NCBI GenBank assembly: GCA_903920215.1 | Contig: CAIXLG010000099.1 | Location: forward strand, 1 to 40,427 | Direction: 5' to 3' | Origin: an uncultured Chlorobiaceae bacterium | Lineage (GTDB): Bacteria; Bacteroidota; Chlorobiia; Chlorobiales; Chlorobiaceae | DNA length: 40,427 bases | Part shown: positions 1 through 40,427 of the stretch, piece after piece | Position numbering within the stretch: the first letter of the stretch is position 1 | Layout of the letters: the number at the start of each line of letters is the position of its first letter | Translations under genes and position numbers: made by a program | Notes under the pieces: model-generated | Seen by the model: the letters and a program-made list of their open reading frames with translations, nothing else | Databases searched by the model: none | What the model was told of the DNA's origin: nothing

Positions 1-768
1 AAGGGTAAATGACCCTATCCCCTGCAGGCTGGCAATAAGAGGAACACCGCCGGCAAGCAGCATGCTGCGGTATCCGTCGATGCCGACAAACGCAGTCGTG
101 GCATGTCGGGCCGACTGGGCTATAATTACCGCCAGCTGCCCCGGAGTAAAATGGTGTAAACTTTGCGCCATAACCACAATATCAAATTCACCCTTCTCCA
201 ACTCGTTCATGGCAAACGCATTGAGCAACCGGAAGCTGACTGGAAGTTTTTTTTTCGCAGCTATGCCATTTCCCTCCTCAATAAAAGCAGGCACAATATC
301 CGAAGCGGTAATGCGCACATTGAGATTTTTTTGCTTTACCGTCTCAGCGAGTGCGAAAGCAAGACCTCCTGCACCGCTTGCCAGTTCCAGCACCCTTACC
401 TCCCTTTTGGCGTGGTGAGCAACCTCGGTAATTAATGGTAAAAGAGTATCGATATATCGGGGGTAGAGTTGCATCATCACGTTTTGCCGATCCAAAGCCT
501 GCACCATGTCAAGTTTTTCGCTTTCGGTCAGGTCCGGCATGTCCATAAGTTCCTGATCCGAGGTACGTATTGCTGTGTCAAGAAGTTCAAGCAGCAAAAA
601 AAATCCACCAAGCTCCTGAGAAGCTGCGAAACGTAGATCAAAAAAACGAGCAACAGCTTCGTCAGCTTTACGATTCAAATCATCCATATTCAGGAATCCT
701 GCGAAGAAATTCCCCGAAGAACGCAGATTCCCCAAGGCTTTATAACCGGCGGTTTTCAGCTGCAGCAT
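1..768 (-). CDS. Class I SAM-dependent methyltransferase, 3' end outside window
   Basis: An open frame of 256 codons runs from ATG at 768 to the left edge with no stop, so the C-terminus is missing. Around residues 125-140 it has a glycine-rich motif I (VLELASGAGGLAFAL), followed by an acidic loop and a later segment DIVVMAQSLHHFTPGQL. This is the usual class I Rossmann methyltransferase pattern. The first ~110 residues are helical and could be a substrate or dimerisation domain. The gene is divergent from the radical SAM gene at 960 with a short shared upstream region, so the two may be co-controlled. The substrate is not evident. The start has no strong ribosome binding site. Confidence 0.8.
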   Translation of the reverse strand, partial: MLQLKTAGYKALGNLRSSGNFFAGFLNMDDLNRKADEAVARFFDLRFAASQELGGFFLLLELLDTAIRTSDQELMDMPDLTESEKLDMVQALDRQNVMMQLYPRYIDTLLPLITEVAHHAKREVRVLELASGAGGLAFALAETVKQKNLNVRITASDIVPAFIEEGNGIAAKKKLPVSFRLLNAFAMNELEKGEFDIVVMAQSLHHFTPGQLAVIIAQSARHATTAFVGIDGYRSMLLAGGVPLIASLQGIGSFTL

Positions 769-959
769 AATAGATATGATCCGGTTTATTAAGGGGTTTC
801 TCCAAATTTCCAATATTTCTGTCAATATACACAGCCTCGGTGTTGTTTAGAAAAATCACGGTATCAATTCTGTATTCACCGGCTTGTCATGTGAAAACGT
901 CTATAATGCGTATATTTAAAAAATTGGTACTCGAAAATAAGGTTCAAGATCAAGGTCTT

Positions 960-2783
960 ATGGCATATTTTAACCACCTCTGCCTCGTAGAAGCCCCACA
1001 GACCATTATTATACCCTTTCCCCGGTTTATCACCGACTGCATCGGTGTCTGCTATCTTGCCGCGGCAGTCGAGCATGATGTCGAAAGTCTGGTTATGCCT
1101 GACAACTTCTATAATGACGGAGTGTTCGATAGTCTGCGTTCGCTTTTGAAAAAAAGTCCCATAGACTTGGTTGCCATCTCCTCAATGACCGGAGCCTTCA
1201 ACCAGGCGGAACGGCTTGCCCGAATTGCCAAAGAGGCTGGTAAATTCGTTGTCATGGGCGGGTTCCATCCAACCGCATTGCCTGAAGAAGTCCTCAAGCT
1301 CTCCTCTGTTGATGTTGTTGTCATTGGCGAGGGCGAAGAGACCTTCAGGGAGCTGGTGCTCAAAGGCCCATCCCGTGACGTAAAAGGCCTTGCTTACCGC
1401 GAAGGCGGCGGCATTGTTTACACTGGTCAGAGGGAGGTCATTGCCAATATTGACTCTATTCGTTTCCCGATGCGCTCTCTTCGTCCAGACCGATATGGAG
1501 AAAAAGGTAGTGCTTACTCTATTGATACTATCTATACCTCAAGGGGGTGCCCGTGGTCATGCTCTTTTTGTGCCAATGACCAGATGCATAAAGGCTGGAG
1601 AGGCAGAAGCGCCGAAAATGTTGTTGAAGAGATTGCCCTTCTGCACGATCCCAACAATAAAAAGCTTATTAAAATCTGGGATGCCAACTTCCTTACCAAC
1701 ATCGGCAGGGCGGAAAAAATCTGTGACATGATGATTGAAAGGGGATTGACCAATTTCCGCATCATGACGGAATCCAGGGCAAAAGATCTTGTCAGAGCAG
1801 AACGGATTCTCGACAAGCTTCGCCGAATAGGGTTAAGCAAAGTAGGTCTTGGCATTGAAAGCCCGAACGAAGCTACTCTTGCCCTTATGAACAAAAAAAA
1901 CAGCCTTGGTGACGTAGCCCGTGCCATAGAGCTTTGCAGCAAAAACAGTATCGGTGCCGAAGGATATTTCATCATCGGTCACTATACCGAAAATATCCAG
2001 GACACCATTCTCTACCCGGAGTTTGCAAAATCGCTTGGTCTCCGGCAGGCTCTTTTCATGATCATGACACCCTATCCAGGCACCGGGATCTACCATGAGT
2101 ATAAAAACGAAGGGAAAATCCGTTCATTTGACTGGGATCTCTACAATAACTACTGCCCGGTCATCGAGACCCGCAGCATGGACGGTGATACTCTCATTGC
2201 CATGCTGGCATACTGCAATGTTGCCTTCAATCGCTACAAGTCAGCAATGAAGCGTAACAGCACCAATGCAGTGCTCCTGAGTTTCCTGATTGACCTTTTT
2301 CAGCTCAGCTGGCTCATGAGGGTCAACAAAAACCTTTCAAACAAGCAGATCTGCGATCTTTTGTTCAATGCCCTTTTAAGGTTTCTTGATCACGAACATG
2401 GCGTTATAGAACAGCCCGCCACAGCTAAATGCAAACCCCTGCAAAATCCCATTGCTCTCCGGATAGTGCACTCCTCAGGTAAATGCATTGATTATTCTCT
2501 TTCAGAGCGGGCAGGTAATCGGGTGCTTTCCATGAAGATTATACAAAATAATCAGCCTTTTACCGGTACCCAGATAAGGCTTGATGAACTTATAGAGTGT
2601 GCCTGCGGTGTCTCTATGGATAAACTCATGAGCGTTCTCTATAGAAACGAGTGGATGCGCAACAATCCCGGACGAATGACAGGGTTACTCTTATCCCTTT
2701 TAACGGATCGTGAAGTTGTCGGTTTTGCTGCAAAACTTATCAAACTCTTTTTTGGTTCATATCGTAAAAGCAGCAGCTTGTAG
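960..2783 (+). CDS. B12-binding-type radical SAM protein
   Basis: Radical SAM enzyme of about 607 residues. The N-terminal ~140 residues form a cobalamin-binding-like Rossmann domain, with GGFHPTALPEEVL and VIGEGEETFREL typical of the BchE/HpnJ-like superfamily. The 4Fe-4S/SAM motif is CPWSCSFC (CxxxCxxC) around residue 200, and a TIM-barrel core follows (GLGIESPNEATL, YFIIGHYTEN). The C-terminal ~180 residues are not recognisable. Starts at GTG 840, ATG 906 or ATG 960 are all in frame. I chose 960 because only it has a purine-rich AAGG just upstream and because the conserved domain starts right after it. Members modify tetrapyrroles or lipids, often as methylases or cyclases; the substrate here is unknown. 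Confidence 0.85.
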   Translation: MAYFNHLCLVEAPQTIIIPFPRFITDCIGVCYLAAAVEHDVESLVMPDNFYNDGVFDSLRSLLKKSPIDLVAISSMTGAFNQAERLARIAKEAGKFVVMGGFHPTALPEEVLKLSSVDVVVIGEGEETFRELVLKGPSRDVKGLAYREGGGIVYTGQREVIANIDSIRFPMRSLRPDRYGEKGSAYSIDTIYTSRGCPWSCSFCANDQMHKGWRGRSAENVVEEIALLHDPNNKKLIKIWDANFLTNIGRAEKICDMMIERGLTNFRIMTESRAKDLVRAERILDKLRRIGLSKVGLGIESPNEATLALMNKKNSLGDVARAIELCSKNSIGAEGYFIIGHYTENIQDTILYPEFAKSLGLRQALFMIMTPYPGTGIYHEYKNEGKIRSFDWDLYNNYCPVIETRSMDGDTLIAMLAYCNVAFNRYKSAMKRNSTNAVLLSFLIDLFQLSWLMRVNKNLSNKQICDLLFNALLRFLDHEHGVIEQPATAKCKPLQNPIALRIVHSSGKCIDYSLSERAGNRVLSMKIIQNNQPFTGTQIRLDELIECACGVSMDKLMSVLYRNEWMRNNPGRMTGLLLSLLTDREVVGFAAKLIKLFFGSYRKSSSL

Positions 2784-2795
2784 AGAGCTCTATCA

Positions 2796-2809
2796 ATGAT
2801 TATAATCAT
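2796..2809. repeat. 14-bp perfect palindrome between radical SAM gene and NusG-like gene
   Basis: The sequence ATGATTATAATCAT is its own reverse complement. It sits 12 bp past the radical SAM stop and just before the NusG-like gene. A second weak inverted repeat, CATTCA-tcgtt-TGAATG, follows at once. It could be an operator or part of a weak terminator; no T-run follows. Confidence 0.4.
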
Positions 2810-2920
2810 CCATTCATCGTTTGAATGAATGATATCCGTAGTTATTTTATTATAAATAGTAGCATTATCCGTTATGGATTATATGCTTGTATGCTGATCA
2901 AACAACAATTTTTTTGCCGA

Positions 2921-3511
2921 ATGCCAGAAGTTCAGAATTTGCGGTGGTATGCTGTGTATGTAAGGTCTCGTCATGAAAAAAAAGTGCATCAGATGTTGCT
3001 TGAGCGGGATCTTACAAGTTTTCTGCCCTTGATTGAAACATGGAAGCAGTGGAGCGATAGAAAGAAGAAGGTGAGCGATCCGTTGTTCAGGGGTTATGTG
3101 TTTGTCAATATTAACCTTCGCAGGGATAATATTAATGTGCTTGATACTGAAGGGGTGGTGAAGTTTATCGGGATTGGTCGGCATCCTTCGGTCATTGGTG
3201 AAAAAGATATTGATTGGCTGAGAAAGCTGGTTAGGGAACCTGATGCGATACATGGTGTTGTTGTCTCTCTTCCTGCCGGGCAGAGGGTCAGGGTGCTTGC
3301 CGGGCCGTTTAAGGATCTGGAAGGTGTCGTTGTAAAACAGGGCAGAGAGACCAGGATGGTGGTTTATTTCGACACTATTATGCAAGGTGTGGAGGTCAGT
3401 ATTTATCCTGATTTGCTTATGCCGATTTCCAGTGTGGCAAAGCCTGGTAATGGCAATTCTTCAGAGCACAGCGCTATTATAGGCGTCGAAAAGCATTTTC
3501 TTCGGTTGTAA
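2921..3511 (+). CDS. NusG/RfaH-like (UpxY-type) transcription antitermination factor
   Basis: About 196 residues from ATG 2921. The N-terminal NGN domain starts with the family signature RWYAVYVRSRHEKKV, then a SFLPLIETWKQWSDR segment and PLFRGYVFVNI. The C-terminal part carries a KOW module (PAGQRVRVLAGPFKDLEGVVV). The family binds RNA polymerase and suppresses pausing or termination. It is shorter in context than housekeeping NusG loci, which sit beside secE and rplK; here the neighbours are a radical SAM gene and an MFS transporter. That points to a specialised paralogue of the RfaH/UpxY/LoaP kind. In-frame ATGs also exist at 2825 and 2891. The later one was chosen because the NGN domain begins 8 residues after it. 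No good ribosome binding site is seen. Confidence 0.85.
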   Translation: MPEVQNLRWYAVYVRSRHEKKVHQMLLERDLTSFLPLIETWKQWSDRKKKVSDPLFRGYVFVNINLRRDNINVLDTEGVVKFIGIGRHPSVIGEKDIDWLRKLVREPDAIHGVVVSLPAGQRVRVLAGPFKDLEGVVVKQGRETRMVVYFDTIMQGVEVSIYPDLLMPISSVAKPGNGNSSEHSAIIGVEKHFLRL

Positions 3512-3561
3512 AACTCTTGGAATGGGAGTGAAGTGATAAAAAAACCTTAAAGGAGATTTTT

Positions 3562-4803
3562 TTGCAACATAAGGAACATGCATCGATTCGCGATATTTTC
3601 AGTCTGCCTGTGATTGTGGCGGCTCTGGGTTATTTTGTCGATATCTATGACTTGGTGCTTTTCAGCATTGTCAGGGTGCCGAGTCTCAAATCCTTCGGGC
3701 TTTCAGGGAAGGAACTGATAGATTACGGTGTATACTTGCTGAATATGCAGATGATCGGCATGCTGGTCGGTGGAATTCTCTGGGGTTGGCTTGGCGATAA
3801 AAAGGGTCGTCTGAAAATTATGTTTGCCTCTATTCTTCTCTATTCCATTGCCAATATTGCGAATGGCTTTGTTTCATCACTTCCGGCTTATGCTGCTTTG
3901 CGGTTTATTGCCGGTGTTGGTCTTGCCGGAGAACTTGGGGCGGGTATTACCCTTGTTTCGGAGGTGCTGCACACAAGGATAAGAGGATACGGTACAATGC
4001 TGGTTGCCTCGATCGGGGTATCAGGAGCTATTCTGGCTAACGTTGTGGCTCATGCTTATGAGTGGCATAATGCTTTTTTTATCGGAGGTGGTCTCGGACT
4101 CCTCCTTCTTGCAGCACGGGTGAAGGTTGCCGAGTCGGGGATGTTTAAGGCAATGGAGGAAAAAACCGGAGTCAGTCGGGGGAATATGCTTGCCTTGTTT
4201 ACTGATCGTAACAGGTTTTTTCGTTACCTAAACTCAATTATGATCGGGGTACCGATTTGGTTCGTGGTTGGGGTACTGATTACTTTTTCACCTGAATTTG
4301 CTGCAGAACTTCATATTACCGGGCCGGTTTCAGCCGGAAACTCGGTTATGTATTGTTATCTCGGGCTTGTGTTTGGAGATCTTTCAAGTGGACTGCTGAG
4401 CCAGCTGCTGCAGAGCAGGAAAAAGGTCATTCTTTTGTTTATGCTGCTTTCGGTCGGAGCAGTTGCGCTCTATTTTCTGCAAGGGCAGAGCAGCCCGCAA
4501 TTCTTTTACCTGGTCTGTGCCGCCCTTGGTTTTGCCGGTGGCTACTGGGCTATTTTTGTCACCGTTGCAGCCGAACAGTTCGGTACAAATCTGCGTGCAA
4601 CCGTTGCAACAACGGTTCCAAATCTTGTTCGCGGGATGGTGGTGCCGATTACCATGCTGTTTCAGTTCTGCCGGAGCTTTCTGGGGCTCGAATCAGGCGC
4701 ATTGCTGGTCGGAGCACTTTGCAGTATAGCTGCCTTCTTCTCACTTGCCGCCCTTGAAGAGACCTTTCACAAGGACCTTGATTATTACGAAGAATTTATC
4801 TGA
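3562..4803 (+). CDS. MFS transporter
   Basis: A 413-residue, strongly hydrophobic protein with about 12 predicted membrane segments. The loop 2-3 MFS signature GWLGDKKGRLK lies at about residue 75, and an acidic/glycine helix-4 motif GVGLAGELGAGITL follows, as in sugar/aromatic-acid:H+ symporters. The start is TTG 3562, supported by a strong AAGGAG eight bases upstream (3549-3554). It lies 50 bp after the NusG-like gene on the same strand, so the two may be one transcript. It converges on DUF2442 with only 14 bp between. The substrate cannot be told from sequence alone. Confidence 0.85.
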   Translation: MQHKEHASIRDIFSLPVIVAALGYFVDIYDLVLFSIVRVPSLKSFGLSGKELIDYGVYLLNMQMIGMLVGGILWGWLGDKKGRLKIMFASILLYSIANIANGFVSSLPAYAALRFIAGVGLAGELGAGITLVSEVLHTRIRGYGTMLVASIGVSGAILANVVAHAYEWHNAFFIGGGLGLLLLAARVKVAESGMFKAMEEKTGVSRGNMLALFTDRNRFFRYLNSIMIGVPIWFVVGVLITFSPEFAAELHITGPVSAGNSVMYCYLGLVFGDLSSGLLSQLLQSRKKVILLFMLLSVGAVALYFLQGQSSPQFFYLVCAALGFAGGYWAIFVTVAAEQFGTNLRATVATTVPNLVRGMVVPITMLFQFCRSFLGLESGALLVGALCSIAAFFSLAALEETFHKDLDYYEEFI

Positions 4804-4817
4804 AGGAAGGGGTAGTC

Positions 4818-5090
4818 TCAGGCTGATTTTTTTCTTTTTGATCTTTGTGCAGGCAGTCCATAAAGCATGCCTTCGGCACTGATATCTTCATCAATATCTG
4901 GCCAGTGGATGCCGATGCCGTTGCCGATGATTTCGAAGTTTTTTCGCTGTTTTGTCGATGCCTCAGACAAGCGCCATGACCATGTCAAGGGAACACTTAT
5001 TGTTCGGCCATCTTCAAGAATCGCAGCAATCATATCATTCGTTATTTCGACAGCATTGATTCGGGGTTCACTATTGACCGCAGTGTTCAT
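4818..5090 (-). CDS. DUF2442 family protein
   Basis: 90 residues matching the DUF2442 pattern: DGRTISVPLTWSWRL in the middle, then the typical GIHWPDIDEDIS and the end EGMLYGLPA. In other genomes this family usually follows a DUF4160 gene, and the pair is widely suspected to act as a toxin-antitoxin-like module, though that function is not firmly established. Here the expected DUF4160 gene is directly upstream and overlaps by 20 bp, but it is frameshifted. DUF2442 itself looks complete and so may be an orphan partner. Confidence 0.8.
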   Translation of the reverse strand: MNTAVNSEPRINAVEITNDMIAAILEDGRTISVPLTWSWRLSEASTKQRKNFEIIGNGIGIHWPDIDEDISAEGMLYGLPAQRSKRKKSA

Positions 5091-5309
5091 GCCAGCAATT
5101 TTTTATGAGGTTGTTTTTAAGTCGAATCTGTTTGTATATCGTGTTGAGTTCTTTCGATGAGAATCCGTAGTTTTTTGCTAATGAAACAGGTTCTATCCAA
5201 AATTTACAGATTTTGTTGCCCTTACTGACATGCACATGCATCTGTTCATTACAATCAAAGCTAAAGAAAAAAATCTGAATCCATTCGAAAGTTCCTTAAG
5301 AGTAGGCAT
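5071..5309 (-). pseudogene. DUF4160 gene with one-base frameshift in a poly-T run
   Basis: From ATG 5309 the frame reads MPTLKELSNGFRFF and then runs out of register. After the homopolymer the next frame reads FSFDCNEQMHVHVSKGNK, then KFWIEPVSLAKNYGFSSKEL and on to TAG at 5071. Joined, these give an 79-residue DUF4160 protein with its hallmark MHVHV and GFSSKEL motifs. The plus-strand A-run at 5267-5273 has seven bases; eight would restore the frame. The 3' end overlaps the DUF2442 start, as in intact pairs. It could be a real mutation, a slippage-regulated gene or a sequencing error in the homopolymer. Confidence 0.8.
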
Positions 5310-5392
5310 AGGTATTGAAATTTATTAGTCAAACCTTTTTCAGCCTTACAAGTTACTTTAATTCCAGCCATGTAAATGCAGGACACGCGCCC

Positions 5393-8233
5393 TTATGCTT
5401 GTTGCATTTCCAATTTCAGGAACTGCCCGGTGTAGGAATGTGTCATTTCGGCAATATGTTCCGGTGTGCCTTCTGCAATTATTTTCCCTCCTTCAAAGCC
5501 TCCTTCGGGGCCGATATCTATAATCCAGTCGCTGTTTTTTATGATGTCGAGGTTGTGCTCGATGATAATGACGCTGTTCCCTTTGTCAACGAGTTTGCGG
5601 AGAACTTCAAGCAAGTGCTGAATATCCTGAAAGTGGAGTCCGGTGGTAGGTTCGTCGAGAATATAGAGGGTTTTGCCGGTCTGTATTTTGGCAAGTTCAG
5701 ACGAAAGCTTGATGCGTTGTGCTTCGCCGCCTGAAAGCATGGGTGAGGGCTGGCCAAGCTTGAGGTAGCCGAGTCCGACACTCTGCATGGTGGAAAGGAT
5801 GCGGAGGATGCGGGGAAAGTCGGTAAAGAATTCTGCAGCCTCCGTAATAGTCATCTCAAGCACATCGGCAATCGATTTACCGCGATATTTAACCAGTAAG
5901 GTTTCACGGTTATATCGCTCTCCCTTGCAGTTTTCGCATTGCACATAGACATCAGGCAGAAAGTTCATTTCGATTTTCCGGGTTCCAGCTCCCTGGCACA
6001 CTTCACACCGGCCGCCTTTGACATTAAAGCTGAACCGTCCTGCTTTGTATCCCCTTATCTGCGCTTCAGGCAGGCGGGTAAAGAAGTCACGGATAAAGGT
6101 GAATGTTCCGGTATAGGTAGCCGGATTGGAGCGGGGTGTTCGGCCGATCGGCGACTGGTCAACATTAACGACCTTGTCGATATTGTTTATTCCTTCAATG
6201 CTGTCGAAAGGATACGTCACCAGTTTTGACCGGTAGAAGTGGCGAGCAAGAATAGGAAACAGTGTTTCGTTGATGATTGTTGATTTTCCTGATCCGCTGA
6301 CACCGGTAATGCTGACGAGTGAGCGCAGTGGAATAGTGATGTCAATGTTCTGGAGGTTGTTCCCGCGACATCCTTTTAAACGAATGAATTGCTGCTCTTC
6401 CGTAGTATTTTTATCCTCTCCCTTGAAACAGACCTGCAGCACACCGGAAAGGTACTTGGCTGTCAGTGAGTTAGGGTCAAGGGATGTGGCGGCTCCCTGA
6501 GCGACGATTTCTCCGCCGTATTCTCCCGCACCGGGCCCGAGATCGATGATTTCATCAGCCTCAAGCATCGTATCCTTGTCGTGTTCAACAACAAGGACGG
6601 TGTTGCCGAGGTCTCTAAGGCGTTTCAGCGAGGTAATAAGCTTCTGGTTGTCGCGCTGGTGGAGCCCGATGCTCGGTTCATCAAGCACATAGAGAACACC
6701 GCTGAGTTGCGAGCCGAGCTGGGACGCGAGTCTGATACGTTGTGCTTCTCCACCTGAAAGTGTTTGTGAGCTTCTGTCAAGGGAGAGATAGCTGAGCCCG
6801 ACATTGAGCAAAAATTCAATACGTTTGACGATTTCATGTAATATCGGAGTTGCAACAAGCTTCTCTTTTACGGTCAGTTTTTCGGGCAGTGCTGAAAAAA
6901 AAGCAAGGGCTTCCGGTAACGGCAACGCTTCGGATTCGGCTATGTTGAGATCATTCAGTTTGACCAGCAGGCTCTCTTTACGCAGTCTTGCGCCTTTGCA
7001 TTCCGGACAGGGCTGACGGATCATATAGCTTTCAGCCCATTCCCGCACTTTTGGCGTACTGGCATTTTTCCGGATTTCATCAACATGGGGGATTGCTCCC
7101 TGAAAAGGCTGCGGGTAGAGTGTATCATGACCCGAGTAGCTGTAGCTGACGTCAAAAGTTCGGCTGCCTGATCCGTTCATCAGTATATCCAGTGCAGGCT
7201 TTGGAATATCTGCAATCGGGGTGTCAAGGGTGAAGTCGAATTCCCTTGCAATTGCTTTGATCACCTGCCAGAGGTTCCGTTTTCCGGATTTACCGAATGG
7301 ATCAATGCCTCCTTCGTTGAGCGAGAGTGTCCCGTCCGGTACCATCAGTTCGGCTGAAAGCTGCATGAGCTCTCCTAACCCGTTACATGCAGGGCATGCA
7401 CCATAGGGCGAATTGAAGCTGAAGTGGTTTGGTGCGAGTGTATCAACCGGTACGGATCCATCCGAATAGGCATACTGTGTACTGAAAGTCAGTTCTTTCA
7501 GCTCGCTTTCAACTGGTTCACAGATAACAGATGATTTGTGCTCAGACATGTTGATGGCGAGTTTGAGCGCTTTTTTCAGGCGTTCATCACAGTCGGGGCC
7601 GATAACTATACCATCAACAACCAGTTCAATGGAGTGGCTTTTATAGCGTTCGATCTGCATCTCTTTTTCCATTTCCCTGTACTTTCCGTCAACGCGGACC
7701 CGGAGAAACCCTTTGAGCAGCAATCGTTCGAAAAGTTCGCGGTAGTGACCTTTGCGCCCGGTTACGAGAGGTGAAAGTATCTGGATTTTCGTGCCCTCGG
7801 GCAGGGCGAGAATGGCATCAGCGATGCTTTCCTCGCTTTGCTTTTGCAGCATATGTCCGGTGACGGGGTCGTAACGACGGCCTGCTTTGGCATAAAGAAG
7901 ACGGATGAAGTCATGAATTTCTGTGATTGTTCCGACAGTTGAACGGGGCGAGCGGTTCGTACTTTTCTGGTCGATGGAGATGACTGGCGAAAGCCCTTCT
8001 ATAAAATCGACGTCCGGGCGTTCAATGCTGCCGATATACTGTCGGGCATAAGGTGAGAGTGTTTCCATAAACCGGCGTTGTCCTTCGGCATATATGGTGT
8101 CGAAGGCAAGGCTTGATTTGCCTGATCCTGAAAGGCCGGTAATGACTACAAATTTGTTGCGCGGAATATCAAGAGAGATATTTTTAAGGTTGTGAACTCT
8201 TGCTCCCCTGATATTGATATGACTGAATTCCAT
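5393..8233 (-). CDS. uvrA: Excinuclease ABC subunit A
   Basis: A 946-residue UvrA of normal length, the damage-sensing ATPase of nucleotide excision repair. It has the N-terminal Walker [21 protein letters not shown], a zinc module with CPACNGLG, and CPECKGARL ahead of the first ABC signature [11 protein letters not shown]. The second Walker A is [15 protein letters not shown], followed by the second zinc finger (CEVCQGAGT ... CENCKGERY), the signature [11 protein letters not shown] and Walker [13 protein letters not shown]. All catalytic motifs are present. ATG 8233 begins [19 protein letters not shown], typical for the family. The 228-bp upstream region, shared with the divergent Cys-rich ORF, holds an inverted repeat at 8269-8296 that could be an operator. 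Confidence 0.98.
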
Positions 8234-8268
8234 GTGTTTTTTTTGTCTCTCTTTCTTTTTGGCTGCCC

Positions 8269-8296
8269 AAACAGCAATTCTATAATGATGCTGTTT
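8269..8296. promoter_or_regulatory. Inverted repeat over a TATAAT box in the uvrA upstream region
   Basis: AAACAGCA and TGCTGTTT form a perfect 8-bp inverted repeat with a 12-bp spacer that contains TATAAT (8281-8286). It lies 36 bp upstream of the uvrA start. The spacing and the overlap with a -10-like hexamer fit a dimeric repressor operator. A LexA-type role is only a guess from the gene it precedes. Confidence 0.4.
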
Positions 8297-8461
8297 AGCT
8301 CAACCGTAAGATGAAGGCTATGGTTTCTTTTTTATAAAAAAACTTTGTAAAAAATCTTTCTGATTTATATTTGGTTCATCTGTCCGATGCTTATGAAAGT
8401 CAACATCGGATGGATCCTGATTTGATTGAAAAATAACGCAAAACATAAAGCAACATTCAAT

Positions 8462-8620
8462 ATGGAAATTATTTATCAGAAGCAAGCTGAAAAAGGAAAA
8501 CAGTGTCAGGATTGCCAGAGCTTTACTCCAAAGGCTGATAATCCGGAAGCAGGAACTTGTTTTGGCAAGGATGTAGTTGCCGAAGGTGGCTGCATGTTTT
8601 TTAAGAAAAAGGAAGCGTAA
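8462..8620 (+). CDS. Small four-cysteine protein, HiPIP-like spacing
   Basis: A 52-residue protein from ATG 8462 (an in-frame TTG at 8426 would add 12 residues). Four cysteines are spaced CxxC-x13-C-x10-C (QCQDCQSF ... TCFGKDVV ... GGCMFF). This resembles the cluster-binding half of high-potential iron-sulfur proteins, although the loops are shorter. No signal peptide is visible, so it is probably cytoplasmic. It is followed by a heptamer repeat and a bidirectional terminator, so it is likely monocistronic. A small Fe-S or zinc protein is the best guess. The TTG start cannot be ruled out, as neither has a good ribosome binding site. Confidence 0.65.
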   Translation: MEIIYQKQAEKGKQCQDCQSFTPKADNPEAGTCFGKDVVAEGGCMFFKKKEA

Positions 8621-8628
8621 AGAAAGTA

Positions 8629-8661
8629 CTGAGTGCTGAGTGCTGAGTGCTGAGTGCTGAG
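8629..8661. repeat. Heptanucleotide tandem repeat (CTGAGTG)
   Basis: Four exact head-to-tail copies of CTGAGTG and a partial fifth (CTGAG) lie just after the four-Cys ORF stop and six bases before the terminator stem. It is a simple short tandem repeat like the heptameric STRR elements of cyanobacteria. It is non-coding here, and copy number probably varies between strains. Confidence 0.9.
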
Positions 8662-8666
8662 AATAT

Positions 8667-8700
8667 AAAGAGAAAGGCGGCCTTGGCCGCCTTTCTCTTT
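8667..8700. terminator. Bidirectional intrinsic terminator
   Basis: A near-perfect 16-bp stem: AAAGAGAAAGGCGGCC pairs with GGCCGCCTTTCTCTTT around TT. It is GC-rich at the tip with T-rich 3' arms in both directions. It lies between the convergent four-Cys ORF and ppdK and can end both transcripts. Confidence 0.9.
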
Positions 8701-8723
8701 TACCGGGATGTTGTTGTGGTTTG

Positions 8724-11474
8724 TCAGCTTTTCAGTGCAGCTCTTGCTGCTGCAAGACGTGCGATCGGGACTCTGAACGGGCTGCATGAAACATAATTAA
8801 GCCCGATCTCGTGGCAGAACTCAACGGTTGAAGGATCACCCCCGTGTTCACCGCAGATACCGAGTTTAAGACCTGGTTTCACTCCTCGACCCTCTTTTGC
8901 AGAAATGCTTATCAAGCGTCCCACCCCATCCTTGTCGATCGATTCAAACGGGTTGCGTGCAAAGATATCCTGCTGCTGGTAAATAGGCAGGAACTGGCCG
9001 GAGTCATCGCGACTCATACCGAGTGCCATCTGAGTCAAGTCGTTTGTGCCGTAGCTGAAGAAATCTGCCGCGGTGGCAATCTGGTCTGAGGTGATGGCTG
9101 CACGTGGTACCTCGATCATCGTGCCTACCAGGTATTTAACCCCGGTACCTTGTTCGGCAATGACGCTTCTTGCTGTTTTGTGTATGATTTCACTGGTAAT
9201 TTCAAGCTCCTTGACGGTGCTGATAAGTGGCACCATGATTTCAGGTACGACTTCAAGTCCTTCCTTCTTGAGCCTGCAGGCTGCTTCGATGATTGCCCTT
9301 ACCTGCATGACCGTTATTTCAGGATGAAGGATACCGAGGCGACAGCCGCGGAGACCAAGCATGGGATTGAATTCGTGCAGATCGTTGATAAGTCCTTTTA
9401 CCTCTTCAAATGATCTGTGCATCTTTCCGGCCAGAGTTTTGATTTCACTGTCGGTGTGCGGCAGGAACTCATGGAGAGGAGGGTCAAGAAGTCTGATGGT
9501 TACCGGACGTGAGCCCATGGTTTTGAAAAGCCCGTAGAAGTCTTCACGCTGATAAGGGAGAAGTTTTTCAAGAGCTTTTTTGCGGCCCTCTATATCGTCA
9601 GCTAAAATCATTTCGCGCATAGCGTCAATACGCTCTCCTCCGAAGAACATGTGTTCAGTGCGGCAGAGGCCAATGCCTTCAGCGCCAAACGTAATGGCGA
9701 TTTCAGCCTGATCGGGCTGATCAGCGTTAGTGCGGATATTGAGTTTGCGGTATTTATCGGCCCATTCCATAAGCTGTTTGTAGATAGGCCATGTCGGCGC
9801 ATCTTCCGGCTTGAGGGTTTTATCAACAAGTACTTCAATGATTTCAGAGTTTTTCGTGGCCACTTTACCGGCAATAACTTCGCCAGTGCTGCCGTCGATG
9901 GAGATGTAATCACCTTCGGAAAGCACCGTATCGTTACCGTGAACCCGCATCTCTCCTTTTTGATAGTCGATATTGAGTGCACCGCATCCGACAACGCAGA
10001 CCTTGCCCATTTGACGGGCCACAAGGGCTGCATGGGAGGTCATTCCACCGCGTTCGGTAAGTATACCTTCAGAGGCTGCCATGCCTTTGATATCTTCCGG
10101 GGAGGTTTCGATGCGGACAAGAATGACAGCTTCTCCTCGTTTTCCCGCCTCATAAGCATCCACTGAATTGAAATAAATTTTTCCGGTTGCAGCGCCAGGA
10201 CCTGCATTAAGGCCTGTAGCAAGGAGTCTGCCTCCTTCAATAGCGGCCTGTTTTTCCTTCAAGTCAAAGATAGGTCTGAGCAGCTGATTGAGCTGTTCCG
10301 GTTCTATGCGTAACAGAGCTTCTTTTTCATCAATGAGCTTTTCGTTATACATGTCATAGGCAATTTTTACCGCAGCCATGCCGGTTCTTTTGCCCACCCT
10401 GCACTGCAGCATGAAAAGCTTGTTGTTCTCTATGGTGAACTCGATGTCCATCATGTCGTGGTAGTGGTGTTCAAGAATCGAACGGATCTCTTCAAGCTGG
10501 TTATAGATGTCAGGGTTTTCTGCTTTGAGCTGTTCTATTTTAAGAGGGGTTCTTGTGCCGGCTACCACATCTTCACCCTGGGCGTTCATGAGAAACTCGC
10601 CATAAAAGATATTGTCACCGGTAGCGGCATCGCGGGTGAATGCTACGCCGGTTCCGCAATCGAGGCCCATGTTGCCGAAGACCATTGCCTGAACGTTGCA
10701 GGCTGTGCCCCAGTAACCGGGAATGTGATTGAGCTTGCGGTAGACAATGGCCCGCTCGTTATTCCAGCTGTTGAATACGGCTCCAATTGCTCCGATGAGC
10801 TGTTCGTTGGGGTCTTCAGGGAAAGTCTTGCCGGTTTTTTCAAGAATTGCGGCTTTGTACTTGGCAACGATATCCTGAAGGTCTTCAACCTCAAATTCGG
10901 TGTCGAGCGTTATGCCAAGTTCGTGTTTTTTTGCCTCAAGTATTTTTTCGAAGGGATCAATCTGTTTTTTATCGGTCGGTTTTAAATCAAGCACAACATC
11001 GCCGTACATCTGAACAAAACGACGGTAGCAGTCCCAGGCGAACCGTGGGTTTCCTGATTTTCTGGCAAGGCCGGCGACAGTTTTTTCATTCAAACCAAGA
11101 TTGAGAATGGTATCCATCATGCCTGGCATCGATGCCCTTGCCCCTGAACGGACAGAAACAAGCAAGGGGTTTTCGGGATCGCCAAACTTTTTTCCTAATA
11201 CCTCTTCAATTTTACGAAGTGCATTGGGGATGTCATGTTCGAAAAGATTTTTGGGATAATTTTTCTGGTTATCGTAATAGTGGGTGCATACTTCTGTTGA
11301 AATGGTAAATCCTGGGGGAACCGGCAGACCGATATTTGCCATTTCGGCAAGGTTGGCACCTTTACCTCCAAGCAGGTTTTTCATGGACGCATCACCTTCA
11401 GAAGACCCTCCTGAGAAACTGTAAATGTACTTTTTGCTTGAAGCCTTTTCGTTGGTAATCTCAGATTTTGGCAT
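8724..11474 (-). CDS. ppdK: Pyruvate, phosphate dikinase
   Basis: A 916-residue enzyme interconverting pyruvate + ATP + Pi with PEP + AMP + PPi. In green sulfur bacteria it would supply PEP from pyruvate made by the reductive TCA cycle. The N-terminal ATP-grasp domain shows [20 protein letters not shown] and the [20 protein letters not shown] segment. The swivelling phospho-His domain has [16 protein letters not shown] with the catalytic His. The C-terminal PEP/pyruvate barrel contains [23 protein letters not shown] and [11 protein letters not shown] with the catalytic Cys. The length and motifs are complete. It ends 24 bp before the terminator and is divergent from the ABC permease gene. Confidence 0.98.
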
Positions 11475-11627
11475 GATTGTAAGCAGTAATTATTTTACTT
11501 TGCAAAATAAAAAACATCAGCAGGCGGCGAAAAAACAGGTAGAGTTTACTACTTTTATTTGGACTGAAATTTAATAAAAAATCCGGCTGTAAAAACTACC
11601 TGAAAGGATATTTCATACTGATTAATA

Positions 11628-12509
11628 ATGGGGATTGAGCCTGCAGTCATTCTTATGCAAGTCTTGCGTCTAGCTGTGCCCTATACGCTAACTTCCGTCG
11701 GGGCGACATTTTCGGAACGGGGGGGTGTTGTCAATCTTGCCCTTGAGGGTATGATTCTTATTGGCGCTTTCGGTGCGGCTTTTGGTCAGTACCAGACTGG
11801 ATCGGCGATGATAGGGGTATTTCTGGCTCTTCTCTGTGGTCTTTGTGTTGCCTTGATTTTTGCTTTTATTACAGTCACCCTTAAGGCCGATCAGATTGTT
11901 GCAGGCATTGCCATGAATATATTCATCATGGGCGCTACCCGTTTCGGTCTTGGCCTCCTGTTTGGAAGTTCAATGAATTCGGACCGCATAGCAGGAATTG
12001 ACGTTCCTTTCCTTTTTATGGATCCTTTATTTTGTCTTGCTGTCATTTCAGTTGTTGCCGGTCAGTTACTGCTTTTTAAGACTCCTTACGGCCTGAGGCT
12101 TCGGGCAACAGGTGAAAGTGCTGAAACTGCCGACAGTGCAGGGATAAATGTTGATCGAATGCGGTATTCCGGTGTGCTGATATCCGGCGCACTGGCTGCA
12201 CTTGCCGGGGCTTTTCTTGTTTTTCAGCAGCATACCTTTACCGATAATATGTCTGCTGGTCGTGGCTATATAGCACTGGCCGCCATGATTATAGGAAAGT
12301 GGACTCCGGCGGGAGCCGCTCTTGCAAGTGTAATGTTTGCCGCTACCGAGTCTTTGGAAATATGGCTCCAGTCAGGATTAATCCCCTCGCAGCTGGTGCA
12401 GTCACTTCCCTATATCATTACACTTTTTGTGCTCGCAGGCTTTGTCGGCAGGGCTTCCGCCCCAAGGGATGCAGGTATTCCTTTTGAAAAAAATCGCAAG
12501 TCAGAGTAA
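11628..12509 (+). CDS. ABC transporter permease, nucleoside/BMP-type (BPD_transp_2)
   Basis: A 293-residue inner-membrane protein of about 8 hydrophobic segments. It starts with LRLAVPYTLTSVGATFSERG and GVVNLALEGMILIGAFGA, the typical opening of the second permease of nucleoside (NupQ/YufQ-like) and related importers. The later segments PYGLRLRATGESAETADSAG and MSAGRGYIALAAMIIGKWTP are family-specific. No partner permease, ATPase or binding protein lies next to it, so the other subunits must be elsewhere. The 3' end overlaps the elbB remnant by 9 bp in convergent orientation. The start ATG 11628 is preceded by AAAGGA some distance upstream. Confidence 0.88.
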   Translation: MGIEPAVILMQVLRLAVPYTLTSVGATFSERGGVVNLALEGMILIGAFGAAFGQYQTGSAMIGVFLALLCGLCVALIFAFITVTLKADQIVAGIAMNIFIMGATRFGLGLLFGSSMNSDRIAGIDVPFLFMDPLFCLAVISVVAGQLLLFKTPYGLRLRATGESAETADSAGINVDRMRYSGVLISGALAALAGAFLVFQQHTFTDNMSAGRGYIALAAMIIGKWTPAGAALASVMFAATESLEIWLQSGLIPSQLVQSLPYIITLFVLAGFVGRASAPRDAGIPFEKNRKSE

Positions 12510-12661
12510 CCTGAGAATATCGGCAACCAGCTTTTCAATGCCTTTGGCGACCTCTCCTAATGTTGGTACAGGCATAGAGGCCCGGGGTGCTGACGATTTT
12601 ACCTTTTTTGCTAGTCGCATCCTGCAAGAAGAACCCCGATTTTGTTGATATTTTTTGTCAT
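12501..12661 (-). pseudogene. elbB: elbB remnant: both ends kept, middle deleted
   Basis: Starting at ATG 12661, the frame reads MTKNINKIGVLLAGCD and stops. This matches the N-terminus of ElbB (DJ-1/PfpI-like glyoxalase; E. coli begins MKKIGVILSGCG). Directly after it the sequence reads SKKGKIVSTPG, and one frame over MPVPTLGEVAKGIEKLVADI, ending at TGA 12501. This matches the ElbB C-terminus (NKIVTTPAYM ... GIDKLVSRVL). About 160 internal codons of the ~217-residue family are gone and a frame change lies in the tail. The ATG overlaps the upstream gene's TAA, so it was once translationally coupled. Recognition is from memory of the family, without a search. Confidence 0.75.
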
Positions 12662-13164
12662 TAGATCCATGGAATGAATTTATTAACGTGATGGGCATAG
12701 TCGGTATACTCTGGATGGAGTTCGGTCAGCCATTTCTCCTCAAGTGAAGCTTTGTAACTGAAAAAAAGAAAGCCTGCAGCAGTCAAGAGGAAATGGGAAA
12801 GGCTCATCTGGAAAACTGTCCATCCAAAAGCAGCAAAAAGTTGACTGCTGTAAAGAGGGTGACGCACAAGGGCAAAAATTCCTTTTGTTTCAAGTTGATT
12901 GCGTTCGACAGGATAGGGAAGCGGGGTCAAAGAGTGCTTGATCTGGTACAATCCGGTTGTTCCAATAAGGATAGCGATTACCCAGCACACAGCAAGCACT
13001 GAAAATCTGATGAAGGTTACCAGTTTGAAGAGTTCAACACTAGAACTTGAGGGATAAACAGGAAGAACAATAAAAGTCACAAGCAGCACAAACTGAAGTG
13101 CGACAAGGTATTCACCCTTTTTGCCCCATGGGACGTTGTTTTTTCCGGGGGGTTCGGTATTCAT
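12661..13164 (-). CDS. Isoprenylcysteine carboxyl methyltransferase-like membrane protein
   Basis: A 167-residue protein with about four to five hydrophobic segments. Its C-terminal half is typical of the ICMT/PEMT (phospholipid or isoprenyl methyltransferase) superfamily: ETKGIFALVRHPLYSSQLF, a hydrophobic segment, then EEKWLTELHPEYTDYAHHV. The RHP and EE...F/Y elements bind SAM in characterised members. In bacteria the substrate is usually unknown. It was followed by elbB through a TAATG overlap; that partner has since been deleted. ATG 13164 starts a short hydrophilic leader before the first membrane segment. Confidence 0.82.
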   Translation of the reverse strand: MNTEPPGKNNVPWGKKGEYLVALQFVLLVTFIVLPVYPSSSSVELFKLVTFIRFSVLAVCWVIAILIGTTGLYQIKHSLTPLPYPVERNQLETKGIFALVRHPLYSSQLFAAFGWTVFQMSLSHFLLTAAGFLFFSYKASLEEKWLTELHPEYTDYAHHVNKFIPWI

Positions 13165-13265
13165 GGATTGCGGGTAAAAACGTATCTTAAAAGTTACAAT
13201 AATGTTGGTTTCTTCTTTTTATACTACAACTTCAATTTACTTATTTTTTCATTGAGGATATTTTT

Positions 13266-13808
13266 ATGATTACCTCCAAAGGATCGCTTCTCTTGATTAT
13301 TGATGTGCAGGGCAGGTTAGCTCAAGGTGTTTTTCAGCCAGCCATACTGGAAAAGAATATCAGTAAGCTGATCAGGGCATGCTCAATTCTTGATGTCCCG
13401 ATGTTGCTTACTGAACAGTACCCGAAAGGATTGGGGCATACCATCGACTCTCTTAAGGCACTACTGCCCGATCATGTTCCTGTTGAAAAAATTTCATTCA
13501 GTTGTTGTGGCAATGAGGAGTTTATGAGGCAGCTCCGCTCATTCAAGCGAAACGATATTCTGGTTGCAGGCATTGAAACCCATGTGTGTGTTTACCAGAC
13601 AGCAGTGGATCTGATCGAGTTTGGCTATACTGTCCATTTGGTGACCGATGCGGTCTCGTCCAGAACTGAAGAGAACAAGTCGCTCGGGATTCGCTGTATT
13701 GAAAAAGCAGGAGCCTCTCTGACCAGTACCGAAATGGCTGTTTTTGAAATCCTGCATGTGGCCGAAGGTGATGGGTTCAAAGCGATTTCAAAAATCATCA
13801 AAGAGTAA
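13266..13808 (+). CDS. Isochorismatase-family cysteine hydrolase
   Basis: A 180-residue protein of the isochorismatase/nicotinamidase superfamily. The catalytic triad positions are visible: Asp in LLIIDVQGRL (residue ~14), Lys in PVEKISFSCCG (~75) and Cys in VAGIETHVCVYQTA (~105). The short length and the GIETHVCVYQTALDL-like element place it with YcaC/ISOC-type hydrolases of unknown substrate rather than true isochorismatases. ATG 13266 has GAGGAT a few bases upstream. It stands alone between an ICMT-like gene (divergent) and lpxK (convergent, 20 bp away). Confidence 0.88.
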   Translation: MITSKGSLLLIIDVQGRLAQGVFQPAILEKNISKLIRACSILDVPMLLTEQYPKGLGHTIDSLKALLPDHVPVEKISFSCCGNEEFMRQLRSFKRNDILVAGIETHVCVYQTAVDLIEFGYTVHLVTDAVSSRTEENKSLGIRCIEKAGASLTSTEMAVFEILHVAEGDGFKAISKIIKE

Positions 13809-13828
13809 CTGCCCCGACAAAGGTTTTA

Positions 13829-14893
13829 TTATTTGTCGATAACGGCTTTCAGCATTGCGTGAAGTATCTCTTTACCTTCGAAAATATCTGTTTCGATTTT
13901 CAGATAATAACAGGGTCTTGAAGTAATAATGCGGATCAGTTCAGGGTGGCCGAGCATGCGGAAGTAGTCTTTTTCAGTGGTAATCAGGCTGAGTCCTTTT
14001 TTTTCAGCTTCCCGACGCACCGCCTGCAGTTTTTTTGCACTGAGGGATTCATGGTCACGGAAAAAACGGTATGCTGCTACGGTTACGCCCTCTGTTTTTA
14101 GACTTTCCAAAAAGTTTTCTGGAGATGCGATACCTGCAAATGCAAGCGCAGTAAGCGTTTTTGGCAAAGGTGCTTCATCTGAAGATGCACATGTGCCAGA
14201 AAAACATATCAGTTCTCCATTTTTTACACGGGCTTTCACAACCGGACGTCCTGTTTTTTCCACCTCTTTCATGATACTTCCGGCTCGCTCTTCATCGGTG
14301 ATTTTGTTCACTATAACCAGGTCGGCTCTTGAAAGATTTTTCAGTGGTTCCCTCAGGCGTCCTTCAGGAAGCATTTTTGCTTTTGTAAAAGGTTCAGCAC
14401 TATTGATGACGGCGATATTGAGCTCCCTCTCAATTGCCCGATGCTGGAAAGCATCGTCGAGGATGATAACCCCGGGTAATCTTTTGGCAAACCGACTGGC
14501 GATACAGGTTACTGCATCTTTTCGTTTTTCAGCGACTACAACAATGGCGTCAGGGTTGTTCCATGCGAGCATGGCAGTTTCATCGCCAGCTTCTCTGCTG
14601 CTCAACATGATTCTTACTCCATCAGACACAAGCTGCACACCTTTTGATTCCCGCAGGTAACCCCTTGACACGATTGCTGGTTTACAACCGATCGAGAGAT
14701 AATATTTGACCACCCAGTCTACAAGCGGAGTTTTTCCTGTTCCGCCTGCAGAGATGTTTCCGATTGACACAACAGGAATTGGAGACTTCCATGCTTTGAA
14801 AAGCTTTCGATCGAAAAGTGCATTACGAAGCTGCACGATAGAGAGGTAGATCAGTGCAAAAGGTCTGAGAAGGAGAGAAAAAGGGTTATGCAT
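13829..14893 (-). CDS. lpxK: Tetraacyldisaccharide 4'-kinase
   Basis: 354 residues from ATG 14893. It phosphorylates the 4' position of the lipid A disaccharide at the inner membrane. The N-terminus MHNPFSLLLRPFALIYLSIV is a membrane-associating helix. The P-loop SAGGTGKTPLVDWVV and VIILDDAFQHRAIER (the DDAFQHR motif of LpxK) are present. A longer frame extends upstream to 14965, but ATG 14893 is preferred because MHNPF... is the usual LpxK beginning. It overlaps the stop of the preceding acyltransferase gene (ATGCATAA), indicating coupled translation. This, together with lpxC-fabZ at 29842, shows that the cell makes LPS. Confidence 0.95.
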   Translation of the reverse strand: MHNPFSLLLRPFALIYLSIVQLRNALFDRKLFKAWKSPIPVVSIGNISAGGTGKTPLVDWVVKYYLSIGCKPAIVSRGYLRESKGVQLVSDGVRIMLSSREAGDETAMLAWNNPDAIVVVAEKRKDAVTCIASRFAKRLPGVIILDDAFQHRAIERELNIAVINSAEPFTKAKMLPEGRLREPLKNLSRADLVIVNKITDEERAGSIMKEVEKTGRPVVKARVKNGELICFSGTCASSDEAPLPKTLTALAFAGIASPENFLESLKTEGVTVAAYRFFRDHESLSAKKLQAVRREAEKKGLSLITTEKDYFRMLGHPELIRIITSRPCYYLKIETDIFEGKEILHAMLKAVIDK

Positions 14894-15503
14894 GGCCGAG
14901 ACGTTCTGAAAGGTTTCTGCTATAGTTGCGCAATTCTTCTTCACTTTCAAATGCAGGCAGATCAATACAATGAATAATTACAGCCGCTCTGCTGAAAGGT
15001 TTTGGAATTTCAAATTTGTCCCAGCTTTTAAGCTGCCATGCTTTTTCATAACGGATTTCAGCAAAAAAGAGGGGACAGCGTTTACTGGAGGCTACGCGCA
15101 AGGTTCCATATTTGAACTGGCATGCAGGTCCCCGAGGACCGTCAGGAGTAACTATAATAATATTTTCTCTCTCGAGTGCTTTAAGCATGGCATCTTTGAC
15201 CTCATCGCCTCCCCTGGAACTTGATCCCCGGATAAGCGAAAAATCAAGTTGCTCAAGAGTATCGGCAAGAGTACGACCATCTTCAGAAAGGCTTATGACG
15301 GCAACTGTTTTTTTTTCAGGAAAAAGTGCCTTGGCAAGGAGCCATCCGGCAACCATTTTTCCATGCCAGAAGGTAAAGATGGCACCATTGTCAGCAGCAT
15401 GATTGTTCCATGACCGTGGTGTCACTGATATCCGGAGGCTTGCATAGAGAAGCTTCAGAGAAAAGGGAAGGATATGGCGGGAAATCAGTGGTGAGATGGC
15501 CAT
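14886..15503 (-). CDS. DUF374 lysophospholipid acyltransferase-like protein
   Basis: 205 residues. It has FTFWHGKMVAGWLL (the H-containing acyltransferase-type motif of the DUF374 family), then ISLSEDGRTLADTLEQL, LIRGSSSRGGDEV and the conserved ITPDGPRGP-like IIVTPDGPRGPACQ. The family is related to glycerolipid and lipid A acyltransferases and is often next to LPS genes. Overlap with lpxK by 8 bp supports a role in lipid A or core assembly (for example a secondary acyl or Kdo step), but this is inference. ATG 15503 starts MAISPLISRH. Confidence 0.85.
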   Translation of the reverse strand: MAISPLISRHILPFSLKLLYASLRISVTPRSWNNHAADNGAIFTFWHGKMVAGWLLAKALFPEKKTVAVISLSEDGRTLADTLEQLDFSLIRGSSSRGGDEVKDAMLKALERENIIIVTPDGPRGPACQFKYGTLRVASSKRCPLFFAEIRYEKAWQLKSWDKFEIPKPFSRAAVIIHCIDLPAFESEEELRNYSRNLSERLGHA

Positions 15504-15701
15504 AGAGCTAAATCATATTTGCCGGTAGAGGAGGCCTGTGTTGTACAGGAATAAATTTTTTTATTGTTTATTTTAGTCCTCTTGAATTATATACATGCTG
15601 TCAGCCGCAAAGACGGGAGTAATTTAACAAACCATGCCGAAAAACCACAGGGCCAATAGGGCTGAAAGGTTAAAATACGGTAAGTCCCTACAGAGAAAGC
15701 C

Positions 15702-16982
15702 ATGAATGTTTTGATTATAGGAAGCGGCGCGAGGGAGCATGCTCTTGCCTGGGCGGTTGCAAAAAGTGAACGGGTGAATAAAGTTTTTGTTGCACCGGGC
15801 AATGGCGGAACAGCTCTGATTGGTGGAAAGGTTTGTAATCTTCCGTTGAAAGCAACTGCGCTGGAAGGGCTGCTTGAGTTTGCGCAGAGTAACCATGTTG
15901 ATCTGACAGTTGTCGGTTCTGAGCATCCGCTTGAACTGGGTATTGTGGATCTTTTCCGGAGTGCCGGCAAGCAGGTTGTTGGGCCCACCCAGGCTGCTGC
16001 CCGGCTTGAGTCGAGCAAGGTGTTTTCCAAAGAGTTCATGAGGCGTCAAGGTATTCCTACAGCCGGTTATCATGTATTTGGGGATCTGAATGCTGCCCGG
16101 AGCTATATCGAGTTCCCGGAGAGGGTCTATCCTCAGGTAATCAAGGCAAGTGGTCTGTGTGCTGGAAAAGGAGTGTTTATTGCTCTCAATAGAGATGAGG
16201 CCCTGAAGGCAATCAGTGAATTGTTTGAAGAACGTATTTTTGGCAACGCAGCAGATGAAGTGGTTATCGAAGATTTTCTGCAGGGTGAGGAGGCGAGTGT
16301 TTTTGCCTTGACTGACGGAACCCGTTACCGGCTCTTTCTGCCAGCGCAGGATCATAAACGTATCGGAAATGGCGATACTGGTAAAAATACAGGCGGTATG
16401 GGCGCCTATGCCCCGGCACCGCTAGTGACTCCCGAAGTTTTGCAGAAGGTTGAGGAACAAATAATCCAGCCCACCCTGAAAGGTATGGTGGAAGAGGGTT
16501 ATCCGTATACCGGTTTTTTGTATGTCGGATTGATGATCGACCATGGAGAGCCCTCTGTTGTTGAGTATAATGCCCGTCTGGGCGATCCTGAAACGCAGGT
16601 GGTGCTTCCTCTTCTGAAAAGTGATTTTATTACGGCCCTTCAGGCAAGTGTTCAGGGTTCGCTTGGGGAGGTTCCTTTTGAGATGCATCGTAAATCTGCG
16701 GCAACAGTTGTTATAGCATCGGGCGGTTATCCAGACCATTACGAAACAGGGAAGCCCATTACTATTGCTGATGAAGTTTCGGGTATGGACGATTGTCTGG
16801 TGTTTCATGCAGGTACCTCCCTGGAAGGAGGCAGGCTGAAGACAGCAGGCGGACGGGTTTTTTCCGTGACAGCGCTTGGGGATACCCTCCGCGAAAGTAT
16901 TGATCGGGCTTATCTTGCCGTGGAAAAGATAGGTTTTGATGGAGCGTATTACAGAACAGATATAGGGGCCAAGGCACTTTAA
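15702..16982 (+). CDS. purD: Phosphoribosylamine-glycine ligase
   Basis: A 426-residue ATP-grasp enzyme joining glycine to phosphoribosylamine, the second step of purine synthesis. It begins MNVLIIGSGAREHALAWAVA and contains GNGGTA, FSKEFMRRQGIPTAGY, ASGLCAGKGV, PAQDHKRIGNGDTGKNTGG and EYNARLGDPETQVV. All family landmarks are intact and the length is normal. GAGAAAG precedes ATG 15702. The JAMM-type gene follows 22 bp downstream and is probably cotranscribed. Confidence 0.98.
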   Translation: MNVLIIGSGAREHALAWAVAKSERVNKVFVAPGNGGTALIGGKVCNLPLKATALEGLLEFAQSNHVDLTVVGSEHPLELGIVDLFRSAGKQVVGPTQAAARLESSKVFSKEFMRRQGIPTAGYHVFGDLNAARSYIEFPERVYPQVIKASGLCAGKGVFIALNRDEALKAISELFEERIFGNAADEVVIEDFLQGEEASVFALTDGTRYRLFLPAQDHKRIGNGDTGKNTGGMGAYAPAPLVTPEVLQKVEEQIIQPTLKGMVEEGYPYTGFLYVGLMIDHGEPSVVEYNARLGDPETQVVLPLLKSDFITALQASVQGSLGEVPFEMHRKSAATVVIASGGYPDHYETGKPITIADEVSGMDDCLVFHAGTSLEGGRLKTAGGRVFSVTALGDTLRESIDRAYLAVEKIGFDGAYYRTDIGAKAL

Positions 16983-17004
16983 ATTTTCAGTCAGTGGTTG
17001 TTCT

Positions 17005-17436
17005 ATGAAACTATTCAGGCGTAAATTTGAGATTATCCAGGAACAGGCTTTTCGTGAGTTGCCTTATGAATGTTGCGGGCTGCTTGTCGGAAAGAAAAAT
17101 ATTGATCACAGAGGAAATATTGAAAACATAGTCCATGAGATTGCTCCCTGCAAGAATTGCCTTTATCATGGCAAGGAGCAGGGGTTTGAGATTTCCCACA
17201 ATGAGTACCTTGATGTTGAGCGTGAAGCCAGGATACTCGGATACGAAATTATAGGCTCCTATCATTCGCACATCAATTCACCTGCTATTCCCTCTCTTCA
17301 TGATGTTGATTTTGCTCGCTCCGGCCATACGCTGTTGATTATATCTCTGATGAATGCGCAACCAAAAGAGGTGACGGCATGGTTGAGGCGGGATTCTGGA
17401 GGCTTTCACCAGGAACAGATTCGGGTTGTCGAGTAG
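17005..17436 (+). CDS. JAB1/MPN (JAMM) metallopeptidase-like protein
   Basis: A 143-residue single-domain MPN+ protein. It has the full JAMM zinc site: a Glu in PYECCGLLVG (residue ~22), then SYHSHINSPAIPSLHDVD, that is HxHx7SxxD. Bacterial members of this small class (Mec+/CysO-type peptidase) remove residues from ubiquitin-like sulfur carriers such as ThiS/MoaD/CysO; others are of unknown function. No ThiS/MoaD-like ORF is next to it. It follows purD by 22 bp and ends at a hairpin, so it is the last gene of that short transcript. Confidence 0.9.
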   Translation: MKLFRRKFEIIQEQAFRELPYECCGLLVGKKNIDHRGNIENIVHEIAPCKNCLYHGKEQGFEISHNEYLDVEREARILGYEIIGSYHSHINSPAIPSLHDVDFARSGHTLLIISLMNAQPKEVTAWLRRDSGGFHQEQIRVVE

Positions 17437-17462
17437 TTTGCCCCCGTTAGGGGAGACAAACT
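17435..17462 (+). terminator. Hairpin after the JAMM gene
   Basis: AGTTTG and CAAACT with an inner CCCC-gtta-GGGG form a stem that starts within the JAMM stop codon. It is followed by a T/A-rich stretch but not by a clean T-run. It is a plausible weak terminator separating purD-JAMM from carB. Confidence 0.55.
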
Positions 17463-17527
17463 CCTTAATTATTTTGTACATTACTTTTTTTTAAAGCTTA
17501 CCAAGTATTAAACCCGGGGATTCGAAC

Positions 17528-19006
17528 GTGCCAAAGCGGGAAGATATAAAGTCGATATTAGTGATTGGAGCCGGTCCTATTGTGATCGGACAGGCCTGTG
17601 AGTTTGATTATTCCGGTACCCAGGCATGCAGGGCCCTTAAGGAAGATGGTTATCGTGTTGTGCTGGTTAACAGTAATCCTGCAACCATTATGACCGATAT
17701 AGAGTTTGCGGATGCTACCTATATCGAGCCTATTACCCCGGAATATGTTCAGAAAATTATAGAGCGGGAAAAACCTGATGCTCTCCTGCCGACAATGGGT
17801 GGTCAGACAGCTCTGAATATTGCTGTAAGTCTTGCTGAATCCGGAATTCTTGAACGTAACGGCGTTGAACTGATCGGTGCAAAGCTTCGTGCGATCAGAA
17901 AAGCAGAAAATCGAGAGTTTTTCAGCTCGGCCATGAAAAAAATCGGCCTTGAAATGGCCAAAGGTTTTTTTGTCCGCAACGAAAAGGAGGCCAAAGAGGC
18001 GCTTGAAGAGATCGGCCTGCCAATTGTTATCCGTCCATCGTTTACCCTTGGAGGTACCGGCGGCGGATTTGCAGAGACAAAATCAGACTATTATGAAGCG
18101 GTACGCAGGGGACTTGCCGAAAGTCCAATTTCGGAAGTGCTTGTTGAGGAGTGTCTGATTGGATGGAAGGAGTATGAGCTTGAGGTTATTCGTGACTTGG
18201 CGGATAACGTCATTATCGTCTGCTCTATCGAAAATTTTGATCCCATGGGTGTGCATACCGGCGACAGCATAACTGTTGCACCTGCCCAGACGCTCACTGA
18301 TCGCCAGTATCAGGAACTCAGGGATGCTTCGATAAGGATTATCAGAGAGATAGGTGTCGAGACCGGAGGCAGCAATATCCAGTTTGCCATTAATCCGGTG
18401 GACGGTCGTATTGTTGTTATCGAGATGAATCCCCGTGTATCAAGAAGTTCAGCACTGGCGTCAAAGGCAACCGGCTTTCCGATTGCTAAAGTAGCCGCGA
18501 AACTTGCGGTTGGGTACACTCTTGACGAGATTATTAATGATATAACAAAAACTACTCCGGCAAGTTTTGAACCTGCTATTGACTACTGTGTCGTCAAAAT
18601 TCCTCGCTGGGATTTTGAGAAGTTCAAGAATGTTGATGCACGTCTCGGTGTGCAGATGAAGTCGGTTGGTGAAGTCATGGCTTTCGGAAGAAATTTCAGG
18701 GAAGCTCTTCAAAAATCACTTCGTGGTCTGGAAATCGGTCGAGCCGGACTTGGTTCAGACGGTAAGGATGTCATGAATGTTCTCGATATGACTCAGCAGC
18801 AGAAAAAGTTTGCGAAAGAGGATATCCTTGAAAAAATCCAGATACCCAAAGCTGACCGGATATTTTATCTTCGTTACGCCTTCCAGGCCGGCGCCACAAT
18901 AGAAGAGGTTCATAAGTCTACAGGCATTGATCCCTGGTTTCTTGATAATATCTGCCAGATTGTTGAGCTTGAAAATGATCTCAGGGAATTGGCTGCGGCT
19001 GACTGA
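17528..19006 (+). CDS. carB: Carbamoyl-phosphate synthase large subunit, N-terminal half (split CarB)
   Basis: 492 residues covering the carboxyphosphate ATP-grasp half and the start of the oligomerisation region of CarB, which is normally ~1070 residues. It begins [20 protein letters not shown] and includes [63 protein letters not shown] and [20 protein letters not shown]. It ends at [18 protein letters not shown], so the C-terminal carbamate domain must be a separate gene elsewhere. Such splits are known in Aquifex, methanogens and green sulfur bacteria. The start is GTG 17528. trpC follows 5 bp downstream, tying pyrimidine/arginine and tryptophan synthesis in one transcript. Confidence 0.93.
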
Positions 19007-19011
19007 TTGTT

Positions 19012-19782
19012 ATGACTTATCTCACCAGGATATTAGAGGAAAAAAAGCGGGAAATACAGGAACTTAAAAAAGAGAAACCCTCACAGCGTTATGTTGCAGA
19101 GCAGGGCTCTTTTACTGCGACCCGTGATTTTACCGGTGCGCTCAGGGGCATTGATGGGGGTTTGAAGCTCATTGCCGAGATCAAAAAAGCATCTCCTTCC
19201 CGTGGTCTTATTGTCAGCGATTTCGATCCTGTTGCCATTGCCCGCGGGTATGGAGAGCTTGGTGCTGCCGCTTATTCTGTGCTGACTGATCGCAATTTTT
19301 TTCAGGGTTCAAACGACTATCTTCAGCTGGTCAGCCGTTCCTTTTCCCTGCCGGTTCTTCGCAAGGATTTCATAATCGATGAATCCCAGATTTTTGAGTC
19401 CCGACTGATTGGTGCTGATGCCATTCTGCTTATTGTCGCGGCGCTTGATCCCTGTCAGTTTGGAGATTATCTGCAGTTGGCACTGAGTATAGGTCTGCAT
19501 GTGCTTGTGGAAGTGCATGACCGCAAAGAGCTTGACAGGGCTATTGAAAAGGGTGCTATGGTGATTGGAATCAACAACCGTGACCTGAAAGATTTTTCGC
19601 TCAAGCTTGAAACCTCAATAAATCTTCGACCATTTATTCCTTCAGAGGTTGTTGCTGTTGCTGAAAGCGGTATGAAAACTGCTGCTGATATTGCCCTTAT
19701 CAGGCAGGCATCGTTCGATGCCGTGCTGATAGGAGAAGGACTGCATACCAGTGCTGAGCTTCGTGAGGTTATCTGGTCATAG
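19012..19782 (+). CDS. trpC: Indole-3-glycerol phosphate synthase
   Basis: A 256-residue single-function TrpC that closes the indole ring in tryptophan synthesis. The TIM-barrel landmarks are all visible: [67 protein letters not shown] and [12 protein letters not shown]. It starts at ATG 19012, 5 bp after the carB half. The last 14 bp overlap the end of rpe on the other strand. No other trp gene is in the window, so the trp genes are scattered in this genome. Confidence 0.97.
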
Positions 19783-20434
19783 CCTTTATTGCAGCTGCAG
19801 TTTTTGCCGGATCGGCTGATTTAAAGAATGCTGTACCGGCAATCAGAGAGTCAGCGCCGGCTGAGACTACCTCCTGGGCATTTTCTTCTGTTATCCCTCC
19901 ATCAATAGCGATGACCAGGTTTTGGTTCAGCCTGGAACGCATTTCGTTGAGTTGCTGGATTTTTCCAATCGATGAAGGTATAAACTTTTGTCCACCGAAG
20001 CCTGGATTGACCGACATCAGAAGAACAAGATCAAGATCCGGTAAAATAGACTCGAGTGTTGAAACCGGTGTTCCGGGGTTGATTGAAACACCGGCTTTTA
20101 CACCGAAGCTTTTGATGAACTGAATGGTACGGTGCAAATGCGGGCAGGCTTCCTGGTGAACGGTGATCTGATGTGAGCCTGCTTTGACAAAATCTTCAAT
20201 GAAGCGGTCTGGAGCAGCAATCATCAGATGGGTGTCGATAATGAGCGATGTGCATGCAGCAATAGCTTGAACAATAAATGGGCCAAAGGTGATGTTTGGC
20301 ACAAAGTTGCCATCCATGACATCACAGTGTATCCAGTCCGCCCCGGCTTTTTCGGCTATCTCTATTGAGCGCTTAAGGTTGGTGAAGTCAGCGGAAAGAA
20401 TAGATGGAGCCAGAAGCGTTGATGTTGCATGCAT
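19769..20434 (-). CDS. rpe: Ribulose-phosphate 3-epimerase
   Basis: A 221-residue TIM-barrel epimerase of the pentose phosphate pathway. It begins [17 protein letters not shown] and shows [51 protein letters not shown] and [20 protein letters not shown], with the metal-binding and catalytic His/Asp residues intact. AAGGAAG lies about 10 bases upstream of ATG 20434. It is the last gene of the long minus-strand run pheA-polA-M23-DUF2795-Omp85-rpe, 46 bp after the Omp85 gene. Confidence 0.97.
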
Positions 20435-20480
20435 GATGATACTTCCTTAATCGTGAAAAAAGATTACTCCCGCCAAATAA

Positions 20481-22714
20481 TTAAAATGCTTCACCAATTC
20501 CAAAATTGAAGGTAAAGTCTTTGAGCTTCCATGCTGAAATTCGCCATGCATCACTCTCAGTCGGGTCACGCAGCTTATAGGCAAAATCAAAGCGGAAAGG
20601 TCCGATAGGAGATCCTATTCGCAGGCCAATGCCTGCATCCCATGCGTAGTTATTGATCATTGATCCGAGAGAAAATGCATATGGTCCAGTCCTGTCCCAT
20701 ATATTGCCCATATCAGAAAAGACGTTAATACCTGAAGATTGGCGGAACAGTTTGAAAAATTTCAGTCTGTATTCCAGATTCAGCTCAAGTTTTATGTCTG
20801 CGCCGAAATTTGCAGCAGCATTGCTGGCGCTGTTGCCGGGTCCAAGGGTATTGAAAAGCCACCCCCGCATGCTGTTTGCACCACCGGCATAAAAACGTCG
20901 CTCCTGAGGGGTCGTTTCAGCTTTTCCCCATGGCGTCATCCATCCGATATCGCCTCTTGCGGCAATTTGGCTTTGTGGAGAAATAGTTTGAATAAAGCTT
21001 AGCCCGGGTTCAACCTTTATATACTGCGTATAAGTTGTCCCGAATATCTGCGGGTCACTACTGGTGAACCCGCTATATGTTTTAGTGTCAATATATTTGT
21101 CAATCAGCCAGGGAATTGTTCCGCAATCTTCCAGCAGAAGGTCGAAATTCCAGATTGTTTTTTCCGCCGGAATGCTCTTGCGGTTGGTGAAGTTGTAGCG
21201 AAGCCGGAAGGTTTGATCGATATGGGTTTGCAGAAGGCTGTCAATTCCAGCATTGACCGCGGCGCTGTTGGCAGGGTTAATGCCGATATTCTGGGCAAGA
21301 TTCTTTGTGAATAGTTGTTTGAATCCCCTGAGAGAGTCGCTTTTAACCAGCTCAATTTCAAAAAAATCGAAATTCACTCTTGATTTCGGACTCAATTTGG
21401 CACTGTAGGTTCCCCGCAGGAGTGCGTTCTGGGTTGAAAGCAGCACAGGCTGTATGGTGCTTGCGTATTCTGCTGTAACAGCATAGGCGTTGCCCGGCTT
21501 TTTAAGAACCGGCATGATGAGGCTGCTTTTCAGATTGAATTCATAGGGAATCACCTTCGCGTATTGCGCTGGGTCAAGGTTCTCCAGTACACTGTTTCGG
21601 TTGCCGACCTGCGTGCCGAATTCAGTTGAGGTATTGAATTGTTCTGCTCCCCCAAACAGGTTTTTGTTTTCATAGGCCAGTGATCCAGCGAAAAAGAGGG
21701 ATCCGAAACGATTGTCTACCAGCAATTTTGGTTCTATCTGGTGCTTTGGTGCCGTTTCGAGATGCACGGTAGTGTAAAGTTGACCGGAACGTACAGAGTC
21801 AGGACTAATGTAGATGGATGAAAAAATATTGGTGATACCAAAATTCTGCAGGGTGCGCTGTTCGAGACTTTGTCGGGTAGCCATGCCTGGGCGGAATGCA
21901 ATGGCAGAGGTAATAAGATCAGGGGATACCTTCTGTTGCCCGATAACTTGGCCGCTGATTTTATCCTTTGTAAAGGTTTTTTCTGCTGGCTTTTTGTCGC
22001 TCCTTATGGGGTTGTGAACGACTGCATGGACAGGTCCGTATGTAAGCTTTTCCGGCAGACTCAGTCTAAAGAGTACCCCTGCACGATTTCCAACAGTATC
22101 AACCTTGATGCGGATACTATCCTCATGAAAAAAAGCAAAACCCTCTTCTTTGAAAAAAGAAAGGGAGCGGTTTCTTTCATCGATCAGTCGTTCAACGGAA
22201 AAAATATCGTTGACTTTCAGGCGCTTTTGAGCAAGATAATGGGCTTTCAGTTCCCTTGAAATCTTCTCAAGCCCTTCGTATTTCAGTGAATCAATTTTCG
22301 AAGGATCATTTTCTCGGATCATTATGTTCAGATCCACCATCTTCCCGTTGTTTTTTTTTACAATCGTGGAGTTCACGTCAGTAAAAAAGTATCCCTTATA
22401 GGTATAGAGTTTTTTTATGAGACTGAGATCTTTATCAAACTCCTCAGCATTGAATGGCTTAAACGCTCCACCGAAGAGGCCGAGCCCCAGAAAGGATGAG
22501 TGCTCAGATGTGGCAATAACCTGCCTGAGCTCCTCGCTGGTGGTCGCCTTGTTGCCAGTGAAGCTTATTTTTCGGACAAATGGCACTGTCGACGATTGGT
22601 CAGCGCCGGTGCTTACTGACTGGCTATATGCCGGCAGGGCACAGAGCAAAAGAAGAGCAGCAAGACTCCATGCTTTTGCTCTGGAAAGGAAGGAAGTTGC
22701 TAAAAAAAAAACAC
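20481..22714 (-). CDS. Omp85-family outer membrane protein (BamA/TamA-like), start out of frame
   Basis: About 740 residues: a signal peptide, two or three POTRA-like repeats (from VRKISFTGNKATTSEELRQV to about residue 300), and a C-terminal 16-strand-type beta barrel. The barrel contains the family motif RRFYAGGANSMRGW and ends in a terminal Phe (NFGIGEAF), the outer-membrane insertion signal. The frame open to the stop at 20481 has only TTG 22649 as a start, which cuts the signal peptide to MLCALPAYSQ. The bases upstream encode a full signal sequence (FLATSFLSRAKAWSLAALLL), and a GTG at 22714 would start it if the 10-T run had 11 T. The coordinates given use that GTG. TamA-like rather than the essential BamA is possible. 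Confidence 0.85.
22702..22711. repeat. Ten-base homopolymer at the 5' end of the Omp85 gene
   Basis: A run of ten A on the plus strand (ten T in the coding sense) directly follows the candidate GTG start of the Omp85 gene. Eight or eleven bases would join the GTG to the signal peptide; ten give a TAG three codons later. Such tracts are typical slippage sites. Confidence 0.85.
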
Positions 22715-22733
22715 GTAACTGAGTTCCGTTATC

Positions 22734-22961
22734 CTATGTTAATGGCTCTTCATCACTGTAACCGAAGTCTTCATCTGTAGGATAGTCAGGCCATATTTCG
22801 TCAAGACTTTCATACATATCATCACTTTCCGGAAGATCTATCAGGTTTTCGATAACCTGTTGTGGCGCTCCGGTTCTGTTTGCGTAATTAATCAGTTCAT
22901 CTTTTGTGACGGGCCACGGTGCGTCTGCTATATAACGGGCTAGATCTAAATTCCAATACAT
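22734..22961 (-). CDS. DUF2795 family small protein
   Basis: 75 residues. The central part, PVTKDELINYANRTGAPQQV followed by ENLIDLPESDDMYESLDEIW, is the DUF2795 pattern of a short helical domain; the acidic tail is unstructured. Function is unknown. It lies 19 bp before the candidate start of the Omp85 gene and after the M23 gene on the same strand, within one likely transcript. ATG 22961 (MYWNLDLARYIADAPWP) is the only sensible start. Confidence 0.8.
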   Translation of the reverse strand: MYWNLDLARYIADAPWPVTKDELINYANRTGAPQQVIENLIDLPESDDMYESLDEIWPDYPTDEDFGYSDEEPLT

Positions 22962-22985
22962 ACTGCGTCGATTGATTTATTCAGG

Positions 22986-23699
22986 TTAAGAGTTATTGCC
23001 TTCTTCTTCAGGTGAAGTCTTTTTGATTGTGATGAGCTTGCCAGGTTTTCCATCAAAGAAATAAGCGGTTGGATTTACTATGACATTGTTTTTGTGGACT
23101 TCGTAATGCAAGTGCGGACCGGTTGAAACCCCGGTGTTTCCTGAAAGTGCAATGATGTCACCACGGTTAATTTTCTGACCTTGGCGTACCAGGGATTTTG
23201 AGAGGTGGGCATAGACTGTTTTATAGCCGTAACCGTGATTTATGGTGACTTTTTGTCCAAATCCCTTGTCATAGCCAGAAAAAGCTACAATTCCATCGCC
23301 TGTAGATTGCACCCTTGTACCTTCAGGTACAGCAAAGTCGATTCCTGCATGAAATAGAGGCAGATGATAGATCGGGTGCATCCGGACGCCAAAACTGCTG
23401 GTAATTGAGCCCTCGACTGGCTTGATATTGGGTATACTTGAAAAAAACGAGGTCGGATTCGGGTTTTCAATCAGCTCATCTTTTTCAATCGTATTCTCTT
23501 TCTGGAGATCAATCTGCCGGATCAGTTGCTCAATCATTTGTTCCGTCGTTGCCAGGAGTCCTTCGGTAGTTTTGGGTGTTGCGTTTTTCGGAGCACTATC
23601 AACGATCTTTTGTTCTTGAGCAAGTATCAGGGTTGGTGTCAATAAAAGAGAGGTGAATAGAGCCAGGGAGAAAAAAAAATTGTTTAAAGAGAGATGCAT
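22986..23699 (-). CDS. M23-family murein endopeptidase (LytM-like)
   Basis: 237 residues from ATG 23699. The N-terminus MHLSLNNFFFSLALFTSLLL with a cleavage site near LAQEQ is a good signal peptide. A short coiled segment (TTEQMIEQLIRQIDLQKEN) precedes the peptidase domain. The zinc ligands are seen in FHAGIDF (HxxxD) and GPHLHYEVH (HxH), so the enzyme is probably active in the periplasm on peptidoglycan cross-links. The frame stays open upstream to 23846, but that extension has no function I can see and would bury the signal peptide. It follows polA and precedes DUF2795 on the same strand. Confidence 0.92.
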   Translation of the reverse strand: MHLSLNNFFFSLALFTSLLLTPTLILAQEQKIVDSAPKNATPKTTEGLLATTEQMIEQLIRQIDLQKENTIEKDELIENPNPTSFFSSIPNIKPVEGSITSSFGVRMHPIYHLPLFHAGIDFAVPEGTRVQSTGDGIVAFSGYDKGFGQKVTINHGYGYKTVYAHLSKSLVRQGQKINRGDIIALSGNTGVSTGPHLHYEVHKNNVIVNPTAYFFDGKPGKLITIKKTSPEEEGNNS

Positions 23700-23849
23700 T
23701 ACAAGAAATGTCCGCACTTTTCTGCTGAATCCAGAGAGAGTAATAAACGGTGTTGTTGAAAACATGCAGTATCCGGATTGTGTGCCTGAAAAATGGCATT
23801 TCATGAATGATCGACAAATATAATTAAACTTTTTTTTATAAGTCAATGA

Positions 23850-26684
23850 TTAGTGGGCTTCAAACCAGTTTTTTCCTATTCCGGTATCTACCTCAACCGG
23901 CACGGTTTTAAGCCCGCAACTTATTGCTGCATCGATCATTGCTGTCTCAATCAGGACTGAAAGCGCCTCTTTTTCATCATCAGTAGTTTCAAAAAGCAGT
24001 TCGTCATGTACCTGAAGAAGCATGGTTGATTTCAATTTCTTGTCACGCATGCGCTGACTGCAGAGAATCATGGCGCATTTAATGATATCGGCAGCGGTAC
24101 CCTGGATCGGGGTATTCATGGCGGCCCTTTCAGCAGCTTTTTTCAGGTTTGTATTCCGGCTGTTGAGATCAGCAATATATCGTCGGCGGCCGAGAAGGGT
24201 TGAAACATAGCCATTGGTTCTCCCGGCTTCAATAATGTTTTGCAGCGCATTGAACAGTCCGGGATATTTGGAAATGTATGTGTCAATAATTGCTTTCGCT
24301 TCCTTTTGGGTAATATTAAGCCTTTTTGAAAGTCCAAAAGGCATGATGCCGTAGAGCACCCCGAAATTTACCTCTTTTGCTTTTCTCCGCATATCGCTGT
24401 CAATCTCCGTGGTACCGAAAATCACCCTTGCGGTTGCGGTGTGGATGTCTTCGCGGTTTCTGAAAGCATCAAGGAGTTGAGGATCGCCGGAGATTTCAGC
24501 AGCAATCCGAAGTTCAATCTGTGAATAATCCGCAGAGAGAAGCCATTTATCAGGAGATGAGGGAATGAATGCCCTTCGAATTTCTTTTCCGAGCGCGGTG
24601 CGTATAGGGATGTTCTGCAGGTTCGGTTTAGAAGACGAAAGCCTGCCCGTCGCAGTGATCTGCTGGTTAAACGAGGTGTGCAGTCTGCCGGTTCGAGGGT
24701 TTACAATTTTTGGTAAAGCATCTATATAGGTATTTTTCAGTTTCTGGAGACTCCTGTACTCCAGCAGGTCGCCGGCAACGGGGTGAAGCGGAGCAAGCTC
24801 CTCAAGCACTTCCACATTTGTTGAGAAACCGGTTTTGGTTGTTTTTTTTGGCGGCAGGCCGAGTACATCGAACAGGATATGAGCCAGCTGTTTTGGTGAA
24901 TCAATATTGAACTCAGAGCCTGTAGCCGCATAGATCTTTTCTGTCAGCAGTTTCAGCTCTATTGCGGCTGCTTCAGAGGCTTGTTCAAGACTTTTTGTAT
25001 CGATGCATATACCCTCATATTCCATTGCTGCAAGTACCTCGACAAGAGGAAATTCTATGTTTTCGCAAATCGAGAGCAGCTCTTTTTCATCCTCAAGTTT
25101 TTTGCGGAACATATCTTCAAGCTGAAGGGCAAGATCAGCATCCTGGCAGCCATAGTCAGAGAGCTTTCCTGGTTCAACGTCATAAATACTCAGTTTTGTT
25201 TTTCCGGTTCCTACAAGTTCCTCAAAGGTAGTTGTCCTGTAGCCGAGATGACGGGCTGCCATGTCATCAAGATTGTGTTGTGCTTCCGGGTCAAGCACAT
25301 AGCTGGCAAGCATGGTGTCAAATCCGACAGGCGAAAGTTCTATGCCGTATTTTTTCAGGACAAGTATGTCGTATTTGAGGTTTTGACCGCTTTTCAGTAT
25401 TGATGTATTTTCAAGGAGAGGCTTTAGTATTTCAAGGGTGCTCTCTCTTTGAAGTGCATTGGTATTAAATGAAATAAAACGTGCTTTTCCCGGTTCAATT
25501 GAAAATGACATACCGGCCAGTTCAGCTTCAAATGTATCCAGACTTGTTGTTTCCGTATCAACTGCAACCCGTGTGGCGTTTTTAAGCGAGAGCACCAGTT
25601 CATCCAGTTTTTCCGAAGTATCAACGAGTGCGTAGTCCGCGCCGGTTTTTGGTGATCGAAGAAGAGGCAGTTTGTCGTCCGGCTGATCGGTCGTGAGCTC
25701 CTGCATTGTAGCCTCATCAGAAGGTGGCTGCTCGTAATCATTGAAGACGGCCGGGAGTCTGGATATAATGGTTTTAAGTCCAAGCTTCTGCAGCAAAGGC
25801 AATAGTTTTGAAGGGTCCGGCACTCCACACTCAAGCTCTTTCAAGGTAACGTCCATCTGCAGATCGGTGCGGATAGTCACAAGTTTGGTTATCAGATCAA
25901 GTTGTGGCAGAAATTCTTCAAGGCTTTGGCGGTTTTTCGGGGAAATGTCGTCCAGATGCCTATAAATATTATCGATGGAGCCGTATGTAAGCAGCAGGCT
26001 TGAAGCTGTTTTGGGTCCTATCCCTTTTGCTCCAGGAATATTGTCAGAGGTATCGCCGGTCAGTGTCAGGAACTGGGTGAAGAGTTCAGGTTCCACTCCG
26101 AATTGCCCGGCGATCTCTTTTTGTCCGAACAGTTCCAGCTCATTCTGGTTTTTGCCTGGTTTGAGAATTTTTACTCCTTCGTGTACAAGCTGGGCAAGAT
26201 CTTTGTCCGGGGTGACAATGTACACCTGGCAAACATCTTCGAATTTTCGGGCAGCAGTCCCTATCAAGTCGTCAGCCTCATAGCCAGGTGCCTTGAGAAG
26301 TGGTATATCAAGAGCTTCAAGCAGTTCAAACACGGCATCCAGCTGCACAATGAGATCTTCAGGGGGTGCCTGCCGATTGGCTTTATACGCTGGATACATA
26401 TCATGGCGAAAGGTTTTTTCCTTGCTGTCAAATACAGCCGCCAGATAGTGTGGTTTGTAGGTTTCAAAAATCTTGAAGAGTGCTGATGCGAATCCGTAAA
26501 TTGCACCTGTCGGCATTCCGTCCCGGCTTGTCATGCCTGCTCGTTGCAAGGCATAAAAAGAGCGGTAGATAATAGCCATGCCATCGAGTAGAAAAAGGGC
26601 AGGTTTTTCGTGTTGTGGCGTGATCGCTTCGGCTTTTGATTCCGGGTTGGCAGGAAGAAAGAATTCAAGTTGGTTACTGCTCAT
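23850..26684 (-). CDS. polA: DNA polymerase I
   Basis: A 944-residue polymerase with three domains. The 5'-3' exonuclease begins LFLLDGMAIIYRSFYAL and carries YEADDLIGT and SDNIPGAKGIGPKTA. The 3'-5' exonuclease has RVAVDTETTSLDTFEAEL and NLKYDILVLKKYG, so proofreading looks intact. The polymerase domain has motif A LSADYSQIELRIAAEISGD, motif B RRKAKEVNFGVLYGI and motif C LLQVHDELLFE. It overlaps pheA by four bases (ATGA), so the two are translationally coupled. It is about 15 residues longer than E. coli Pol I because of an N-terminal leader and an acidic linker. Confidence 0.98.
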   Translation of the reverse strand: MSSNQLEFFLPANPESKAEAITPQHEKPALFLLDGMAIIYRSFYALQRAGMTSRDGMPTGAIYGFASALFKIFETYKPHYLAAVFDSKEKTFRHDMYPAYKANRQAPPEDLIVQLDAVFELLEALDIPLLKAPGYEADDLIGTAARKFEDVCQVYIVTPDKDLAQLVHEGVKILKPGKNQNELELFGQKEIAGQFGVEPELFTQFLTLTGDTSDNIPGAKGIGPKTASSLLLTYGSIDNIYRHLDDISPKNRQSLEEFLPQLDLITKLVTIRTDLQMDVTLKELECGVPDPSKLLPLLQKLGLKTIISRLPAVFNDYEQPPSDEATMQELTTDQPDDKLPLLRSPKTGADYALVDTSEKLDELVLSLKNATRVAVDTETTSLDTFEAELAGMSFSIEPGKARFISFNTNALQRESTLEILKPLLENTSILKSGQNLKYDILVLKKYGIELSPVGFDTMLASYVLDPEAQHNLDDMAARHLGYRTTTFEELVGTGKTKLSIYDVEPGKLSDYGCQDADLALQLEDMFRKKLEDEKELLSICENIEFPLVEVLAAMEYEGICIDTKSLEQASEAAAIELKLLTEKIYAATGSEFNIDSPKQLAHILFDVLGLPPKKTTKTGFSTNVEVLEELAPLHPVAGDLLEYRSLQKLKNTYIDALPKIVNPRTGRLHTSFNQQITATGRLSSSKPNLQNIPIRTALGKEIRRAFIPSSPDKWLLSADYSQIELRIAAEISGDPQLLDAFRNREDIHTATARVIFGTTEIDSDMRRKAKEVNFGVLYGIMPFGLSKRLNITQKEAKAIIDTYISKYPGLFNALQNIIEAGRTNGYVSTLLGRRRYIADLNSRNTNLKKAAERAAMNTPIQGTAADIIKCAMILCSQRMRDKKLKSTMLLQVHDELLFETTDDEKEALSVLIETAMIDAAISCGLKTVPVEVDTGIGKNWFEAH

Positions 26685-27523
26685 TCTGTCACGACTCCAT
26701 AGCTGCCAAGCACCTTGACCATCGTTGCAAATTCCCTGAGATGGTTAAGTGCGTTGTGAATATTCTGGTCATGCTGATGTCCTGCGAAATCGACATAAAA
26801 AAGATACTCAAACGCTTTTTTTCTGAATGGTCTCGATTCTATTTTTGACAGATCAATATCACGTATGGCAAATGTTGCCAGTGCCTTAAAAAGCGAACCC
26901 TGTACATTGGGAAGGGTGAACGCAATGGATGTTTTGTGCTGTGAGGTGTCCAGTTTTGTTTTAAAACGTACAGGATCGGTTATTTCTGAATGTGAAATAC
27001 AGAAAAATCGTGTAATGTTCCACTCTTCATCAGCAAGGTTTTCCTGCAGGATTTCCAGACCGTATAGTTCTCCCGCCCTTTTTGAAGCAATTGCAAGTTG
27101 TGTCGGATCATTTTCGGCGGCGATTATTTTTGCACTGCCGGCCGTATCATAGGCGACTTCCGGCTTAATGTTCTTGTGCGTTGCAAAAAAATTGCGGCAT
27201 TGCGCAAGTGCCTGGGGATGAGAAAGCGCTTTCCGGGCTTGTTCTATTGTTGCATTGTGGATGCCCAGAAGGCAGTGTTCAACTTTGACAAAGGTCTCGG
27301 CAACGATAGTAACGGGATGCTGCAAGAGCAGGTCATAGTTTTGATGAATGCTTCCTCCGAGTGAATTTTCTATCGGGATGACGGCATACGCAACCTTATT
27401 GTTTTCAACGGCGGCAAAAACCTCTTCAAACGATTCAAATGGTTTTGGCTCTCCGATCCTGAGCGCAGCTATCTCGCTGTAAGCTCCGGGTTCTCCCTGA
27501 TAGGCGGTCATCAAGTTTGTCAT
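26681..27523 (-). CDS. pheA: Prephenate dehydratase (monofunctional, with ACT domain)
   Basis: A 280-residue enzyme making phenylpyruvate from prephenate for phenylalanine synthesis. The catalytic domain shows YQGEPGAYSEIAAL, VIPIENSLGGSIHQNYDLLL, AYDTAGSAKIIA and EEWNITRFFCIS. The TRF motif carries the catalytic Thr. A regulatory ACT domain follows (SIAFTLPNVQGSLFKALATF, then LSKIESRPFRKKAFEYLFYV, the ESRP motif that binds Phe). There is no chorismate mutase domain, as in most bacteria outside enterics. It is the first gene of the minus-strand run, and its stop overlaps the polA start. Confidence 0.97.
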   Translation of the reverse strand: MTNLMTAYQGEPGAYSEIAALRIGEPKPFESFEEVFAAVENNKVAYAVIPIENSLGGSIHQNYDLLLQHPVTIVAETFVKVEHCLLGIHNATIEQARKALSHPQALAQCRNFFATHKNIKPEVAYDTAGSAKIIAAENDPTQLAIASKRAGELYGLEILQENLADEEWNITRFFCISHSEITDPVRFKTKLDTSQHKTSIAFTLPNVQGSLFKALATFAIRDIDLSKIESRPFRKKAFEYLFYVDFAGHQHDQNIHNALNHLREFATMVKVLGSYGVVTE

Positions 27524-27640
27524 TAATTTTTCTTGTTAGTAACTTGCACGAATGCCGTTGGATTTGATTTTATTTAAAGAAAATAAATCTATTATCATAG
27601 GCGTGGTGCAAGGGGAATAATAAATCAGCAGTTTTTTATT

Positions 27641-28393
27641 ATGTCAGGACATAGCAAATGGGCGACCATTAAAAGAAAGAAGGCGGTAACTGATCAGAAA
27701 AGAGGCAGTTTGTTTACTAAACTGGTCAAAGAGATTACGATAGCGGCAAGAATGGGTGGAGGCGACCCAACGGGTAATCCCCGTCTCAGGCTCGCTGTCG
27801 ATACCGCAAGAGATAATTCCATGCCGATGGACAATATTTCCCGTGCCATCAAAAAAGGGACAGGAGAGCTTGAGGGCGTCACCTACGACGAGATTACCTA
27901 CGAAGGGTATGGTCCCGCAGGGATAGCTCTGATTATTGAGACGGCGACGGACAATCGTAACCGGACCGTTGCTGATATTCGTCACATTATGAGTCGCAAC
28001 AATGGTTCGCTCGGCGAGAGCGGCAGTGTCGGCTGGATGTTCCATCGCAAGGGAACTCTTGATGTTCCCGTGTCGGCCGCCGGAGAGGATCGTCTGATGG
28101 AAGTACTCCTGGATGCCGGTCTTGAGGACCTCAATAGCGATGATGAGAACTATTTTACCGTTATAACAGATTTCAAGGATCTTGAAAATGTGAAAAAAGC
28201 ACTTGACGCCTCAGGTATCAGTTATGAGAATGCAAAGATTGATCTCATACCTGAAAATTATATAGAACTTGAAGCTGAGGATGCCCGTCAAGTTATCAGG
28301 TTGATTGATGCGCTTGAAAGCAATGACGATGTGCAGGGGGTATACAGTAACATGGATATCAGCGAAAGTGCAATGAGCAGTTTAAACGAATAG
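27641..28393 (+). CDS. yebC: YebC/TACO1-family protein
   Basis: 250 residues that begin [20 protein letters not shown], the exact family start, and include [50 protein letters not shown] and [10 protein letters not shown]. Members act as translation factors helping ribosomes through polyproline, or as transcriptional regulators. The local role is not shown by sequence. ruvC starts 3 bp downstream, the conserved yebC-ruvC order. There is no clear ribosome binding site before ATG 27641, though TATTAT and a TTGATT-like box lie upstream at about 27567-27595. Confidence 0.97.
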
Positions 28394-28396
28394 AGG

Positions 28397-28960
28397 ATGG
28401 TTGTTCTCGGGGTCGATCCCGGAAGTCTGAATACCGGTTATGGAGTGATCAGCCAGACTTCCGGAGTTCTTTCCGTGCTCGTTTGCGGTGTTATCCGTCT
28501 TAATCCCCGTCGGACCCATGCAGAGCGGATAGGTGAAATATATCGTGAGCTTGAAGCGGTTATTGATGAGTTCAAGCCGCAGCGATTAGCTCTGGAAACA
28601 GCGTTCTTGAGCAGAAATGTGCAGTCGGCTCTTAAGCTCGGTCAGGTTCGCGGTGCGGTTATAGCCCTTGCAATGAACCAGCATCTTGCGTTGCACGAGT
28701 ATGCTCCGCGTGAAGTGAAATCGGCGATAACCGGAAGAGGAGCTGCAAGCAAGGAGCAGGTTGCTTTTATGGTCACGAGAATGCTTGGCCTCACTGTGCC
28801 GCCTAAACCTTATGATGTTACCGATGCACTCGGCATAGCCCTGTGCGATTTGCTCAGGGGAGAGAGCCGGAAGGCTTTTCTTCCTTATGAAAAATCCCGG
28901 GGTGGTTGCAGCAGTTGGTCGCAGCTTGTTGCCGCATCACCCGATAAGGTTGTCCGTTAG
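28397..28960 (+). CDS. ruvC: Holliday junction resolvase RuvC
   Basis: 187 residues. The RNase-H-like endonuclease cuts Holliday junctions made by RuvAB. The catalytic acids are all seen: Asp in [16 protein letters not shown], Glu in [12 protein letters not shown] and the two Asp in [12 protein letters not shown]. The C-terminal ~25 residues are extra and basic. It starts at ATG 28397, 3 bp after yebC, with AGAGG just upstream inside the yebC stop region. Coupled translation is likely. Confidence 0.96.
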
Positions 28961-29029
28961 TTTCTGAGGAGTGTAAAAGAATTGCCTTCGTTGGAAGAGT
29001 TGATATGACTCAATAATAAAATTATAGCT

Positions 29030-29584
29030 GTGGAAGGTCGTATCTTTAATCTGCCGAATTCGCTTAGTTTTCTGAGAATAATACTGATACCCTGGTTTCT
29101 CTATTATTTTCATACCGGCCATATCAAAACAGCCATAGTTATTATGGTTGTGGCTCTTTTGACCGACTGGTTTGACGGTCAGGCTGCCAGATGGACCAAT
29201 GATGTTTCCGAAATGGGAAAAATTCTTGATCCCCTTGCCGACAAACTCTGTCTTGCAAGTGTAGCTATTTACTTTTTATGGATTGGTCAGCTCCCTTTAT
29301 GGTTTGTGCTTTTTGCAGTCCTGAGGGATGCCCTTATTTTTATCGGTGCCGCATATGTCAGAATTCACCACTCAGTAGTCACTACATCTCTCTGGCCGGG
29401 AAAATGGGCTGTTGGCTTTGTCTCCATGATGTTTATTGCCATGGTTTGGCCTCATCCCGTTTTTCAGCGCTATCCTGTCAAGGAGTTCTTTTTATACCTC
29501 TCGTCCATTATGCTTCTCTACTCCTTTTCGCTCTATTGTGTAAGGTTTTACAAAATTCATAAGGGCCTCAACTACAGCCTTTGA
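29030..29584 (+). CDS. pgsA: CDP-diacylglycerol-glycerol-3-phosphate 3-phosphatidyltransferase
   Basis: A 184-residue membrane protein of about five membrane segments. The CDP-alcohol phosphotransferase motif is present as LLTDWFDGQAAR ... GKILDPLADKLCLAS, giving all the conserved Asp residues. It begins with GTG 29030 (MEGRIFNLPNSLSFLRIIL), typical of PgsA, which makes phosphatidylglycerophosphate. Another CDP-alcohol transferase activity cannot be excluded, but the NLPNxLSxLRI start favours PgsA. It lies 69 bp after ruvC. Confidence 0.92.
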   Translation: MEGRIFNLPNSLSFLRIILIPWFLYYFHTGHIKTAIVIMVVALLTDWFDGQAARWTNDVSEMGKILDPLADKLCLASVAIYFLWIGQLPLWFVLFAVLRDALIFIGAAYVRIHHSVVTTSLWPGKWAVGFVSMMFIAMVWPHPVFQRYPVKEFFLYLSSIMLLYSFSLYCVRFYKIHKGLNYSL

Positions 29585-29841
29585 GCCTTTACTCTTCCTC
29601 TTTTATGTTATCAACAATAGCCGGTATGCAGGGTATTGATAACTTTTGTTCAGGAAACATATACAGTCACGTCCCGATTGGCTAACTTACTAAAAAATAG
29701 TAACTTACAGATGTTGACATTCTTTGCTTCTGTTGTGTGAAAAATGTTGACAACTTGTTGACGGAATGTGGGCAGGTGTGTAGAAGCGCCCTGGTTCTCA
29801 GGTCTGGAGGCCAGGGCGTTCTATCCGGGGAAGGACGACTT
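29585..29841. other. Convergent intergenic region with TGTTGAC repeats and TTATCAACA
   Basis: This 257-bp gap between pgsA and lpxC-fabZ has no convincing gene. It holds a DnaA-box-like TTATCAACA at 29608-29616, ATGTTGACA at 29711-29719 and again at 29744-29752, and TGTTGAC at 29756-29762. A strong hairpin follows near the right side. As genes converge here, these are not ordinary promoter elements. Confidence 0.5.
29782..29822. terminator. Strong hairpin between pgsA and lpxC-fabZ
   Basis: CGCCCTGG (29787-29794) pairs with CCAGGGCG (29811-29818), extended by AGAA/TTCT past a one-base bulge. The 16-base loop is large and there is no long T-run, but the place between two convergent gene ends fits a bidirectional terminator. 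Confidence 0.6.
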
Positions 29842-31245
29842 CTATTTGTTTTTGGACACAACAGTAGCCATCAGGGAGGCTTCGCATACAAGTTCGCCGC
29901 GCACATAAGCTTTTGCATCAAACTGGCAGACGCTTCTGCGCATGTTGGTTATGGTTGCTTCAATCACAAGGGTGTCGCCGGGAAGTACCGGTTTGCGGAA
30001 GCGAGCCTTGTCGATGCCCATGAAGTAGACCACGCTCTCCTTTATTTTATCATTACCGTTCAGCATCATGATACCGCCGGTTTGAGCCATGGCTTCAAGG
30101 ATCAGCACGCCAGGCATGATGGGATTACCCGGAAAGTGACCCTGGAAGAAGGGCTCGTTCATGGTCACATTTTTAATCGATACAATCTTTTCATCAAGCT
30201 TGAACTCAACGATCTTGTCGATTAAAAGGAAGGGATAACGGTGGGGGAGAATGTTCAGTATTGCATTGATGTCAAAAATAACGCCGGCTTTTTTATCGTG
30301 CTGGTACTGCCGGGCAAGTTTGTTGCGATCCGCATATTTTTTGAGCTGCTTGACAAATTCCACATTCGAAGCATGACCAGGGCGCGCAGCAAGCACCTGT
30401 GCCTTTATCGGCATGCCAAGGAGGGCGATGTCACCAAGCAGGTCAAGCAGTTTGTGGCGGGCAGGCTCATTCTTGAAGCGTAGTTCCCGGTTGTTGAGAA
30501 TACCGTTTTCGCCGAGTACAAGATGGTCGCTTTCTATACCAAGTTTTTTTCCCAGAGAGTCAAGCTCCCCTTTTTCCATGGTTTTGTCGATAATGACAAT
30601 AGCATTGTCGATATCACCACCCTTGATGATTCCCTGGTTTGCAAGCGCTTCCACTTCACTGAGAAAGCAGAAGGTTCTGCATGGGGAAAAATCTTTGACA
30701 AATTCAGTTTCCAGATTAAAAAGACCGGAGTGCTGAGAGCCTAGAGCCGGGTTTTTATAGTCCACCATCACCGTCATTCTGAAATCATCCAGAGGCAGAG
30801 CTACAATATCGACACTGTTTTCAGCATCGTGGTATTCAATGGTCTCATCAATGACAAGGTAATTTTTTGGTTCCTCCTGTTTCTGAAATCCAGCTTCAAT
30901 CAGTGCCTCTGCAAATGGGTGTGAACTCCCATCCATAACCGGAGGTTCGGGTCCGCTGAGTTCAATCCGGCAGTTATCGATCTGCAGGCCATAAAGAGCG
31001 CCAAGAACATGCTCGGTGGTGTGGACTTTAACCTCATTGAGCCCGATAGTGGTACCCCTCAGGACATCAATGACGTTCTCAATCAGTGCCGGTATTTCAG
31101 GACTGTTTTCAATATCTGTCCGGACAAAACGGTAGCCGTAGTTGACCGGGGCAGGTTTAAAGGTGATCATGCACTCTTTGCCGGTGTGCAGTCCTGTTCC
31201 TGATAAGGAAACTTCTTTTTGAAGTGTGCGCTGATGAATGAGCAT
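29842..31245 (-). CDS. lpxC-fabZ: Fused LpxC-FabZ: UDP-acyl-GlcNAc deacetylase + hydroxyacyl-ACP dehydratase
   Basis: 467 residues with two enzymes in one chain. Residues 1-~310 are LpxC, the zinc deacetylase that commits to lipid A: QKEVSLSGTGLHTGKE, VHTTEHVLGALYGLQID, VMDGSSHPFAEALIEAG and the zinc/active-site HKLLDLLGDIALLG. Residues ~325-467 are FabZ with ILPHRYPFLLIDKIVE, FFQGHFPGNPIMPGVLILEA and the catalytic His and Glu, making trans-2-enoyl-ACP. The fusion is a known feature of Bacteroidota and Chlorobiota. It could balance lipid A and fatty acid synthesis, because both draw on 3-hydroxyacyl-ACP. ATG 31245 begins MLIHQRTLQKEV. The suhB-like gene is upstream on the same strand. Confidence 0.97.
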   Translation of the reverse strand: MLIHQRTLQKEVSLSGTGLHTGKECMITFKPAPVNYGYRFVRTDIENSPEIPALIENVIDVLRGTTIGLNEVKVHTTEHVLGALYGLQIDNCRIELSGPEPPVMDGSSHPFAEALIEAGFQKQEEPKNYLVIDETIEYHDAENSVDIVALPLDDFRMTVMVDYKNPALGSQHSGLFNLETEFVKDFSPCRTFCFLSEVEALANQGIIKGGDIDNAIVIIDKTMEKGELDSLGKKLGIESDHLVLGENGILNNRELRFKNEPARHKLLDLLGDIALLGMPIKAQVLAARPGHASNVEFVKQLKKYADRNKLARQYQHDKKAGVIFDINAILNILPHRYPFLLIDKIVEFKLDEKIVSIKNVTMNEPFFQGHFPGNPIMPGVLILEAMAQTGGIMMLNGNDKIKESVVYFMGIDKARFRKPVLPGDTLVIEATITNMRRSVCQFDAKAYVRGELVCEASLMATVVSKNK

Positions 31246-31354
31246 AGTGTAATCGTTGCTCCTGCCTTTTATTGCCGCGCAGGAAATGAACTTGAATTGT
31301 AATGATGAAAAACTCTAAACCCTTAAGATAACAAAGATCAATATCCTGTTCAAA

Positions 31355-31377
31355 TCAGGCTTTCTAGAAGGGCCTGA
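31355..31377 (-). terminator. Hairpin after the suhB-like gene
   Basis: Read on the minus strand, TCAGGC and GCCTGA (6 bp) flank a loop containing TCTAGA and are followed by TTTG. It lies 10 bp past the suhB-like stop and is a weak terminator candidate separating it from lpxC-fabZ. Confidence 0.4.
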
Positions 31378-31386
31378 GCAAGCTTC

Positions 31387-32199
31387 TTATGAGACTGTCT
31401 GAGCGGAAAAGTGTTTCAGCGCTTTTTCAAGAAGGAGCGGATGGGAGATCCTGTTTCCGGCAATAATGCTGTTTCTTTGAAACACATCTTCATTTCCTGT
31501 AAAGTCGGTAACCATTCCTCCTGCTTCGCGGACAAGCAGCACGCCAGCTGAATAATCCCATGGGCATAGCTTGTATTCCCAGAACCCGTCAAAGCGCCCG
31601 CAGGCAGTATAAGCAAGATCAATGGCAGCAGAACCGGCGCGCCTGATTCCTGCACAGTCGTGAATAATCTCTTTCAGCACTCCGAAATAAGAATCAATAT
31701 AGTGGTACTCAGTAAACGGAATACCGGTTGCAATGAGAAAACTCTCTTTTTCAGAGCGGTTTGACACGGAAATTTTTTTGCCATTCAGGTAAGCTCCGCA
31801 ACCTCGTTCAGCCGTAAAGAGTTCTTGAAGAACTGGCTGAAAGACAACCCCTGTGCAGAGTTCATTATTGCTGTCCTTCAACGCGATACTTATTGAAAAA
31901 ACAGGAAAGGAGTGAATAAAGTTAAGAGTGCCGTCAAGAGGATCAACAATCCAGGTTCTTTCGGAAGTGCCTTTAACGACGGTGCCTTCTTCACACAGCA
32001 TGTTGTCATCGGGGAAGCGTTCTGTGATAATGGAGCTTATTGCTGCTTCGCAGGCTTTGTCAACCTCAGTAACAAAATCTTTAAAATCTTTTCCCTTGAT
32101 GTCACTCTGAGAGAGTACACCGAATTTTTCAAGGGTTATAGCTCCTGCAGCCTGGGCAGCCTGTATGGCTGTCTGCAGTTCATTGCTTCGTGTTTCCAT
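31387..32199 (-). CDS. suhB: Inositol monophosphatase family protein (SuhB-like)
   Basis: 270 residues from ATG 32199. The Mg-dependent phosphatase motifs are complete: the EE pair in DDNMLCEEG, WIVDPLDGTLNFIHSFP (DPxDGTxN) and CPWDYSAGVLLVREAGG. The frame stays open to 32244, with an extra possible start at ATG 32232; METRSNELQTAIQAA is taken as the start because the first family helix begins there. Members act on inositol-1-phosphate or related sugar phosphates, or aid ribosome maturation as SuhB does. The exact substrate here is not visible from the sequence. Confidence 0.9.
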   Translation of the reverse strand: METRSNELQTAIQAAQAAGAITLEKFGVLSQSDIKGKDFKDFVTEVDKACEAAISSIITERFPDDNMLCEEGTVVKGTSERTWIVDPLDGTLNFIHSFPVFSISIALKDSNNELCTGVVFQPVLQELFTAERGCGAYLNGKKISVSNRSEKESFLIATGIPFTEYHYIDSYFGVLKEIIHDCAGIRRAGSAAIDLAYTACGRFDGFWEYKLCPWDYSAGVLLVREAGGMVTDFTGNEDVFQRNSIIAGNRISHPLLLEKALKHFSAQTVS

Positions 32200-32350
32200 G
32201 TGTGTTTGTGAATCAGAACGAATGGGTTGCATAATCGCGATCAATATAACATTTCAGCCCATTCTTTTTTTTCGTGCCCCTTGTTCGGTAGAGCGCAACA
32301 TCAAAGTTTATCTGAATAGCATTGGGGCAGGGAATTATCCGATCGATCTC

Positions 32351-32369
32351 TTTGTTACTTATTTATAAT
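32351..32369 (+). promoter_or_regulatory. Putative promoter of the TspO gene
   Basis: A TATAAT hexamer at 32364-32369 lies 36 bp before the tspO start in an AT-rich stretch. No good -35 box is found 17 bp upstream, so it is a weak call. Confidence 0.35.
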
Positions 32370-32404
32370 GATATAAAGCATTTATAAACGTAAAGAACAC
32401 CATA

Positions 32405-32893
32405 ATGAAACTCAATATTACAAAACTGGCTCTCTGTATCGGTTTGTGTTTTGTGTTTGCCTTTGCAGGCAGCACCTTTACGCCCGTGCCCGGCTCCGAG
32501 TGGTACTATTCGATACTGAAAAAACCTTCATGGAACCCCCCTGACTGGCTTTTTCCTCCTGCCTGGACTCTTTTGTTCCTGCTTATGGGTACTGCTCTCT
32601 ATCTTGTGGTAGAGGAGTGGTCTACAAAAGCAAATGTAAAGGGAGCTCTCATAGTATTCGGTGTGCAGCTTCTCTTGAATCTCAGCTGGTCAGCCGCATT
32701 TTTCGGTCTACATTCGCCTTCTAAAGCACTTGGGGTTATCGTTCTGCTCTGGCTGGCGATCGTGCTGACAATCGTAAAGTTTAAAGCGGTTTCCCCTACT
32801 GCGGCATATCTGCTGATACCCTACATTTTGTGGGTAAGCTTTGCCTCGTTTCTCAATTTTACGATCTGGCAGCTTAATGGCGGGCTTCTCTGA
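32405..32893 (+). CDS. tspO: TspO/MBR family membrane protein
   Basis: 162 residues with five membrane segments. Family marks are FAGSTFTPVPGSEWYYSILK, PSWNPPDWLFPPAWTLLFLL (the WxPP element), LNLSWSAAFFGLHSP and a final WVSFASFLNFTIWQLN. TspO proteins bind tetrapyrroles and, in purple phototrophs, modulate pigment gene expression under oxygen. In an anaerobic phototroph that makes large amounts of bacteriochlorophyll, a tetrapyrrole-sensing or degradation role is plausible, but this is inference. It is monocistronic; the next stretch is the degraded toxin-antitoxin locus. Confidence 0.93.
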   Translation: MKLNITKLALCIGLCFVFAFAGSTFTPVPGSEWYYSILKKPSWNPPDWLFPPAWTLLFLLMGTALYLVVEEWSTKANVKGALIVFGVQLLLNLSWSAAFFGLHSPSKALGVIVLLWLAIVLTIVKFKAVSPTAAYLLIPYILWVSFASFLNFTIWQLNGGLL

Positions 32894-32920
32894 GCAGTTG
32901 AAGCTTTTGAGAATGTAACT

Positions 32921-33007
32921 TTATAACCCCAACTCGCTATGCGAACCGAGGCGCACCAGTTCCAGACTGGCGTCGTCGGTTTTGCAGTAGGTCAAAATAA
33001 GATCATT
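32921..33007 (-). pseudogene. C-terminal stub of a YafQ/RelE-type toxin
   Basis: 28 codons ending at TAA 32921 read DLILTYCKTDD, then LELVRLGSHSELGL. This is the end of YafQ-type ribonuclease toxins, whose last strand and final His (LVRIGSHSEL) are part of the active site. The N-terminal two thirds are missing. The stub continues in the same frame as the antitoxin upstream, separated only by its TAG at 33008, so a deletion joined the two genes. It cannot be active alone. Confidence 0.75.
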
Positions 33008-33277
33008 CTACGGTCGATTGTCCGCATTTATATCCCGAAACATATTGTCTAAAGAGCCAATCTTTACGAGTTCTCCGCGCCTCGCCTCCATAATAGCTTC
33101 AATAGTTTCCGCGTTCGGGATGAGCGGCTCGAAAGGCAATGCTTTTTCAGCAACAACCCGTTTCAACCTAAGTCTTATGGCATCGGACAGGGAAAGCCCT
33201 ATGGAAGCCAGCACAGCAGAAGCCTTGGCTTTTGTTGCGGCATCAATCCTTGCCCTGACAACTGTATTTTCTATCAT
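33008..33277 (-). CDS. RelB/DinJ-type antitoxin
   Basis: An 89-residue antitoxin of the ribbon-helix-helix type: NTVVRARIDAATKAKASAVLASI, then LSLSDAIRLRLKRV, as in DinJ. The later part, KALPFEPLIPNAETIEAIMEA, is the usual toxin-wrapping region. It has AGGGAGGG just upstream of ATG 33277 (plus strand CCCTCCC, 33284-33290), a very good ribosome binding site. Its partner toxin is only a stub downstream, so it is an orphan antitoxin. It may still repress its own promoter, where CTACAT occurs twice just upstream. Confidence 0.85.
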   Translation of the reverse strand: MIENTVVRARIDAATKAKASAVLASIGLSLSDAIRLRLKRVVAEKALPFEPLIPNAETIEAIMEARRGELVKIGSLDNMFRDINADNRP

Positions 33278-33555
33278 ATCAATCCCTCCCTATGTAGCTA
33301 TAATGTAGTATAGTTGATGGTAATAAAAAAGTATTTCCCTGTAATACCCAGCAAAAATCATTCCTGTGCTGTTAGCTGTATTTTCAATACGCATACCTTA
33401 GAGATAGACCGAAAAGACTAAATCTATTAAATATAAAGCTAATTAAATGCTGTGTGTGTATTTTTTTTAGTATTTTATTGGATAGAAGTTTGTAAATTCT
33501 GGTGTAACTAGCTTAGGATTGGAGACAACCTTATTATGTATTAGAAAAAAAGCGT
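33278..33555. other. AT-rich intergenic region at the island border
   Basis: Between the divergent antitoxin and DUF6338 genes, 278 bp are visibly more AT-rich than the backbone. Apart from the antitoxin ribosome binding site and the CTACAT direct repeat near 33290-33310, no gene, terminator or att site was recognised. Confidence 0.5.
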
Positions 33556-34230
33556 ATGCCACCACTTTCAAAGATAGATGACGTTGGGCTCAAAATTTTG
33601 TTCCTCTTAATTCCGGGGATTATTGCGTTTGGGATTGTCAAGTCGATTGGCCCGAAGCGTCCGAGATCAGATTTTGAGAGTGGATTACAAATATTTATAT
33701 ACGGGGTTATTTGCTATTTAATTACTGGTTTTTTCGAAGGTATTTATCTCTGGATATCACCCACTACCGGAAAAGAATTTTGGCAGACAGTGATAGGAAA
33801 CGCGCTCGGACTAGCGACACTAAATCCTACAAATGGCTTAGATGCTATACAAATTTTTCTCACCACCATTTGTGCTCTTTTTGTGGGATGTATTGTCACT
33901 GCTCTAAGACAAAATAGTTTCCCTCATCGACTTTTTGTTCGTAAGTTAGGTTTAAAGCGCATCGGTGAAGTTGATATTTGGGATCTGACGCTCAATTCAC
34001 CAGACATAGATCATTGGGCAACAGTTCGTCACCACGATAATGGCTTGGTCTACCAAGGATACGTTTGGGGTTATTCGGACGGCGGAGATGAGCGCGAATT
34101 GTTGATGACGCAAGTAATTGTATTCGCTAAATCAGGAGAGAGTGAGGAATTAGTGATGGTTGATACAATTCCAGTATTGTACCTTGGCCTTGACCGAAAA
34201 AATACTGTTTTAGAGTTTCGAGCTGTATAA
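33556..34230 (+). CDS. DUF6338 family membrane protein
   Basis: A 224-residue protein. Three membrane segments are likely, at about residues 12-30, 44-66 and 95-118. A soluble C-terminal half of about 100 residues follows, with beta-rich sequence (VRHHDNGLVYQGYVWGYSDG, then ELLMTQVIVF and VPVLYLGL-type strands). This matches my recollection of the DUF6338 family, function unknown, often found in accessory regions. The start is ATG 33556; no strong ribosome binding site is seen. Two small ORFs follow on the same strand. It is intact while most neighbours are decayed. Confidence 0.7.
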   Translation: MPPLSKIDDVGLKILFLLIPGIIAFGIVKSIGPKRPRSDFESGLQIFIYGVICYLITGFFEGIYLWISPTTGKEFWQTVIGNALGLATLNPTNGLDAIQIFLTTICALFVGCIVTALRQNSFPHRLFVRKLGLKRIGEVDIWDLTLNSPDIDHWATVRHHDNGLVYQGYVWGYSDGGDERELLMTQVIVFAKSGESEELVMVDTIPVLYLGLDRKNTVLEFRAV

Positions 34231-34258
34231 ATATGCCAATCTTTAATAAGGAACTACG

Positions 34259-34441
34259 ATGACTCAAGGTCAAGACCCTTTCAAAGGCCAGCGTATTATC
34301 ATAAACGAAGGCACACTCAAAAAAAACATGAATCCGCCGCCGACTAATGAACGACCGCCGGCTCCAAAAGCGCAAGTAGCACCTCAGCAGTCGTCTGGTA
34401 CCTCCACTTTCGTAGCATCAAACAACAAAAATGGAGGCTAA
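34259..34441 (+). CDS. Small proline-rich protein, unknown
   Basis: 60 residues with AAGGA about 7 bases before ATG 34259. The N-terminus QDPFKGQRIIINEGTLKKN may fold; the rest is Pro/Ala/Gln/Ser-rich (NPPPTNERPPAPKAQVAPQQ) and probably disordered. It contains no cysteine or membrane segment. It follows DUF6338 by 28 bp on the same strand and so may act with it. I do not recognise the family. Confidence 0.6.
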   Translation: MTQGQDPFKGQRIIINEGTLKKNMNPPPTNERPPAPKAQVAPQQSSGTSTFVASNNKNGG

Positions 34442-34445
34442 ATAA

Positions 34446-34508
34446 ATGGATAAAACCAATAACAAGAATTCAAACCAGAACCGTGTATTGTTCATGATGC
34501 CGCGCTAA
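34446..34508 (+). CDS. 20-residue ORF after a strong ribosome binding site
   Basis: ATG 34446 is preceded by GGAGG eight to nine bases upstream. The ORF encodes MDKTNNKNSNQNRVLFMMPR and stops at 34506-34508. It is basic and Asn-rich. It starts 4 bp after the 60-aa ORF, as in a coupled operon. It may be a real micropeptide or the 5' end of a gene cut by the rearrangement that brought in the opposite-strand ORFs. Confidence 0.4.
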   Translation: MDKTNNKNSNQNRVLFMMPR

Positions 34509-34538
34509 AAAAGAGTACAGAGTTCTCCACGACGGGTT

Positions 34539-34853
34539 TCATTTATCATTATCCCACATTTCCTTGTAGAAATAGACATATTCACTTGTCGCAACAGAAT
34601 CGATGTTATAATAATAGCGGCAGAGTTTTTTGAATAACTGCAGCATTTTCTCATCAAAACAAAAATCAAGAATACCATCCAGGCAGTGTTCAATCCGTCT
34701 GGAGTCACTATCCTTATCTTTTATTATTGCATCAATCTCTCGGGAATACAGTATAGCCGCTTGTCGTGCGAGTTGCTGGGTATGTTTTACAAGCGGTACA
34801 ATATTTTCAACCAGCCCGTTAATCTCTGGAGTGTTGGAATGCTTCCTATTCAT
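34539..34853 (-). CDS. Hypothetical 104-residue protein
   Basis: A helical, charged protein (NGLVENIVPLVKHTQQLARQ, then ILDFCFDEKMLQLFKKLCRY) with no recognised domain, signal peptide or membrane segment. ATG 34853 overlaps the TGA of the 35-codon helicase-like fragment (ATGA), so it can be translated by coupling. Codon use looks ordinary. It is the last gene of the decayed minus-strand operon DUF1016-fragment-this ORF. No function can be offered. Confidence 0.6.
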   Translation of the reverse strand: MNRKHSNTPEINGLVENIVPLVKHTQQLARQAAILYSREIDAIIKDKDSDSRRIEHCLDGILDFCFDEKMLQLFKKLCRYYYNIDSVATSEYVYFYKEMWDNDK

Positions 34854-34957
34854 CGATTTTCCTTCATGCCGTGCAAGCTATCGCCTTTAAAAAAGCCCAT
34901 CATCCATTGATTGAGCACCAGCTCCTCATGGAAACTGCGTTTTTTTTCTTTACTCAT
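34850..34957 (-). pseudogene. N-terminal fragment, probable defence helicase
   Basis: 35 codons from ATG 34957, MSKEKKRSFHEELVLNQWMM, then FFKGDSLHGMKENR and TGA. The stretch FHEELVLNQWM resembles the start of large DEAD/DEAH-box helicases found with DUF1016-type nucleases, which is recollection and not a search result. Its ATG overlaps the DUF1016 stop (ATGAGTAA), as in an operon. The rest of such a gene is absent, so a deletion has removed almost all of it and joined the start to the next ORF. Confidence 0.45.
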
Positions 34958-36031
34958 TGTCACTCCCATCCGCTTGATACGCTTCTGACTGCTCCAATAA
35001 CAGTGTGCGTTCCCGCTCCAGCTCTTTTCGCAGCTCTTCTTCGGATGGCAATACCAATTTATAGCGGCTGGCGAATAACTGTTCACTCCCATTTAAGACA
35101 GAATAGCGAACCACTGACTCGTCCTTTTGCGAACACAAAATAATCCCGACAGTAGGATTATCGTTCTTACCCCGTTTCAGATCGTCATACATGCGCACAA
35201 CATGTTCATCTTCTGCCCGATGTCCTGATGCACAAGCTTTCCGCTCTTCAAATCAATCAGCACAAAGCACTTGAGCAGGTAGTTGTAAAAAACAAGATCG
35301 ATATAAAAGTCCTGTGACTCGGTACTGATGCGCTGCTGACGGGCAACAAAAGCAAAACCTTTACCCGGTTCCAGCAAAAACGCCTGCAGCTTGTCCATCA
35401 GTGCCTGCTCCAGCTTTGACTCCAGCAGCTTGCCTGTGCCGGGCAGGCCAAGAAACTCCAGCATCACGTGATCGCGCACGAACTCCCGGGGGTTCTGGGG
35501 CAATGAGGCAATGTTAGCCTCGGCTTCAGCCTGCACGCTGGCCTTGTCACTGCTGAGCAGCAATCGCTCGAAATAGAGCGTGTCAATCTGCCGATCCAAT
35601 ACGCGAACATTCCAGTTTTGCAAAGCGGACTCGTTCATGTACCACTGCCTTGCTTCGGGGTTATCAATACGCAACATTGCCCGATAATGCTACCAGCTCA
35701 ATTCGCGACGCACTGTGTCGTAAATTGGAAAAGCAAGATAAAACCGGCGCATGTGCCGCAAATTAGTGGGATCGAATCCTCTGCAAAACTCACCAGTCAA
35801 TGATTCAGCCAGTTGCGACAGCAGTTTTTTGCCATAAGCAGCACGTGTCTGCCCGCCTTGCTCAAACTCCACGATATGGCGGCCAACCTCCCAGCATGTA
35901 CGCACCTGAATGACATCCACTGTCCGCTTAGCTTCTTTGCGGGCATCAGCAATCAGAGTGCGCAGGTGAGCAAGCAACACATCTATATTCACCGAGAGGC
36001 TCCGATCATTCTCATTCATAGCCATCTCCAC
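34950..36031 (-). pseudogene. DUF1016 (YhcG-type PD-(D/E)XK nuclease), copy 1, disrupted
   Basis: Three pieces in order make one DUF1016 protein of about 360 residues. Piece 1 (36031-35690) has the N-terminal domain (DVIQVRTCWEVGRHIVEFEQ, then FDPTNLRHMRRFYLAF) and ends at an in-frame TAG after RRELSW, where families read RRELSWTHYR. Piece 2 resumes HYRAMLRIDNPEARQWYMNE and includes the nuclease core DFYIDLVFYNYLLKCFVLID and KLVHQDIGQ. It then shifts frame and ends. Piece 3 (to 34950) reads RMYDDLKRGKNDNPTVGIIL. One missing base in the expected Tyr codon of MNMYVRMYDD explains the shift. Start options are GTG 36031 or ATG 36025. It cannot make a whole protein without readthrough and frameshifting. 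Confidence 0.85.
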
Positions 36032-36046
36032 GGTTGAATGTTGAAA

Positions 36047-36067
36047 AGTCCCACAGCCTGTGGGACT
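36047..36067. promoter_or_regulatory. 9-bp perfect inverted repeat upstream of DUF1016 copy 1
   Basis: AGTCCCACA-gcc-TGTGGGACT lies 16 bp before the GTG start of DUF1016 copy 1. It could be an operator, or a hairpin in the 5' leader that masks the start. Related AAAAGTC/GACTTTT arms sit at 36045-36050 and 36081-36087. Confidence 0.5.
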
Positions 36068-36315
36068 GCCTTAAAATTTCGACTTTTGTAGCCCTCGTGA
36101 ATTATTCAGGTTAAGAACTATTCATATCGGTTCAAGAGCAGCGGCAAGACTTTTTCAGAGCTTTTTGCCCTCTCTGATCACGATCTTTCGGTTCTGGTTC
36201 ATCCACCACTCTCCACCAAGACTTCTGCCAACCGCCAACTATCCTCCCCCCCTGTCATTTCGATACGCAGTGAGAAATCTGTCCCATAACCACGCTGTAA
36301 TATAAAGCTTCATAC
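36068..36315. other. Intergenic region between DUF1016 copy 1 and res
   Basis: About 250 bp with no gene that I can support. It includes a run of seven C (36245-36251) and only very short ORFs. It probably holds the 3' end of the res transcript and the DUF1016 promoter; no clear terminator with a T-run was found. Confidence 0.45.
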
Positions 36316-39300
36316 TTATCCTCGTCCCCCAACAATTTCCATCAGCTTTCCAAAATCAGTCACAACCTCATACTTTACCTTATCCTCTTCAACCCTCTGA
36401 TTGATCTCCTCAAAGAATTTCCTTGCGCATTCGATTTTTGTGGCCTCGATGGCGCGCAGCTCCATACTCGACATTGAGCCCTTGGTCTCAGCTACAAAGT
36501 ATATGTGTTTGACAGTACCTTCTTTAAATGAAATTGCCCAGTCCGGATTGTAGTCTCCAAGCGGTGTAGGGATGAGAAAACCACGGGGCAGTTTTGCGTA
36601 GACAACAACTTCTGTACTGGTATCAAGCTCGCGCACAAAAGCTTTTTCAATTTTCGAGTCGGTGACCACATAATCGTAGATGTGGTTTCTCAGCTTTTCA
36701 CTTGCTTTTGAGAAGTCTTGCTTGCTCTGGCCAGTGGTAAAGATTTCAATATCGTGCCGGTCGGCAATCTCATCATAGCTCAAGCGCTCAACAATAATCG
36801 TGGCTTTTTGCTCTTTGATCAAACGAGTTGCTTCGGTAATAAAATGTTCTGGATTTTCTTTGAACTTATTGAAAACAGGGGGATTGATACCTGCAAGAAT
36901 TTCGGCGATACTTTTACGAGTCAGATCGGTATTGCCTGCGAGCTTACCCAAAAGATCATACTTGACCATCGAGTATATTGATTCCTTGTTGAGCTCAACT
37001 TTGGTTTCAAAAAGCTTAAAACTCTCTCCACTCTTGAGCTGGTCATCTGTAATCTGCCCTTTTTGAGTTCCGGCCTGTATAGTGTATTGCAGTGGACTGA
37101 CACGCAGCTCATTGTTCAGAGTGCGGATGCAATTGCGAATTAATTCTGCCGAATCAAACTCTACCTTGTATATCGCCTTGTGGTTGATTCGGTTCCAGAG
37201 TTCCTTAAACTCTTTTTTGTTGAAGTTGTCGTTCAGTGGGTTGACCTTTGGCTTCCTGTCGTCTCCCACCTGAGGCAATTGAGAATCGCTGAAGACAGTG
37301 TCAATAAGCATATAAATCTGATCTCCCAAGGGGGCAAGCTCTTGCGGTAAGGCTCCCAATGCTCCATCGGCTTTTGCTGAGTGATAGATTGAGGTTATCC
37401 TGTCGCCATCGTCAGTGTAATCGTTTTTGACCAGGTATCTGTAAATTTGTTTTGCCATGGTCGGATTGATTTCCAAGGGGCCGGTTTCGGTCTGAATGAT
37501 TTTTCCTATGAAATAGGACTCATCCGCTTTTCTTGGACGAGCTGATAGAGAATTGCTGATCTCCCGCTGGAGGTTGGTCACAAACTCTGTATAGCTTTCA
37601 CTGGCAACAACCGTTAATACATTAATATCATGCACGGTAGCTGGATGGTCCATTCTGTCACCATTCTGGTTTACGCAAAGTCGGAGACCGCGGCCCACCT
37701 CCTGGCGACGGGAAATGGAGTTGTCACTGTGCTTTAACATGCAGATAACAAAGACATTCGGATTGTCCCAGCCTTCACGCAGCGCTGAATGTGAGAAAAT
37801 GAACCTGACGGGTTCTTCTAAAGAGAGCAAGCGTTCCTTTTTTTTCAGGATAAGGTCATAGGCGTTGACATCATCTGATATCGCTGTTTTTAACCCGGTC
37901 TCTTCGTCTTTAACAAGCTTGCTTTCCGGATTAACCTGTCGTTTATTTTTGTCAATGGAGAAGTACCCCTCATGTACCTTATCCGGCATATCTCTTTCCA
38001 GATACTTCTTATAGGGTACATTATCCAAGGCAAGTTCATTGAGGCACTCCGCCTTGAGCAACTCGTATTCCTCTTCAAAAATGCGAGCGTACTCACCCTT
38101 CTCGTCTGCTTGACTGTAGTCGCGGTACTTGGCCACCTCGTCAATGAAAAAGAGCGACAGCACTTTGATCCCTTGCAAAAAAAGAACTTTCTCTTTGTCA
38201 AGATGAGCCTTGATTGTCTCCCTGATCTGAATGCGGCGAATGGTCGTTTCGGAAACGTCACCGGTAGCTTCTCCAGCCGTCAGCTGATGACCATTACTGA
38301 ATTCAACAGTATCTGTTCGTGCATTGATCTCCGAAATAACAAAACCTTGGTATTGATCAAGTTCACCAGATTCAACAAACAGATCTCTGCCTTTTTCAAG
38401 TCTTTTAACAACACGCTTGATCCCATTTACCTGCTTGACCTCCATTTCGATTCTTGCCAAAGGAGCACTTTTCGATATTTCGATAGACTCCAGATAGAGA
38501 TAGGCATTCGTCCCAGCGAGACCTTTTACCGTGATACCTCGAACTGTAATCTTTTTAACAAGTTTCTGGTTATAAGCATCCAGCGCATTGAGTCGGTGAA
38601 TCTTGTTATGCTCAGTACGATGGGTGGCAGAATATCGCAGGATCATGAGTGGTTTGAACTTGGCCACGGCATCAAGCGTTTTGGCGCCCCCCATTTTCTG
38701 GGGTTCGTCAAGAATGAGAATCGGGCGATTGCTACTGATAACATCAATCGGGCGGCGAGACTGGAAATCGTCCAGTTCATCATAGATACGGCGATTATCC
38801 TTTCCCGTTGCATTGAAGGCCTGGATATTGATGATCATGACATTAATGCTTGCGTCAGACGAAAAGCTTTCGATGTGGTGTAACTGCTTTGAGTTGTAAA
38901 TAAAAAACCGGACCTTTTTTCCGAAGCTTTCGGTAAAGTGGTCAGCCGTGATCTCCAGTGATTTATAGACGCCTTCTCGAATAGCGATACTCGGAACCAC
39001 AATGATAAACTTGCTCCACCCATACAGCTTGTTCAGCTCAAAGATGGTTTTGATATAGCAGTACGTTTTACCCGTACCGGTTTCCATTTCTATATCAAGG
39101 TTTACTGGGCACTTGGCACTCGAAATCAATACCTCAGACAATGGAAGGTTTTGGCGTAGCTGAACTTCGTGAACGTTTTCTTTTAGCTGTGACTCCGTCA
39201 GAAGAATATCAGCATTTCTAAACCCAGTGAAATCTAAAGGAATAGGCACGTTACCTGGATCGATCGTATAGGAGTTGTGCTGTGAACTAACCTGCCCGGC

Positions 39301-39366
39301 AAAACAATCAACAACTGAGTCAACCGCATTGGTCTGATAGGGCTGAACTTTAAACTTGAATTTCAT
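36316..39366 (-). CDS. Type III restriction enzyme, Res subunit (helicase-nuclease)
   Basis: A 1016-residue, apparently complete Res protein. Helicase motifs are Walker [19 protein letters not shown] (~residue 95), DEPQ-box [13 protein letters not shown], motif [34 protein letters not shown] and [15 protein letters not shown]. The C-terminal PD-(D/E)XK endonuclease is visible as YNPDWAISF ... [14 protein letters not shown] lies 10 bases before ATG 39366. Res acts with a Mod methyltransferase that recognises the site; no mod gene is seen here, and it would be expected upstream, beyond the right edge, if present. The gene lies between two broken DUF1016 genes. Confidence 0.93.
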
Positions 39367-39390
39367 AGACCGTTATCCTTGAAGTTCTTT

Positions 39391-39484
39391 CTGCATTTAT
39401 TCTGCAAGCCTCAAGAGGGGTGTGCTTGCGTAAGATGTTTTTTAGAATAAATTTACGGTTAATTTATTCTGCATTTATTCTGCA
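39391..39484. repeat. Direct repeat CTGCATTTATTCTGCA x2 with inner inverted repeat
   Basis: The 16-bp sequence occurs at 39391-39406 and again at 39469-39484, flanking 62 bp between res and DUF1016 copy 2. Inside, GAATAAATT-tacggtt-AATTTATTC (39445-39469) is a perfect 9-bp inverted repeat. The second direct repeat covers the DUF1016 stop codon. It may be a deletion or recombination scar, or protein binding sites. Confidence 0.6.
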
Positions 39485-40426
39485 TTCGGCGCACTGCTTT
39501 CGTCAAATGATAAGAGCCCTTTTCGGTCAGCCAGACTTGCTTCAATCAGCCTCCGTTCTTTTTCAATCTCAAGCTTCAGTTCTTCTTCCGTCGGGAGAAA
39601 TTTGAGATACTTCGAGGCAAATATCTGTTTGCTTTCATGCAAAACCGAATATTTGGCGACTGCCTCACTTTTGTCGGAGCAAAGAATCAGACCGATGGTT
39701 GGATTATCGCCCGGCACTTTAAACTGATCTTCAAACAATCTGCCCAACATCCTGATGGGTAAGTTTGCCCAGTTTCAGGTCGATCAATAAAAAGCACTTT
39801 AGAATGAAATTGTAGAAAACCAGATCGGCATAAAAATCATCGTCGTCAAAGCGGATATGGTTTTGGCGGGCAACAAAGGAAAATCCTTTACCCAGTTCCA
39901 GCAGGAAGAATTGCAGGTTCCGAATAATGGCCTGCTCGAGTTCGCTTTCATGCAGATCAGGAGAGTCAGGCAAATCGAGAAACTCAAGCACCATGGGCGA
40001 TTTTAGCACGTCAACCGGACGGAGTTTTTCACCAGCCAACCGTTCGCGATCAGGCGCCAGCAGCCCTTGTTCTCCATGATGAGCAATAATCCGCTCATAA
40101 TAGGAGGTTTGTATCTGCCGCTCCAGTTGCGTTTTACTCCAGCCACACTCAATGGCTTCCCGCTCATAAAATTCCCGAGCCGCAGGTTTCGATACTCGCA
40201 TCAGAGCACGATAATGCGACCATGAAAGCCGCGAGGAAAAACCTGAAGGGAATTGGCCACCCGACGGGTGGCTTTTTGGTTGCTCTGCCAATTCAACAAC
40301 AAACGGGTGCTGAATGAAGAGTCGATCCGGCCAAGCCTGATAGAGCTGCCTGAAATATTTGACATTGGTCAAAGAAAAACCAGAGCCATATTGAGCACTC
40401 AGTTGCTGGGAAAGCACCTCAATGAC
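39475..40426 (-). pseudogene. DUF1016 (YhcG-type PD-(D/E)XK nuclease), copy 2, frameshifted and cut by window
   Basis: The frame is open at the right edge (VIEVLSQQLSAQYGSGFSL), so the N-terminus is outside. It reads through FSSRLSWSHYRALMRVSKPA, DDFYADLVFYNFILKCFLLI and KLTHQDVGQIV, then stops. The next frame continues GRLFEDQFKVPGDNPTIGLI to a normal C-terminus at 39475. The conserved MxMYV(R) piece between GQ and LFE is missing, which fits a 17-base deletion. The nuclease core is intact up to that point. It is clearly different in sequence from copy 1, so it is not a recent duplicate. A sequencing error is less likely than for a homopolymer because 17 bases are absent. Confidence 0.82.
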
Positions 40427-40427
40427 C

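Follow-up and report, generated by a model that had tools for sequence, protein, structure and literature searches.

A T run at the start codon of an Omp85 gene in Chlorobiaceae as a probable site of programmed transcriptional slippage

In most of the green sulfur bacteria that we examined, an Omp85 gene carries a run of about ten T at its start codon and the remainder of the gene lies in another frame than this codon. The protein is therefore probably made only through a stutter of the copying enzyme at the run. We regard the T10 run as a selected site of transcriptional slippage that would control how much of a TamA/TamL-like protein is made. We give this reading, which rests on the comparison of genome sequences, a probability of roughly two in three; the arrangement looks like a selected means of setting the protein level. 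The case was followed from a 40,427-nt stretch of DNA of an uncultured Chlorobiaceae bacterium, referred to below as the window, through a sample of 86 Chlorobiaceae genomes with one genome per species.

Start region of the Omp85 gene

The features of the start region are listed in Table 1. The upstream DUF2795 gene ends with the stop codon TAG 22736-22734 and 19 nt separate this TAG from the GTG. On the minus strand GTG TTT TTT TTT TAG forms a frame of four codons (V-F-F-F-stop). The Omp85 frame opens with DNGTQLRVFFLATSFLSRAKAWSLAALLLLCALPAYSQ, which is a signal peptide, and its pattern of K/R followed by hydrophobic residues is retained in relatives. In the window sequence there is no ATG, GTG or TTG in this frame from position 22733 down to the TTG at 22649. 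The GTG would be joined to the Omp85 frame if the run had 11 T or 8 T.

Table 1. Coordinates of the elements around the start of the Omp85 gene in the window
Feature	Position	Strand	Basis or remark
DUF2795 protein gene, small (75 aa)	22734..22961	-	PF11387, E=3.3e-17; upstream neighbour
GTG, proposed initiation codon	22712..22714	-	sequence; ATG in many relatives
T10 slippery run	22702..22711	-	sequence; next base A
Zero-frame stop TAG	22700..22702	-	abuts the run and reuses its last T
Signal peptide body, Omp85 frame, ATSFLSRAKAWSLAALLLLCALPAYS	22623..22701	-	translation
Omp85 open frame, POTRA domains and barrel	20481..22733	-	750 codons from stop to stop; PF07244, PF01103
TTG, first canonical in-frame start, judged false	22647..22649	-	without n-region; absent in several relatives

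A preliminary description of this DNA had already pointed to the GTG at 22714 followed by exactly ten T, to a reading frame without a good start and to a signal sequence without a start codon in that frame. All of these elements are present at their places, the signal sequence being recovered by translation, and the statement that 8 or 11 T would restore the frame holds on the sequence. The annotated start had been called wrong as well, which is borne out by close relatives: TTG 22649 is missing in L098, L100, L103 and others, and as a start it would leave only MLCALPAYSQ without an n-region.

Other ways into the frame were considered and rejected. In eleven species including that of the window, no in-frame start, canonical or near-cognate, occurs between the DUF2795 stop and 21 nt past the run. 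Readthrough of the DUF2795 stop codon would lead into the Omp85 frame in the window, where the TAG is in frame with it, but across the tract-bearing species phases 0, 1 and 2 occur 21, 14 and 12 times and the relation is thus not conserved. No terminator or attenuator hairpin was seen by eye ahead of the run in the window. Further homopolymers in the window are in frame, namely A9 at 22351-22359 inside the Omp85 gene and T9 (coding strand) at 23671-23679 in the signal peptide of an upstream M23-peptidase-like gene (SLNNFFFSLALF).

Conservation of the run and of the frame break

The Omp85 ortholog was found in 85 of the 86 species, and the DUF2795 gene lies upstream in 107/107 orthologous loci. 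The T run is present in 47 of the 85 species (T10 in 39, T9 in 4 and T11 in 4) and is retained down to ∼54% protein identity; it was not seen in species of the other families of the order. All 47 tract-bearing species have an ATG, GTG or TTG at the run or up to 16 nt before it with no stop between, and the distance from the DUF2795 stop to the codon beside the run is 11-21 nt. In 46 of these species the Omp85 gene is read in a different frame from this start. One extra base (or two fewer) is needed to restore the frame in 34 species and one fewer (or two more) in 12. The sole in-frame case is L096 with T11; L097 also has T11 yet is out of frame, apparently because a substitution lengthened its run by one T. 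An immediate zero-frame stop follows the run in 36/47 species.

On a tree built from the protein minus its N-terminus and midpoint-rooted for drawing only, 5 changes between presence and absence account for the distribution of the run. The run appears to be ancestral in the Chlorobiaceae. Where the tract changes in length along the branches, it seldom enters the in-frame state, though the events are too few for significance. In several of the species that keep T10, phenylalanine is written as TTT only 7-30% of the time in this gene. In the signal-peptide segment behind the run, differences fall on codon positions 1, 2 and 3 in the numbers 243/157/184, with no excess at the third position.

Several explanations had been offered for the break in the preliminary description, among them a sequencing error and a fixed null. 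Homopolymers are error-prone and the window comes from an assembly of 228 contigs, but dozens of independent assemblies, among them genomes in a single contig and those of cultured isolates, show the same out-of-frame T10. A degraded gene does not agree with an Omp85 frame that is intact at 55-96% identity and that is not interrupted by a stop in any ortholog of the family. We therefore hold an assembly or sequencing error or a decayed gene to be scarcely credible.

The description had also proposed an on/off switch, i.e. phase variation by slippage at replication, and had suggested counting the tract length in relatives. A homopolymer beside a start codon would suit such a switch, as would the in-frame T11 of L096. 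With one genome per species the count showed that the out-of-frame run is widespread, but a mix of in-frame and out-of-frame lengths among relatives was not encountered (1/47 in frame). Phase variation fits poorly because many genomes would be expected to be 'on' if the tract were phase-variable, whereas 46 of the 47 tract-bearing genomes are 'off' in the DNA, T10 is held in 39 species across the family and the reading frame is intact everywhere. Moreover this is a conserved gene of the housekeeping type, and TamL is essential in two Bacteroidota species (PMC12045153). We consider the switch very improbable. Slippage at the tract is a likely route to the protein but is not supported as a replicative switch.

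Loss of the run alongside in-frame starts

An in-frame TTG or GTG ahead of the charged n-region is present in 37 of the 38 species without the run, typically as TTG-GCA-AAA-GC in one large clade and as GTG in another. In L099 a deletion has removed the run and brought the old GTG into frame. Against this pattern, L166 is a tractless species that is also without a good start. Among the tract-bearing species only 13/47 have any in-frame start before the charge of the n-region. Fisher's exact test on 37/38 versus 13/47 gives 8.6e-12, a value that is uncorrected for relatedness and overstates the independence of the species; the supported independent sister pairs for this co-loss number 4, too few to reach 0.05, and phylogenetic tests have little power here because most species share one ancestral state.

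Another possibility is that initiation does not involve the run at all. Ribosomes could translate a mini-ORF (MFFF-stop) and reinitiate at a codon just behind the run, or could initiate there directly. In the second genus the codon would be an ATG at +4 or a CTG or TTG at +3: five Chlorobaculum-type species have the ATG at +4, in three of them beside a zero-frame stop TGA or TAA, and CTG or TTG stands at +3 in most species of the -1 clade, a geometry that suits reinitiation. However, the codon is not conserved: sister species have ATA, ACA or AAT in its place, L149 has TTA, and eleven species of the window's genus, the window included, are without any start there. Such initiation would also leave the retention of exactly ten T unexplained, and we regard it as improbable. 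In some Chlorobaculum-type species initiation may nevertheless take place also, or instead, at the ATG that lies 4 nt behind the run.

Background frequency of long runs

Runs of at least ten A or T are rare. The 3.04-Mb genome of the window has about 20 of them (23 matches, with one T13 counted four times). With overlaps merged, there are 3 runs of ten in the 2.15-Mb genome G060, 0 in G056, whose Omp85 copy carries T9, and 3, 5 and 10 in three others. The three runs of G060 lie in the Omp85 gene, in dnaX and in a KsgA-like gene. As a control we used a glycosyltransferase gene of the window genome (L189:1498-1510, G000:C81), which in this genome alone starts with an in-frame ATG-T10. A 99%-identical sister has T7 there, and the other relatives have no more than T8 at the codons concerned. 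A place next to a start codon is thus not enough to preserve a T run, yet the run at the Omp85 gene is preserved. The control run is recent; it may lower expression or be subject to phase variation. As such runs are rare in the genome and the Omp85 run is kept in 47/85 species, we judge that T10 at the Omp85 start is beyond chance.

Two neighbouring porin-like genes of the window genome (L187 and L188, ∼1501-1510, G000:C74) have near-identical signal peptides and each carries T10 in its leader, a few tens of bases ahead of the start codon; a length-variable control of expression is possible there.

Of the other genes with long runs, dnaX is split at A10 in the window genome (L177:2-966, G000:C23, at a contig end). 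Positions of the gamma/tau model up to 396 are in one frame and 397-620 in another, and the frame shift is +1 base, as at the Omp85 gene. The gene is also broken at A10 in G042 and G064, and it is continuous through A10 in G060. The GeneTack survey proposes poly-A dnaX genes of Chlorobi as slippage genes (PMC3711429). The KsgA/RsmA-like gene has A10 at the motif KKKLGQNF near its N-terminus in L201, L207, L213 and L217 (G060, G041, G042 and G064), in frame in G060. This is possibly another slippage-tuned gene, or merely a conserved Lys-Lys-Lys.

Identity of the Omp85 protein

Searches with Pfam found POTRA and Omp85 domains (PF07244 and PF01103). The best NCBIfam model is lipo_TamL with 290.6 bits, under its cut-off of 400; ATportTamA reaches 66.4 bits (cut-off 625) and the BamA model TIGR03303 reaches 112 bits (cut-off 297). 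An AlphaFold2 model built from 35 orthologs (mean pLDDT 85.8) has three POTRA-like units followed by a barrel, compared to the five POTRAs expected of BamA. The PDB matches of the model are BamA and TamA, with TamA crystal structures among the top matches and Pseudomonas TamA aligned at TM 0.59/0.75. No lipobox cysteine was found in the signal peptide, as LLLLC is no lipobox and its Cys is replaced in relatives.

The same genome encodes a separate BamA-type protein (L172, 423 bits against TIGR03303), and a TamB gene is present on another contig. The preliminary description had favoured a TamA-like role over BamA; the three modelled POTRAs and the separate BamA-type gene argue for the same. Because of the three POTRAs, the scores below the model cut-offs, the lack of a lipobox and the BamA and TamB encoded elsewhere, we call the predicted protein a TamA/TamL-like Omp85 of Chlorobiaceae and a formal member of neither family. 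It resembles TamA and TamL in its barrel, its three POTRAs and the presence of TamB in the genome, and it differs from them in having no conserved lipobox cysteine, in scoring under both cut-offs and in a tamB gene that does not adjoin it. The level of TamL in Flavobacterium appears to be tightly regulated (PMC12045153).

The BamA-type gene has an in-frame TAA within POTRA1 (L172:247-249, G000:C60; between DRIAIPGP and LSSAMQ). The portion after this TAA is 100% identical to a contig of the sister genome G005, which also has an intact copy; the TAA is likely due to a shared mis-binned contig or else a real nonsense allele.

Transcriptional slippage as the best explanation

As its reading frame is kept intact everywhere, the Omp85 gene must be expressed, yet its start is out of frame in the DNA, and slippage is the simplest bridge between the two. 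The slippage most likely takes place at transcription, in every generation, and not at replication, because T10 recurs in independent assemblies, nearly all genomes are 'off' in the DNA and the frame is intact. RNA polymerase would slip on T10 and produce mRNAs with 9, 10, 11 or 12 U, on which translation would initiate at the GTG (ATG in many relatives). The templated U10 mRNA would yield fMet-Phe-Phe-Phe-stop only. The U11 mRNA would yield the full pre-protein, which begins with fMFFFLATSFLSRAKAWSLAALLLLCALPAYS/Q, and in the clade of opposite phase the U9 or U12 mRNA would do so. Most mRNAs would then give a four-residue peptide and a fraction would give pre-protein, and the run would thereby fix the share of transcripts from which this TamA/TamL-like factor of outer-membrane assembly is made. 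The effect is likely one of dose, because there is no second functional product, unlike in dnaX or tssM. From the sequences we infer the slippage at transcription, its efficiency and a lowered dose as its purpose.

Slippage genes are recognised by an A/T run of about nine or more at the frame junction and by conservation of run and frame break against background loss. Here the junction has T10 in the window and T9-T11 in the other tract-bearing species, and the break is kept in 46/47 species although the control run was lost at 99% identity. Slippage of RNA polymerase is able to give both +1 and -1 products and needs a run of about the length of the RNA:DNA hybrid. In A/T runs the insertion of a single nucleotide dominates and rises with run length (PMC5574713), with which the majority of species in need of +1 (34 versus 12) agrees. 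The dnaX gene split at A10 in the window genome serves as an internal precedent. On the other side, 12 species need -1 (or +2), and this is a rarer outcome in E. coli (PMC5574713). The 13 tract-bearing species with some in-frame start before the charge, and the ATG behind the run in the five Chlorobaculum-type species, likewise count against this reading.

The main rival is programmed ribosomal frameshifting, in which the mRNA is unchanged: the ribosome would start at the GTG or ATG and slip by -1 at U-UUU-UUU, or by +1 at UUU-UAG in the other clade. The run does contain T_TTT_TTT, a -1 slippery heptamer of the form X_XXY_YYZ, the zero-frame stop is immediate in most tract-bearing species, and in the window genome a stable hairpin lies 18 nt behind the run (-20.7 kcal/mol, z -2.7). 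But the folding signal behind the site is equally strong in tractless species (mean z -1.33 versus -1.1 to -1.2) and does not appear to be tied to the run. The heptamer needs seven T, yet ten are kept. Furthermore the clades need opposite directions, the 34 species corresponding to a ribosomal shift of -1 and the 12 to the reverse, which is not readily one ribosomal signal. We consider this rival unlikely. An extension of transcriptional slippage is that the run acts as a regulated dial: slippage on a U run would follow the UTP level and the speed of the polymerase and would couple the synthesis of the assembly factor to the growth state across the family, with dnaX being read via the same kind of slippage. 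We offer this as speculation that is rather doubtful.

Significance and comparison with known systems

Programmed transcriptional slippage is an already known kind of mechanism (PMC1088944, PMC5009743, PMC4256274). In the literature searched we did not find slippage described for an Omp85 gene of Chlorobi or at the position of a start codon. The GeneTack survey states that frame breaks no more than 50 nt from a start codon escape it (PMC3711429), and it would miss this gene because the break lies within that distance. What we rate as new is a putative start-codon slippage gate that is kept across a family. The preliminary description does not mention that the run is conserved through the family, that its phase relations are of two opposite kinds, or that an in-frame start has been gained where the run was lost.

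If the reading is true, an outer-membrane assembly protein owes its synthesis entirely to copying 'errors' at the start codon in most species of a bacterial family, and annotated N-termini are wrong across the family. Out-of-frame homopolymers beside start codons could then be functional and need not be 'off' alleles. It would also provide a testable case of slippage that serves purely for protein dose, with the in-frame L096 and L099 and the tractless relatives as natural controls.

Among the closest known systems is dnaX of Thermus and Chlorobi with slippage at ∼A9-A10. There too a homopolymer of about ten bases lies in a conserved gene and heterogeneity in mRNA length restores or breaks the frame. 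However, dnaX has an internal site and two useful products, whereas the Omp85 gene has a T run at codon 2 and its unslipped product would be a four-residue peptide. Buchnera and Blochmannia are symbionts whose reduced, AT-rich genomes abound in such runs. Their slippage-rescued genes (PMC5009743) share with the Omp85 gene a frame that is broken at a homopolymer in a gene that is kept, but the Omp85 case occurs in free-living bacteria whose genomes are in part GC-rich and have 0-20 of these runs. In prfB (RF2), which uses a +1 ribosomal frameshift, the frame break is also near the 5' end, a zero-frame stop follows directly and the arrangement is lost in some lineages (PMC12421855, for part of these features); it differs in being ribosomal, with one fixed direction, an autoregulatory motif and no need for a homopolymer. 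In tssM of Citrobacter rodentium a run of A11 rescues an interrupted gene of an envelope machine, and transcriptional frameshifting was demonstrated by RT-PCR mass spectrometry (PMC4256274). The tssM site is internal, gives two functional length variants and was shown in a few species, whereas the Omp85 site lies at the start codon and is kept family-wide.
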